A DNA stretch of 53,223 nucleotides, taken from NCBI GenBank assembly GCA_022827025.1, contig JAJDTT010000047.1, forward strand, positions 1-53,223, read 5' to 3'. The notes beneath the pieces were generated by a model. It did not search any database. It was given only the letters and a program-made list of their open reading frames with translations, and was not told the DNA's origin. The first letter of the stretch is position 1. Each line of letters begins with the position of its first letter. The position numbers and the translations under genes are program-made. The DNA is from Acidobacteriota bacterium (GTDB lineage Bacteria; Acidobacteriota; UBA6911; RPQK01; JAJDTT01). Of the stretch, positions 1 to 53,223 are shown one piece after another.

Positions 1-136
1 CGTCGCTTCGCTGGTGTACTCCGAAACCTGGATCACTATAGACGACGTCATGCCTCCGCCGGCGCGGGCACAGGCGTAACGAGTTCCCCTGGAGGCCAAC
101 GCCGAGAAGGCCCAGCGGCTCGCCGGCAAGTACAGG
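1..136 (+). pseudogene. Decayed N-terminal fragment, paralogue of the secreted protein gene at 3529
   Basis: Positions 1-136 align without gaps to 3561-3696, the signal-peptide and N-terminal part of the secreted protein gene at 3529, at a constant offset of 3560. Identity over 11-136 is about 76% by eye, and 91-130 is almost identical. In the matching reading frame an in-frame TAA occurs at 77-79, followed by a readable stretch beginning LEANAEKAQRLAGKY that matches LEANAEEARRLAGRY of the intact gene. Similarity ends near 136. The left end may extend past the window edge. It is a non-functional relic of a duplication or of a lost paralogue. Confidence 0.75.
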
Positions 137-266
137 GGAAACGAGACTGTGACAGCGAGACCGTGACTGTCCCTTTCTCCTGACTCCCGCAGTCCCCTTC
201 TCCCGCACGATGTTTCACTTCTGTGGCGGTATACTGCAAGCGATTCAGATGCAGAGGAGGTAGCCA

Positions 267-692
267 ATGAAACCCATATCCTTGTTCCTCTCGGTCCTCT
301 TGGTCCTGCATACCGGCTTGCAGGCAGGTCCCATTCCGGCGCAGAAAGCGGTTCACCTGGTTTCGATCGAGGAGTTGCGGGACCAGGTTTCGGCACAAAC
401 GGCCGAACGCGCCAGCAACATTCGCGAAGTTCAGACCCTGCTCCGTCACCAGGCGGTTCAAGATCGCCTGGGGCACCTGTTCGACCTGGAGAAGGTCTCG
501 GTCGCGGTCCCCACGCTGGACAACGAGACATTGGCCGAGCTGGCGCTGCAAAGCGGGCAGGTGAACGAACAGGCCAGAGCCGGCGGCATGGGAATGATCT
601 TGGCGCTCGTGATCGCTGTTGTCGTTGTCATCGTCCTTGCGATCGTATTGCTGAATAAGGCAGAGGATGTGGCCGAAACTGTACTCAATTAA
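267..692 (+). CDS. PA2779-like (DUF6627) small membrane protein
   Basis: The predicted protein has 141 residues. A signal peptide (residues 1-20, ending LQAG) is followed by an alpha-helical segment rich in Glu, Arg and Gln, and then by one very hydrophobic C-terminal helix (about 106-129) with a short charged tail. The order signal peptide, degenerate helical region containing a V-x-x-x-L-x-x-L pattern, and C-terminal transmembrane helix resembles the PA2779/DUF6627 family, whose function is unknown. The start is supported by a purine-rich Shine-Dalgarno sequence (GAGGAGG at 254-260) six bases upstream. The gene stands alone, and the family assignment is by resemblance only. Confidence 0.6.
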   Translation: MKPISLFLSVLLVLHTGLQAGPIPAQKAVHLVSIEELRDQVSAQTAERASNIREVQTLLRHQAVQDRLGHLFDLEKVSVAVPTLDNETLAELALQSGQVNEQARAGGMGMILALVIAVVVVIVLAIVLLNKAEDVAETVLN

Positions 693-939
693 CGCCTTTT
701 CCCGCCATGGGCACGCTCTGTCGGCGTTAACTGACAAAGCAGATCCGTGACCACCAGAGAACGGCAAGAGAATCTTCGGCTGCTCGTCGCGCCGGATCTC
801 AGCACGGACCGTCAGCGTCTCGCAATGACAAAATAGAGCCATCGATACCGGCGCCAATAGCGAGGGAACCGGTCCAGTCCGGCAACCAGCGATGGCCATT
901 CTCCCTGTTTCTTGACTCCCGTCTTCCACTGGGACTCTA

Positions 940-2964
940 ATGGTTTCCATGCCACGTCTGTTCATTGTCATCTCTGCGTTTGCACTCTTCTTGACCCCCA
1001 TGTGGGCGCGTGTCGTCCGGGTGGAGATCCACGAACGGAATCCGATCCTGGAGGGCGAGCCCTATCCACTCGTGGGTCCCTACGAAATGATCACGGGACG
1101 CGTGCATTTCGCCGTCGATCCCGAACTGGGACCCAACCGGATCATCACCGACATCGGGAAGGCGCCCCGCAACGATCAGGGCGAGGTGGAATTCTCCTCC
1201 GATCTCGTGCTGCTGAAACCGGTCCACATGGAGCGGGGGAACGGCGCCGTTTTTTACGAGGTCTCCAACCGGGGCGGGAAGGCCATTGTGCGCATCTTCA
1301 ACCGGGCCCGATCCTCCAATGCCCCCAAGACCCGCGAGGAATTCGGAGACGGGTTCCTCATGCGCCGGGGGTTTACGCTCCTGTGGTTGGGATGGCAACT
1401 GGACCCGCCCCACCGGCCGGGGAATATGCGTGTCTATCCCGCAGTCGCCCGGGATCCACAGAATCCCATCACCGGCCTGGTGCGATGCGACTTCGTGGTG
1501 AAGACCCGAGTCGACCATCGCCTCCTCTCGGACCGCAGCCACATTCCGTATCCCGTGTCGGACCCCGAAGCCCCGGAGAATTCCATGACGGTCCGGGATA
1601 CGGTGGAGGGGGAGCGCCAGGTCGTTCCCCGGAACCGATGGCGCTTCGCCCGAATGGAAGGAGGAAAGCCGGTCCCCGACCCGAATCACGTCCTGCTGGA
1701 AGGGGGGTTCGAGCCTCAAAGGATCTACGAAGTCGTCTACCGGGGCCAGGACCCTCCGCTTGTGGGACTGGGCCCGACGGCCGTGCGCGACATGATCTCC
1801 CACCTCAAGTACGAGGGTGATGAGGACCTGTCCATTCCACGGACGGCCCTGACCCGCGCCCTGGGGTTCGGGAGTTCCCAGAGCGGACGTTTCCTGCGAA
1901 CCTTCCTCTACCAGGGATTCAACGAGGACGAGAAGAACCGGCGCGTCTTCGACGGGCTTATACCTCACGTGGCGGGGGCGGGACGGGGCAGCTTCAATCA
2001 CCGGTTCGCCCAGCCGTCACGGGACGCCCAGCCCTTTTCCAATTTCTTCTATCCCACCGACATCTTCCCCTTCACCGGCAGGGCCCAGACCGATCCGGTG
2101 ACCGGGGAGACCGACGGGCTGCTCATCCACTTCGCCCGCCCCGAGCTCTGCCCCAAGATCTTCTACACCAACAGCTCCTACGAATACTGGGGCCGCGCCT
2201 CCTCCCTGATCCACACCACCGTGGACGGAACCCGGGACGTGGAGTTCATGGATCAGGTTCGCCATTACCATTTTTCCGGCAGCCAGCATGGCGTGGGACC
2301 CTTCCCTCCTTCGCGGACGCGGGGGCAACAACTGAACAACCCTCTGGACTTCAATTGGTCGATGCGCGCCCTGCTCCTGGCCCTTGATCGGTGGGTGGCC
2401 GACGGCGCGACTCCGCCTCCGAGCCAATATCCCCGGCTGGACCGGAATACGCTGGTCCCGTTTCCCGAGTTCGAGTTTCCCCGGTTGCGGGGAGTCCGGG
2501 TGCCCCCCCGAATCCACCGGGCGTACCGGGTCGATTACGGTCCCCGGTTTCGGTCTGAGGGTGTCGTGACTCTACAGCCGCCCCGAGTCGGCGCTCCCTT
2601 TCCGATCCTGGTTCCCAAGGTCGACGCGGACGGCAACGAACTGGCGGGGATCCGCCTTCCGGAGTTGTCGGTCCCGCTGGCCACCTACACAGGTTGGAAC
2701 CTGTTCGGTCCCGGCCAGGGTCCGCCGACGGAAATCTGCAGCTTCCGGGGCTCCTACATTCCCTTCGCCCGGAGCAAGCAGGAGCGCATCGAAGCGGGTG
2801 ACCCGCGACCCTCCATCCAGGAGAGGTACGGAAGTCGGGAAGAGTATCTGGGCCGAGTCACCGAAGCAGCTCTTGAACTGATGGATCAGGGTTACCTGCT
2901 GGCGCAGGATGTTCCCCTGGTCGTCAAGGGAGCCGCCGACCGCTGGGACTACCTGATGCGCTGA
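940..2964 (+). CDS. Secreted alpha/beta hydrolase, Abhydrolase_10 type
   Basis: The predicted 674-residue protein has an N-terminal signal peptide (MPRLFIVISAFALFLTPMWA if the ATG at 949 is used). The opening beta-rich region (GPYEMITGRVHFAVDP, then SSDLVLLKP) is characteristic of the Abhydrolase_10 family. The nucleophile elbow is the FGSSQSGRFLR segment with predicted catalytic Ser313; a His late in the protein would complete a Ser-His-Asp triad. Members are exported hydrolases or esterases of mostly unknown substrate. The ATGs at 940 and 949 are both possible and no convincing Shine-Dalgarno sequence separates them. The 3' end lies against the broken vapC remnant on the other strand. Confidence 0.82.
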   Translation: MVSMPRLFIVISAFALFLTPMWARVVRVEIHERNPILEGEPYPLVGPYEMITGRVHFAVDPELGPNRIITDIGKAPRNDQGEVEFSSDLVLLKPVHMERGNGAVFYEVSNRGGKAIVRIFNRARSSNAPKTREEFGDGFLMRRGFTLLWLGWQLDPPHRPGNMRVYPAVARDPQNPITGLVRCDFVVKTRVDHRLLSDRSHIPYPVSDPEAPENSMTVRDTVEGERQVVPRNRWRFARMEGGKPVPDPNHVLLEGGFEPQRIYEVVYRGQDPPLVGLGPTAVRDMISHLKYEGDEDLSIPRTALTRALGFGSSQSGRFLRTFLYQGFNEDEKNRRVFDGLIPHVAGAGRGSFNHRFAQPSRDAQPFSNFFYPTDIFPFTGRAQTDPVTGETDGLLIHFARPELCPKIFYTNSSYEYWGRASSLIHTTVDGTRDVEFMDQVRHYHFSGSQHGVGPFPPSRTRGQQLNNPLDFNWSMRALLLALDRWVADGATPPPSQYPRLDRNTLVPFPEFEFPRLRGVRVPPRIHRAYRVDYGPRFRSEGVVTLQPPRVGAPFPILVPKVDADGNELAGIRLPELSVPLATYTGWNLFGPGQGPPTEICSFRGSYIPFARSKQERIEAGDPRPSIQERYGSREEYLGRVTEAALELMDQGYLLAQDVPLVVKGAADRWDYLMR

Positions 2965-3073
2965 CAACGCGATGCGCCGGGTCGCCATTCTGCAAACTTT
3001 CGACGACGTCGCTCCCGGCCTCCCGCACGTACCGCTTGACCAAAGCACTGGAATCGAAGTTCCGGATCAGAAT
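2924..3073 (-). pseudogene. Truncated VapC (PIN domain) toxin remnant
   Basis: Directly after the antitoxin, and overlapping its stop codon, the other frame on the minus strand reads ILIRNFDSSALVKRYVREAG and continues SDVVESLQNGD. This is the start of a VapC PIN domain, including the first catalytic Asp in FDSSALVKRYV. After about 35 residues the similarity is lost where the frame runs into the 3' end of the hydrolase gene, and a stop follows at 2924-2926. No ATG, GTG or TTG precedes the readable part. VapC proteins are normally 130-150 residues, so about three quarters of the toxin, including the remaining acidic residues, is missing. Confidence 0.72.
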
Positions 3074-3360
3074 CGATCCTCCCGATCTTCGCTGACAGCC
3101 TCAGAGAAGCGCCGACCTATTCCCATGATCGGGCTGGTGAGCGGCGGCAGCGGTTTCGCTTGGCCCGTCACCACTCCTTGCTTCCGTAAACGAGCCAGAC
3201 GTGCGTCCACAGAGCGGCCTGTATACTCGATCGGCATCACTTCCGCCACGGGCCGGCCCCGGACGGTGATGGTCAAAATGCGTCCTTCGCGTACCCGCCG
3301 GAGATACGTCCCCAACCGCGTCTTGAACTCCCGGGCCCCAACGACGAGTGGCTTACCCAT
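3067..3360 (-). CDS. Phd/YefM-family antitoxin (VapB-like), orphaned
   Basis: The predicted protein has 97 residues from the ATG at 3360 (MGKPLVVGAREFKTRLGTYL). The fold pattern of a Phd/YefM antitoxin is clear: an N-terminal DNA-binding half (VGAREFKTRLGTYLRRVREG, then RILTITVRGRPVAEVMPI) and a C-terminal tail (RLARLRKQGVVTGQAKPLPP) of the kind that wraps the cognate PIN toxin. An open frame continues upstream to 3471, but the family always begins near this ATG. Its toxin partner survives only as a fragment (2924-3073), so it is an orphan that may still bind DNA. An inverted repeat upstream (3421-3457) is a candidate operator. Confidence 0.8.
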   Translation of the reverse strand: MGKPLVVGAREFKTRLGTYLRRVREGRILTITVRGRPVAEVMPIEYTGRSVDARLARLRKQGVVTGQAKPLPPLTSPIMGIGRRFSEAVSEDREDRF

Positions 3361-3420
3361 GCAGTCACTGTGAGTACAACTGCCGGGAAAAGCAAGAATT
3401 GGAGCAGGTCCGAAGGACCT

Positions 3421-3457
3421 TTGTGACTCATCTTCTGGCGGTGTGAATTGGTCACAA
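3421..3457. promoter_or_regulatory. TTGTGAC/GTCACAA inverted repeat, possible operator
   Basis: TTGTGAC at 3421-3427 and GTCACAA at 3451-3457 form a perfect 7-bp inverted repeat with a 23-bp spacer. It lies between the divergent antitoxin (start 3360) and the secreted protein gene (start 3529), where a regulator of either could bind. The same TTGTGAC half-site occurs in the tandem repeats near 25.25 kb. The role is inferred from position only. Confidence 0.3.
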
Positions 3458-3528
3458 CTATAGTGGATCACCGTCGTCCATCACTACCTTTCGTCAGCCT
3501 GTTTCCGGCCGTTTACGGAGGATTCCCG

Positions 3529-5340
3529 ATGCGCCGATTCGTCGTTCTATTCTTCCTGGCCATCTCCACGCCGGCGCACTCCGAGACCCGGATCAACCTG
3601 GACGCTCCCATGCCACCACCGGCTTGGGCGCTGGCGCAGCGTGCCCTGCTGGAGGCCAACGCCGAGGAGGCCCGGCGGCTCGCCGGCAGGTACATGGACG
3701 AGCGGGGCTGGCTGGCCATCACGCCCAACTGGGGAGGGATGGACGGAGTCGACGACGTCATGGAGAGGTTTCGGGACTGGCCGCTTCTCTACATCCTGGG
3801 AGGATCCGAATCTGTCCTCGACACCTACAAGAAGATCTGGGAAGGACACCTGCAGCAGTTCACCGAGGCCCGGGAACCGCTGGTGGAGGTGGCCCGCGAG
3901 GGGATGTACTACCGGGAGTTCTGTCCCTCCTTCGACTGGGAACACATCGGCGAAGGCATAGCAGGCTGGTACTGGTACGGGATGGCGCGTCCCCGGGATC
4001 CCGGCTACCTGATCCGCGCGCGGCGTTTCAGTGCCTTCTACATGAACGAGGACCCGTCGGCTCCCAACTACGACCCGGAGCACAAGATCGTCCGCAGCCT
4101 CTTCAACGGCAGCCGGGGACCCCTGCTGGGGGTTCCCACCGAGGCCCATTGGGCAGGACCGCCGCGCCCCCGGCACGATCCCCGGCCCGGCCAGCCCAGA
4201 AGGACCCTCCGGTTCTCCCGGCAGGGCTACATGGTGGACATGAGCGGCGACCATCCTTTGAACCTGATGGCCACCCACCTGGCCATGACGGCCTACATGA
4301 TCACCCATGAGGAGAAGTACCGGAACTGGATCCTGGAGTACGTGGACGCCTGGAAGGAGCGGGCCCGGGCCAACGGCGGCAACATCCCCACCAACATCGG
4401 CCTGGACGGCAGCATCGGCGGCCAGTGGGACGGGAAATGGTACGGAGGAGTCTACGGCTGGAATTTTCGTCCCCGGCTGGACGAATTCACGCCCGGTCGC
4501 GAGGGGCAGCCCAACCCGGGGAACAACATGTTCATCCGGGGTTCGCGCATCGGCTTCGGCATCGCCCTGCTGCTGACGGGCAACCCCGAATACCCGGCCG
4601 TCCTCCGCCGCCAGATGGACAACCTGTACGCGGCCGGCCGGGAGGAGGACGGCCGGTTCCTCATTCCCCACAAGCATGGTGACGACGGCTGGTACGGATA
4701 TACGGAGAACGTCTATCTGCAAGAGCAGGTCGATCTGTACCTCTGGTCTCTGGATGGACCCGTCGATCCGGTCCAGCGGGAGCGGGTTTCGGACCACCCC
4801 TGGGTCCGCTTCCTGGAAGGACGCCACGACGGGTACCCGATGGAGGCGCTGCAACAGGATTTTGCCGTCATCCGCCGGCAGATGAAGCGGCTGCGGGAGG
4901 ATAGGGCGACTCGCGACACCCGGTCCTCCACCGGGTTTGCCCGAACGGTCGCCGTCACCTCGCTGCTCCACTTGATGCTGGGCGCCAACTACCCGGGCGG
5001 ATCGGGGAACGCGCTTCACGCGCAAGTCCGTTACTTCGATCCGGATCTCCGCCGGCCCGGCCTGCCGCCCGGCGTTGGAGCGCTCGTGGAGAAGCTCGGG
5101 CCCGGATCGGTCACCCTGACGCTGGTCAACGTCAGCCCTGTGCACGCACGGGACGTGGTGGTCCAGACCGGCGGCTACGCGGAGCACCGGTGCAAGGCGG
5201 TGACCCGCGGGGATCAGGTGACGCCGGTGAACGACTCTCATTTCCGGGTGAGACTGGAGCCGGGGAGCGGTGGACGCCTGGTGTTGTCGCTGGAGCGCTA
5301 CTCGAACACGCCTACCCTGGCATTTCCCTGGGATCGCTGA
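3529..5340 (+). CDS. Secreted protein of unknown function, possible alpha/alpha-barrel
   Basis: The predicted protein has 603 residues. A strong Shine-Dalgarno sequence (GGAGG at 3519-3523) precedes the ATG at 3529; the frame is open further upstream but without such a signal. A signal peptide (MRRFVVLFFLAISTPAHS) is followed by a long region rich in Trp, Tyr and Gly with helix-hairpin features (for example HPLNLMATHLAMTAYMITHE and RIGFGIALLLTGNPEYPAVL), suggestive of the alpha/alpha-toroid folds of polysaccharide lyases and GH-type enzymes. A beta-sandwich-like C-terminal domain (about 520-600, SVTLTLVNVSPVHARDVVV) follows. The family was not recognised. A decayed copy of its N-terminus sits at 1-136. 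Confidence 0.65.
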   Translation: MRRFVVLFFLAISTPAHSETRINLDAPMPPPAWALAQRALLEANAEEARRLAGRYMDERGWLAITPNWGGMDGVDDVMERFRDWPLLYILGGSESVLDTYKKIWEGHLQQFTEAREPLVEVAREGMYYREFCPSFDWEHIGEGIAGWYWYGMARPRDPGYLIRARRFSAFYMNEDPSAPNYDPEHKIVRSLFNGSRGPLLGVPTEAHWAGPPRPRHDPRPGQPRRTLRFSRQGYMVDMSGDHPLNLMATHLAMTAYMITHEEKYRNWILEYVDAWKERARANGGNIPTNIGLDGSIGGQWDGKWYGGVYGWNFRPRLDEFTPGREGQPNPGNNMFIRGSRIGFGIALLLTGNPEYPAVLRRQMDNLYAAGREEDGRFLIPHKHGDDGWYGYTENVYLQEQVDLYLWSLDGPVDPVQRERVSDHPWVRFLEGRHDGYPMEALQQDFAVIRRQMKRLREDRATRDTRSSTGFARTVAVTSLLHLMLGANYPGGSGNALHAQVRYFDPDLRRPGLPPGVGALVEKLGPGSVTLTLVNVSPVHARDVVVQTGGYAEHRCKAVTRGDQVTPVNDSHFRVRLEPGSGGRLVLSLERYSNTPTLAFPWDR

Positions 5341-5399
5341 TCGTTTCTGCACAGGGATCGACGCTCAAGGCGGAGGTTGCGGACAAATATCCTGGCGCC

Positions 5400-5471
5400 C
5401 TCTCATGACGGGGTCTTCGTGCTGATCGAGTGAATTGACGTGGGCTGATCACTAACGTACCGTCATGAGAG
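5400..5471. repeat. 12-bp perfect inverted repeat in an intergenic region
   Basis: CTCTCATGACGG (5400-5411) and CCGTCATGAGAG (5460-5471) are exact inverted copies separated by 48 bp. They lie between the stop at 5340 and the start at 5487, with the right arm only 15 bases from the next gene. There is no U-tract after either arm, which argues against a simple terminator. An operator or the ends of a small mobile element are alternatives. Confidence 0.5.
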
Positions 5472-5486
5472 TTCAAGCTGAGGATC

Positions 5487-6791
5487 ATGACAATGAAAAA
5501 GTTCTGGGAGAGATTCTCGGCTCTGACCGGTTTCGGAATTCTGTTTGCCTTCCTGTCGCTCTTGTTCGTGGCCTCAATCGGAGGGTTCCCTGACGGTCGA
5601 AAAATTCCGTTTGGTGGGAGCGTCCTCAGCGATCCCGGCTGCCATGTGGCCGGCTGTCACCTTGCTCCCGGCAGCAGCACGTTGAACGAGGTCGGTTCCG
5701 TCTCGTTCAACAATCTGCCGGAAAGTTTTGTTCCCGGTGAAACTTACGACCTGGGGGTCGCGATGACCGGAGGAACGGAGTACGGGTTCCAGGTGGCCGC
5801 CATTTTCTCCGATTTCACGCAGGCGGGCGCCCTGACGGCCGTCACCGAAGACACCATGGTGGTCGAGGTGAACGGGCTTCCGGTACTGACTCATACCGAC
5901 GTCCTGGAAGCCGGGATGGTCGACTTTCAGTGGACGGCGCCGACGGATCCGAAAGAGAACAAAGTGGCATTGAGGGTGGCGTCCAATTCCGCCGACGGCA
6001 ACGACAGGCCGACGGGAGATGCGATCAACACGCTCAATGTCTCGATTCCCCTCGACACCAGGTTCGATGTCTCAATGCCCGATGTCCCAATGCCCGTCGA
6101 GTTGACCGAGAGGCTCCATTTCGCGCAATTCGCCAATGGGGCCGGGATTACCAGCCAGGTCACCCTTCTGAACGTGGGTATCGGGGAAGAAGTCAACGCG
6201 AAGCTGGAACTACGGGACGGCAATGGGGCGCCTCTGAATGTGGTTCTGAACGGGGAGATGATTTCGGGAGAAACCGGGGTCTTCAGTATTGCGGCCGGTG
6301 GAGGCGCAGTTTTCGCAAGCGACGGCAACGGGCCGGTCGTTGCAGGATCTTTGACTGTCCATGCCGACGGGCCGCTGAGGGGCGTTGTCTTGTTCGACGG
6401 CGAAGCTCTGGGTGTGGCTGGGGTCGGCAGTAGTGAGCCCCTGACCGGGTTTCGAGCTCCCGCGGAAAACCGATCCGGTGACAAGTTCATCAGAACCGGT
6501 GTGGCTGTGATGAACCTGGATGCCGAGGGGAAGACTCTTCAAGTGAGGCTCATCGGCTTGGATGGCACTGAGGTAGGAACGGGAACTGCTACGGCGGGTC
6601 CGTTGGCTGGAAATGGACACGCGGCCCGCTTCATTGACGAGTTCGAATGGGACGATCCCGTCCCCGACTTAACAGATTTCCAGGGTGTTCTGGAGGTCAT
6701 TCCTTCACATGGGCAGGTGGCGGCCACGGTGCTGCGTGTGAGTTACGGAACCAATATGGCAAGCCTTCCCGTTGCACCGATGCAGGAATAG
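5487..6791 (+). CDS. Choice-of-anchor V (Reeler-like) secreted protein with CX4CH motif
   Basis: The predicted 434-residue protein has an N-terminal hydrophobic signal or anchor (about 12-32). Then comes DPGCHVAGCHLAPG (about 50-63), a CX4CH pattern in the place where choice-of-anchor V domains carry a heme-like CxxCH. The domain continues with FVPGETYDLGVAM and the closing VDFQWTAPTDP and NSADGNDRPTGDAIN segments (to about 190). The C-terminal half (about 205-430, LHFAQFANGAGITSQVTLLN onward) is a beta-rich module of unknown role. The ATG at 5493 has better spacing from the AGG at 5481 and may be the real start. It precedes the YceI and cytochrome-barrel genes and may act with them at the cell surface. 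Confidence 0.65.
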   Translation: MTMKKFWERFSALTGFGILFAFLSLLFVASIGGFPDGRKIPFGGSVLSDPGCHVAGCHLAPGSSTLNEVGSVSFNNLPESFVPGETYDLGVAMTGGTEYGFQVAAIFSDFTQAGALTAVTEDTMVVEVNGLPVLTHTDVLEAGMVDFQWTAPTDPKENKVALRVASNSADGNDRPTGDAINTLNVSIPLDTRFDVSMPDVPMPVELTERLHFAQFANGAGITSQVTLLNVGIGEEVNAKLELRDGNGAPLNVVLNGEMISGETGVFSIAAGGGAVFASDGNGPVVAGSLTVHADGPLRGVVLFDGEALGVAGVGSSEPLTGFRAPAENRSGDKFIRTGVAVMNLDAEGKTLQVRLIGLDGTEVGTGTATAGPLAGNGHAARFIDEFEWDDPVPDLTDFQGVLEVIPSHGQVAATVLRVSYGTNMASLPVAPMQE

Positions 6792-6903
6792 CGTGTTCGC
6801 GAGTCCCTCATACCGTTTGTTCGGTGTTGGCGTCTGCGCCGGGCGGGCTGATGCCGGTCAACGGTTCGTTTCCTGCAACCGCGCCAATCGACGTCGTCGG
6901 GCA

Positions 6904-7560
6904 GTGAACCAACAATCGTGCCGGGAACGTAACCTGAAGTTTCCGCGGAGGGTCGCCTTGATCACCCTCGCCGCGATGCTTCTTCCGGCCACCCTCGACT
7001 GGGTCGCCGCACGGCCGCCAAGTGCCGAGGAATTCTGGAATCTCACGTCCGGTAATGTACGGGTCCGTTGCCGCCTCACCGTCGGCGGCAGCTTCGACGC
7101 TGTCACGTCGGCGATTTCCGGAACCTTGCGGCGAACCGGGTCCGAAGCGTCCTATGCGGGCGCACTCCAGGTCGACCTCGTTCCCCTCGACACCGGCATC
7201 GAACTGCGCAACAACCACCTGCGGGAGACTTATCTGGAAGTGGCCCGCGGTGAGCGGTTCCGGCACGCCGCCCTGACCGGCATCGAACTGGCTGTCCCAC
7301 TCCCGCCGGATGCCGCTCGCCACAAGACGCCGTTCTCGGGAACGTTGTCGCTGCACGGGGTCGAAAGGGCCATCAAGGGCGAGGCGGAACTGAGCCGGCA
7401 CGACGGGCGGCTTCGCGTGGAAGCGGCGTTCTCGTTGAGCTTGAAGGGGTTCGACATCCCACCTCCCCGCTATCTGGGCGTCGGTGTGCGCGACGAAGTC
7501 GGAATCCTCGTCATCTTCGACGCGGTAAGCGACACCTCTCCCTCCGGTGACTCCCGATGA
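6904..7560 (+). CDS. YceI-like periplasmic protein
   Basis: The predicted protein has 218 residues from a GTG at 6904, giving a signal peptide with a basic n-region (NLKFPRR) and hydrophobic core (VALITLAAMLLPATLDWVAA). A TTG at 6958 follows a better Shine-Dalgarno sequence (GGAGGG) but would leave a signal peptide without positive charge. The mature part has YceI-family landmarks: DTGIELRNNHLRETYLEV, then FSGTLSLHGVERAIKGEAEL, then AFSLSLKGFDI. YceI proteins are lipocalin-like barrels that bind isoprenoid lipids and often lie beside cytochromes. Its stop overlaps the start of the next gene by four bases (ATGA), indicating translational coupling with the cytochrome-barrel protein. Confidence 0.8.
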   Translation: MNQQSCRERNLKFPRRVALITLAAMLLPATLDWVAARPPSAEEFWNLTSGNVRVRCRLTVGGSFDAVTSAISGTLRRTGSEASYAGALQVDLVPLDTGIELRNNHLRETYLEVARGERFRHAALTGIELAVPLPPDAARHKTPFSGTLSLHGVERAIKGEAELSRHDGRLRVEAAFSLSLKGFDIPPPRYLGVGVRDEVGILVIFDAVSDTSPSGDSR

Positions 7561-8717
7561 TCCGTACAACAACGTTACGCCGAAGCTTGGGAACGGGTCT
7601 CGCAGCCGCCGCGCTCTTCGGCGGTTGGAGCATGACCCCGGCATCCGCCGAACCGATATTCCTCTCCAAGCAGTACCCGCGATGCACGGCCTGCCACTAC
7701 TCGCCATCGGGCGGGGGGTTGCTCACACCTTACGGACGGTCGCTGTCGCGGGAGGAGATCTCGACGTTCGGCCGGCGCGGAGCGGCCGGCGCGGCGTCCC
7801 CGGGAGCGGGCCGGAGCGAGGAATCCTTCCTGTACGGCGCCCTGGGGAGCGACTCCCCCCTGCAACTCGGCCTCGACCTCCGGCCCTCGCACGTAGGGGT
7901 AACAGTGCCCGGCATCGAATTGGACGACCGCAATTTCCTGATGAACCTCGATCTGCAGGCCGCCTGGCAGCGAGATCGATGGACAGCCTACGGGAGCGTA
8001 GGACGCAAGCCCGTAAGAGGCGGTGAATTTGTCTCCTATGAGCATTGGGTTGCATACCAGGTCAGCGATGCGCTGAGCGTGCGAGGGGGGCGCTTTCTGC
8101 CGGCCTACGGCGTTCGGTTCGCGGATCACACCTCATTCTCCCGCGAGGGTCCGGACCTCGCGCAGGACGATCAGGTCTACGGGGTGGAGGTGGGGGTATC
8201 GCTCGATCGATCGCTGCTGCAACTGTCGGTCGGTCCAGGCCGCGCCGATTCGCTCATCGACGGCAACGGCCGGGCAGCATTCACCGTGAGCGGCCGGTAC
8301 CAGTTCGAGCTCAACCCGCGCACGGTCGTCGCGGGATCGCTGCTGTACCGTGGCGAGACGGACTTCGGTCCCCGGAGCACGCACACCGGCGTGTCCTTCG
8401 GATACGCCCCGGTGCCCTGGCTGGTCACCTGGACCCACGCCGACCGCCGGCTCCGGAGGCTGGCCCGGAGCGATCAGTCGTACATATTCGCCAACCAGAC
8501 GTCGTTGGAAGTGTGGCGGGGGATCTGGCTGAGAGTGTCGCCGCAGGTGCGCTGGACCGACAGGGACCCTTGGGGGGAAGTGCGCCGCATGGTGTACGGC
8601 CTGGACTTCTATCCGCGGACCCACTGGCACGTGAGCCTGTCCTACTACCGCGACCACTTCCGGTTCGGCGACATTCACACGAAAACGTTCATGGCACAGT
8701 TGCACCTCTATCTATAG
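7557..8717 (+). CDS. Fused monoheme cytochrome c / outer-membrane beta-barrel, Cyc2-like
   Basis: The predicted protein has 386 residues. A signal peptide (cleavage after about residue 31, TPASA) leads into EPIFLSKQYPRCTACHYSPS with a CxxCH heme-c motif (Cys43, Cys46, His47), followed by LLTPYGRSL. The remaining 330 residues alternate polar and hydrophobic residues and end LHLYL, as in outer-membrane beta-barrels. A single N-terminal heme in front of a barrel is the plan of Cyc2-type fused cytochrome-porins, some of which oxidise extracellular Fe(II). Other cytochrome-porin families exist and the substrate cannot be read from sequence. It is coupled to the YceI-like gene and its 3' end overlaps the convergent dehydrogenase gene by 10 bp. 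Confidence 0.7.
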   Translation: MIRTTTLRRSLGTGLAAAALFGGWSMTPASAEPIFLSKQYPRCTACHYSPSGGGLLTPYGRSLSREEISTFGRRGAAGAASPGAGRSEESFLYGALGSDSPLQLGLDLRPSHVGVTVPGIELDDRNFLMNLDLQAAWQRDRWTAYGSVGRKPVRGGEFVSYEHWVAYQVSDALSVRGGRFLPAYGVRFADHTSFSREGPDLAQDDQVYGVEVGVSLDRSLLQLSVGPGRADSLIDGNGRAAFTVSGRYQFELNPRTVVAGSLLYRGETDFGPRSTHTGVSFGYAPVPWLVTWTHADRRLRRLARSDQSYIFANQTSLEVWRGIWLRVSPQVRWTDRDPWGEVRRMVYGLDFYPRTHWHVSLSYYRDHFRFGDIHTKTFMAQLHLYL

Positions 8718-11638
8718 GGTGCGTTTCCCATCAACGACGCCAGCAGTTCCATGGTGGAGACCGCCTGTCGATCGGTGAAGTGATCGATCTGGTGCCGGCA
8801 GGAGAAACCGGGCGCCACCACCGCGGTCCCGGAGGCGGCTTCCCGGAGAGCCGGAAAGAGGCGCAACTCTCCCACCGCTCGGGATACGTCGTAGTGCTTG
8901 CGCTCGTAGCCGAACATCCCGGCCATGCCGCAGCAGCCGCTGTCCAGGGGAGTGACCTGCGCTCCCGGGATCCGGGACAGGAGTTCGACGGCCGGTCCCA
9001 TGCCCACCAGGGCCTTCTGATGGCAGTGGCCGTGGAGCAGAATCTGCGAGGACTCCGGATGTCCGTGTCCCAGCAGCCTGCCCACCTCCTCTTCCGGTAG
9101 GGCCTCCAGCGCCTCGCCGCACCACTCCTCGAAGGTTCGGGCCGCCCGGGCCACGGCTTGAGCCTGTTCCCGCATCGATTCGGGCACCAGGTGCGGATGA
9201 TCGTCGCGGACGGCCGAATAACAACTGGGCTCGCAGAAGACGATGGCAATGCCCCGCCGCGCCAGGGGGGTCAGGGTCCGGATGGTGGCTTCGGCCTGAC
9301 GGGCCGCCTGCCGCAGAAACCCCTTCGAGATGAGGGGCCGCCCGCAGCAGACCCGTGCAGGCACGACGACCCGGGCCCCCAGGCGCCGCGCCACCCGCAC
9401 CGCGGCCACTCCATGTTGCGGCTCGAAGTAGTTGGTGAAGGTGTCGGCGAACAGGGCCACGTCACCTTTGTCCGCCGCCGCAGAGCCTCCATTTCGGCGC
9501 GCCCACCAGTCGAGAAAGGTCCGGCCGGCGAAGTCGGGGAGCCGGCGACGGCGGTCCAGGCCCAACAACTTTTCGTTCAACCAGCGGCTCACGGAGGAGG
9601 CGGAGAGCCAGTTGGACACCGGCGCCAGGCGGCTTCCCAGGCGCGCCAGCAGATCCATGCGGGAAGCGACCCGGGCCCCGAGGGGAGCGCCGTGGCGGGC
9701 GTAGTAGTGGTGCAGAAACTCGCTCTTGAGCCGGGCCATGTCCACGCTGGTGGGACACTCGGTCTTGCAGGCCTTGCACTCCAGGCAGAGGTCCAGGACC
9801 GGATACAGGTCCTTGTTGGCCAACCCGTCGGGACCCAATTGCCCAGAGATGGCCAGCCGCAGGGCGTTGGCCCGGCCGCGGGTGACGTCCATTTCGTCCC
9901 GGGTGGCCCGATAGGAGGGGCACATGGTGGCTCGCAGGCTCTGACGGCAGGCGCCGACCCCGCTGCACTGCTCGGCGGCCCGTGAAATGCCGCCGTAGTC
10001 GGAAAAGTCGAAGACGGTCTCCACCTCGCGCGTCGTGTATTCCGTCCCGAACTTGAGGTTGTCGGTGATGGGCGGCGCGTCCACGATCTTGCCCGGATTG
10101 AAGACGCCGGCGGGATCGAAGGCCGCCTTGAGCCGGCGGAAGGCCCGGTAAAGGACCGGGCCGTACATCTTCTCCTGAAACGGGCTCCGGACCAGGCCGT
10201 CCCCATGCTCGGCCGAAAGGGCGCCGCCGTATTTCAGGACCAGGTCCGCGACCTCGTTGGCAATGAGGGCGAACTTGTCCACTCCGTCCGCGGTCTTGAG
10301 ATCCACCACCGGACGGACGTGGAGCAGGCCGACCGAGGCGTGGGCGTAGAATCCCGCCCGGGTCTGGTGGCGCTCCAGCACCCCCATGAAGCGCCGGATG
10401 TACTCCTTGAGGTTCTCCGGCGCCACCGCCGTGTCCTCCACGAAGGAATGGGCCTTGGCGTCTCCCCGCTGCGACATGGACAAGCCGAGCCCGGCCTTCC
10501 GCAACCGCCAGATGCGGGCCTGGGCGTCCGGCTCCAGCGCCCGGTGAAAGTGGCTGCCCATTTCCCGGCTCGCCAGATCCGCTTCCAGGCGGTCGACCCG
10601 CCCGGCCAACTCTTCCAGCGTGTCCCCCGTGAACTCCACCAGCAGGACGCCTCCGGGATCCCCCTGGATGAAGTCGCGCAACGGTTCGTACTCGGTCTTG
10701 CCCTTGGTGGTATCCAGGATGAAGCGGTCCAGGAGTTCCACCGCCGAGGGGCCGTGCTCCAGAATCGGCGACACGGCGTCCAGGGAGTCCAGAACCCCGT
10801 CGAACTGGACCGAGCAGAGCACCCGGCGCTTGGGAAGAGGGACCAGCCGCAGCTTGGCCGCCACGGCCAGGCCCAGGGTGCCCTCCGACCCCACCATGAT
10901 TCGCGAGAGGTTGAAGGAGTCGGCCGTGGGAACGAAATCGTCCAGGTTGTAGCCGCCGACGCGGCGCAGAATCTTGGGATAGCGCCGGTCGATCTCCGCG
11001 GCGTTGCGGCGCGCCAGGTAGCGCACCATCCGGTAGCAGTGACCCTCCAGGTCGCTGGCCCGGCAGCGGGCGTCCAGGTCTTCCTTGGCCACGGGAGCGA
11101 AGTGGACCACGCTCCCGTCCGAGAGCACCACGTCCAGCTCCAGGACGTAGTCGATGGTCTTGCCGTAGACCACGGACCGGGTCCCCGCCGAGTTGTTGGC
11201 CATGGCGCCTCCCACCGTGGCCCGGTTCGAGGTGGACAGGTCCAGAGGCAGCACCAGGCCGTGGGGTTTGAGGGCGAGATTCAGTTCGTCCAGGACGATT
11301 CCCGGCTCCACCACCACGGTCCGGCCCTCCACGTCCAGATCCAGGATCCGGTTCATGTACTTGGAGAAGTCCAGTTGGACACCGCTGCCGATGGCCTGAC
11401 CCGCCTGGGAGGTGCCTCCGCCCCGGGCGGTGATGGGTACGCCGTAGCGGCGGCAGGTGCGGACGGTCCGGATCACGTCCTCCACGCACCGGGGGACGAC
11501 CACGCCCTGGGGCATGATCTGGTAGATGCTGGCGTCGGTGGAATAGATGGCACGGGAGATCCGGTCGAAGCGGACCTCTCCCTGGAGGGCGGAGCGGAGG
11601 GTCGATTCGAGGGTCTTGCTCAGGGATTCGGTTTCCAT
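8708..11638 (-). CDS. FAD/Fe-S 2-hydroxyacid dehydrogenase (GlcD-GlcF fusion, YdiJ type)
   Basis: The predicted protein has 976 residues. Residues about 40-270 form a PCMH-type FAD-binding domain (VPRCVEDVIRTVRTC, then ITARGGGTSQAGQAIGSGVQ, then TVGGAMANNSAGTRSVVYGK), followed by a FAD-oxidase C-terminal domain. A ferredoxin-like segment follows, with clusters CSGVGACRQS...MCP and CLECKACKTECP. The C-terminus has two CCG-type modules (CCGRPLISKG and CCGMAGMFGYE) as in heterodisulfide reductase and GlcF subunits. The fusion is typical of flavin enzymes that oxidise D-lactate, glycolate or D-2-hydroxyglutarate and pass electrons to the membrane pool. It is the last gene of the operon starting at 14661, and the company of an AGXT-type aminotransferase favours glycolate or a related acid. 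Confidence 0.88.
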   Translation of the reverse strand: METESLSKTLESTLRSALQGEVRFDRISRAIYSTDASIYQIMPQGVVVPRCVEDVIRTVRTCRRYGVPITARGGGTSQAGQAIGSGVQLDFSKYMNRILDLDVEGRTVVVEPGIVLDELNLALKPHGLVLPLDLSTSNRATVGGAMANNSAGTRSVVYGKTIDYVLELDVVLSDGSVVHFAPVAKEDLDARCRASDLEGHCYRMVRYLARRNAAEIDRRYPKILRRVGGYNLDDFVPTADSFNLSRIMVGSEGTLGLAVAAKLRLVPLPKRRVLCSVQFDGVLDSLDAVSPILEHGPSAVELLDRFILDTTKGKTEYEPLRDFIQGDPGGVLLVEFTGDTLEELAGRVDRLEADLASREMGSHFHRALEPDAQARIWRLRKAGLGLSMSQRGDAKAHSFVEDTAVAPENLKEYIRRFMGVLERHQTRAGFYAHASVGLLHVRPVVDLKTADGVDKFALIANEVADLVLKYGGALSAEHGDGLVRSPFQEKMYGPVLYRAFRRLKAAFDPAGVFNPGKIVDAPPITDNLKFGTEYTTREVETVFDFSDYGGISRAAEQCSGVGACRQSLRATMCPSYRATRDEMDVTRGRANALRLAISGQLGPDGLANKDLYPVLDLCLECKACKTECPTSVDMARLKSEFLHHYYARHGAPLGARVASRMDLLARLGSRLAPVSNWLSASSVSRWLNEKLLGLDRRRRLPDFAGRTFLDWWARRNGGSAAADKGDVALFADTFTNYFEPQHGVAAVRVARRLGARVVVPARVCCGRPLISKGFLRQAARQAEATIRTLTPLARRGIAIVFCEPSCYSAVRDDHPHLVPESMREQAQAVARAARTFEEWCGEALEALPEEEVGRLLGHGHPESSQILLHGHCHQKALVGMGPAVELLSRIPGAQVTPLDSGCCGMAGMFGYERKHYDVSRAVGELRLFPALREAASGTAVVAPGFSCRHQIDHFTDRQAVSTMELLASLMGNAPYR

Positions 11639-11654
11639 GCCTTGAATGCCGGGG

Positions 11655-12071
11655 TCATGGAAGGACCGCCACGGCCTTGATCTCCACCAGGGCGTCGGAC
11701 CCGCCCAGGGACTCGATGTTGATCAGGGTGTTGGCGGGATAGTCGGCGTTGGGGTAGAGGTCGACGAAGAGCTCGGACCGCGCCTTCAGGAAGGGCCGCA
11801 CCGATTCGACGCCCACCAGGTAGGTGGTGAATTCCACCACGTCCTGAAACGAGGCTCCCGCGCTCTTCAGGATGAGGCCCAGATTGGTGAACACCTGCCG
11901 GGTCTGCGCCTCGGCGTCTCCTTTGCCGATGATCTCCCCCTTGGAATTCTGGGCCACCTGTCCGGCGATGAACAGGAAATGGCCTCCCCGCGCACGGATG
12001 GCCTCGGAGTACTGGCCCGTCGGCGCCGGAATCCCCTCCGGCTCGATGACGGTTCTGCGAGATGACTGCAT
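11655..12071 (-). CDS. RidA/YjgF family enamine-imine deaminase
   Basis: The predicted protein has 138 residues, the usual family length. RidA landmarks are present: APTGQYSEAIRARGGHFLFIAGQVAQ, QVFTNLGLILKSAGASFQDVVEFTTYLV with the conserved turn, and a C-terminal VEIKAVAVLP. The typical substrate-binding Arg and Glu near the C-terminus are only partly conserved (NTLINIESLGGSDALVEI), so it may be a RidA paralogue rather than a housekeeping RidA. A good Shine-Dalgarno sequence (GGAGAG) precedes the start. It sits 16 bases before the dehydrogenase and 31 bases after the permease, so it is part of their operon, where it could hydrolyse reactive imines made during transamination or oxidation. Confidence 0.85.
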   Translation of the reverse strand: MQSSRRTVIEPEGIPAPTGQYSEAIRARGGHFLFIAGQVAQNSKGEIIGKGDAEAQTRQVFTNLGLILKSAGASFQDVVEFTTYLVGVESVRPFLKARSELFVDLYPNADYPANTLINIESLGGSDALVEIKAVAVLP

Positions 12072-12102
12072 GAAACTCTCTCCTAGGAGCCTGCGCGGCC
12101 GA

Positions 12103-13467
12103 TCAGAGGATCCCCACCGCCCACAGCAGGTAGACCACGGCGAAGGAGACTCCTCCCCCCACCAGCGTGCCGCCGCCGTAGCCCCAGATGGCTTCTCTCA
12201 CCGGCAGCCCGCTCAGCGACGTGCAGACCCAGAAATAGCTGCTGTTGACATACTTGATGATCACCGACCCGCAGGCCCCGGCCAGCATGGCGGCTTCGGG
12301 CGACAGCGAGAGGTCGTCCAGCATGGGCGCCACCAGGGACGCCGCCGTGATGACGCCCACGGTCGTGGACCCGGTGATCATGTTCCCCAACACCCCGATG
12401 ACGAAGGGCAGCAAAATCGCCGGCAGTCCCGACGCCGCGAAGGCCTCGGCCAGCACTCCCACCGCCGGCGTCGCCTTGAGGATGGCGCTCAGGGAGCCGC
12501 CCAGGCCGGTGACCACCAGGATCATGGCGGAGGCCCGGAGTCCGTCCTCGATCCAACCGGATTTGGCGGACTTCCGGTCCTCGGGGCTCCGGATGTTCCA
12601 CCAGGCCAGGACCAGTCCGATGGACAGCGCCACCACGGGCCATCCCAGGTACTCCAGGATCCGGCGCGCCGGGTGACCCTCCTCCAGCAGGAAACGGACC
12701 ACGCTCTGGCTCGAAATCAACACCACCGGCACCGCGATGGGAGCGTAGGACCGCAAGGTGCCCGGATGGGCCGCCATTTCCTCCTCCGAGACCGGATCTT
12801 TCGAGAACTCCTCGGAAGGAAGCGTCCGGAGGCGGGGCCCCACCAGGTACTGGCCCCAGATCCAACCGGCCAGGGACCCGGCCAGGCAGACGAGGCTGCC
12901 GTAGATGATGGTCCGGCCGATGTCGGCCCCCACCAGGGCCGCGGCCGCCAGCGGACCCGGCGTGGGAGGGACCACGGCGTGAGTCAACTGGATCGCGGAG
13001 ACCAGGCCGATGGACATGACTCCCATGCCGACGCCCATGATCCGGGCGGCGGAGTGGACCAGGGGGTTCAGAATGACGTAGGCCACGTCCGAGAAGATGG
13101 CCACCCCCAGGACGAAGCCGCTCAGGGTCAGTGCCAGGGGCATGCGGTGCGCCCCCGCCAGGTTCACCATGGACCGCGTGATGACCTGGATGGCGCCGGT
13201 GTGCCGGAGGAACTCGGCGATGACGGAGCCCAGGACGATGACCACGCCGATCTTCCCCAGGGTGTTGCCGAAGCCTTCCTGGAAGGCCTGAATGAAGACG
13301 GAGCGCTGGACTCCCGGCATGAGGCCCAGCAGCAGGAGGGGAACCATGAGCGCCAGGAAGACGTGCCACTTCCAGCGGGCCGCCAGGAAGAGGAGCAGCA
13401 CCACGACGGCGAAGAAACCGGCCAGGGCGAGGACGGGATCGGAGATGGCCTGCCGGGACGGATCCAT
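12103..13467 (-). CDS. GntP-family organic acid:proton symporter
   Basis: The predicted membrane protein has 454 residues and about 12 hydrophobic segments, the length and profile of the GntP family (gluconate, glycerate and 2-oxo-3-deoxy acid permeases). Family-like segments include HRMPLALTLSGFVLGVAIFSDVAYVIL, the conserved TPGPLAAAALVGADIG, and a late VIGVLGNMITGSTTVGVITA. It would import a hydroxy or sugar acid with protons. The gene follows the aminotransferase by 12 bases, so both are probably on one transcript with RidA and the FAD dehydrogenase, which makes a hydroxyacid the most likely cargo. Confidence 0.85.
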   Translation of the reverse strand: MDPSRQAISDPVLALAGFFAVVVLLLFLAARWKWHVFLALMVPLLLLGLMPGVQRSVFIQAFQEGFGNTLGKIGVVIVLGSVIAEFLRHTGAIQVITRSMVNLAGAHRMPLALTLSGFVLGVAIFSDVAYVILNPLVHSAARIMGVGMGVMSIGLVSAIQLTHAVVPPTPGPLAAAALVGADIGRTIIYGSLVCLAGSLAGWIWGQYLVGPRLRTLPSEEFSKDPVSEEEMAAHPGTLRSYAPIAVPVVLISSQSVVRFLLEEGHPARRILEYLGWPVVALSIGLVLAWWNIRSPEDRKSAKSGWIEDGLRASAMILVVTGLGGSLSAILKATPAVGVLAEAFAASGLPAILLPFVIGVLGNMITGSTTVGVITAASLVAPMLDDLSLSPEAAMLAGACGSVIIKYVNSSYFWVCTSLSGLPVREAIWGYGGGTLVGGGVSFAVVYLLWAVGIL

Positions 13468-13479
13468 GGCTTCGTCCGA

Positions 13480-14661
13480 TTAAGGGGTTCGGGCCAGATA
13501 GTTCAGCGCCGCGCCGACGCCCCCCGCGCGGTGGGGGATGCCCGCCAGATCCAGCCCCATCTCCACGCCGCAGAGGGTCCCCGCCAGCATCAGCTCGTTG
13601 AAGTCGCCCAGATGTCCAATCCGGAAGACCCGCTTGCGCACCTTCCCCAGGCCCGTGCCCAGAGACATGTCGAAACGCTCCAGGATCAGCTTCCGCAGCC
13701 GGTCCGCGTCGTGACCGTCGGGCAGGCGGACCGCCGTCAGCGAATCGGAGTATTCGCCCGCGTCGAGCGCCTGGAGTTCCAGACCCCAGCCTTGGACTGC
13801 CCGCCGCGTCGCCTCGGCCAACCTGGAATGACGGGCGAAGACGTTCTCCAGCCCCTCCTCCAGGAGCATGTCCAGGGCAACGTCCAGCCCGTAGAGGAGA
13901 TTCGATGCGGGAGTGTAGGGGAAGAACCCCTTGGCGTTCTCCTTCAACGCCGGCTTCCAGTCCCAGTAGGATCGCGGCGACCGGGCCTGCTCGGCGGCGG
14001 CCAGCGCCTTTTCGCTCAGGGCGTTCAATCCCAGGCCCGGAGGCAGCATCAGTCCCTTTTGCGAGGCGGCGACGGTTACGTCCACCCCCCACTCGTCATG
14101 GCGGTAGTCGATGGAACCCAGCGAGGAGATGGTGTCCACCAGGAGCAGGGCCGGGTGCCCGGCCCGGTCCATGGCCTGGCGAATCGCCGCCACGTTGCTG
14201 GTGACCCCGGTGGAGGTCTCGTTGTGCACGAGGCCCACGGCCCGGAAACGGTGGGAGGCGTCCCGGGACAGCCGGGACTCGACCTCGGCCGGGTTTACGC
14301 CACGGCGCCAGTCTCCTGGCGCCAGCTCGACATCCAGCCCCAGACGGCGGGCCAGTTGGGACCAGAGCACCGCGAAGTGACCGGTCTCGAACATGAGCAC
14401 GCGGTCCCCGGGAGAGAGCGTGTTCACCAGGGCCGCTTCCCAGGCGCCGGTCCCGGAGGAGGGATAGAGGAGGACCGGGCCCCGGGTCTTAAAAACTGTT
14501 TGCAGACGGCGCAGGACTTTCAGGGTCAACTGCGCCAATTCCGGCCCCCGATGGTCCTCGGTGGCGCGGGACATGGCTCGCAGAACCCGCTCGGGGACGT
14601 TGGTGGGACCCGGGATCTGGAGAAAATGTCGACCGGAGCGGTACCCCTCGGAATCAGGCAT
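13480..14661 (-). CDS. Class V aminotransferase, serine/alanine-glyoxylate type
   Basis: The predicted protein has 393 residues from the ATG at 14661. It opens with LQIPGPTNVPERVLRAMS and continues with DHRGPELAQL, LYPSSGTGAWEAALVN, a substrate loop HNETSTGV, the PLP-binding Asp in LLLVDTISSLGSIDYRHDEW and the Schiff-base Lys202 in AASQKGLMLPPGLG. These are hallmarks of AGXT/SGA aminotransferases, PLP enzymes that convert glyoxylate to glycine with serine or alanine as amino donor. A longer open frame continues upstream to 15138, but it runs through the palindromic repeat array and is not coding. It is probably the first gene of a four-gene operon with GntP, RidA and the FAD/Fe-S dehydrogenase. 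Confidence 0.9.
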   Translation of the reverse strand: MPDSEGYRSGRHFLQIPGPTNVPERVLRAMSRATEDHRGPELAQLTLKVLRRLQTVFKTRGPVLLYPSSGTGAWEAALVNTLSPGDRVLMFETGHFAVLWSQLARRLGLDVELAPGDWRRGVNPAEVESRLSRDASHRFRAVGLVHNETSTGVTSNVAAIRQAMDRAGHPALLLVDTISSLGSIDYRHDEWGVDVTVAASQKGLMLPPGLGLNALSEKALAAAEQARSPRSYWDWKPALKENAKGFFPYTPASNLLYGLDVALDMLLEEGLENVFARHSRLAEATRRAVQGWGLELQALDAGEYSDSLTAVRLPDGHDADRLRKLILERFDMSLGTGLGKVRKRVFRIGHLGDFNELMLAGTLCGVEMGLDLAGIPHRAGGVGAALNYLARTP

Positions 14662-14705
14662 GGGGGCCACAGGATAGCAGCGCCGCCGCCGCGAATACAG
14701 TTGGA

Positions 14706-15016
14706 GGGGCGGGGAGCGGCGTGTTTCACGCGCCGAGGAGCGGAGTATTTTATGCGCCGAGAAGCGGAGTATTTTATGCGCCGAGGAGCGGCGTATTTTA
14801 TGCGCCGACTGGGACCGGCGTCTTTCCAGGCGCCGGTCTGGGAGCGGCGTCTTTCCAGGCGCCGGTTCTCCAGAGTGACAATTGGGTGAAGATGACGGGG
14901 CGCCTGAAAGACGCCCTTCCCAGCGGGCGCCCGGAAGGACGCCCTTCCCAGTGGGCGCCTGAAAGACGCCCCTCCAGACGCCCCTCCCAGTGGGCGCGTG
15001 AAACACGCCCCTCCTG
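14706..15016. repeat. Palindromic repeat array (GGAGCGGCG-TTTC-CGCC family)
   Basis: About ten short near-palindromic units fill the divergent intergenic region between the aminotransferase and the CocE-like gene. The left half (14706-14877) holds units such as GGAGCGGCGTGTTTCACGCG, GGAGCGGAGTATTTTATGCG and GGAGCGGCGTCTTTCCAGGC in one orientation. The right half (14898-15016) has the complementary form, for example GGGCGCCTGAAAGACGCCC. Arm bases vary between units while most pairing is kept. Related single units lie at 46.9-47.0 and 50.12-50.19 kb, and the stretch TGACAATT follows the unit both here (14875) and at 50.16 kb. Confidence 0.85.
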
Positions 15017-15046
15017 ATAGTATTTGGAATACACGCGAACGATGCC

Positions 15047-16936
15047 ATGAAGAAAACGATCCTGTTGCTCCCGTTCATTTGGACCTTTCTCCCCCTCTCC
15101 GGCCAGGAGATGGGCCCAAAGGAATACATCCGGTCCAACTACGGCAAATTTGAGTACCGGATCCCCATGCGGGACGGCGTCCGGCTCTTCACCGCCGTGT
15201 ATTTGCCCAACGACCGTTCCCGGACCTATCCGATCCTGCTCTACCGGACACCGTACAGTTCCCGGCCCTACGGGGCGGACCGCTACCGGCCCTCCCTGGG
15301 ACCCACGCCCCAATTCGCCCGGGACGGATACATCTTCGTCTACCAGGATGTCCGGGGCCGATATATGTCGGAGGGGGAATTCGTCCAGTTGACGCCGCAT
15401 CTGGAAGAGAAACGCACCGCCCAGGACATCGACGAGAGCACCGACACCTACGACACCATCGAATGGCTCATCACTCACCTCCCGGGACACAACGGACGGG
15501 TGGGCCAGTGGGGCATCTCCTACCCCGGCTTCTATACGGCGGCCGGGATGATCGACACCCACGCGGCGCTGAAGGCGGCGTCTCCGCAGGCCCCCATTGG
15601 CGACTTCTATTTCGATGACTTTCATCACCACGGCGCCTTCTTTCTGGCCCATGCCTTCAGTTTTTTCGCCCGGCACGCCAAACCCCGGCCCAAGCCCACC
15701 ACCGAACCGTTGGTCCCCTTCGAATACGGAACGCCGGACGGATACCAGTTCTTCCTTGACCTGGGCCCCCTGTCGAACATCAACCGGGTCCACCTGAAGG
15801 GAGAGATCGAGTTCTGGAACCAGATGATGGAGCACCCCCGCTACGACGCCTTCTGGAGCAAGCGCGGGATCGTCCGGCATCTCAAGAACGTTCGTTGCGC
15901 CGTGATGACCGTGGGGGGCTGGTTCGACGCCGAGGATCTCTACGGTCCGCTCGAGATCTACCGCTCAGTAGAGCGGAACAATCCCGACATTTCCAACGTG
16001 CTGGTCATGGGCCCGTGGGCTCACGGCGACTGGGGCAGGCGGCCGGGGACGGGTCTGGGCAATGCCCGCTTCGGCTTCGACACCTCCGACTTCTACCGGG
16101 AGCGGATCATCCGTCCCTTCTTCCGCTACCACCTGAAAGAAATGGGCAAGGCGGACCTCCCCGAAGCCTACGTCTTCGAAACCGGCGCCAACCGGTGGCG
16201 GACCTTCGATTCCTGGCCTCCCTCCTCGCTGACACCGTACCGCCTCTACCTTCGGGCCCAGGGAAACCTTTCCCCGCAACCTCCCGAGACGGGCGAGGGG
16301 AGCTTCGGCGAATACGTGAGCGACCCGGCCAAGCCGGTCCCCTTCAGTCAGGACATCTCTCCTGGAATGACCCGGGAATACATGACCGACGACCAGAGGT
16401 TCGCGGCCCGACGCCCCGACGTGCTGGCCTATCAGACCCCGGTTCTGGAGCAGGACCTGACCGTCGCCGGACCGCTGGAGGCGGAGCTCTGGGTCTCCAC
16501 CACGGCCGGGGGCGCCGACTGGGTGGTGAAGCTCATCGACGTACTTCCCGACTCGGCCCCCGACAACGATCCCAACCCCAGGCAGGTTCGGATGGGGGGC
16601 TACCAGATGATGATCCGGAGCGAGGTGATCCGGGGACGTTTCCGGAATTCGTACGAGCACCCGGAGCCCTTCGAGCCGGGCCGTCCGACCCGGGTCCGGC
16701 TTCCCCTTCAGGACGTCTTCCACACTTTCAAGGCGGGCCATAGGATCATGGTCCAGATCCAGAGCAGTTGGTTTCCCCTGGTGGACCGGAACCCCCAGAA
16801 ATACGTTCCCAACATCTTCAAGGCCAAGGCCGAGGACTTCATCCGGGCGACGCACCGCGTCTACCACTCCCCAGGGCAGGCCACTCATCTGAAGCTGTCG
16901 TTGATGGAGCCGCTCGACCGCGCCGCAGGCGATTGA
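15047..16936 (+). CDS. CocE/NonD-family hydrolase (S15 peptidase-like), secreted
   Basis: The predicted protein has 629 residues with an N-terminal signal peptide (KKTILLLPFIWTFLPLSG). The alpha/beta-hydrolase domain (about 30-360) has RIPMRDGVRLFTAVYLP, the oxyanion segment YPILLYRTPYS, VYQDVRGRYMSEGEF, the nucleophile elbow GQWGISYPGF with Ser158, and a later GGWFDAEDLYGPLEIY carrying the expected acid. The jelly-roll C-terminal domain (about 400-625, PLEAELWVSTTAGGADWVV) is typical of the CocE/X-Pro dipeptidyl peptidase family, which cleaves esters, acyl amides or proline peptides. The substrate is unknown. No clear Shine-Dalgarno sequence is seen; the repeat array ends 30 bases before the start. 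Confidence 0.88.
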   Translation: MKKTILLLPFIWTFLPLSGQEMGPKEYIRSNYGKFEYRIPMRDGVRLFTAVYLPNDRSRTYPILLYRTPYSSRPYGADRYRPSLGPTPQFARDGYIFVYQDVRGRYMSEGEFVQLTPHLEEKRTAQDIDESTDTYDTIEWLITHLPGHNGRVGQWGISYPGFYTAAGMIDTHAALKAASPQAPIGDFYFDDFHHHGAFFLAHAFSFFARHAKPRPKPTTEPLVPFEYGTPDGYQFFLDLGPLSNINRVHLKGEIEFWNQMMEHPRYDAFWSKRGIVRHLKNVRCAVMTVGGWFDAEDLYGPLEIYRSVERNNPDISNVLVMGPWAHGDWGRRPGTGLGNARFGFDTSDFYRERIIRPFFRYHLKEMGKADLPEAYVFETGANRWRTFDSWPPSSLTPYRLYLRAQGNLSPQPPETGEGSFGEYVSDPAKPVPFSQDISPGMTREYMTDDQRFAARRPDVLAYQTPVLEQDLTVAGPLEAELWVSTTAGGADWVVKLIDVLPDSAPDNDPNPRQVRMGGYQMMIRSEVIRGRFRNSYEHPEPFEPGRPTRVRLPLQDVFHTFKAGHRIMVQIQSSWFPLVDRNPQKYVPNIFKAKAEDFIRATHRVYHSPGQATHLKLSLMEPLDRAAGD

Positions 16937-16962
16937 CTCCCTCTTCCAGGCATTGCTAAATT
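16933..16962 (+). promoter_or_regulatory. Candidate promoter for the DUF1501 operon, near-leaderless
   Basis: TTGACT (16933-16938) and TAAATT (16957-16962) are separated by 18 bp, upstream of the ATG at 16977. A transcript from here would start only about 7-9 bases before the start codon. The intervening sequence is AT-rich and has no Shine-Dalgarno motif, so translation may be leaderless. The -10 box matches the consensus at four of six positions. Confidence 0.35.
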
Positions 16963-16976
16963 GTTGATAATAAAAA

Positions 16977-18338
16977 ATGTTTCGCTTGGACACCCCGCAC
17001 CCGGTTCCCTTCTGCGACGGTCTGAACCGGCGTGACTTCCTCCATGCGGGAGCCCTGTCCTGCCTGGGCCTGAGCCTCGCCGACCTCTGCGGGCTCGAGG
17101 CCCGGGGCGCCGTGGACCGGAGCCGCGACGTCAACTGCATCTTTCTCTTCCTGGTGGGCGGCCCCTCCCAGATGGACACCTGGGACATGAAGCCGGAGGC
17201 GCCCTCCGAGGTCCGCGGGCCCTACCGGCCCATCCCCACCAACGTCCCCGGGATTCGGATCTCGGAGATCTTCCCCCGAATGGCCCGCCATGCGGACCGT
17301 TACGCCCTGGTGCGGTCCTTCCATCACAATGTCCCCGCCCATCCTCTGGCCCACTACCTGGTCCAGACGGGCCAGACCTTCTCTCCTGGGATCGTCTACC
17401 CCAATCTGGGCTCCGCCACCGGTTTTCTGAAGGGCGCCGATTCCGAGTTGCCTCCTCACCTGGTCCTTCCCATCCCGCTGACCTCCCGCAAGGGACAGTC
17501 CGCCGGTTTCCTGGGCAAGACCCACGACCCTTTCCTGATCCACTCGGATCCCTCCCGGGACGATTTCCGGATTCAGGACCTGGTCCCCCCGGAATACGTC
17601 TCCGCCATCCGGGTGGAACGGGCCCGGTCCTTCCGGAACGTGGTCGACCGCGCTTTCCGCACGTTTGAAGAGGGCGGCGCCTCGACCCGGCTCCTCGATT
17701 CCGCTTACCACCAGGCCTACAGCATCGTCTCTTCGGCCAAGGCCCGGGCGGCGTTCGACCTGAAGTCGGAGGAAGACCAGTTGCGGGACCGCTACGGGCG
17801 GAACCGGTTCGGCCAGAGCTGCCTCCTGGCGCGGCGCCTGGTGGAGGCGGGCGTCCGCTTCGTCACCATCAACATGTTCGACGATTTCGGGGGCGGCGTC
17901 TCCTGGGACGTCCACGGCTCGTCCCCCTTCAGCCCCATCACCGAGCTGGACAAGCTGGGACCCATGTTCGACAACGCCTACACCTCCCTGATCGAGGACC
18001 TCCAGGACCGGGGCCTGCTGGAGGAGACCCTGGTGGTGGCCATGGGAGAATTCGGACGGACCCCCAAGATCAACCCGGCCGGGGGACGGGACCACTGGCC
18101 CTCGGTCTCCACCATCATCCTGGCGGGAGGAGGAATTCAGGGCGGGCAGGTGGTCGGTTCTTCGGATCGAATCGCGGCGGAACCCCGCGACCGGCCCGTG
18201 GGACCCCAGGAGGTCCTGGCCACCATCTACAAGGCCCTGGGAATCGATCTCCACACCGAGTTGCCCGGCCCCCAGAGCCGGCCCATCCCCATCGTGGACA
18301 TCGGCGTGGAGCCGATTCACGAGCTCTTTGGCGGCTGA
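16977..18338 (+). CDS. DUF1501 family secreted protein (alkaline-phosphatase fold)
   Basis: The predicted protein has 453 residues. The N-terminus NRRDFLHAGALSCLGLSLADL is a twin-arginine signal. The body shows the DUF1501 landmarks NCIFLFLVGGPSQMDTWDMK, the QTGQTFSPGIVYPNLGSA segment, the LLARRLVEAGVRFVTI helix-strand pair and the final VVAMGEFGRTPKINPAGGRDHW metal-site-like region. DUF1501 proteins have a sulfatase/alkaline phosphatase-like fold and nearly always lie beside DUF1549/DUF1553 genes in Planctomycetota, Verrucomicrobiota and Acidobacteriota; their substrate is unknown. The stop overlaps the next start (TGATG), so it is translationally coupled to the DUF1549 gene. No ribosome-binding site precedes its own ATG. 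Confidence 0.9.
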   Translation: MFRLDTPHPVPFCDGLNRRDFLHAGALSCLGLSLADLCGLEARGAVDRSRDVNCIFLFLVGGPSQMDTWDMKPEAPSEVRGPYRPIPTNVPGIRISEIFPRMARHADRYALVRSFHHNVPAHPLAHYLVQTGQTFSPGIVYPNLGSATGFLKGADSELPPHLVLPIPLTSRKGQSAGFLGKTHDPFLIHSDPSRDDFRIQDLVPPEYVSAIRVERARSFRNVVDRAFRTFEEGGASTRLLDSAYHQAYSIVSSAKARAAFDLKSEEDQLRDRYGRNRFGQSCLLARRLVEAGVRFVTINMFDDFGGGVSWDVHGSSPFSPITELDKLGPMFDNAYTSLIEDLQDRGLLEETLVVAMGEFGRTPKINPAGGRDHWPSVSTIILAGGGIQGGQVVGSSDRIAAEPRDRPVGPQEVLATIYKALGIDLHTELPGPQSRPIPIVDIGVEPIHELFGG

Positions 18339-20770
18339 TGACCTGGATTTCCTGTCTGCTGGCGGGTGCGCTCCTCCAAGCCGGGCCCGAGGCTCTCAAG
18401 CTGCTTCCGGAGGAGATCGTCCTCTCGGGGCCCAAGGCCACCCAACGGTTGCTGGTGGTGGAGCCGGCGGGCGGAGGAGGATCGGTCCGGGACCGGACCG
18501 GCGAAGCGCGTTTCGTGGTTTCCGACCCGGCGGTTGCCGCGCTGGAGGAACCCTCCACGATCGCGGCCGTCTCGGACGGAAGCGCCACCCTCTGGGCCCA
18601 TCTCCCGGACGGACGGAAGGCGAGCGCCCGCATCCGGGTTCGCGGGTCCGCGAAACCCTTTCGTTGGAGCTTTCGAAACCACGTGCTGCCGGCGCTTACC
18701 AAGGCCGGATGCAATTCCGGTCCCTGCCACGGGGCGGCCTCGGGGCAGAACTACCTGAAGCTGAGCCTGAGGGGCTATGCTCCCGAGGCGGACCACGCGG
18801 CGCTCACCCGGGAGGGAGCGGGTCGGCGAGTCCTGACGCTGCAACCCGCTCGGAGCCTCGTTCTCCTGAAGCCCACTTTGGCGGTCCCCCACGGTGGAGG
18901 CCGGCGTTTGACGGTGCCGTCCCGGGATTACCAGGTGCTGTCGGAGTGGATCGCCACGGGCGCCGCGCCCCCGCGGCCGACGGACCGCCGGGCCGCAAGC
19001 CTCCGGGTGATCCCTTCGCACCTCCGCCTCCAACCTGGTCAACGGCACGGAGTCCTGGTTCAGGCCGTATTCGATGACGGGTCGCGGGAGGACGTGACCC
19101 ACTGGGCCAAATTCTCCTCCACCAATTCGGGCATTCTCGGCGTGGACGCGGCGGGATCGGCCCGAGCCTTGGGCCAGGGAGAGGCCCACGTCTCCGTCTG
19201 GTGCCTGGACCAGGTGGCGTCCGTCCGGGTCACGATTCCGATGACGGAAGGGCACGGCCCGGACGACTATGCCCGGGCTCCCCGCCACAACCGGATCGAC
19301 GAGCTGGTCCTGGAAAAATTGGAAGACCTGGGGCTGCCTCCCTACCGCCTCTCCAACGATCACCATTTCGTCCGCCGGGCCTACCTGGACGCCCTCGGGG
19401 TCCTGCCCGGCGCCGGGGAGGCGCGGCAGTTCGTCGAGGACACGAACCCGGGAAAGAGGGCCCGGCTGGTCGATTCGCTGCTGGAGCGGTCCGAGTTCGT
19501 GGACTACTGGACCTACAAGTGGTGCGACCTGCTCCTGGTCTCCCGCAGCAAGCTGAGATCGCCGGCCTACCGGATCTTCTACGACTGGATTCGCCGGAGC
19601 GTGGCCGAGAACAAGCCCTGGGACCGCTTCGTCCGGGAGATCGTCACGGCCACGGGGAGCAACACCAGCAACGGGGCCGCCAACTACTGGGTGATGCACG
19701 ACGAGGCCACCAAGGCGACGGAAAACCTCACCCACACCTTCCTGGGGATCTCCGTGGCCTGCGCCCGCTGCCACAATCACCCCTTGGACAAGTGGACGCA
19801 GGAGGACTACTACGGGCTCTCCAGCTTCTTCTCCCGGGTGGGGCGCAAACCGGGAGACCAGGGAGACGTGATCATCTTCGAGAGCCGCAACGGAGAAGTC
19901 CCCTTCCCGGGACGGCAAGACGCTCTCCCGCCACGCCCTCTGGAGGGAGACCCCATCGCCGGGAACGCCCCCGGCAGCCGGCGGCAACATTTCGCCGCCT
20001 GGCTGACCTCGCCGGAGAACCGCTACTTCCTGCGAGCCACCGTGAACCGGGTCTGGCACCACTTTCTGGGACGGGGGCTCGTGGAGCCGGTGAACGACCT
20101 CAGGCAGACCAACCCCGCATCCAACGAAGACCTGATGGACGCGCTCGTCCGGGATTTTACGGAACACGGCTTCGACCTCCGGCACCTGATCCGGACCATC
20201 ATGAATTCGGCGACCTACCAGGCCAGCGCCGGAGGCCCCGGTTCGCCGGAACTGGCGGAGAAGTACCACTCCCGGTTCCGCGTCCGGCGGCTACCCGCCG
20301 AGGTGATCCTGGACATGATCTGCCAGGTCACGGGCGTCCCGGAGCGCTTCCCCGGATTCCCCTCCGGCACCCGGGCCCTCCAGCTCCCGGATACCCGGGT
20401 GGCCTCCAACTTTCTCTCGACGTTCGGCCGGCCGGCACGGGAGATCAACGCCCAAGCCGAGCGGGTGAAGGAGCCTACGGTGAACCAGGCGCTTCACCTG
20501 ATCCATGGAGAAGGGCTCCACCGGAAGCTCCAATCCGAATCGGGATTCCTGAGCCGGTCTCTGGCCGGGGGACAGTCCCGGCAGGAGGTGATCCGGAACC
20601 TGTACTGGGCCGCCCTGAGCCGGCCTCCGGCTGATGAGGAGATGAGGGAGCTGATGGAAACTTTGGGTCCCGTCCCTTCCGGCGGCGGAAATTCGGCAGC
20701 GGAGCGGAACGGACTGGTGGACCTGGCCCACGGCATACTCACCAGCAAGGAATTTCTCTTCAACCACTGA
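18338..20770 (+). CDS. DUF1549/DUF1553 protein with Ig-like domain and CX4CH motif
   Basis: The predicted protein has 810 residues. After a short hydrophobic N-terminus comes a bacterial Ig-like region (about 20-105), then ALTKAGCNSGPCHGAASGQN (about 122-141) with a CX4CH heme-like motif, and a second Ig-like region. DUF1549 (about 310-520, IDELVLEKLEDLGLPPYRL, then RRAYLDALGVLPGAGEAR, then CARCHNHPLDKW with a second CxxCH) is followed by DUF1553 (about 540-800, RYFLRATVNRVWHHFLGRGLVEPVNDLRQ). Such proteins are thought to be secreted and heme-binding and to act with the DUF1501 partner. Start and stop codons overlap both neighbours (TGATG), so the three genes form one coupled operon. Confidence 0.9.
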   Translation: MTWISCLLAGALLQAGPEALKLLPEEIVLSGPKATQRLLVVEPAGGGGSVRDRTGEARFVVSDPAVAALEEPSTIAAVSDGSATLWAHLPDGRKASARIRVRGSAKPFRWSFRNHVLPALTKAGCNSGPCHGAASGQNYLKLSLRGYAPEADHAALTREGAGRRVLTLQPARSLVLLKPTLAVPHGGGRRLTVPSRDYQVLSEWIATGAAPPRPTDRRAASLRVIPSHLRLQPGQRHGVLVQAVFDDGSREDVTHWAKFSSTNSGILGVDAAGSARALGQGEAHVSVWCLDQVASVRVTIPMTEGHGPDDYARAPRHNRIDELVLEKLEDLGLPPYRLSNDHHFVRRAYLDALGVLPGAGEARQFVEDTNPGKRARLVDSLLERSEFVDYWTYKWCDLLLVSRSKLRSPAYRIFYDWIRRSVAENKPWDRFVREIVTATGSNTSNGAANYWVMHDEATKATENLTHTFLGISVACARCHNHPLDKWTQEDYYGLSSFFSRVGRKPGDQGDVIIFESRNGEVPFPGRQDALPPRPLEGDPIAGNAPGSRRQHFAAWLTSPENRYFLRATVNRVWHHFLGRGLVEPVNDLRQTNPASNEDLMDALVRDFTEHGFDLRHLIRTIMNSATYQASAGGPGSPELAEKYHSRFRVRRLPAEVILDMICQVTGVPERFPGFPSGTRALQLPDTRVASNFLSTFGRPAREINAQAERVKEPTVNQALHLIHGEGLHRKLQSESGFLSRSLAGGQSRQEVIRNLYWAALSRPPADEEMRELMETLGPVPSGGGNSAAERNGLVDLAHGILTSKEFLFNH

Positions 20771-23184
20771 TGCGAACTCACGCCGGCAGCCTGACACTCA
20801 GTCTCCTGCTCCAGATTCCGGGGTTCCCGGCCGGAGAACGCGCCGCCGTGCTGGAATTCTCCCCCTCCCCCATCGTCTACCACGTCAGCCACCTGGGGGC
20901 CCGAGCCGGCGCCTCGACCTGGATCACCGTGGAGGGGATCAACCTGGAGGATTCTCCGCGCCTCATCTTCAGCCGGAAGGGGGTCGAGGCCACCGTCACG
21001 GAAATCGAACCGGCTCCCAATCCTCCCTATCGAACCCCCCGGCAACGGGTCCGGATTCGCCTGGACGTGGATCCCCAGGCGGAAACCGGAAGCCATGGAT
21101 TCCGGATGAAGACCCGTTACGGCACCAGCAACTGGGTGCGCTTCGCCCTGGGAGGGCTTCCCCAGATCGAAGCCATGAAGCCGGAGGAGAAACCTGCCGG
21201 CGGCCGCGAGATCACGCTTCCCGTCACCGTCGAGGGACGGCTCGGCCGAGGGTCCCGGGGAGACGTTTTCCGGTTCCGTGGCGAGTCGGGACAGGAACTG
21301 GTTTTCCGGGTGGAAGCGTCCTCCCTGGGATCCCGGCTGGACTCGGTGCTGGAACTGATGGACGGCGAGGGACGGCTCCTGGCTCGAAACGACAACTTCT
21401 TCCCCGGAAGCGTCGACTCGGTGTTGGCCTACACCTGCCCTCGGGACGGCGAATACCAGGTTCGCATCTCCGACCGGGCGGGACGGGGAGGGCGCACTTT
21501 CGCCTATCGCCTGACCGTGGGGGAGATCCCCTTCCTGACGGGCGTTTTCCCCTTGGGATTGAACCGCGGGAGCCGGGAAGAGCTGGCCGTCACCGGATAC
21601 AACCTGGGAGCCCAAAGAACGATCGGCCGGGACGATCTCCCTCCGAATTCAGGGAAGGACACTCTCCGGTTCCGGCTCCAGACCCCTCAGGGACCGACGC
21701 TCAACACCTTGCCCGTAGCCTTGGGGGACAACCCGGAGGTCTTGGAGAAGGAACCCAACGACGCCCCGGAAACGGCCCAGAACGTGCCGGTTCCGGTGAC
21801 GGTGAACGGCCGCACCGGCGTTCCCGGGGACGGAGACCTGTTCTCTTTCCCGGCTCGCCGGGGAGACACCCTGGTTCTGGAAGTCCGGGCCCGCCGCCTC
21901 CTGTCTCCTCTGGACTCGGTTCTCCAAGTGCTGGACCGGGAAGGGCGGCCGGTTGCCGGGGCCGTCCTGGAAGTGCTGTCCGAAGACTTTCACGACAGCA
22001 AGTTCAGCGCCAGCGCCCTCTTGCTGAACCGCTTCGGATTGAAGGACGGCACCCGCTACTACCCTCTGGATTTCGTGCTCCTGGACCGGAGGGAGTTGAT
22101 CCGGCTGGAACGCTCCATCCGCCGTGCGGACCATTTCTCCGTGGCCCAGGGCATCCTGGGAAAGCGGATCAGTTGGCTGGGGACGGATCCTCAGAACCAC
22201 CCGGCCCACGGGAGCGTCCACAAGGTCCTGGTGCGGGACCCCGGCACTCCCGTGAACGAGGAACTCTATCCTGCCGTGACCCTCCCCTGCCGGAACGACG
22301 ACGGGGGACCTCTGAGGGGGAAGGACTCCTATCTCCTGTTCCGGCCTCCCGAAGACGGAACCTACCTGGCTCACTTGAGCGGCCTGGGCGGCGCCGGAGG
22401 GCCCCGGCATGCGTACCGCCTCACCATCCGGCCGGCCGAACCCGACTTCCGGCTCTTTCTGGACGACGGATTTCTGCTCTACGTGGACGGTCGGGCCACC
22501 GGCGCCCGAAACCCCAACATTCCAAGGGGAGGAAGGGTGCCCCTGACCGTTTCCGCCGCCCGCATGGAGGGGTTCGAGGGACCTGTTCGGGTCCGGGTGG
22601 AGGGCCTGCCTCCGGGATTTCACGCCACCCGGGGCCTGATCCGGCCCCGGGAGTTGGTCACCACGTTGGTTCTCTCGGCCCTGGCAACCGCCCGGGAGCC
22701 GGAAGAGCCGGTGCACCTCCGGGTGGTGGGCGAAGCCGTCATCGGCGAGCGAACCGTCCGCAGAGCCGCCGCCGACCCGGCGGAACCCCTGAACCTGGTG
22801 TCCCTGGCGCCCACTCCCCCCATCGTTCCGCGGATCGAACCGCCCAACCCGGTGATCCGGCCCGGCGAGAACATCCGGTTGACGATTCACATCCAGCGGA
22901 ATCACGGTTTCCGCCTGGACGTGCCCTTCATCCTCCAGAACCGGCCGGCCGGCATCTGGGTCGAGGACAGCGGATCCAACGGAATCGTGATCTCGAAGGA
23001 CGAGACGAGCCGGACCCTGAAGCTGAGAGCGGACCCCTGGGTGGAGCCCATGACGTTTCCGTTGCTGGCCGTGGGGCGGGTCAAGAGCGAGGCCGTCCGC
23101 AGGCGGAGGAGCGGCGCCAAGGCGGAATCGGCCGATTACACGACTCTGCCCGTTACGGTCACGGTGGCGCCCAAGGCAGACTGA
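20770..23184 (+). CDS. Secreted multidomain protein with PPC-like beta-sandwiches
   Basis: The predicted protein has 804 residues with a weak N-terminal signal peptide. An IPT/TIG-like region (about 30-120, YHVSHLGARAGASTWITVEG) is followed by two or more pre-peptidase C-terminal (PPC) type domains: VTVEGRLGRGSRGDVFRFRG to YRLTVGE, and VTVNGRTGVPGDGDLFSFPA onward. The segments RGDTLVLEVRARRL and GTYLAHLSGLGG are typical strands, and more Ig-like modules follow to the C-terminus. No catalytic motif was found, so binding or scaffolding at the cell surface is likely. The start overlaps the DUF1549 stop. PPC-domain proteins are frequent third members of DUF1501/DUF1549 operons. Confidence 0.78.
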   Translation: MRTHAGSLTLSLLLQIPGFPAGERAAVLEFSPSPIVYHVSHLGARAGASTWITVEGINLEDSPRLIFSRKGVEATVTEIEPAPNPPYRTPRQRVRIRLDVDPQAETGSHGFRMKTRYGTSNWVRFALGGLPQIEAMKPEEKPAGGREITLPVTVEGRLGRGSRGDVFRFRGESGQELVFRVEASSLGSRLDSVLELMDGEGRLLARNDNFFPGSVDSVLAYTCPRDGEYQVRISDRAGRGGRTFAYRLTVGEIPFLTGVFPLGLNRGSREELAVTGYNLGAQRTIGRDDLPPNSGKDTLRFRLQTPQGPTLNTLPVALGDNPEVLEKEPNDAPETAQNVPVPVTVNGRTGVPGDGDLFSFPARRGDTLVLEVRARRLLSPLDSVLQVLDREGRPVAGAVLEVLSEDFHDSKFSASALLLNRFGLKDGTRYYPLDFVLLDRRELIRLERSIRRADHFSVAQGILGKRISWLGTDPQNHPAHGSVHKVLVRDPGTPVNEELYPAVTLPCRNDDGGPLRGKDSYLLFRPPEDGTYLAHLSGLGGAGGPRHAYRLTIRPAEPDFRLFLDDGFLLYVDGRATGARNPNIPRGGRVPLTVSAARMEGFEGPVRVRVEGLPPGFHATRGLIRPRELVTTLVLSALATAREPEEPVHLRVVGEAVIGERTVRRAAADPAEPLNLVSLAPTPPIVPRIEPPNPVIRPGENIRLTIHIQRNHGFRLDVPFILQNRPAGIWVEDSGSNGIVISKDETSRTLKLRADPWVEPMTFPLLAVGRVKSEAVRRRRSGAKAESADYTTLPVTVTVAPKAD

Positions 23185-23255
23185 AGCGGGCTCAACAGCC
23201 CGTGGCAGAAGTCGTCACGGCATTCGACCGTCCCTGCATCCCGGCGGACGGCGTT

Positions 23256-23306
23256 GCGATTCGGGAGGGCGACCACAAGGGTCGCCCCTACATGCACCCG
23301 AATCGC
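23256..23306. repeat. Nested inverted repeat with GGGCGACC-ACAA-GGGTCGCCC core
   Basis: An outer perfect 10-bp inverted repeat (GCGATTCGGG at 23256-23265 and CCCGAATCGC at 23297-23306) encloses an inner one (GGGCGACC and GGTCGCCC) around ACAAG. The core GAGGG...CCACAAGGG...CCCCTAC is of a widespread intergenic repeat type, and a variant of it forms the tandem array at 45.3 kb. It lies between the convergent genes ending at 23184 and 23374; no T-tract follows. Confidence 0.7.
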
Positions 23307-23373
23307 GCCTTGTCCGGCGGGCGCAGGAACGGTCTCGGTGCTCGCGGGACTTTCACCACGAGTTGTCAACGTG

Positions 23374-24000
23374 TCAGAAGCCGACGGTCCGGTTGCCGGG
23401 CAGCCGGACCTGGCCGCCGATGAGGCGGTTGCCGCTCTTCTTGCTCTTCAGGTAGAAGAAACCCTCGATGGTCTGGCCGGGAGCCACGTTGACCGCCTGG
23501 ATCTCGTACCGGTCCAGCAGTTCCCGGAGTTCCTTCACCTTCCCCACGTGGATGATGCCCGGGCCACCACCGCCACCGATCGTGGTCCGTCTCTCTCCGT
23601 AAGGACGCTGGCGGGGATTGAAGACGGGTCCGCCGGCCGAGGTCGTCAGGCTGACGCCGGGGCCGCCGCCCCCGCCCTGGTAGTACTTGACCATCTTGGG
23701 AGTGAGCTCGGCGGCGCTGACGCGTTTTATGGTCTTTCCCTTGGGGTTGTGGATGGTCATCCGTTCCGGGTCCAGCGAGAAAACTTGGGCGGTGGAAGCG
23801 TTGCGGACCTGAACCCGGACGACGGCAAAACCCTCATGGAAGACCTGGTAGGGGAAGTCGTCGGGGAGATCCCTCCGGACCAGGGAGGCGGCTGAAATGA
23901 AGATCCCCTTCTCGATCTCCACTTCGTCCGCCTGGACGGCCCCGGACAGCAGGAAAAGGGCGGCGGCGAGCATCGGACCCACGGACAGTGTTTTTCTCAT
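23374..24000 (-). CDS. Secreted protein of unknown function, glycine-rich linkers
   Basis: The predicted protein has 208 residues from the ATG at 24000. A clear signal peptide (MRKTLSVGPMLAAALFLLSG to VQADE) is followed by an immunoglobulin-like strand pattern (FAVVRVQVRNASTAQVFSL, then ERMTIHNPKGKTIKRVSAAE). Two Gly-rich loops come next (YYQGGGGGPGVSL and IGGGGGPGIIHV), then a final strand region ending in IEGFFYLKSKKSGNRLIGG. The overall plan resembles small periplasmic proteins with a single beta-sandwich; no catalytic motif was found. Its start overlaps the stop of the sialidase-like gene by four bases (ATGA), so the two are co-translated. Confidence 0.65.
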   Translation of the reverse strand: MRKTLSVGPMLAAALFLLSGAVQADEVEIEKGIFISAASLVRRDLPDDFPYQVFHEGFAVVRVQVRNASTAQVFSLDPERMTIHNPKGKTIKRVSAAELTPKMVKYYQGGGGGPGVSLTTSAGGPVFNPRQRPYGERRTTIGGGGGPGIIHVGKVKELRELLDRYEIQAVNVAPGQTIEGFFYLKSKKSGNRLIGGQVRLPGNRTVGF

Positions 24001-25172
24001 GGCATTTGTTCCTCCACTGTCAAACGGGCGCAACGGATGTGGGTGATGCAGGCTTGCGTGCACCACCAGCTTGCCAGGAGGTCTCCTCCCGGCAGACGAA
24101 CCAGATTGGGCTTGCCGAAGGCGATGTTGTCGTGGCTGGCCGGATATTCCGGCTTGTGGTCGACGCCCAGGAACTCCTGCCCCACGGCGTCCCAGACCAT
24201 CACCTGGTTCTCCAGGTCCCAGGTCCGGCCCCCGTCTTCGCTCAAAGTCACCAGGACCCCCGGCTTCATCCGCTCCCGAATCGAGTAGGCCGCGGCCAGG
24301 ACCCCCTCTCCGAGATCCGCGGCCCAACTGGTCTGGGCGGGGATGGTGGTGGGCAGGGGCGCCTCCCAACGGGTTCCCGTCGTGTCGGAGTGGACGAAAT
24401 GGAGGGGATAGTTCTCCTGTCCGCCGATGCTCTGGGTCCATTGAAGGGCGCAGATGCGGCCGTCCAGCATCCGGCTGTAACGGCTGTGAGAGTACATCCG
24501 GGACGGGTCGCAGGCACTGGGAAAATCGATCTCCTCCCCCCAGGTCCGCCCGCCGTCCCGGGAGAACAGGGCAGAGCCCCTGATGTGCAGAGGAGAAGTG
24601 TCGTCCCACGATTTCCAGCGCTCCAACGCCAGGAACAGGGAACCGCCATTGAGCTCGATTACGTTGGACGGGGCGTCCGCCACTCCCCCGCCTCCCACTT
24701 CGATCGCCTGGGGAGGGGACCAGGTTCGACCCAGGTCCTCGGACCGGAACAGCACCAGCTCGAAGGGTTTCAGGCCTCCGGTCTCGGGATTGAACCGGAA
24801 CAATTGATCCTGCGTGGCTCGAAACCGGTGGGCCACCAGGAGCAGAGTCCCGTCCCGGAGCAGCGTCCCGTGGGGAGCGCTGTAGGAATGGGGCGCGCGC
24901 TCCTGTCGCGGGTCCCAGAGGTCCCCCTCTTCGGTCCAGGTCTCGCCGCCGTCCCGGGAGCGGAGCACGGCCAACCTCCCGTCCAGCGAGTAGAACGCCT
25001 GGCCCAGGCGATAGAAACAGAGCAGTTCCCGTTCCGAAATGGGGACCACGTTGGGGAGATAGGCGCAGACGGCTTGATGTCCGGGATGAGGATTGCGGTA
25101 GAGAATGGATTCGGAAACGATTCTCAGCCGCCTCACCTCATCACTATGACCGAGAGGCGGCGCCACGGTCAA
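23997..25172 (-). CDS. Sialidase/BNR-repeat family protein
   Basis: The predicted protein has 391 residues with at least four Asp-box motifs (SxDxGxTW): SRDGGETWT, SEDLGRTWS, SRDGGRTWG and SEDGGRTWD, spaced as in the six-bladed sialidase propeller. A catalytic-like Glu-Arg-Arg set cannot be assigned with certainty. The start is uncertain: a TTG at 25172 begins the open frame, and a GTG at 25136 just before RRLRIVSESI is also plausible. No signal peptide is visible, which suggests an intracellular enzyme or a wrongly placed start. It may release or bind sugars from glycans scavenged by the neighbouring propeller proteins. Direct repeats at 25237-25270 could control it. Confidence 0.8.
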   Translation of the reverse strand: MTVAPPLGHSDEVRRLRIVSESILYRNPHPGHQAVCAYLPNVVPISERELLCFYRLGQAFYSLDGRLAVLRSRDGGETWTEEGDLWDPRQERAPHSYSAPHGTLLRDGTLLLVAHRFRATQDQLFRFNPETGGLKPFELVLFRSEDLGRTWSPPQAIEVGGGGVADAPSNVIELNGGSLFLALERWKSWDDTSPLHIRGSALFSRDGGRTWGEEIDFPSACDPSRMYSHSRYSRMLDGRICALQWTQSIGGQENYPLHFVHSDTTGTRWEAPLPTTIPAQTSWAADLGEGVLAAAYSIRERMKPGVLVTLSEDGGRTWDLENQVMVWDAVGQEFLGVDHKPEYPASHDNIAFGKPNLVRLPGGDLLASWWCTQACITHIRCARLTVEEQMP

Positions 25173-25236
25173 CGATGGGCCCGGAATCCATCATGGAGAA
25201 CTGTCGGCAACCTGATCGGAAGCCTTCCCATACAGG

Positions 25237-25270
25237 CGTGAATCGTCACAAACTCCGTGAATCGTCACAA
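25237..25270. promoter_or_regulatory. Tandem 15-bp direct repeats upstream of the sialidase-like gene
   Basis: CGTGAATCGTCACAA occurs at 25237-25251 and again at 25256-25270, a 19-bp period (on the coding strand TTGTGACGATTCACG twice). The pair lies 65-100 bases upstream of the minus-strand sialidase-like gene. Two phased identical sites suggest a cooperative regulator, although no such regulator is in the window. The remainder of 25173-25525 has no gene. Confidence 0.4.
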
Positions 25271-25377
25271 TTCCCATGCAAAAAAGGTCCGCGCCGGACT
25301 GAAACCGGAATCTGAGTTGAGTAGAATGGACCCCGGTTGGCTCTTCCTCCGGCGCAGGACGAGTCAGCTTAGAGTCT

Positions 25378-25399
25378 GCCGGGCGTCCCAACGCCCGGC
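25378..25399. repeat. GC-rich perfect hairpin, 9-bp arms
   Basis: GCCGGGCGT and ACGCCCGGC are exact inverted arms around a 4-base loop. The site is about 127 bases downstream of the minus-strand gene ending at 25526. Without a T-run on either strand it is not a convincing intrinsic terminator, but it could stabilise a 3' end. Confidence 0.4.
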
Positions 25400-25525
25400 G
25401 GGCTCGCTTTCGGAGACCGTCACCACGATGCGCCGAGCCCCCTCGGCGTCATTCCCAGGCTGCCCGGCATGGATCCGGGTGTTAAAACCGGCACGATTTC
25501 AGGCTGTGGAACACGGGACAATTGG

Positions 25526-26956
25526 TTAGGGAACGAACCGGAAGGCGTACAGATGGGCGTCGCGGATTCGGACCCGGAGGCGCACTGGCTTTCCGGCATG
25601 CCGAGAGAGGTCGTCCCCCCCCTTCCACTTGGCAATACCGTCGATCTTGTCCCCCACCAGGGGCGTGCAGTCCTCCAGACTCAGACCCTCCAGGGGATCT
25701 CCGTCCTGGTCCTGAAGCTCCACCAGGACGCTGCCTCCGCCGGAAGTGGCGTAGTTGAGCTCCAGTCTCCGTCCACGGTACCGGATGGGCCGGGTGGTGA
25801 ACTCGCCGAAGCCGGAATCGGGTCCCTGGACCGACACGAAGCCGTCGGTCCGGAGGGTGCAGCGACGGATCCGGGTTCTCTCCGATCGGAGCAGCTCCGA
25901 GTAGTACATGGAGATCTCACCGGGACCGGTGGGCACCACCCCGTGGCCCATGATGGGATTGCGGTCCACCCAGTTGTCGGGGTCCAGGTCCGGTGAGAGA
26001 AACGGCTTCCGGAAGAGGCGGTCCCAGCGGACCCCGTCCCGGCTGGAGGCGAACACGACGTCGGAGAGTCCGGGGTGAGGCGCGTCTTCGTTTTCCCTCC
26101 GGTCCGGGTACAAGACCATGGGAAACATGAGGAAGGCCCGGGCCGCACGAAAATACTTGATGGCCGCGTTGGTATAGAAGTGAAGGTCCTCCGGGTCCCG
26201 CTCGTCCGCGGCGAGCACCAGCTCCGGTTCGGACCAATGGAGAAAATCGGTGGACTCGGTTCGGCGGATGGCTCGGCGGCCCCCCTTGAAGGGGCCTTCG
26301 ACGGATGGGTCGACGCCCCTCAGGTAGATGACGAACCGCCTTCTCTCGTCGTCCCAGAGCAGCGTGTTGTGGCTGTCGAAGGGACCTTTTTCGGGAGGGA
26401 GCAGCGGATTGGTGCGAACCGGCTGCCAGCGGATGCCGTCCCCCGAAATGAACCCGGAGATCCCCCCCACCCGGGAGATCATCTTGTAGCGGGCCGAACT
26501 GCCCGGCTGCTGATTCGGGTCCACGATGACGCTGACGTTCGTGAAGTCCTTGGGGTCCCCGATGATGTTGTTCCGGGTCGAGCCCTTGCGGGAATAGACC
26601 CCCAGGTTCCGCCGGGTCCAGGTGATGCCGTCCCGGCTCTCGGCATAGCAGGTCCAGACCGGAAAAGGGGGCTCTTTCTCCGCCACCCGGTACCACATGC
26701 GGTAGAGGCCCCGGTCCCGGACCACGCTGCTGTAGTGGAGTTCCTTGCCCTCCCACGGTTCAACGCAGGCGAGAGTGACCTCCCGGGGTTGAGGCCGGTG
26801 GCGGATCAGGCGGATCCCCTGCCGGGAGTCGAACCAAAATTCGTCCAGGAAGAGCTGGCGTTCGCTTCCCACGTCCAGGACGGCCTGACCCGGAAGCGAG
26901 GGAATGGTGGCCAGGATCAGCAGGATGGTCCAGACCGGCGCGCCCGGATGTCTCAT
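25526..26956 (-). CDS. Secreted beta-propeller protein, GH43/GH32-like
   Basis: The predicted protein has 476 residues with a signal peptide (TILLILATIPSLPGQA). Repeated blade-like segments contain WYRVAEKEPP, CYAESRDGITWTRRNLGVY, SGDGIRWQPVRTNPLLPPE, FASSRDGVRWDRLF and YYSELLRSERTRIR, as in five-bladed GH43, GH32 and GH130-like propellers. A C-terminal beta-sandwich module ends GKPVRLRVRIRDAHLYAFRF. The protein is paralogous to the one at 30432-32066, which shares the C-terminal LEDC...DLSR...G-P-V pattern. Catalytic Asp/Glu residues cannot be assigned without an alignment, so the activity is open. It probably forms an operon with the maleate isomerase-like gene 19 bases upstream. Confidence 0.7.
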   Translation of the reverse strand: MRHPGAPVWTILLILATIPSLPGQAVLDVGSERQLFLDEFWFDSRQGIRLIRHRPQPREVTLACVEPWEGKELHYSSVVRDRGLYRMWYRVAEKEPPFPVWTCYAESRDGITWTRRNLGVYSRKGSTRNNIIGDPKDFTNVSVIVDPNQQPGSSARYKMISRVGGISGFISGDGIRWQPVRTNPLLPPEKGPFDSHNTLLWDDERRRFVIYLRGVDPSVEGPFKGGRRAIRRTESTDFLHWSEPELVLAADERDPEDLHFYTNAAIKYFRAARAFLMFPMVLYPDRRENEDAPHPGLSDVVFASSRDGVRWDRLFRKPFLSPDLDPDNWVDRNPIMGHGVVPTGPGEISMYYSELLRSERTRIRRCTLRTDGFVSVQGPDSGFGEFTTRPIRYRGRRLELNYATSGGGSVLVELQDQDGDPLEGLSLEDCTPLVGDKIDGIAKWKGGDDLSRHAGKPVRLRVRIRDAHLYAFRFVP

Positions 26957-26975
26957 GCAACTCTCGACATCGGAA

Positions 26976-27737
26976 TCAATCGCCCGTCAGGACGCCACCG
27001 GCGAAGAGCCTCCCGCGCCCTTCGAGACAGGGCTCGATTCCCATCAACTGCAAGGCGTGCCAGGAGGTGACCTGGTTCGCCGTGAGTACCGGCTTTCCCA
27101 GTCCGGTCTCCATCTCGTCCAGGTGCAGAGCCAGCTTCTGACCCGTGCAACCGACGAAGACGGCGTCCGACTCCCCGACGTTGGAGGTCTCGGCCAATCT
27201 CCGGATGCGCTCGGGAGGGACGATGGAGTGGTCTTTCGGCAGGTTCAGAGCCAGGCTGTTCAACACCCGGATCCCATGGTCCTGGATGAACTGGATGAAA
27301 CGAGCCTCCACGTCGGGCATGTAGGGACTGGCCAGGGTGACGCTGGAGATTCCCAGGGACCTGAAGGCACGGATCATGGCGGTGCTGGTGGTGGTGGCGG
27401 GCTTGCCGGTCATGCGGGTGATTCGATCCGAGATGTCGAGATCTCCTCCCACGCCCCGGACGAAGCTGATGGTGGTGCAGTAATAAGCGTAGCAATCGGG
27501 ATCGTACTTGGAGAGCCTCCGGGCCGATTCCTCGATGTCGCCGTTCTCGGCCAGCTCGATTCCGGCCGGCACGTGGGCTTCCTTGTCCCGGATGGGAGTG
27601 GCGCTGGACATGAGGCGAACTCCCGCCGGCATGAAACGCCGGAACTCGTCCACCACCGCGTCGGCCTCCACGTCCACCCAGGCATCGTCGGGATAGATGG
27701 CCCCGAGCAACGGCTCCCGGTCTGCCGAATCAGTCAT
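26976..27737 (-). CDS. Maleate isomerase-like protein (Asp/Glu racemase superfamily)
   Basis: The predicted protein has 253 residues, the usual length for the family. Two cysteines expected at the active site of two-base racemase/isomerase enzymes are present: Cys87 in DCYAYYCTTISF and Cys197 in VFVGCTGQKL. The TGKPATTTSTAMIRAFRSLG segment is the typical loop and helix after the first half. Maleate cis-trans isomerases use one Cys as nucleophile; arylmalonate decarboxylases share the fold. The position just upstream of a secreted propeller gene is unusual for cytosolic catabolism, and no other maleate or nicotinate pathway gene is nearby. A Shine-Dalgarno sequence AGGAG precedes the ATG at 27737. 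Confidence 0.78.
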   Translation of the reverse strand: MTDSADREPLLGAIYPDDAWVDVEADAVVDEFRRFMPAGVRLMSSATPIRDKEAHVPAGIELAENGDIEESARRLSKYDPDCYAYYCTTISFVRGVGGDLDISDRITRMTGKPATTTSTAMIRAFRSLGISSVTLASPYMPDVEARFIQFIQDHGIRVLNSLALNLPKDHSIVPPERIRRLAETSNVGESDAVFVGCTGQKLALHLDEMETGLGKPVLTANQVTSWHALQLMGIEPCLEGRGRLFAGGVLTGD

Positions 27738-27775
27738 GAGTCATTCTCCTTTGGTTCTTGATCGTGAGGCGAATC

Positions 27776-27886
27776 TTAACAGTCCGGGGCGAAAGCCGCC
27801 ATGATCCGGCCGGGATCAGGAACGGTGAAGATGGAGGCAAAGTCGACGGCGTGCAGGCTCTGAAAACGGTCCAGGACGGGAGTCAT
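27776..27886 (-). pseudogene. Possible 3' fragment of an unidentified gene
   Basis: A short frame of 36 codons from the ATG at 27886 reads MTPVLDRFQSLHAVDFASIF and ends VPDPGRIMAAFAPDC. It is preceded in frame by a stop and a few residues QRFDH. The composition looks coding, but no start signal or family was recognised. It may be the C-terminal end of a gene lost upstream, adjacent to the VapBC locus. The rest of 27738-27932 appears empty. Confidence 0.3.
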
Positions 27887-27932
27887 GTGGTCGAAACGCT
27901 GTCAGTCACGGAATGTCCGGAGGCGGGGCTCC

Positions 27933-28337
27933 TCACATCTGTAGTTTCGTTCCATGGAGAGTCTTGAACCCGAGCGTCTCTGCCACCGACGCTTGCTGTC
28001 CGTGGAGTGTGACGAAAGTGACCTGGGCGGGGTCCGTGGCCACGTAAAGAGCCGTCGCGACGTGCCATAGATCGGCGCCCTTCAAGTAGCCGGCAGTCAA
28101 GACTCTCTCGAACTCACGCGTCAACGGCCGGTCGGGCAAGACCCAGTCGATACCGGCAATGGGACCGGCCGAAAAGTCGACCATTTCGCGCGAGAACGCG
28201 GCCCGCAACTCTGCCTCCAGCAGGTTGGAAGAATGAAGGCGACCGAATCCCCGCAAACGGTGGGCCAGAACCGTCGCGTTTGGCTCCCCGAACGCGATAG
28301 CAGCGACGGCAGAGGTATCGACGTAAGCGACGCTCAT
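27933..28337 (-). CDS. vapC: VapC-family PIN-domain toxin
   Basis: The predicted protein has 134 residues, a typical VapC length. The PIN acidic residues are present: first Asp in AYVDTSAVAAIAFGE, Glu in HSSNLLEAELRAAFSRE, and Asp in LKGADLWHVATALYVA, with a final VTFVTLHGQQASVAETLGFKTL strand-helix. VapC toxins are Mg-dependent RNases that cut tRNA or rRNA. The start overlaps the antitoxin stop by four bases (ATGA). All catalytic positions appear intact, so this pair is likely functional, in contrast to the broken PIN genes elsewhere in the window. Confidence 0.88.
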   Translation of the reverse strand: MSVAYVDTSAVAAIAFGEPNATVLAHRLRGFGRLHSSNLLEAELRAAFSREMVDFSAGPIAGIDWVLPDRPLTREFERVLTAGYLKGADLWHVATALYVATDPAQVTFVTLHGQQASVAETLGFKTLHGTKLQM

Positions 28338-28609
28338 TCGCCTCGTTCGGCCAGGAACCGCTTGAGGGCGCCGGGTCGCCGTGCGACCGTCGTGATCGGT
28401 TGCTTCGGCGTTGACGAGCGCACCAGGACGCCCCGCCGTTCAAGGGCTTCCAGCCGCTCCTCAATGGTCGCGGGTTTGGGCTTGATCGACCGAACCTCGG
28501 CAACAGGCTCCCCTCGATAGGAGACCATGATCGTCTTACCGGCCCGCACTTGACGAATAATCTCGGAGAAGCGCGCCTTCGCTTCGAAGGTGGAATAGAT
28601 TGTCGTCAT
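28334..28609 (-). CDS. vapB: Phd/YefM-type antitoxin (VapB)
   Basis: The predicted protein has 91 residues. The N-terminal DNA-binding half (YSTFEAKARFSEIIRQVRAG, then KTIMVSYRGEPVAEVRSI) is followed by a toxin-wrapping tail (EERLEALERRGVLVRSSTPK and the basic RRPGALKRFLAERGE). It neutralises the PIN toxin encoded immediately downstream. The promoter region holds two palindromes (28601-28635), one overlapping the start codon and one further upstream, which fits autoregulation by the antitoxin or toxin-antitoxin complex. Confidence 0.88.
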   Translation of the reverse strand: MTTIYSTFEAKARFSEIIRQVRAGKTIMVSYRGEPVAEVRSIKPKPATIEERLEALERRGVLVRSSTPKQPITTVARRPGALKRFLAERGE

Positions 28610-28635
28610 AACGACAGTCTAACTAGTCAGACTAG
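28601..28635. promoter_or_regulatory. Palindromic operator sites of the vapBC locus
   Basis: TGTCGT and ACGACA (28601-28606 and 28611-28616) form a perfect inverted repeat enclosing the antitoxin start codon. CTAGTC-A-GACTAG (28623-28635) is a second perfect one next to it. Pairs of palindromes at the start of toxin-antitoxin operons are the usual binding sites of the antitoxin. No clear -35/-10 pair was identified. Confidence 0.5.
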
Positions 28636-28750
28636 TCTGGACACCTGAAGAAACGACCTGATGAAAAAGCATGAGCCGGTTGCGGCTCCAGATCACGTGC
28701 CGATCCGACAGTAGCCTTGAGGTCTTGTAGCGAACGTCGTTGGAAATCCG

Positions 28751-29749
28751 TTATTCCTTCCAGACCCGCTCGAAGAGCCGGAGGACGTTGAGCCCCATGA
28801 TCTTCTGCACTTCCTCCGTGGAATAGCCCCGGCCCACCAGGCCCGCCGTCAGGTTCGGCATCTCGTCGGCGCGGGTGATCCCGGCCGGCAGGGGAACCGG
28901 ATAGGGAAGCGGAAAGACGGTGGAGCCTTTGAGCTTGCCGGCCATGAGCCAGTGGAACCACTCGGCGGTATGCAGCTCGGTGAAATCCAGGCCGATGCCC
29001 ACCGAGTCGATGCCCACCAGGCCGACCCAGTAGTCGACGACGTCCAGCACGTCCTCCAGAGTCGATTCGTAGCCGCGGGCCAGGAAGGTGGGGAAGCTGT
29101 TGGCGCCGACAATCCCCCCCTTGGCCACCAGGGCCTTCACTTCTTCGTCGGTCTTGTTCCGGGGATGATCGCACAGGTTCCGGGGGTTGGTGTGGCTGAA
29201 CCAGACCGGGTCCTCCGAGGTCTCGATGGCGTCCATGGTGGTCCGGTGGCCCACATGGGACAGGTCGACGACCATGCCCAGGCGGTTCATCTCGGCCACC
29301 AGGTCCACCCCGAACTGGCTCAAGCCCACGTCCTGGCGCTCGTAGCAGCCGGCTCCCACCAGGTTCAGGTCGTTGTAGGTGATCTGGATGGCCCGGACCC
29401 CGAGCCGGTGGAAGACCTCCAGCAGGTCCAGATCGTCCTCGATGGGGGAGGAGTTCTGGAAGCCGAAGATGACCCCCACCCGGCCCTCCTCCTTGGCTTT
29501 CCGGATGTCGTCGAGACAGGTCACCTGCCGGATGTACCGGGAGTAGGTGTCGAAGTCCTTGTAAAAGCGGGCGATGTTTCGCAGGGTCCCCTGGGTGCCC
29601 TCCCAGACCGCCACCGTGGCGTTGATGGCGGTGAGGCCGCCCTCGTGGAGATGGCGATAGACCGCCTCCTCCCCCCAACGGCTGACGTTGAGGCCGTCGA
29701 TCACGATGGACCGTTCGTGGAGTTCCTTTGCCCTCGATTCGGGTGCCAT
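28751..29749 (-). CDS. M19 membrane dipeptidase homologue lacking metal ligands
   Basis: The predicted protein has 332 residues from the ATG at 29749, which has AGGAGG upstream; an in-frame ATG at 29767 lies before that site. The fold is that of peptidase M19 (renal dipeptidase): the TIM-barrel segments GRVGVIFGFQNSSPIEDDLDLL, LGVRAIQITYNDLNLVG, MVVDLSHVGHRTTMDAI, VWFSHTNPRNLCDHPRN and GIDSVGIGLDF. The HxD motif (normally DGHND) is DGLNV here, with Leu20 and Val22. The bridging Glu (normally GxEGG) is Gln98. The two later His residues (165 and 186) are kept. Three of five zinc ligands are therefore replaced, so normal dipeptidase activity is doubtful. It could bind another metal, or be a non-peptidase member. 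Confidence 0.85.
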   Translation of the reverse strand: MAPESRAKELHERSIVIDGLNVSRWGEEAVYRHLHEGGLTAINATVAVWEGTQGTLRNIARFYKDFDTYSRYIRQVTCLDDIRKAKEEGRVGVIFGFQNSSPIEDDLDLLEVFHRLGVRAIQITYNDLNLVGAGCYERQDVGLSQFGVDLVAEMNRLGMVVDLSHVGHRTTMDAIETSEDPVWFSHTNPRNLCDHPRNKTDEEVKALVAKGGIVGANSFPTFLARGYESTLEDVLDVVDYWVGLVGIDSVGIGLDFTELHTAEWFHWLMAGKLKGSTVFPLPYPVPLPAGITRADEMPNLTAGLVGRGYSTEEVQKIMGLNVLRLFERVWKE

Positions 29750-29791
29750 TGACCTATCCTCCTTCACGATCCCACTCCCTCTCAGGTCCCT

Positions 29792-30181
29792 TCATTTCCG
29801 GCCTCGCGGTGCCTGTTCCAGAACAGCTTCGCACACGTCCTTGACGATGTTGCCGGAACTGCGAACTCCGCCGCGGGAGTACACCAGATTGCCGTTCGCA
29901 TCCCACAGCAGCACGAAGTGTCTTCCCTCGAACTCGAACCACGCAGTGAAGTCTGCCAGGTCCTCCCTCGACGTCGGCACGATACCGTGACACTCCTTCC
30001 GGTCAAATCTGGTGACGTACTCGTACCGGGTCGGTCCTTCATCGTCGTCCGGCGCAAAGTCGGAAATCGGCGCGACGAAAATCCGATACTGCCCCTGTGC
30101 CGCAGGCGGTGCCGCCAGCAGAGAAAAGCCTTGCAGGACCGTGAAACCAGCGATCCACCCCATCCAGGACAACCTCTTCAT
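29792..30181 (-). CDS. Small secreted protein of unknown function
   Basis: The predicted protein has 129 residues. A signal peptide (MKRLSWMGWIAGFTVLQGFS to APPAAQG) precedes a compact mature domain with the segment FAPDDDEGPTRYEYVTRFDR, one Cys after ECHG, a strand-rich ADFTAWFEFEGRHFVLLWDA region and a final helix with a second Cys (NIVKDVCEAVLEQ). The two cysteines could pair. A strong ribosome-binding site (AGGAGG) precedes the start. It resembles no family I can name. It probably follows its own promoter, since the next gene upstream points away. Confidence 0.55.
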   Translation of the reverse strand: MKRLSWMGWIAGFTVLQGFSLLAAPPAAQGQYRIFVAPISDFAPDDDEGPTRYEYVTRFDRKECHGIVPTSREDLADFTAWFEFEGRHFVLLWDANGNLVYSRGGVRSSGNIVKDVCEAVLEQAPRGRK

Positions 30182-30431
30182 GTCTATACCTCCTGTTTGC
30201 CGGCTTGCCTCCTCTTCGCGGAAGTCCGCGTCATTGGATGACTTTCCCAGATTACATTGTCCGACGTCCCATTCGGCCCAAAATGCTAAGGCAGCCAGAT
30301 CGGAGGGACAAGGCCGGTATGACGTTGAGGGCGATTGTCACACTCTCGCTACATGATTTCGCCGTGTGGAAATGTCGACAAACCGTCCTTCGGGTTCGCG
30401 CCCCCAATGGCCCTCTGCCGTTCAACGAAAG

Positions 30432-32066
30432 ATGATGAGCACTTGCAGCATCCCGGACCACGCGGGAATCCCCGATCCCGCGCGGCGCCGCAGGCGATTG
30501 TTGGCCCGCGCCACGATGGTCCTGGCAACGGTCGCGATCTTCGGCATCTTTCGTGACCTTGCTGTCCGTGCCCAGGACGCCGGACTCAAACCTGAGAGTC
30601 CGGTTCCCCTTTCGTACTTCCGCGACCGGCCCCTGAGGATCGGCAACCAGATCCAACTGCTGGCGGACGACTACATCGTGGAGGACCGCTGGAAACTTCA
30701 GCGGCGGGTGGGCCGGGTGAACAAGTTCATGAGGAACCCGGTCATCGTCCAGGACAAGCCCTGGGAGGACGCGGTCGGAGCCTACCCTTCCGTGCTCCAT
30801 GACGAACGGCTGGGCAGGTACCGCATGTGGTACCAGTGCTTCAACCTTTCGAACTACTTCTCGAAAGAGGGGCCCTCCTACTACGTTGGCTACGCGGAGA
30901 GCGAGGATGCCTTCAACTGGACGAAACCCCGCCTGAAAGGATTCCCCTTCGCCGGTCACGAGCGGACCAACATCGTCTACACCGGCCGCGGCGGAACCCG
31001 GGCGGCCGGCATGCAAGTCTTCCTGAATCCGGACCAGTCCGACCCGGACCGCCGCTTCGTCATGGTCTACATCGGCGCCAGCGGGGTCGACCTGTCCTAC
31101 TCGCCTGACGGCTTCCACTGGACCGAGGCGCCGGAGCCCCTCTTCCGCTACCACAGCGACTTCCCCAACCATCTCCTCCGGGTCCCCGAGCGGGACCTCT
31201 GGTATCTCTATATGCGTCCAGCGGTCCGGACCAACGGGGTGCTGCCCCTGCCCGAAGGAGTGAGGCACACCGGCCGCCGGCTGGCCCTTTCCACCAGCCC
31301 GGACCTGAAAAGCTGGAGTCTCCCCAGGACGGTCCTCTATCCCGACGAGAGGGACGAGCCCGACTACGACAACCTCTACATCTTCCGCAGGCACGGCTTG
31401 TTCATCGCCTTCTATGCCGAGATGTTCCAGGAGGAGGCGATGAGCGAGACCGTGATGCACGTTGCCACCAGCCGGGACGGGATCCGTTGGGAACGGACCT
31501 GGAACCGGGAGCCGCTGGTGCCCCGGGGCGTCCCGGGGGCCTTCGACCACGGTCTGGTAGAGCCGGGCACCAGCCCGCCGCTGGAGGTCGGCCCCGATCT
31601 GCTCATCTATTATTACGCCTCCCCGGTGGGCCAGTACTACCTGAACCGGGAGACGGGCGTCGGCGTTTGCCGCCTCAGAAGGGACCGTTTCATCGGTCAG
31701 CAGGCCGGTGACGCCACCGGCTACCTGTTGACCCGCCAGTTCATCCTGGAAGGAGGCCGCCTGGTCATCAACTGCGCCGCCCTGCATCCGGGAACCCGGC
31801 ACCGGCGTCATCCCTATCAGTCGGAGAGCGACGGGATCCGGGTGGCTATCATCCAGGCCCCCGATTTCAAGACTCCGGAGACACGCTGGGAGACGCCCGT
31901 ACCCGGCTTCAGCCTGGAGGACTGCGACCGGATCTTCACCGACAACCTGAGCCACACGGTGACCTGGAACGGCGATCCGGATCTGAGCCGACTCAAGGGG
32001 CAGCCAGTCTATCTCCGCTTTCAGCTCAAGAACGCCGACCTCTACTCCTTCCAGATCCGGCCATGA
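30432..32066 (+). CDS. Secreted beta-propeller protein, paralogue of the 25526 gene
   Basis: The predicted protein has 544 residues from the ATG at 30432 (an ATG at 30435 is equally possible). An N-terminal basic stretch (RRRRRLLARA) and hydrophobic helix (TMVLATVAIFGIF) act as signal peptide or anchor. The propeller part contains MWYQCFNLSNYFSKEG, YVGYAESEDAFNWTKPRL, YSPDGFHWTEAPEPLF, STSPDLKSWSLPRTVLYPDE and ATSRDGIRWERTWNREP, and the end SLEDCDRIF...LSRLKGQPVYLRFQLKN repeats the C-terminal module of the 25526-26956 protein. It is probably a glycosidase or glycan-binding protein of the same subfamily. The catalytic residues were not identified. Confidence 0.7.
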   Translation: MMSTCSIPDHAGIPDPARRRRRLLARATMVLATVAIFGIFRDLAVRAQDAGLKPESPVPLSYFRDRPLRIGNQIQLLADDYIVEDRWKLQRRVGRVNKFMRNPVIVQDKPWEDAVGAYPSVLHDERLGRYRMWYQCFNLSNYFSKEGPSYYVGYAESEDAFNWTKPRLKGFPFAGHERTNIVYTGRGGTRAAGMQVFLNPDQSDPDRRFVMVYIGASGVDLSYSPDGFHWTEAPEPLFRYHSDFPNHLLRVPERDLWYLYMRPAVRTNGVLPLPEGVRHTGRRLALSTSPDLKSWSLPRTVLYPDERDEPDYDNLYIFRRHGLFIAFYAEMFQEEAMSETVMHVATSRDGIRWERTWNREPLVPRGVPGAFDHGLVEPGTSPPLEVGPDLLIYYYASPVGQYYLNRETGVGVCRLRRDRFIGQQAGDATGYLLTRQFILEGGRLVINCAALHPGTRHRRHPYQSESDGIRVAIIQAPDFKTPETRWETPVPGFSLEDCDRIFTDNLSHTVTWNGDPDLSRLKGQPVYLRFQLKNADLYSFQIRP

Positions 32067-32121
32067 AGTTTCGGTCCGGGCGGTCATGCCGCGCCGGTCC
32101 ACCGGCCGGCCCGCACCGTTC

Positions 32122-32150
32122 TTGATTGGCGAGGGTATCTTGGATATAGT
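32122..32150 (+). promoter_or_regulatory. sigma70-type promoter of tRNA-Asn
   Basis: TTGATT (32122-32127), a spacer of exactly 17 bp, and TATAGT (32145-32150) form a near-consensus promoter. Transcription would start at about 32157, ten bases before the tRNA 5' end. Confidence 0.7.
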
Positions 32151-32166
32151 TCGCCGTCATCAATGC

Positions 32167-32245
<79 letters not shown>

Positions 32246-32487
32246 CTCCTGCTGCGAACTTCCGCCGCGAGCCAGTCAACGCGACACTCCCGATGGCGAT
32301 CCCTTCGGTGCCTTGTCGTATCTACCTCAGTTTCAGGGGATTGCGCCCCATCCGCCAGGCTTCCCAATTCTCCGGTTCGCGTCGAGCTCCCGGGATTCGA
32401 CAATTCCTGACCGGCTCCGACGAGCGAAATCTTATCTTGTATCCTGACCGGTTTATGGACTAAATTTGGACTGGAATGGAGGTGCCC

Positions 32488-32763
32488 ATGAAACTGTCCA
32501 GCCAGATCAAGCCGATCAGCTACCTCAAGGCCCACGCCTCTGAGATCGTTCGCACACTTGGCAAACAGGGAGAACCTCTGATCATCACTCAAAACGGTAA
32601 AGCCAAGGTGGTGCTGCAGGACATCGACAGCTTCGAGAAGACACAAGAGACGATGGCGCTACTCAAGATTCTTGCCCTAGGCAACCGACAGATCGAGGCT
32701 GGTCAGGTGGAACCTGCGACAGACGTGATCGCGAGGCTCCGGGCACGGAAGCGCGATCTCTGA
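32488..32763 (+). CDS. YefM/Phd-family antitoxin
   Basis: The predicted protein has 91 residues. GGAGG at 32478-32482 favours the ATG at 32488 over the ATG at 32476. The N-terminal part (QIKPISYLKAHASEIVRTLG, then EPLIITQNGKAKVVLQDIDS) is the YefM/Phd DNA-binding fold. The C-terminal half (FEKTQETMALLKILALGNRQ onward) is helical and would inhibit the RelE-like toxin. The toxin start overlaps its stop (TGATG). A direct repeat GGACT-AAATTT-GGACT shortly upstream is a possible operator. Confidence 0.9.
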   Translation: MKLSSQIKPISYLKAHASEIVRTLGKQGEPLIITQNGKAKVVLQDIDSFEKTQETMALLKILALGNRQIEAGQVEPATDVIARLRARKRDL

Positions 32764-33089
32764 TGTCCTTTCGCGTTCAGTTGACCGATGACGCGGCGCG
32801 CGACCTGGAACATATCTGCGACTACATCGACCGCTACGATTCCCCCGCCCGAGCAGACTATGTGCTGGAACGGATCGAACGGGCGTTTCAGAGCTTGGCC
32901 GAGCATCCGCAACGCGGGAACTATCCGAGGGAATTGCTCGAAATCGGGATTCGAGAATACCGGGAGGTCTTCTTCAAGCCCTACCGCATCATCTACCGGG
33001 TGTTGGAGGATAGGGTCTACGTACTCCTGATCGTGGATGGGCGGCGTGACATGCAGACGTTGCTACAGCGACGCCTTCTGCAGGCATAA
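32763..33089 (+). CDS. RelE/ParE-family toxin
   Basis: The predicted protein has 108 residues. Typical ParE/RelE features are FRVQLTDDAARDLEHICDYI at the start, the LAEHPQRGNYPRELLEIG loop, and the C-terminal strand set YREVFFKPYRIIYRVLEDRVYVLLIVDGRRD with the conserved Arg residues. RelE members cleave ribosome-bound mRNA and ParE members poison gyrase; the sequence alone does not separate these. The reading frame is complete and is coupled to the antitoxin, so the module looks functional. Confidence 0.9.
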   Translation: MSFRVQLTDDAARDLEHICDYIDRYDSPARADYVLERIERAFQSLAEHPQRGNYPRELLEIGIREYREVFFKPYRIIYRVLEDRVYVLLIVDGRRDMQTLLQRRLLQA

Positions 33090-33145
33090 GACTCTGATTG
33101 GAACAAATGGTTGAAGAGGCAAGAATATTGGGCAACGTAGAAGTC

Positions 33146-33475
33146 ATGACTATCGTGGATATCCGTGAGGCCAAGACACAACTATCAGGTCTCCTTGAAC
33201 GCGCACTGGCGGGCGAGGAGATTGTGATCGGCAAGGATGGGAAGCCGTGCGCGCGACTAGTTCCATTCGACCCGGTGCCACAGCGAGTGCTGGGGCGTTA
33301 TCGAGATCGTGACGGTGAAGTGCCGGATTCGGTGTTCGCTCCCCTCGCCCAAGAAGATCTCGCGCCTTGGGAAAATGAGGTTTGGTTCCGCGACGAGATA
33401 TTCCACTCGACTGCTAGCCTCACGACAGCCCCGGAAGCGAAGGGACCGGCCAGCTTTAGACACCGCACGACGTAG
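33146..33475 (+). CDS. Phd/VapB-type antitoxin with abnormal C-terminal tail, no toxin
   Basis: The predicted protein has 109 residues from the ATG at 33146 (TIVDIREAKTQLSGLLERAL, then GEEIVIGKDGKPCARLVPF). An in-frame ATG at 33098 would add 16 residues but the family starts at TIVDIREAK. Standard homologues end shortly after PLAQEDLAPWE, and the VapC start then overlaps. Here the frame continues for 33 more residues (NEVWFRDEIFHSTASLTTAP onward) with no resemblance to a toxin. A deletion or frameshift has probably fused the antitoxin to leftover sequence. It is followed directly by the inverted repeat of the DUF4143 gene. Confidence 0.72.
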   Translation: MTIVDIREAKTQLSGLLERALAGEEIVIGKDGKPCARLVPFDPVPQRVLGRYRDRDGEVPDSVFAPLAQEDLAPWENEVWFRDEIFHSTASLTTAPEAKGPASFRHRTT

Positions 33476-33494
33476 CCTCAGCCCGTATTCCGGC

Positions 33495-33543
33495 CATTAA
33501 ACGGGAAAATCGATACTTCCACTCCTGATTTTCCCGTTTAATG
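33495..33543. promoter_or_regulatory. 17-bp perfect inverted repeat before the DUF4143 ATPase gene
   Basis: CATTAAACGGGAAAATC (33495-33511) and GATTTTCCCGTTTAATG (33527-33543) are exact inverted copies around a 15-base loop. The right arm ends in an ATG that opens a three-codon mini-frame (Met-Thr-Lys-stop), whose stop overlaps the GTG start of the ATPase at 33549. A binding site for autoregulation, or a hairpin that hides the ribosome-binding region, are both plausible. Confidence 0.6.
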
Positions 33544-33548
33544 ACCAA

Positions 33549-34706
33549 GTGATACCTCGTCAAGAACACAAGAGGGCGGTCCGTGCACCGCTCGACCAGT
33601 TTTTTGTCGTTGGACTGGTCGGCGCCCGGCAGGTCGGGAAGACGACTCTCGCCCGCGATCTCATCAATGACGCCGCGGAACCGGTCACCGTCTTCGACCT
33701 TGAAGATCCCACGGACGAAAGGCGGCTGGCCGATCCCAAGCTGACCCTTGAGTCGCTCCGGGGCCTGGTCGTCATCGACGAAGTCCAACGCAGCGAGGGG
33801 TTGTTCCGCCTCCTGCGGGTGTTGGTGGACCGGCCCGCCAACTCGGCTCGGTTCCTGGTATTGGGAAGCGCCGGCCCCGATCTGCTGCGGCAGTCCTCAG
33901 AGACCCTGGCGGGACGAATCGCCTACTACGAACTTCCTCCATTCGGGATCGGCGAAACCGGGAACAAAGCCGAGACCGTACAAAGACTCTGGTTGCGCGG
34001 CGGCTTCCCTCGTTCGTTTCTCGCTGACGGGGAAGATCGGAGCTTCAAGTGGCGAACCGAGTTCATTCGCACGTTTCTGGAACTGGACCTGCCTCAACTG
34101 GGAGTCTCCGTGCCGGCGGCCACGATGCGCCGGTTCTGGACCATGCTGGCCCACTACCATGGCAACCGCTGGAACGGTGCCGAGCTCGGCCGCGCGCTCG
34201 GGGTCACCGCGCGGACCATCAACAGGTATTTCGACGCGCTCGTCGACGCGTTGATCGTGCGCCGGCTCCAACCCTGGTACGAGAACCTGAAGAAACGGCA
34301 AGTCAAAGCTCCCAAGGTCTACGTCGCCGACACCGGGATGCTGCATGCGCTGTTGAGCCTGGACTCGGAGTCCGCCCTCATGGGACATCCCAAATTGGGG
34401 GCCTCCTGGGAGGGATTCGCGATGCAGGAGATGGTGCGCGTGCTTGGAGTCGACTGGGACCGATGCTACTACTGGGCAACCCACCGGGGAGCAGAATTGG
34501 ATCTGCTGGCGTTCGACGGCGGCCGCAGGATCGGATTCGAATTCAAGCGCACCAGCGCTCCGGCCATGACCCGCTCTATGCACTCCGCGTTGTCCGACTT
34601 GGAGCTCGACCGGCTCTTCGTCGTGTATCCCGGCGATGCCCGGTTTCCCCTCCATGATCGGGTCGAGGCCGTCGGGCTCATCCCGGCCTGCACCGACGGA
34701 CTTTGA
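33549..34706 (+). CDS. AAA ATPase with DUF4143 domain
   Basis: The predicted protein has 385 residues from a GTG. The AAA_14-type ATPase domain (about 15-160) has Walker A GARQVGKT (25-32), Walker B LVVIDEVQ and an arginine-containing LAGRIAYYEL. The DUF4143 domain follows: LWLRGGFPRSFL, the NRWNGAELGRALGVTARTIN winged-helix-like part, VYVADTGMLHALL, and the PD-(D/E)xK-like AELDLLAFDGGRRIGFEFKR. The end GAELDLLA...IGFEFK resembles a nuclease core. These proteins are abundant, mobile and of unclear role. The start is preceded by a 17-bp inverted repeat. The last 147 bases (34560-34706) recur at 39401-39547 with about 86% identity. Confidence 0.9.
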   Translation: MIPRQEHKRAVRAPLDQFFVVGLVGARQVGKTTLARDLINDAAEPVTVFDLEDPTDERRLADPKLTLESLRGLVVIDEVQRSEGLFRLLRVLVDRPANSARFLVLGSAGPDLLRQSSETLAGRIAYYELPPFGIGETGNKAETVQRLWLRGGFPRSFLADGEDRSFKWRTEFIRTFLELDLPQLGVSVPAATMRRFWTMLAHYHGNRWNGAELGRALGVTARTINRYFDALVDALIVRRLQPWYENLKKRQVKAPKVYVADTGMLHALLSLDSESALMGHPKLGASWEGFAMQEMVRVLGVDWDRCYYWATHRGAELDLLAFDGGRRIGFEFKRTSAPAMTRSMHSALSDLELDRLFVVYPGDARFPLHDRVEAVGLIPACTDGL

Positions 34707-35167
34707 TCGAGAGCTAAGCATGCCCCCCCGGTCAAGACCAGGATGGCACCCGCCAAACCGTCCGTAGGACTCGGTTCCATCCCGGGACCAGGACCGAACA
34801 CTCGCAGCCATCTGTGCCCGAGCAGCCTGGACGGACAGGCTCACCGCGAACGAGTGATACAATGCAGGATTACCCGGCGACACCTACTGAATCTATGCGG
34901 TGTGGGACTCGCTCGGAAACGCGGACGCTGTTCCGGACATGATTCGGAACCCCAAGAATCATTTGGCCCACGACAAGCAGGAAGTTTTTCTAGCCCGTTA
35001 CTAAGACGTTCCCGCCAGCGCGGTCGAACGACCGGCGCTGAACGAAAGGGAGATTGAAGAAAAAACCGGATGCTCGACAACTGCCGGATTCCACACCCAT
35101 TCTGCGACAGAGCCTGCGCGCTAGATCGCACCATGCTGGACGACAACCCCATCGAGGATTGACGGGA
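34707..35167. other. Intergenic stretch before the Gabija-like genes
   Basis: No gene could be supported in these 461 bases. One open frame runs into the nuclease gene from 35054, but its first 38 codons do not resemble the family. Short decayed-looking frames (for example the peptide MIRNPKNHLAHDKQ starting near 34939) have stops. The start of the next gene is preceded by GAGG at 35154-35157. The stretch may hold the promoter of the nuclease-helicase operon, but no clear -35/-10 pair was seen. Confidence 0.5.
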
Positions 35168-37078
35168 ATGCACATAACCCGTATCGAAATTCGGAACTTC
35201 CGGTCGATCCGTCACTTAATCGTGGATTTCGGCGAAACGACGATCTTTGTGGGTCCGAACAATGCAGGCAAGACCGCGATTCTCGATGCATTGCGGATCG
35301 CCCTGACGCGCCGTTGGGGTCGGCGCGGAACGGGCTTCAACGAGTACGACATCCATCTTCCAAACGACGCGGTCGATCCGAAGACATCCAGCGGAGTGAT
35401 CATCGACCTTCGTACCGAGGAGTCGGAGCCAGGAGAATGGCCCGCAGCCATCTTAGAAGACCTCGCAGATATCGTTCAAGTGGACATCAGCAGCACCAAC
35501 CGCCGGTCCGTGGCTCTGAGAACGCGGTACGCGTGGAGTGAGGAAGCCGGCGACTTCGAACCAAGTTGGGAGTTCCTCGACGCCAAGCGCCAACCGCTCG
35601 TCGGCCGTAGCGCACGTCGCGTCAATCTCGAACGATTCTGGCGCTACCTACCGGTATTCTATCTCGGCGCGCTACGCGACGTTGGCGACGATTTCTCGCC
35701 GCGATCGCAGTTCTGGGGACGACTGCTCAAGGCGTTGGAGATCCCAGCAGGACTTGAGTCTCGGGCGTTACGAGTGCTCGACCTGCTCAACCGGCGCCTC
35801 CTGAAGGCAGACACACGCCTGCGGAAAATCGCCAAGACGCTGTCCGGAGCCACCAGAATCTCCGCGCGGGACCGGGAAGGAGGCCTGGATCTGCGCATGG
35901 TTCCACTGAAGATGTGGGACCTGATCTCCAGGGCCGAGGTCATATTGCGCAACGAGCCCGATTCGCCCTGGCTGCCGCTCCGGCGCCAAGGGCAGGGGAT
36001 CCAAAGCCTGTCGATCATCTTCTTGTTCCAAGCGTTTGTCGACCACGTGTTGCGGGAGTTGTACGAGCCGGACAGCGAACCGGTACTGGCGCTCGAGGAG
36101 CCAGAGACGCACCTTCACCCTCAGGCCGCACGCACCCTGTGGCGTCACGTCCGGGCGTTGCCCGGACAGAAGATCGTTACCACCCACTCGCCTTACTTCG
36201 TGCAGCATGTCCCGTTCCGGGATCTGCGCCTCGTGCGCCTCACGCCGAACGGCACTGAAGTGCGGTCACTACCCGCGAGTTTTTCAGCCTCGATCCCCCC
36301 GCTCGACGGGCTTGAAGCGGTTGTGGCCAACTCGACCGGACGATTGAGTTACGAACGATTATCGCAGACGCTGACCGTCCATGGAGCGCTTGAAGAACAA
36401 CTCTACCGAAGGCTACTCAGGTGCTGCGGACATCACGAGCGCCGCTCCGATCTCGTAAAGACTCTCAAGAACTTGAGGGACCGCTCGTCCCGATTCATCG
36501 AGGATGATGCGCTTCGCTCGCTAGAAACCTGCGCTCGGCGCATGCGCGGCGAAATATTCTTCGCCGAGCGCTGGCTGATGGTCGAGGGTCAAGCAGACTA
36601 CCTGATCGTGCACGCGTTAGCCCATGCCATGCGCTACAACTTGGACGAGCACGGCGTCTCTGTGATCGATGCCCAGAACAATGGCAGCCCGGCTACATTC
36701 GCGATGCTTGCCCGTGCGCTGGGGATCCCGTGGCTGGGCGTATTCGATGACGACGACGGGGGACGGGAGCACATCCGGTCCATCCAGAATCGAGGATTCG
36801 ACGCCGCAGAGCTTGCGCGACGGTGTCGAACCCATCCAGACGGAGATCTGGAGGCCCAGCTTGTAGCCGACGGACTTGAACCGGAATTACGTGAAACCTT
36901 GGCGGCGTTGAATGTTTCAGTTGGGCAAGACGAGGGTGAACTCCTGCACCGGTTGCGGAGCCATAAGACCGCCTATGCCGCGGCCCTTGCTGCACGCCTT
37001 CGGGGCGATCTGGACTTGGCACAGCGCGCACCGGAGGCATTCCAGGCCGCAATCGAGCAACTGAGGGGACTGACGTGA
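35168..37078 (+). CDS. OLD-family ATP-dependent nuclease (GajA-like)
   Basis: The predicted protein has 636 residues. The ABC/SMC-like ATPase head begins MHITRIEIRNFRSIRHLIVD with Walker A GPNNAGKT (29-36), a signature-like QGIQSLSIIFLFQAF, and Walker B LALEEPETHLHP near residues 306-316 with its downstream TTHSPYFVQHV switch. The C-terminal TOPRIM domain has the metal-binding Glu473 in RWLMVEGQADYL and the acidic run DDDDGG at 527-532. An OLD nuclease directly followed by a UvrD-like helicase is the class 2 OLD (Gabija GajA/GajB) arrangement, in which the nuclease nicks DNA when nucleotide levels fall. It overlaps the helicase gene (TGATG). GajA proteins are usually about 580 residues, so it is slightly longer than usual. 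Confidence 0.85.
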   Translation: MHITRIEIRNFRSIRHLIVDFGETTIFVGPNNAGKTAILDALRIALTRRWGRRGTGFNEYDIHLPNDAVDPKTSSGVIIDLRTEESEPGEWPAAILEDLADIVQVDISSTNRRSVALRTRYAWSEEAGDFEPSWEFLDAKRQPLVGRSARRVNLERFWRYLPVFYLGALRDVGDDFSPRSQFWGRLLKALEIPAGLESRALRVLDLLNRRLLKADTRLRKIAKTLSGATRISARDREGGLDLRMVPLKMWDLISRAEVILRNEPDSPWLPLRRQGQGIQSLSIIFLFQAFVDHVLRELYEPDSEPVLALEEPETHLHPQAARTLWRHVRALPGQKIVTTHSPYFVQHVPFRDLRLVRLTPNGTEVRSLPASFSASIPPLDGLEAVVANSTGRLSYERLSQTLTVHGALEEQLYRRLLRCCGHHERRSDLVKTLKNLRDRSSRFIEDDALRSLETCARRMRGEIFFAERWLMVEGQADYLIVHALAHAMRYNLDEHGVSVIDAQNNGSPATFAMLARALGIPWLGVFDDDDGGREHIRSIQNRGFDAAELARRCRTHPDGDLEAQLVADGLEPELRETLAALNVSVGQDEGELLHRLRSHKTAYAAALAARLRGDLDLAQRAPEAFQAAIEQLRGLT

Positions 37079-38994
37079 TGGACAGTGCGCTCGAGACATC
37101 CTTGCGGGAGCTCACGGACATCCAGCGCCAAGCTGTCAAGTGGGAAGACGGACCCTTGCTCGTATTGGCCGGGCCCGGTTCCGGCAAAACCCGCGTGCTC
37201 ACCTGCCGCATCGCCCGTCTGTTGGAGTCGACGCGGGAACAGCGCTTTCGGATCCTGGCGCTGACGTTCACCAACAAGGCGGCCCACGAGATGGCGAACC
37301 GTGTGACCAGATTCGCTCCTGGCCTTGAAGGCCGCGCCGACATCAACACCTTCCATGGATTCTGTGCGCAGGTGTTACGCCAGCATGGCGTCCATCTCGG
37401 TATCAAGCCGAACTTCGCGATCTACTCGCGGACCTCGGACCGACAGGCGGTTTTGGCTGATGCCCTTCGACGCAACCCTCGACGGTTCGGGCGCAACGAT
37501 CAACATCTCCTGCCCGTGATCGACGCCTTGAAGGCTCGGCTCGTCGGCCCTGGTCAGGTGACGCCACGCATTGCGCGCCGCAACGGCGCGTCTCCGCATG
37601 AAACCAACCGCGTGGTTCGCGCCTACCGCCTGTACGAGGACGAGCTTCACCGCACAAACGCCTTGGACTTCAATTCGCTCATCCTCAAGGCTTACGAGCT
37701 TTTCGGCTATCCGGCGATGGCTCAGCACTACCAGACCGTCTACCGCTACTGGTTGGTCGACGAATTCCAAGATACGAACGGCGCCCAGTACACGCTGCTT
37801 CGGCGCATGGCTGGGGAGGACTTCCACCAACTCTTCGCCGTAGCCGACGATGACCAGACGATCTACGAGTGGAACGGAGCCAACGTGCATCGGATACGCA
37901 AATTGGTCGATGATTTCTCCTGCCGCGTTGTCCAACTGCCGACCAACTTTCGCTGCCCGCCGCACATCGTCGAGGCCGCGAACCGCCTAGTCGTCTACAA
38001 CGCGCGCCGTGCTGCGTGGAAGCAACCGGCGCAACCGAGTCCACACGCGCACCGCGGGAAGATCGAGCGCCGCGTGTTCGAGACGGACGAGAAAGAAATG
38101 GCCGGCATCGCCGCCGAGATCGCCTGTCTGGATGATGTCGCGCGCGCACAAACGGCGATCCTGGCGAGAACCCGGGCATTACTGGAATCCATGCGCGAAG
38201 CGTTGGATGCCGCCGGCGTCTCTGCCACGATCCTGATACGTCGGGACGACTTCGCCTCGCCTGAGATGCGTTGGCTGGTCACCTGCCTGAAGCAGATCGC
38301 CCGACCGCTCGACCAGCGCAACATGGCGACTTTGGTCGAGACGTTTGGGAGCTTTGCCGCATTACCGCTGGATTTTAACGAACTGACTTCGCGTGCGGCG
38401 GCCGATGGAGTCACGCTCATGTCGGTTTGGACCCATACCGCACGAGAGGCCCAGCTGCCGTCCCCGGCCGCTGAGGTTGTCAGCGCGGTATCGAGTCTCG
38501 CTGCAGGAGACACGAAACTGTCGCCGACGGTCCGCGAGATCCTCGGTCATTTCGAGAACCATGATCCCCATGACGACCTGAAGGATGATCTGTGCGCCTG
38601 GCGCAGGATCGAGCGTGAGGTCCGTGCCGTAAACGGGTTCGCGTCGTTGGACCGGCTCCTACAAGAGTTGGAGATGCGTTCCAAGGAACCCGTTCCGGTC
38701 CCGGGAACCGTGTCCCTCGCGACCATTCACGGCGCCAAGGGCCTTGAGTTCGATACTGTCTACCTAATCGGCATGGCAGAGGAGATCCTGCCCTCCTGGC
38801 ACAGCCTCAGGAAGCAAAACGGCAGTGCGGCGCTCGAGGAAGAACGCCGCGGCTGTTTTGTTGCCATCACACGAACGAAGCGACGCCTGATCCTGTCTCG
38901 AGCGCGCCAGTATAAGGGATGGCCGAAACAACCGTCCCGGTTTCTCGAAGAAATGGGCTTCTTAAACGACGGTTCCGACGGCCCATCACAATGA
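37078..38994 (+). CDS. UvrD/PcrA/Rep-type superfamily 1 helicase (GajB-like)
   Basis: The predicted protein has 638 residues from the ATG at 37078; a GTG lies at 37075. Helicase motifs appear in order: Q motif TDIQRQAV, motif I GPGSGKT (32-38), motif Ia ALTFTNKAAHEM, motif II LVDEFQDTN, motif III VADDDQTIYEWNGA, motif IV region QLPTNFRCP, motif V TIHGAKGLEFDTVYLIGM and motif VI CFVAITRTKRRLIL. These show a complete 3'-5' SF1A helicase core. GajB proteins of characterised Gabija systems are often about 500 residues, so this one is longer, and a normal repair helicase cannot be excluded. The tight overlap with an OLD nuclease in an island of toxin-antitoxin genes favours anti-phage defence. Confidence 0.85.
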   Translation: MDSALETSLRELTDIQRQAVKWEDGPLLVLAGPGSGKTRVLTCRIARLLESTREQRFRILALTFTNKAAHEMANRVTRFAPGLEGRADINTFHGFCAQVLRQHGVHLGIKPNFAIYSRTSDRQAVLADALRRNPRRFGRNDQHLLPVIDALKARLVGPGQVTPRIARRNGASPHETNRVVRAYRLYEDELHRTNALDFNSLILKAYELFGYPAMAQHYQTVYRYWLVDEFQDTNGAQYTLLRRMAGEDFHQLFAVADDDQTIYEWNGANVHRIRKLVDDFSCRVVQLPTNFRCPPHIVEAANRLVVYNARRAAWKQPAQPSPHAHRGKIERRVFETDEKEMAGIAAEIACLDDVARAQTAILARTRALLESMREALDAAGVSATILIRRDDFASPEMRWLVTCLKQIARPLDQRNMATLVETFGSFAALPLDFNELTSRAAADGVTLMSVWTHTAREAQLPSPAAEVVSAVSSLAAGDTKLSPTVREILGHFENHDPHDDLKDDLCAWRRIEREVRAVNGFASLDRLLQELEMRSKEPVPVPGTVSLATIHGAKGLEFDTVYLIGMAEEILPSWHSLRKQNGSAALEEERRGCFVAITRTKRRLILSRARQYKGWPKQPSRFLEEMGFLNDGSDGPSQ

Positions 38995-39092
38995 GGGACG
39001 TGGTCGTGAACATCGACGACCATCATCTGTTCGAGAACTACGTCCCCGTGGAAGGACTCAACACCGTCATGGTCTCAAACCATCAGTATTGA
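38991..39092 (+). CDS. Very short coupled frame after the helicase, perhaps a truncated third gene
   Basis: An ATG overlapping the helicase stop (ATGA) opens a 33-residue frame, starting MRDVVVNIDDHHLFENYVPV and ending LNTVMVSNHQY. The overlap is the one normally seen between operon members. It has no recognised family and no further coding signal follows, so it may be the first part of a lost third gene or a chance frame. The next 300 bases contain no gene except decayed fragments. Confidence 0.35.
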   Translation: MRDVVVNIDDHHLFENYVPVEGLNTVMVSNHQY

Positions 39093-39229
39093 ATCCAGAT
39101 ACTCGGACATCCGCAATCAGGGGTGCTTGATCCCGTCCAAGTGTAGGTCCACCCCTCGGGGGGTTCCTCTCAGTAACCACTTCGGAACCATTCCGGATTC
39201 TTCCAACCCTATATCCGCCCACCGGCAAT

Positions 39230-39393
39230 TCAGATCGATCCGTCCGCCGAGTGCAGCGGCAGTCGCACTTCTTGTATCGACGGCGGCATCGGTGAATGGT
39301 TCGAAGGCTCACGCCGATGATTTCGGCCCCCTGGATCCAGTTTATCGGTCCAACCCTCGCCGTCTCCACGGTGCCGAGGGGATACGGCTTCAT
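39230..39393 (-). pseudogene. Decayed transposase N-terminus (helix-turn-helix part)
   Basis: The minus strand reads MKPYPLGTVETARVGPINWI and then QGAEIIGVSLRTIHRCRRRY, which closely resembles the N-terminal helix-turn-helix of ISNCY/IS1202-type transposases (a G-x-x-x-x-GVS-x-R-x-x-R-x-x-RRY pattern). After this the frame appears shifted and the similarity is lost. The catalytic DDE region and terminal inverted repeats were not found. Its start at 39393 lies only a few bases from where the DUF4143-derived fragment begins (39401), suggesting insertion of an IS followed by deletion. Confidence 0.5.
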
Positions 39394-39400
39394 CCTCTCT

Positions 39401-39547
39401 CCGGCCATGGCGCGCTCCACGCACTCCGCATTGTCCGACTTGCAGCTCGACCGGCTATTCATCGTGTATCCCGCAGATGCCCGGTTTTCTCTCTATGATC
39501 GGGTGGAGGTCGCAAGGCTCATCCTGCCCTGCACCGAAGGACTTTGA
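39401..39547 (+). pseudogene. Duplicate 3' fragment of a DUF4143 ATPase gene
   Basis: Bases 39401-39547 align without gaps to 34560-34706, the last 49 codons of the intact DUF4143 gene, at a constant offset of 4841, with about 21 mismatches (86% identity). The frame is kept and reads PAMARSTHSALSDLQLDRLF then IVYPADARFSLYDRVEVARL, ending at the same stop. Upstream the homology stops at about 39400, where the transposase remnant begins on the other strand. Together with the intact copy it flanks the nuclease-helicase pair. Confidence 0.82.
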
Positions 39548-39695
39548 CCAGGTTCTGAACGGGGCGCGGGAATGGGACCGGGACAGCGTACGCCAAACCC
39601 GCCACGGCCGAATCGTTATCCGTTCGCAGCCCCATCCCCCCAACCCGGTTCCTTTGCATCACTATTCTTGAACCCTGGGGTTCGGAGTTCTTGCC

Positions 39696-39938
39696 ATGAA
39701 AAATGTGACGATCACCCGTCCTGACGACTTGGCCCGGTGGCTGCGCCTCAAGGCGGCTCAGGATGACCGAAGCGTCTCACGATGTATCGCCGAGTTGTTG
39801 GAGCGAATGCCGCGCCGGGAAGAGGAGTACCAGGAGGTGATGAAAAGCTACCTGGCCATGAAACCGCGCAAGATCGAATGGCCCGATGGCCGCAAGCCGA
39901 AGCGCGAGGAGTTGTATGACTGGCCCGGGCTTCGTTGA
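39696..39938 (+). CDS. Ribbon-helix-helix antitoxin (VapB/FitA-like)
   Basis: The predicted protein has 80 residues. MKNVTITRPDDLARWLRLKA followed by AQDDRSVSRCIAELLERMPR is a ribbon-helix-helix DNA-binding domain; the C-terminal part (EYQEVMKSYLAMKPRKIEWP onward) is the usual toxin-binding tail. The VapC start codon overlaps its 3' end, but the toxin carries a nonsense codon, so this antitoxin is now probably orphaned. It marks the right part of the accessory island. Confidence 0.72.
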   Translation: MKNVTITRPDDLARWLRLKAAQDDRSVSRCIAELLERMPRREEEYQEVMKSYLAMKPRKIEWPDGRKPKREELYDWPGLR

Positions 39939-40140
39939 CTCCATCGTCTTCGGCCATGGACTCGACGGGACCGACCCGGCGTAACAGGGGCACGCCGAGC
40001 AGTGGATCGGACTCCTTGTGCTGGTCCACGCGGGCCGGATGAGCGCTCAGGTTGTCCAGGGAGTGTTCGCCGATATTCTTCGCAAGACAACACTCAGACG
40101 GGCCCCAACGGGAGCGGGCCCGTGCGATCCGGACAGACAA
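39916..40140 (+). pseudogene. VapC PIN-domain toxin disrupted by a stop codon and frameshift
   Basis: From the ATG at 39916 the frame reads MTGPGFVDSIVFGHGLDGTD, PA, then TAA at 39982-39984, then QGHAEQWIGLLVLVHAGRMS and AQVVQGVFADILRKTT. This is the N-terminal half of a VapC: the FVDS catalytic Asp, the position where AKQ would be expected (a Lys codon turned to TAA), and the QWI and AQVVQ-FADILRK helices. Further on, a homologous-looking QRERARAIRTD is in another frame, so a frameshift also exists near 40110. The toxin cannot be made, whereas the antitoxin is intact. Confidence 0.72.
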
Positions 40141-40224
40141 AAGGGGCCCTTGGGAGCGGGGGATACAATCCGCGATTGCGGTTCAACAATGAAGAGGAGG
40201 GACAGGAATGTCCCTCCTCCCTGC

Positions 40225-40260
40225 GGGTCGGTGTTGAAGACGGGGACAGGAAAGTCCCCC
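40225..40260 (+). repeat. Intergenic repeat with GGGGACAGGAAAGTCCCC hairpin (copy A)
   Basis: The stretch GGGTCGGTGTTGAAGACGGG followed by GACAGGAAAGTCCCCC has a close copy at 41861-41897 in the same orientation. The second half is a palindrome with GGGGAC/GTCCCC arms around AGGAAA. Another GGGACAGGAATGTCCC hairpin lies just before it (40199-40214). It lies between the decayed VapC and icd. Confidence 0.7.
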
Positions 40261-40300
40261 TCCTTGATGACGCGGTTCGGTGGGAGGAATCCGGCGGGGG

Positions 40301-41644
<1,344 letters not shown>

Positions 41645-41860
41645 GCGATTCCTCCTGAGGCCTCCGCTGTCGAGTGTTTTTGCCCGCCGAATAACTGCCG
41701 CGGGCGGGTTGCAGGGAACTCCATTTTACGCCGCAAACCCTCGCCTTGGCCACTTTTGGGGAAAGTTTTTCCGTGAAGATCTCCCATCGGTTGGGGTCCG
41801 GCGAGATCCAACCAGGAAAACGGGACGTGCAGGATCAACAGTCTTCCATACGAGGACTTC

Positions 41861-41970
41861 GGGCCGGTGTTGAAGAGGGGGACAGGAATGTCCCCCCTTC
41901 TGAGAAAACATGGGGCACCCGGAGGGGGGACTTTTAGTCCCCCCGTCGGAGTGGGGGTAGGAAAACCCCC
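41861..41970 (+). repeat. Palindromic intergenic repeats near icd (copy B and two related units)
   Basis: 41861-41897 repeats the 40225-40260 element (GGGCCGGTGTTGAAGAGGGG followed by GACAGGAATGTCCCCCC). It is followed at 41923-41944 by GGAGGGGGGACTTTTAGTCC with a GGGGGGACT/AGTCCCCCC stem and then by GTGGGGGTAGGAAAACCCCC (41950-41969). Three different GC hairpins in 110 bases occupy the icd-aminotransferase intergenic region (41645-42086), which holds no gene. Confidence 0.75.
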
Positions 41971-42086
41971 ACTCCTTTTCTCGCAGGATTTCGCCGGACC
42001 GAGGCCGGTGGGCGAGTTCCTGACAAGAATTCCGGGAGCCGCTCGTTTGGTTGCCAGTGTCCCGTTCATGTGTTTCCATTTCTCCC

Positions 42087-42989
42087 ATGAATCAGGAAAG
42101 AGTGGCGTATGTGAACGGCCGGATCGTTCCCGAGAGCGAGGCCCGGGTCTCCATCCATGATCGCGGCTTCGTCCAGGGCGACGCCGTGTTCGACACGACC
42201 CGGACCTTCGGACACAAGATCTTCCGCCTAGACGAGCACCTGGACCGGCTCTTCGACTCCCTCCGCTACACCCGCATCGATCCGGGAATGAGCCGGGACC
42301 GGCTGGCGGAGTTGACCATGCAGGTGCTGGAGGCCAACCTGTCCCTGCTGGACAAGGAAGACGATTACTGGGTCACTCAGCGGGTCACACGGGGGACCCC
42401 CGACGGGGACGGGGGATTCGATCCCACGGTGATCGTCGACTGCCAGCCCCTCCCCTTCGTGGAACGCTCCCGCTTCTTCCGGGACGGATTGCCGATCCGG
42501 ACCCCTTCGGTGCGGCGGACCCCGCCCGAGTCCGTGAGCCCACGCGCCAAGACCCACAACTACCTGAACCTGGTGATGGGCGAGCTGGAGGTGAAGGCGG
42601 CGGACCCTCGGGCCCTCTCCATGCTCCTGGACCTGGACGGCAACCTCTGCGAGGGGATGGGCAGCAACATCTTCATCGTCCGGGACGGCGAGTTGGCCAC
42701 GCCCCGGGACCGGTTCGTCCTGGCCGGCATCAGCCGGAGCGTGACCTTCGAACTGGCGGAGAGCTTGAATCTGCCGGTCCGTCAGATGGACATCGACCTG
42801 TTCGACGCCTACGCGGCGGACGAGGTCTTCGTCACCTCAACCAGCTGGTGCATCTGCCCGGTCTCCACCATCAACGGTTCGTCCGTGGGGTCGGGCCGGA
42901 TCCCCGGGCCGGTGACGAAGCGGCTGCAGGAAGCCTACAGCGACCTGGTGGGCATCGACATCATCCGGCAGTACACCCGCCGGTTGTAG
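42087..42989 (+). CDS. Class IV aminotransferase (branched-chain or D-amino acid type)
   Basis: The predicted protein has 300 residues from the ATG at 42087. A longer frame begins at 42051, but the conserved opening QERVAYVNGRIVPESEARVS, then IHDRGFVQGDAVFDTTRTF, fits this start. The PLP Lys155 is in SPRAKTHNYLNLVMGELEVK, followed by DGNLCEGMGSNIFIVRDGEL and the LAGISRSVTFELAESLN segment. Class IV transaminases act on branched-chain amino acids, D-amino acids, or (as lyase) on aminodeoxychorismate; the residues that separate these groups are not decisive here. The last segment EVFVTSTSWCICPVSTINGS follows the family pattern. It precedes the possible glycosyltransferase by 38 bases. Confidence 0.85.
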   Translation: MNQERVAYVNGRIVPESEARVSIHDRGFVQGDAVFDTTRTFGHKIFRLDEHLDRLFDSLRYTRIDPGMSRDRLAELTMQVLEANLSLLDKEDDYWVTQRVTRGTPDGDGGFDPTVIVDCQPLPFVERSRFFRDGLPIRTPSVRRTPPESVSPRAKTHNYLNLVMGELEVKAADPRALSMLLDLDGNLCEGMGSNIFIVRDGELATPRDRFVLAGISRSVTFELAESLNLPVRQMDIDLFDAYAADEVFVTSTSWCICPVSTINGSSVGSGRIPGPVTKRLQEAYSDLVGIDIIRQYTRRL

Positions 42990-43027
42990 CCCGCGTTGCC
43001 CACCGGGGCCGGTGCCTCGTGTCGGCC

Positions 43028-43957
43028 ATGAGAGTCCTCTATCTCACATCGCAGGGCGAGGATTACCTCCAGGACCAGATCCTGCTGGGACTGCGGGAGT
43101 CCCTGGGATCGCAGGTGCTGGACTATCCCCGAAAAAGCGTCCTGTACCAAGATTGCCCCGTTCCCGGCCGGGAACTCTACGGCCGGGGGTTCACCATCTG
43201 GAAGCTGCTGGAAGACCTGGAGTTGGACCGGGGGAATCTGAACCGGAGGATCGAAGCCGGCGAGTTCGAGACCCTGATCTTCGGCAACATCTGGCGCCAG
43301 CGCCGGGAGTTCCGGGAATTCCGCGCGAGGCGTACCCTGCGCCGCTGTTTCCGCCGGGTGGGGTTCCTGGACGGCGAGGACCACAAGCGGATCTACCTCC
43401 CCGCCCTGCCCTGGGGCCTCTACTTCAAGCGGGAGTTCAGAATCGCGCTGCCCTTTCCACGCTGCCGGAGGATCAACTTCTCCATCCCCGGGGTCAAGAT
43501 CCGGCGGCGGCCCTTGGAGAAGGATCAGCTCTTCGCCCGCCACGTGCAGTGCGAGGAGGCCTACAAGCTGGAGCCGATCCGCAGACATTGCCGGAAGTCG
43601 TACCTGTTCGAGAAGGAGGAGGACTACTACCGGGATCTGGCCCGTTCCCAATATGCGATCACCATGAAGAAGATGGGGTGGGAGTGCCAGCGCCACTATG
43701 AGATCGCCGCCAATCACACGGTTCCCTGCTTCTACCGGCTGGGCCGCAAACCCCGGCGTTGCGCCCCCCATGGCCTGGTCGACGGGGTGAACGTCCTGGC
43801 CTTCGATTCGGCGGGTGAACTGCAGGAGAAGATCGAGGAGGTCCGGCATTCCGGCCGGTACTCGGAGCTGCGGGAGGGGGCGTTCCAATGGGCGGTCCGG
43901 AACAGTTGCCGCCGCGTGGCCGAGGGGTTCCTGAAGGAATTGGAAAAGATACACTGA
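43028..43957 (+). CDS. Possible glycosyltransferase, CgeB-like
   Basis: The predicted protein has 309 residues from the ATG at 43028. The N-terminus MRVLYLTSQGEDYLQDQILL suggests a Rossmann-like strand and helix. The C-terminal part (QYAITMKKMGWECQRHYEIA, then ANHTVPCFYRLGRKPRRCAP) has the R-x-Y-E-x-x-A and VP pattern and the following NVLAFDSAGELQEKIEEVRH of CgeB-type glycosyltransferases. It is rich in Arg and Cys (CRR, CEEA, RRHCRKS), and the middle part is not recognisable. The next gene begins directly at its stop (TGA-GTG), so the two are probably co-translated. The enzyme class is tentative. Confidence 0.45.
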   Translation: MRVLYLTSQGEDYLQDQILLGLRESLGSQVLDYPRKSVLYQDCPVPGRELYGRGFTIWKLLEDLELDRGNLNRRIEAGEFETLIFGNIWRQRREFREFRARRTLRRCFRRVGFLDGEDHKRIYLPALPWGLYFKREFRIALPFPRCRRINFSIPGVKIRRRPLEKDQLFARHVQCEEAYKLEPIRRHCRKSYLFEKEEDYYRDLARSQYAITMKKMGWECQRHYEIAANHTVPCFYRLGRKPRRCAPHGLVDGVNVLAFDSAGELQEKIEEVRHSGRYSELREGAFQWAVRNSCRRVAEGFLKELEKIH

Positions 43958-45295
43958 GTGGGAGCGATGCGGCGTCACGGGACTTGTCCGGCAATGGCGA
44001 TCCTTCTTCTGCTGACCCTCTCGTGGGTCCTTCCCCAGTCCAGCTTCGATCAGGACCTGTTGGGCATGGCCGGAAAGGGACAGACGGCCATCGTCAAGGT
44101 GCTGATCGGGGCGGGCGCCGATCTGAACGCGCGCGACGAGCAGAGCCGAACGGCTCTGATGCTGGCGGCGGCCAAGGGGCACCGGGAGACGGTCCTGGCG
44201 CTGATCGACGCCGGGGCGGAGGTGGGCGCCACCGACTCCAAGGGGAAGACGGCCAAGGCGCTGGCCGAGGAGGCCGGGCATACGGTGATCGCCGAGCTGC
44301 TGGCAGCCGAAGGCGGCGGCGACAACCCCTGGAACGAGGCCAAGGAGGAGAGCCTGGTCCGGGCCACCAGCCTCTTCGACCTGGCCGAAATTCAGCGGGA
44401 GCAACGCAATTACGCCGAGGCGGAACCTCTTTACCAGAGGGCGCTGGCCATCTACGAGCGGGTTCTGGGACCGGAGCACCCGGACGTGGCCGCCAGCCTC
44501 AACAACCTGGCGCTGATCTATCGGGCCCAGGGGGACTATTCCAAGGCGGAGGGCCTCTACACCCGGGCCCTGGCCATCGTCGAGAAGGCGCTGGGACCGG
44601 AGCATCCCGACGTAGCCACGAGCCTCAACAACCTGGCGTTCCTGCACCGGCATCTGCACCGGTACTCCCGGGCCGAGGCCCTCTACACCCGGGCCATAGC
44701 GATCTACCGGAAGGCGTTGGGAGAGGAGAACCGTCAAGTCGCGGCGGGTTTGGAGAATCTGGCGGACCTGCACCGAATCCAGGGGAATCCGGATCGGGCC
44801 GAGCCCTTTTACCGGCAGGCCCTGGGCATCTACGAAAAGATCTTGGGACCGGAACATCTCCAGACGGCGCCCAGCCTGTTCTCCCTGGCCGAGCTTCATC
44901 GAGTGCAGGGCAAGTTCGTTCAGGCCGAGCCGTTGTACCGCAGGGCCATCGGCATTTACGAGAAGGTCCTGGGCCCGGAGCATCCCGACGTAGCCAGGAG
45001 TCTGGGCGGCCTGGCCGAGCTCTACCGGGCGCAGGGGAAGCTCGCGGAAGCCGAACCGCTCTTCAAGCAGTCGCTGGAGATCTCCCGGAAGGCTCTGGCC
45101 CCGGGGCATCCCCAGGTGGCGTGGAGTCTCGGCAACCTGGGTTTTCTCTATCGGGACCAGCAGAGGTTTGCGGAAGCCGAGCCGCTGCTTCGAGAGGCTC
45201 TGGAGATCGGGAAGCAGAGCCTGGGGCCGGGGCACGCTCTGGTGACGGCGATCCAGAAGGCCCATTCGGAGCTGTTGCTGCGACGTCGGAATTGA
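43958..45295 (+). CDS. Ankyrin-repeat and TPR (kinesin light chain-like) protein
   Basis: The predicted protein has 445 residues from a GTG; an ATG at 43967 is also possible. A hydrophobic N-terminus (AMAILLLLTLSWVLPQS) is followed by about three ankyrin-type repeats (KVLIGAGADLNARDEQSRTA, then LALIDAGAEVGATDSKGKTA, about 45-115). Seven tetratricopeptide-like units of 42 residues come next, for example RNYAEAEPLYQRALAIYERV and GPEHPDVAASLNNLALIYRA. The 42-residue unit is the kinesin light chain/TPR_12 type, common in bacterial scaffold proteins. It probably holds protein partners in the envelope, though none is obvious nearby. A tandem DNA repeat array starts four bases after its stop. Confidence 0.88.
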   Translation: MGAMRRHGTCPAMAILLLLTLSWVLPQSSFDQDLLGMAGKGQTAIVKVLIGAGADLNARDEQSRTALMLAAAKGHRETVLALIDAGAEVGATDSKGKTAKALAEEAGHTVIAELLAAEGGGDNPWNEAKEESLVRATSLFDLAEIQREQRNYAEAEPLYQRALAIYERVLGPEHPDVAASLNNLALIYRAQGDYSKAEGLYTRALAIVEKALGPEHPDVATSLNNLAFLHRHLHRYSRAEALYTRAIAIYRKALGEENRQVAAGLENLADLHRIQGNPDRAEPFYRQALGIYEKILGPEHLQTAPSLFSLAELHRVQGKFVQAEPLYRRAIGIYEKVLGPEHPDVARSLGGLAELYRAQGKLAEAEPLFKQSLEISRKALAPGHPQVAWSLGNLGFLYRDQQRFAEAEPLLREALEIGKQSLGPGHALVTAIQKAHSELLLRRRN

Positions 45296-45298
45296 GGA

Positions 45299-45565
45299 GC
45301 GTTTCCGCAGGCAATGCCGGTGGTTGTCCTGCCAACAAGAGGGTACCCACAAGGGGTACCCCTACGATGGCGCCGAGGTCGAGGCGGTGCGTTCCCGGTA
45401 AGCGATGCCGGCGGTATTCCTGCGAACAAGAGGGCGCCTACGAAGGGTACCCCCACGATGGTGCCGGGGTCGGGGCGGAGCGTTCCCGGTAGGCGATGCC
45501 GGCGGTATTCCTGCGAACAAGAGAGTATCCACAAGGGGAACGCCTACACAGGATCAGGGCGGCGC
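45299..45565 (+). repeat. Tandem array of three ~90-bp repeats
   Basis: Units start at 45299, 45389 and 45480 (periods 90 and 91). Each begins GCGTT(T/C)CC, continues through GATGCCGGCGGTATTCCTGC and GAACAAGAG and contains a GGGTACCC-like palindrome followed by CC(T/C)ACGATGG in the first two units. The core GAGGGTACCCACAAGGGGTA with CCCCTACGATG is a variant of the repeat at 23256-23306. The region between the ankyrin-TPR gene and the convergent serine hydrolase gene (45296-45594) is nearly filled by it, and no gene is present. Confidence 0.85.
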
Positions 45566-45594
45566 CAGGCCGTAGTCGTCGGCGCGTCTCGGCG

Positions 45595-46803
45595 CTATTC
45601 CACCAGGGAGGCGGCAACGGCGTTGGAGACGATTCCCAGCTCCCGGTCGCTGTAGGGCTTGTTGCTGAACAGGGTCATGAAGAGTCCGGTCTCGGGGTCG
45701 GCCCAGACCGAGCAGCCGGTCACCCCGTAGTGGCCGTAGGCTCGCGGCGAGACCAGGCTCCCCATGGATTGGAAGTCTCCGTTGTCCCGCAACTGCCAGC
45801 CCAGTCCCTTGGCGTAGGCGATCCGGTGGGCCGGGCTGAGACCCGGTAGCCGGGGGATGTAGTTGCTGGTCATCATCCGGACCGTGGCCGGGCTGAAGAT
45901 GCGCACGCCCCGGACCTCCCCGCCGTTCAGGAGCATCTGGAGAAACCGGGCGTAGTCCCGCACGGTGGAGAAGAGTCCGCCCCAGGGGTTGCCCAGGCGG
46001 TGGAAGTAATCGCTGTTCCAGTTGCTGGCAAATGCTGCCAGCTCGGGGGGCAGGACGCAGTCTGAGATCCGGCTGCGGTCTTCGTCGTTCCGCCCCAGGA
46101 AAGAGTCGGGCATCCCCAGGGGCCGGAAGAACTCCTTTTCCAGGAAGTCCCGGGTGGACATGCCGCTGGTTCGGCGGATCGCTTCGCTCAAGAGGAGGAA
46201 GCCGGCGTTGCAGTATTTGACTGCGGTGCCCGGCGCGAAATCGAAGGTGTTCCGTTTGTACATTTCGCGGAGGAACCGGTCCAAGGGTTGACGGGTGGCC
46301 CGGAATTCCTGGTTGCGGGGGATGGAGCCGAATCCGGAGGTGTGGGTCAACAGGTGGATGAGGCGGATTCCGTGCTGCTCTTCCGCCACTTCCGGAATGA
46401 TCTCGTGGAGGGGTTGGTCGAGTTCCAGGAGTCCCCGTTCGATCAGGAGGCAGGCGGCGCCGGCGACGATGGGCTTGGTGCAGGAGGCGATGAGGAAGAT
46501 GGTGTCGGGGCGGACCTCCGGAGCGTCGAGGGTGCCCATGCGGCCGAAGGCGCGGGGAGGGAGGATGCGGTTTCGCCGGCCGATAAAGATGGCGGCGCCG
46601 TATTCGGGGCGGGGGGACAGCATGCGTTGGACCAGGGCGTAGGCGCGGTCGAGGCTGGTGGGGTCGAGGTTGAGGGCTTGGGGATGGAAGTGGGGGTCCG
46701 GATTCGTCGCGGCCCGAAAGCGGCCGGGAGCAGAGCCCATAAAGAGTGTTCCGGATCCCATGTGGGTGAGGAAGAGGCGTCTGGTGGAAGGTTTTGGGGT
46801 CAT
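45595..46803 (-). CDS. Serine hydrolase, beta-lactamase (class C/EstB-like) family
   Basis: The predicted protein has 402 residues from the ATG at 46803, with a possible Tat-like N-terminus (STRRLFLTHMGSGTLFMGSA). The catalytic SxxK is S107-C-T-K110 (FLIASCTKPIVAGAACLLIE), the Tyr motif is Y197-C-N (GTAVKYCNAGFLLLSEAI), and the third motif appears as HYG in AYGHYGVTGCSVWADPE. This set is shared by class C beta-lactamases, DD-peptidases and EstB-type esterases. Such proteins are often secreted esterases or peptidoglycan-related enzymes; drug resistance cannot be inferred. Much longer open frames in the same region run through the repeats upstream of 46803 and are not used. Confidence 0.87.
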   Translation of the reverse strand: MTPKPSTRRLFLTHMGSGTLFMGSAPGRFRAATNPDPHFHPQALNLDPTSLDRAYALVQRMLSPRPEYGAAIFIGRRNRILPPRAFGRMGTLDAPEVRPDTIFLIASCTKPIVAGAACLLIERGLLELDQPLHEIIPEVAEEQHGIRLIHLLTHTSGFGSIPRNQEFRATRQPLDRFLREMYKRNTFDFAPGTAVKYCNAGFLLLSEAIRRTSGMSTRDFLEKEFFRPLGMPDSFLGRNDEDRSRISDCVLPPELAAFASNWNSDYFHRLGNPWGGLFSTVRDYARFLQMLLNGGEVRGVRIFSPATVRMMTSNYIPRLPGLSPAHRIAYAKGLGWQLRDNGDFQSMGSLVSPRAYGHYGVTGCSVWADPETGLFMTLFSNKPYSDRELGIVSNAVAASLVE

Positions 46804-46905
46804 GATGGCGTTGAGAGAAAGAGTAAATGGGAAAGAAGGAAGAGGGAAGAGGGAGGGGCGGGGGTTCTCGCTGATTTGGATGGTTTGGCGACAGGGATGT
46901 CGCCG

Positions 46906-47019
46906 CCACCCGCCGCTCCACGTCGCCACGCCCGGCGCCCGGCGCCCGGAAGGACGCCGATCCCGGTCGGCGACTAGAAAGTCGCCGCTCCATGTCGCCG
47001 CTCCATGTCGCCGCTCCCC
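46906..47019. repeat. Palindromic repeat cluster at the dnaE2 3' end
   Basis: Several units with the complementary form of GGAGCGGCG-CTTTC-CGCC lie here, for example GGCGACTAGAAAGTCGCCGC and repeated TCGCCGCTCCATG. The cluster ends three bases before the dnaE2 stop codon (47022). The same family forms the array at 14.7-15.0 kb and the unit at 50.12-50.19 kb. Confidence 0.7.
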
Positions 47020-47021
47020 GC

Positions 47022-50000
47022 CTATTGGAAGTCGCGGCTCTTGAGGCGGATTGAGGTTTTGTCCAGCTTGGGTCTCCAGATTTTGTCGACGACGAGGTGG
47101 GTGACTGTCTCCGCCACTTGGAGATTGCCGGTGACCCCCATGCAGGAGAGGGTCTTGGCCAGGACGGAATAGCGCTGGAAGGTCTGTTGCCAGATGACCA
47201 GGTTCACGAACCCCGTCTCGTCCTCCAGGGTCATGAAAGTGACGCCCCGTGCGGTCCCCGGGCGCTGGCGGCAGATGACCATGCCCGCGTAGCGGACGCG
47301 GCGGCCATCCGGCATCCGGTTGAGTTGGCGGGCGGTGGGCAGGCCCCAGGCGGCCAGCACGGGCCGCAGCGGTTTCAGGAGGTGGGCCCGGGAGCTGTGG
47401 CTGGTGACCCGATGGTCCCAGACGATGCTCTCCAGCCGGCTCAGAGGGGGGAACGGGGGGGACGGAGCGCGGCTGCTCAACGGCAGCCGGAGCGGTGGCC
47501 GGCCGGCGAGGCCCTGGATCTGCCAGAGGGCGCTCCGGCGGTCCAGGCCGAAGCACTCGAAGGCGCCGGCCTCGGCCAGGGTTTCCAGCTTGTCCTGGCG
47601 GAGCCCGCTCCTTCGGATGACGTCCGGGAGATCGCTGAAGGGGGACTGCCGGGCGGCCTCTTCCAACTTGTTCCAGTCCCCTTCCCCCAGCCCTTTGACG
47701 TAGCGCAGACCCATGCGGACTGCGAACTTGGAGATCCGCTCCGGAGCGGACGAAGCCGGGATCAGGCTGCAGTCCCAGCCACTTTCGAGAATGCTGACGG
47801 GATGAATCTCGACCCCATGGATCCGGGCGTCGTTGACGATGGTGGAGGGGGAGTAGAAGCCCATGGGTTGGGCGTTCAGCAGGGCGCAGGTGAATTCCGC
47901 CGGATAGTGGCACTTGAGATAGGAGGTGGCGTAGGCGATATGGGCAAAGCTGGCGGCATGGCTCTCGGGAAAGCCGTAGTCGCCGAATCCACGGATCTGC
48001 TGAAAGACGCGTTCGGCGAACTCCTCCCGGATGCCCTTCTTCACCATGCGGGACACCAGCCTTTCGTGGTGCCGCTCGATCCGTCCCGAACGCCGCCAGG
48101 CCGCCATGTCCCGCCGCAACTGGTCGGCCTCGCCCGGCGTGTAGTCGGCGGCCACCATGGCCAGTTGCATCACCTGCTCCTGGAACAGGGGGATCCCCAG
48201 GGTCTTCTTCAGGACGGGAATGAGGCAGGGGTGGGGATACTCGACCGCTTCCTCCCCTTTGCGCCGCCGCAGGTAGGGATGCACCATGCCTCCCGTGATG
48301 GGGCCGGGACGGACGATGCTGATCTCGATCACCAGGTCGTAGTAGTTGCGCGGCTTGAGGCGTCCCAGCATGGCCATCTGGGCCCGGCTCTCGATCTGGA
48401 ACACCCCCACCGTATCGGCGCGGCAGATCATATCGAAGGTGGCCGAGTCCTCCCTGGGGAGGGTGGCCAGGGAAAGGCTCAGGCGGCGGTGCCGGCGCAG
48501 AAGATCGAAGCCGAGGTGCAGGTGGGTGAGAGCGCCCAGTCCCAGCAGGTCCACCTTGAACAGGCCCGCCTGCTCCACGTCCTCCTTGTCCCACTGGATG
48601 ACGGTCCGGCCCTCCATGGAGGCGTTCTCGATGGGCACCAGGTCGTGGACGGGCCGGTGGCCCAGCAGGAAGCCTCCGGGATGGATGGAGAGATGGCGGG
48701 GGAAATCCTGGATCTCCCGCACCAGATCCACCAGGTGGCCCAGGGACGGGCTACGGGAGTCGAGTCCGGCCTGTCCCACCAGTTCCTCGCCCCAGCGCTC
48801 GTGGGACACCAGCTTGGCCAGACGGTCCAGGCTGGTGGCCGGGATCCCCAGCACCTTGCCCACTTCCCGGATGGCGGACCGGTAGCGGTAGCGGACCACG
48901 TTGGACACCATGGCGGCGCGGTCGCGCCCGTACTTCCGGTACACGTGCTGGATCACCTCTTCCCGGCGGTTGTGCTCGATGTCCAGGTCGATGTCGGGAG
49001 GCTCGGACCTCTCCCGGGACAGAAAACGCTCGAAGAGGAGGTCCACCTGGGTGGGGTCCACGTTGGTGATCCCCAGGGCGAAGCAGACGGTGGAGTTGGC
49101 GGCCGACCCCCGGCCCTGGCAGAGGATGCCGCGGCGGCGGCAGTACTCGACGATCTCGTGCATGGTCAGGAAATAGCCTTCGTACTCCAGCTCCCGGATC
49201 AGGTCCAGTTCCTTCTCCAACTGCGGGATCTGGCTCCGGAACTTCCCTCCCAGGCGGCGCTCGGCCCCTTCCAAGGTCCGCCGGCGCAGGTACTGGCTGG
49301 AGTTCAGGCCCTCCGGCAGACGCTCCAGCGGATAGCGGTAACGCAGCTCCTGGAGCGAGAAGGAGCAGCGGGCGGCCACTTGGCGGGTCCGCTCGACCGA
49401 CTCGGGATCATCGGCGAAGAGGCGGGCCAGGTCGCCCGGACTCTTCAGGGAGTGCTGGTCATTGGGCCGGATGAGGCGGCCGGCCGCGGGCAGGGTCACC
49501 CCTTCCCGGATGCAGGTCAGGACATCCTGCAGGCGTCGCCGTCCGGGACAGTGGTAGAGCACCTCCACGGCGGCCACCGTGGGCAGTCCGAACCGGTCCG
49601 CCAACTCCCGGAGCCGGACCTCCCGCAGAACCTCCTCCGCTTGGCGGTGTCTGGGAATCAGGACGTAGAGGCGATCCTGAAAAGCGGTCCGGAGCCGCTC
49701 CAGGACAGGCTCCGGTTCGGTCCGGGCGTGAGAGCCGGTTTCCGGCGGGGGGATCCCCCAGAGGGCGATCAGGCCGGGATTGTGCCGGCAGACCTCCCGC
49801 CAGCCCAGCCGGCACTCCCCCTTGGAGGAACGGAGGTGCCCGCCGGTCAGCAGGCGGCAGAGATTGCGGTAGCCCTCATGGTCCTGGACCAGCAACAGGA
49901 GCTCCGATCCGTCCCGGAGGACGATCTGGGAGCCCACGATCAGGTGGATGCCCAAGCGGCGGGCGCGGACATGGGCCCGGACGATGCCGTACACCCCGTT

Positions 50001-50117
50001 GCGGTCGGTGAGGGCCAGGGCGGGAATCCCCTGCTCCCGGCAGGCCTCCACCAATTCCTCGGGGTGGCTGGCCCCTTCCAGGAAGGAGTAGTTGCTCTTG
50101 CACCAGAGGGGGACGTA
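47022..50117 (-). CDS. dnaE2: Error-prone DNA polymerase III alpha subunit (DnaE2), start codon absent
   Basis: The predicted protein has about 1031 residues and is a C-family polymerase used in translesion synthesis and damage mutagenesis. The N-terminal PHP-like domain starts [20 protein letters not shown]; the usual HxH is WCK. Catalytic-core motifs are [40 protein letters not shown] with the two catalytic Asp, and [20 protein letters not shown] with the third. A helix-hairpin-helix region and an OB domain ([20 protein letters not shown]) follow. The frame is open from the TGA at 50193-50195, but the first in-frame ATG/GTG/TTG is at 50054, inside the conserved N-terminus. A palindromic repeat unit occupies the expected start region. 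The given 5' end is the first conserved codon. Confidence 0.88.
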
Positions 50118-50121
50118 GGGC

Positions 50122-50190
50122 TGGGGAGCGGCGGTTTCCAGCCGCCGGACTCCGGAATGACAATTTGGCGCCGAAGAACGGGCGATTGGA
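50122..50190. repeat. Palindromic repeat unit at the dnaE2 5' end
   Basis: GGAGCGGCGGTTTCCAGCCG followed by CCGGACTCCGGAATGACAAT is closely related to the unit at 14.83-14.88 kb (GGAGCGGCGTCTTTCCAGGC, then GCCGGTTCTCCAGAGTGACAATT). The hairpin GGCGG/CCGCC lies at 50130-50146. It sits at the 5' end of the dnaE2 reading frame, just upstream of the conserved N-terminal codons. Confidence 0.7.
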
Positions 50191-50206
50191 AATCACCTCC
50201 CGGCGG

Positions 50207-51190
50207 TCAGGCGAAGATATCCTGTTCGAGTTGCGCCGTCCCCGTTAACGGGCTCCGGATGGCGAACTCCGCGGCATCCTCGGCGGCCTCTTCCGCCTCC
50301 TGCTCGATCTCTTCCAGCACCGAAGCCTGGACCGCCATCTGACCCGTGAGAACGGTGCGGAACCGCGGGATGGGGTCCACCACCTGCCAGCGCTTCCTCT
50401 CCTCGCGCGATTCATAGAATCCGGCCGAGAGGGCGCTGTGGCGTTCCCAGCGCACCGTCCTGCACTCGATCAGCGTCGGCCCCCCGCCCTCGCGCGCCCG
50501 CTCCACCGCCCGTCTCGTGGTCTCGTAGACCTCGGCGATGTCGTTTCCGTCGATGGAAATTCCGGGCATGTCGAACCCTTGGGCCCGGGTCGCGATCTCG
50601 GGAACGCTCAACGATTTCTTCACCGGGACCGAAATCGCGTAGCCGTTGTTCTCGCAGACCAGCACCACCGGCACCTTCCAGAGGGCGACCATGTTCAAGG
50701 TCTCGTAGAAGGCGCCTTCACAGGAGGCCCCGTCGCCGAAGAGGCAGAGGGTCACCCGATTCGTCTTCTTCAACTGGTTGGCCAGGGCGACTCCGGAGGC
50801 GATGGGGATATGAGCCGCCACGATGGCATTGGTCCCCAGGAAGCCGATGTCGGGGTCGCAAAGGTGCATGGACCCCCCTTTGCCCTTGCAGCAACCGGTC
50901 TCCCGGCAGAGGATCTCCGCCATGGCGGCCTTGGGATCTCCGCCCCGGGCCAGGAAGGTGCCGTGTCCGCGGTAGGTGGCCAGCACCAGGTCCTCGGCGT
51001 TCAAGGCGGAAATGCAGCCCACGGAGACCGCCTCCTGGGCGATGCAGGGGTGGGTGGAACCGCTGACCAGTCCCCTGCCGGAGAGTTCCACCACCTTCTC
51101 CTCGAACTTCCGGATGTGGACCATCTGGCGATACCAGCCCAGCGCCTGTTCCGGGCTGACGGCCGCGGCGTGTTGAGCCTCGTCTGTCAT
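50207..51190 (-). CDS. TPP-dependent 2-oxoacid dehydrogenase E1 alpha subunit
   Basis: The predicted protein has 327 residues. It has the E1 alpha signature ALGWYRQMVHIRKFEEKVVE, the active-site segment YRGHGTFLARGGDPKAAMAE, GKGGSMHL, and the TPP motif GDGASCEGAFYETLNMVALW ending CENNGYAISVP. The GIS(I/V)DGNDI segment and TLIECRTVRWERHSA follow. It forms the heterotetrameric E1 with the beta subunit whose gene lies five bases upstream. Pyruvate, acetoin and branched-chain enzymes share these features, so the substrate is open. No E2 or E3 gene is in the window. Confidence 0.88.
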   Translation of the reverse strand: MTDEAQHAAAVSPEQALGWYRQMVHIRKFEEKVVELSGRGLVSGSTHPCIAQEAVSVGCISALNAEDLVLATYRGHGTFLARGGDPKAAMAEILCRETGCCKGKGGSMHLCDPDIGFLGTNAIVAAHIPIASGVALANQLKKTNRVTLCLFGDGASCEGAFYETLNMVALWKVPVVLVCENNGYAISVPVKKSLSVPEIATRAQGFDMPGISIDGNDIAEVYETTRRAVERAREGGGPTLIECRTVRWERHSALSAGFYESREERKRWQVVDPIPRFRTVLTGQMAVQASVLEEIEQEAEEAAEDAAEFAIRSPLTGTAQLEQDIFA

Positions 51191-51195
51191 GACTC

Positions 51196-52173
51196 CTATC
51201 CCTCCTCCATGAGATCCCTGATGGCCGCGGCCAACTTGTCGCGGTCCGGGAAGACCTCGTCCTGCAACGGTCCGGCGGGGATCGGCTGGTCCTTGCCGGC
51301 GACGCGGCGGATGGGGGCGACCAGGTAATCGAAGGCGCCCTCAAGAGCCACCTGTCCGATCTCGGCTCCGACGCCCGCGGTCCGGTAGGCCTCGTGGGTC
51401 ACCACCATGCGCCCGGTCTTCTTCACCGATTCGACGATGGTCTCGCCGTCCAGGGGGGCCAGGGTGCGGGGATCGATGATCTCCACGCTGATCCCCTCCT
51501 TCTCCAATTCGCCGGCGGCTTGAACCGCCTCCTGAACCATCATGGCGATGGCGACCACGGTGACGTCCGAACCCTCGCGAACGATCCGGGCGCTGCCGAA
51601 GGGCAGGCGGTATTCCTCCCCGGGCACCTCTCCCTTGGTGGCGTAGAGCCGGACATGTTCGATGAAAATGACCGGGTTGTCCTGGCGAACGGCGGTCTTC
51701 AACAGCCCCTTGGCGTCGTAGGGGGTCGACGGCATGGCGATCAGCAGTCCCGGAGTGTGCATGAACCACGACTCGAGGCTCTGGGAATGCTGGGCGCCCA
51801 GTCCCAGCTTGCTGGCGCTGGGCATCCGCAGCACCAGGGGGACCTTGACCTTGCCCCCGAAGAAATACCGCATCTTGGAGGCCTGATTCGCCACCGCGTC
51901 CAGGATCAGCGGCGAGAAGTCCATGAACTCGATCTCCACGATGGCCCGCATGCCGGCCACGGCGAGACCGATTCCGAAGCCCGCGGTGGCCGCCTCCGAA
52001 AGCGGCCCGTCCCGGACCCGGTCCTCGCCGAACTCCTCGCAGAGGCCCCGGTAGACCCCGAAGGTCCCGCCGTAGACGCCGATGTCCTGGCCCAGCAGGA
52101 CGATGTCCGGATCGCGGCGCATCTCTTCCCGAATCGCTTCGTTGATGGCCTGTGAGTAGGTGATCTCCCTCAT
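51196..52173 (-). CDS. TPP-dependent 2-oxoacid dehydrogenase E1 beta subunit
   Basis: The predicted protein has 325 residues, the usual length. Family landmarks are REITYSQAINEAIREEMRRD, VLLGQDIGVYGGTFGVYRGL, RVRDGPLSEAATAGFGIGLA, IVEIEFMDFSPLILDAVANQ, HSQSLESWFMHTPGLLIAMP and the C-terminal LEGAFDYLVAPIRRVAGKD. It pairs with the E1 alpha subunit downstream. The upstream neighbours are a small Fe-S protein (49 bases away) and a SucD-like gene, an unusual operon for this enzyme. Confidence 0.9.
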   Translation of the reverse strand: MREITYSQAINEAIREEMRRDPDIVLLGQDIGVYGGTFGVYRGLCEEFGEDRVRDGPLSEAATAGFGIGLAVAGMRAIVEIEFMDFSPLILDAVANQASKMRYFFGGKVKVPLVLRMPSASKLGLGAQHSQSLESWFMHTPGLLIAMPSTPYDAKGLLKTAVRQDNPVIFIEHVRLYATKGEVPGEEYRLPFGSARIVREGSDVTVVAIAMMVQEAVQAAGELEKEGISVEIIDPRTLAPLDGETIVESVKKTGRMVVTHEAYRTAGVGAEIGQVALEGAFDYLVAPIRRVAGKDQPIPAGPLQDEVFPDRDKLAAAIRDLMEEG

Positions 52174-52222
52174 GCTCGTTCCTCTGCCCCGCCTCGTCGC
52201 AGGGGGAAAGCCCTTAACCCGT

Positions 52223-52447
52223 CTATCGTCCGGCCTTCTCGTAGAGCTTCACGATCTCCAGCCGGTCGCCTGCGACCTCCAGGCAGCGGCCGCAAAGCGT
52301 GCACTCGTCCTCCTGTTCGCGATTGACGGCGACTCCACGCTCTGCCGCCTCGAAGATGTTCACGGCGCAGGCGGCCACCAGCTTGCGAGATTCCCCGGTT
52401 TCGAGAAAGCCCGGGTCCCGGACCGAGACCTCAATGAACATGCCCAT
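52223..52447 (-). CDS. Small ferredoxin-like Fe-S protein, one predicted cluster
   Basis: The predicted protein has 74 residues; the second ATG at 52441 is also possible. Cysteines occur in LVAACAVNIFEAAE and as CxxCxxC in DECTLCGRCLEVAGDRLEIV. One Cys followed by VNIF plus a CxxCxxC reproduces one of the two cluster sites of a bacterial-type ferredoxin, so a single [4Fe-4S] centre is likely. The first 25 residues (MFIEVSVRDPGFLETGESRK) lack a ferredoxin first motif. It overlaps the SucD-like gene by 17 bases, so it probably belongs to the operon with the E1 genes and may serve as their electron acceptor. Confidence 0.7.
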   Translation of the reverse strand: MGMFIEVSVRDPGFLETGESRKLVAACAVNIFEAAERGVAVNREQEDECTLCGRCLEVAGDRLEIVKLYEKAGR

Positions 52448-53222
52448 CTTTGAGCAACCTCTTGATGAATTTCGGGACCTCCGACAGCCGGTCGGCCACG
52501 TGGACCCCGGCGTCCTTCAGGAGCGCTCGCTTCTTCCGGGTGCTTCCGCGGTCCCCTTCGACGATCACCGCGGCGTGGCCGAACCGGGTCCCCGGCATCC
52601 GGTCGGCGAAACGTCCCGCGATGAAGGCCACCACCGGTTTCGGGTCGGTACGGGCGGCATAGAACCGGGCGAACTCCTCCTCCATGATCCCGCCGGGTTC
52701 GCAGAAGAGGGCGACCGCCCGGGTCTGGCCGTCCTCCTCGAACAGCGGGAACAGGTCCTGAAAGGTGGAGCCGATCAGCGGATCGCCTCCGATGCTGACA
52801 CAGGTGGATTGGCCCAGCCCCTCCTGACCCAGGAGATTGGCGAACTCACTCGTCATCCCGCCGCTGCGCGACATGACTCCGACGGGGCCCTTGGTGAAGG
52901 TCCGCAGCGTGTTCTCCACGTTGCCGCCCACGGCGCCCAGCTTGGATTCGCCGGGCGAGATGAGTCCCAGGCTGTTGGGACCGATGACGCGGGCGCCATG
53001 CTTCCGCGCGGCGTCCAGCAGGGCGGCGACATCCCGCCGGGGGACGCGCTCGGTCATGACGACCAGCAGGCGGATCCCGTTCTCGACGGCCTCCAGCGCG
53101 GCGTCCCGGACCGCGAAGGGAGGAACCGAGACGACACCGGCGTCGATGGGATGGTTTCGAAGGGCGTTCTTGACACAATCGTAGACGGGGACCCCATAGA
53201 CCTCCTGGCCTCCCTTTCCGGG
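52431..53222 (-). CDS. Succinyl-CoA synthetase alpha-like (SucD) subunit, 5' end outside window
   Basis: At least 263 residues are visible, and the N-terminal part is cut by the window edge. The frame reads PGKGGQEVYGVPVYDCVKNA, then VVSVPPFAVRDAALEAVENG, VIGPNSLGLISPGESKLGAV, GVMSRSGGMTSEFANLLGQE, VSIGGDPLIGSTFQDLFPLF, and the phosphohistidine segment RFGHAAVIVEGDRGSTRKKR. These match the CoA-binding and ligase domains of the SucD family, with the catalytic His in FGHAAVI. The beta subunit would be expected upstream, outside the window. Members may act on succinate or on other short acids. It overlaps the ferredoxin-like gene. Confidence 0.88.
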   Translation of the reverse strand, partial: PGKGGQEVYGVPVYDCVKNALRNHPIDAGVVSVPPFAVRDAALEAVENGIRLLVVMTERVPRRDVAALLDAARKHGARVIGPNSLGLISPGESKLGAVGGNVENTLRTFTKGPVGVMSRSGGMTSEFANLLGQEGLGQSTCVSIGGDPLIGSTFQDLFPLFEEDGQTRAVALFCEPGGIMEEEFARFYAARTDPKPVVAFIAGRFADRMPGTRFGHAAVIVEGDRGSTRKKRALLKDAGVHVADRLSEVPKFIKRLLKDGHVH

Positions 53223-53223
53223 C

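What the first reader, a model, noticed from the sequence alone, without database searches (positions are those of the whole stretch)
47022..50195. dnaE2 lacks a standard start codon; the same repeat family brackets the gene
The conserved PHP start [17 protein letters not shown] lies in an open frame with no ATG, GTG or TTG back to the stop at 50193-50195, and a palindromic repeat unit (50122-50190) sits exactly there. A cluster of related units touches the 3' end (46906-47019). A repeat insertion may have displaced the start codon. Expression would need a rare start codon (for example the CTG at 50141), a truncated start at the TTG at 50054, or be lost.
Basis: partly seen in the sequence, partly recalled or inferred. 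Interest (0 to 1): 0.58.

Follow-up and report, generated by a model that had tools for sequence, protein, structure and literature searches.

The report
Repeats moved a repair polymerase gene
A DNA-repair polymerase gene appears to have lost its normal start signal and its DNA-damage switch when short mobile repeats let the chromosome break and rejoin beside it, so the cell must make the protein in an unusual way or is losing it.

Summary
Observation confirmed: the dnaE2 frame (50192-47022, minus) is open for 1,056 codons, has no ATG/GTG/TTG before the conserved [12 protein letters not shown], and a REP/REPIN-like palindromic unit (about 50124-50197) fills exactly that place. Relatives explain why. 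dnaE2 normally ends a lexA-imuA-imuB-dnaE2 operon, its start overlapping or just after the imuB stop; 67 of 74 readable relatives have a standard start within 12 codons of the conserved block. In three same-genus genomes REPs fill that junction and the native start is gone. In the window's genome two REP-bearing junctions have exchanged partners: dnaE2 now follows a pyruvate dehydrogenase E1-alpha gene, while lexA-imuA-imuB sits on another contig before the gene that follows E1-alpha in relatives. dnaE2 has thereby lost its start, its coupling to imuB and linkage to the genome's only LexA-box match. The first 21 codons are nearly free of amino-acid change in the genus, against a truncated TTG start. 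Most likely dnaE2 is weakly translated from a non-AUG codon inside the repeat (AUC 50184-50186 behind a 9-nt Shine-Dalgarno match, or CUG 50139-50141); recent silencing is nearly as likely.

The parts
47022..50192 (-). dnaE2 (imuC) open frame, 1,056 codons plus stop, no ATG/GTG/TTG before the PHP-domain start
50193..50195 (-). in-frame TGA that closes the dnaE2 frame upstream
50124..50197 (-). REPIN-like unit: two inverted REP hairpins; lies on the rearrangement breakpoint
   Evidence: 57 matches in the genome; fold -34 kcal/mol; longest exact match to 28 other copies 24 bp
50192..50200 (-). GGAGGTGAT, 9-nt complement to the usual anti-Shine-Dalgarno, inside the repeat foot
   Evidence: -15.5 kcal/mol; this species' own 16S 3' end was not found
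50184..50186 (-). candidate AUC start, 9 nt after GGAGG
   Evidence: inference
50139..50141 (-). candidate CUG start, 8 nt after a GGAG
   Evidence: inference
50052..50054 (-). TTG, first standard start codon in frame; disfavoured
   Evidence: conservation upstream of it
46906..47019 (.). 3' REP cluster: one intact hairpin (46969-46986) and partial arms
50207..51190 (-). E1-alpha subunit gene of a pyruvate dehydrogenase-like complex, new upstream neighbour of dnaE2
51196..52173 (-). E1-beta subunit gene
45595..46791 (-). PF00144 serine hydrolase (beta-lactamase fold) region, downstream neighbour of dnaE2 also in G001 and G003

Best explanation
Shown by sequence: dnaE2 belongs to a lexA-imuA-imuB-dnaE2 operon in relatives, with its start overlapping or just after the imuB stop. 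In this genus REP-type palindromes filled the imuB-dnaE2 junction and replaced the native start. In the window's genome the REP-bearing junctions imuB|dnaE2 and E1-alpha|diaminopentanoate-dehydrogenase-like gene have swapped partners, giving E1-alpha|REPIN|dnaE2 (the window) and imuB|REP piece plus truncated group II intron|dehydrogenase (another contig). dnaE2 thus lost its start codon, its translational coupling and its linkage to the only LexA box found. Inferred: recombination or breakage at the repeats caused the exchange; dnaE2 is now transcribed, if at all, by read-through from the E1 genes and translated weakly from a non-AUG codon that the repeat supplies (AUC 50184-50186 behind GGAGGTGAT, or CUG 50139-50141). 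I give non-AUG expression about 0.45 and recent silencing about 0.4.
For: No standard start. 67 of 74 readable relatives have one within 12 codons, and in 43 of the 62 with a detected imuB it ends within 40 nt of the conserved Tyr codon. Nearest other-genus relatives start 7 codons before Tyr (L085, L092), or at an ATG overlapping the imuB stop (L101, L086, L087, L091, L094). imuB-REPs-dnaE2 in 3 of 3 same-genus genomes; imuB on another contig in the window's genome. E1-alpha, REPs, dehydrogenase in 3 of 3 same-genus genomes, imuB-dehydrogenase in the window's. One dnaE2 in the window's genome and one imuB in each of 4 genomes. LexA box AACAGACAWWTGTCTGTT at one place in each of 3 genomes and not in the window even with 3 mismatches. 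First 21 codons: 0-1 nonsynonymous changes per pair in 5 genus pairs. G000 branch: 32 nonsynonymous and 53 synonymous changes, far below neutral (p about 7e-13) and not different from G001 or G003. Y1/REP-type transposase genes in 4 of 4 genomes.
Against: No read-level data: a chimeric contig cannot be excluded, though exact matches at the breakpoint are at most 24 bp in the 28 copies compared. The selection seen on the G000 branch may predate the exchange. AUC and CUG are poor starts (recalled). The Shine-Dalgarno lies in a hairpin, and the species' 16S 3' end was not found. Candidate non-AUG codons are not shared with the three relatives. The exact exchange path is unknown: the two new junctions have the topology of recombination between direct repeats, which alone would make two circles.
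Confidence: 0.68

Rival explanations
1. dnaE2 in this species is a recently silenced gene: the exchange removed start and operon, and the open frame simply has not decayed yet.
For: No standard start; LexA linkage lost. A relative (G003) carries an 11-bp deletion that splits dnaE2 into two frames, so loss happens in the genus if that draft is right.
Against: 1,056 codons without a stop; G000 branch N/S not raised against G001 or G003 (Fisher p 0.55 and 0.22).
Confidence: 0.4
2. Assembly chimera: contig C119 joins two loci through a repeat, and the native imuB-REP-dnaE2 order exists in the cell.
For: Genome is a 318-contig draft; a REP sits on one junction and a REP piece with a group II intron fragment on the other.
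Against: Both reciprocal junctions are assembled in mid-contig; longest exact repeat at the window junction is 24 bp in 28 copies compared; the best other G000 copy of the intron fragment is 95% over 176 bp.
Confidence: 0.12
3. Translation starts at the TTG at 50054, giving a DnaE2 that lacks the first PHP strand.
For: First standard start in frame; GAGG lies 2 nt upstream.
Against: The 21 codons before it keep their amino acids (0-1 nonsynonymous changes over about 51 sites per genus pair, and 0 against L085 and L101), while synonymous changes accumulate; the family profile begins upstream of it.
Confidence: 0.07
4. A one-base sequencing error in the repeat hides an ordinary start in the neighbouring frame.
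For: GTG at 50196 and a TTG lie in the next frame.
Against: The dnaE2-side hairpin matches other genomic copies exactly over 23-24 bp; the GTG abuts its own Shine-Dalgarno; the changed gene order is not explained.
Confidence: 0.04

Closest known systems
REP/REPIN elements and REP-associated tyrosine transposases (RAYTs)
   Same: Two inverted REP hairpins with a variable spacer, dispersed, mostly between genes, RAYT-like genes in the genome; definition from passages of PMC8049555.
   Different: REPs here replace a gene start and lie on a rearrangement breakpoint; one sits inside a protein-coding frame.
Rickettsia palindromic elements (RPEs)
   Same: Palindromic repeats read through in frame as part of proteins (passages of PMC10969869); here the dnaE2 frame is stop-free across the REP-filled gap in 3 of 3 relatives and a REP encodes a PSCyt1-PSCyt2 linker in the window's genome.
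   Different: Different host phylum, and no sequence comparison was made; in the window species the repeat removes the start rather than adding an internal peptide.
LexA-controlled imuA-imuB-dnaE2 (imuC) mutasome operons
   Same: Same genes and order in relatives, LexA box over the lexA promoter.
   Different: In the window genome dnaE2 is detached from operon and LexA box; imuA is a weak family match.

Membership tests
DnaE2/ImuC error-prone polymerase | Full-length match to the family model above its curated cut-off | tested here: met
   NF004225, 1,324 bits against 939, residues 24-1056; PHP, polymerase, finger, HHH and OB domains
LexA-controlled imuA-imuB-dnaE2 operon | dnaE2 directly behind imuA-imuB and under a LexA box | tested here: not met
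   Met in 3 of 3 same-genus genomes, broken in the window's genome
REP/REPIN element | Short palindromes, many copies, mainly extragenic | tested here: met
   57 matches in G000; most of 28 sampled loci lie outside coding-like frames, with exceptions
REP/REPIN element | Two inverted REPs forming one hairpin | tested here: met
REP/REPIN element | Mobilised by a cognate RAYT | tested here: inconclusive
   Y1_Tnp hits in 4 of 4 genomes (8 hits); REPs within about 0.6 kb of 3 of the 5 hits looked at; RAYT model score 65.8, below its cut-off of 80; activity not testable
Rickettsia palindromic element (works like) | Inserted in frame within open reading frames | tested here: inconclusive
   One clear case among 28 sampled REP loci; open frame across the gap in 3 relatives, joint chance roughly 0.02 if independent, which they are not

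The most novel reading that the evidence does not exclude
The REP unit works as a portable translation start: its foot carries a strong Shine-Dalgarno (GGAGG) and its loop or arm an initiation codon (AUC in the window, TTG in G001), so genes whose own start is destroyed by repeats or rearrangement are restarted from inside the repeat with a repeat-encoded N-terminal tail. Here that would free an error-prone polymerase from SOS control and place it in a metabolic operon.
Probability: 0.08. Interest if true: 0.8.

Novelty: new variant of a known kind. Interest (0 to 1): 0.45.

Why it matters
If the contig is right, it shows small extragenic palindromes doing two things at once: erasing the translation start of a conserved gene across a genus, and serving as the joint at which an SOS mutagenesis operon was split. 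The LexA box has a single place within two mismatches in each of the three genomes searched, so dnaE2 has probably left damage control altogether. Whether such a gene is still made, and from which codon, is a direct test of non-AUG initiation on a conserved bacterial gene.

Tried and rejected
Truncated TTG start: rejected on conservation. Fusion with E1-alpha by read-through: the frames differ. Ongoing decay seen as relaxed selection: not detected, but the test is weak. LexA control carried by the E1 operon: no LexA-box match in the window with up to 3 mismatches. Polarising the second breakpoint with other-genus genomes failed: the dehydrogenase has no close match in 5 genomes tried, one 31% hit. 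Finding the species' anti-Shine-Dalgarno failed twice. The literature search for Versatilivorator found nothing; Hecht et al. 2017 on start codons is not held, so AUC/CUG efficiency is recalled. In one search the query I labelled 'bla' was translated in a wrong frame (one search shows it); it still located the region next to dnaE2 in G001 and G003, and the right frame was scanned. In the same call the 'DH' query came out empty; the gene was placed instead. In one search the row labelled 'TTG frameB' was offset by one codon and is not used.

Full report
OBSERVATION. The dnaE2 frame on the minus strand runs from 50192 to 47022; the codon before it is TGA at 50193-50195, and no ATG, GTG or TTG precedes [17 protein letters not shown]. 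Near-cognate codons in that stretch are ATC (50184-50186) and CTG (50139-50141); the first standard start is TTG (50052-50054). The protein is a full-length DnaE2-type polymerase (1,324 bits to NF004225; five Pfam domains).

THE REPEAT. The 121 bases around the junction have 57 matches in the window's own 5.3-Mb, 318-contig genome (40 of 123 candidates scored), the long ones covering about 50124-50197. Read side by side, copies are single or tandem hairpins of the type GGAGCGGCGGTTTCCAGCCGCCG, or two such hairpins in opposite orientation with a spacer of some 30-35 nt, which folds as one long hairpin. That is the REPIN layout described in PMC8049555 (passages read). Y1-transposase genes occur in 4 of 4 genomes of the genus; the one scanned scores 65.8 bits to the REP-associated transposase model, below its cut-off of 80. 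Family hairpins lie within about 0.6 kb of 3 of the 5 transposase loci that I looked at, of 8 found. So REP/REPIN-like is my reading; mobilisation by a RAYT is not shown.

WHAT RELATIVES LOOK LIKE. A scan of named genomes returned 80 dnaE2 loci. Six were dropped (five without a readable N-terminus, one at a contig start). Of the remaining 74, 67 have ATG, GTG or TTG within 12 codons of the conserved Tyr. The seven exceptions are L084 (the same contig as G001, same genus as the window), L086 and L087 (ATG overlapping the imuB stop, about 30 codons up), L102 (upstream masked), L104 (GTG overlapping the imuB stop at the Tyr position), L141 and L153 (starts 42 and 18 codons up). imuB was detected upstream in 62 of 74, ending within 40 nt of the Tyr codon in 43 of 62. 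The closest other-genus relatives read TGAACGCGAACC-ATG-ACC-GGA (L085, L092), or overlap imuB by ATGA (L101, L086, L087, L091, L094). The ancestral state is therefore a tightly coupled imuB-dnaE2 pair; such short overlaps are what translational coupling needs (abstract of PMC10666635).

THE GENUS. Three same-genus genomes keep lexA-imuA-imuB-dnaE2, but 135-292 nt of REP units separate imuB from dnaE2. The last shared bases are GCTCC(C/T)CAGCCCTAC; the ancestral ATG is gone. In G003 and G002 an in-frame ATG lies 29 and 57 codons upstream and a GTG 15 and 43 codons upstream, none with a Shine-Dalgarno match; G001 has TTGs at -74 and -65 behind GGAGG that belongs to the REP itself, and an ATG at -105 inside imuB. 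The dnaE2 frame is free of stops across the gap in 3 of 3, with chances 0.18, 0.19 and 0.51 in shuffles; the genomes are related, so this is a hint only, and in G001 all three frames are open. A REP inside a protein is tolerated elsewhere in the window's genome: at L007 it encodes the linker between PSCyt1 and PSCyt2 domains in frame, one clear case among 28 sampled loci.

THE EXCHANGE. In the window's genome the only imuB is on contig C152, behind lexA and imuA, and is followed by a REP fragment, a truncated group II intron (RF02005, 148.8 bits) and a 2,4-diaminopentanoate-dehydrogenase-like gene. In G001, G002 and G003 that dehydrogenase follows E1-alpha, with REP hairpins between. In the window E1-alpha is followed by dnaE2. 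The matching blocks meet at these points: C152 2475-8001 matches G001:C22 and 8379-13456 matches G001:C44; the same split holds for G003 (C39 and C101). Downstream of dnaE2 the PF00144 gene region is the same in the window, G001 and G003 (with a wrong-frame query; domain). The event is therefore a reciprocal change of partners at REP-bearing junctions on the lineage to this genome. The pairing (A-D plus C-B) is that of recombination between direct repeats, which by itself would split a circle; a second event must be assumed if there is one chromosome. Chimerism of the draft is unlikely, because the longest exact match of the window junction to 28 other copies is 24 bp and the intron piece has no near-identical second copy among the matches in the genome, but it is not excluded.

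CONSEQUENCES. A perfect LexA-type palindrome over a sigma-70-like promoter (my reading of the bases) precedes lexA in 4 of 4 genomes of the genus, and a close form in L086 and L087. Within two mismatches it occurs at one place in each of the three genomes searched, and not in the window with three. dnaE2 thus lost linkage to the only recognisable LexA site; other LexA sites of different sequence are not excluded.

IS THE START REGION TRANSLATED? In the 21 codons before the TTG, five genus pairs show 0 or 1 nonsynonymous change over about 51 sites, and comparisons with L085 and L101 show 0, while synonymous changes occur. That argues against the TTG as the genus-wide start. On the branch to the window's genome dnaE2 has 53 synonymous and 32 nonsynonymous changes, far fewer nonsynonymous than neutral (p about 7e-13), not different from G003 (p 0.22) or G001 (p 0.55). 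This may predate the exchange. G003 carries an 11-bp deletion that splits dnaE2, so loss does occur in the genus if that draft is right.

MECHANISM. Shown: loss of standard start, changed neighbour, loss of LexA linkage. Inferred: the exchange ran through the repeats; transcription by read-through from E1; initiation at AUC 50184-50186, 9 nt behind GGAGG in GGAGGTGAT (-15.5 kcal/mol, the strongest of the starts computed), or at CUG 50139-50141, 8 nt behind GGAG. Against: the hairpin covers these sites, the species' 16S end was not found, and such codons are weak starts (recalled). Silencing is nearly as likely.

VERDICT. A real and unusual junction, best filed as a new variant of REP-driven genome change. 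The parts are known; their combination at the start of an SOS polymerase gene, with conserved coding but no standard start, is what is of interest. I searched print only narrowly and make no claim that nothing like it is published.

Noticed in passing
L164:2310-2480 (G000:C152): A 165-bp dispersed repeat present in dozens of similar (about 86-95%) copies in G000 and G001 and also in G003; no Rfam match at gathering threshold.
   Followed up: partly
L164:7992-8340 (G000:C152): Truncated group II intron 5' part, with what looks like the start of its reverse transcriptase frame, wedged into a REP between imuB and the dehydrogenase gene.
   Followed up: partly
L062:4290-4310 (G003:C39): dnaE2 of G003 is split by an 11-bp deletion near codon 630; pseudogene or draft error.
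   Followed up: partly
L007:1501-1533 (G000:C68): A REP copy encodes, in frame, the linker between PSCyt1 and PSCyt2 domains.
   Followed up: yes
G000:C152:5218-5235, G001:C22:65939-65956, G003:C39:49246-49263: The LexA-type box has a single place within two mismatches in each genome, suggesting a regulon that may consist of this operon alone.
   Followed up: partly
G001:C55:8337-12983: Second, 86-88% similar copy of the E1-alpha to dehydrogenase region in G001, perhaps a second strain in that draft.
   Followed up: no
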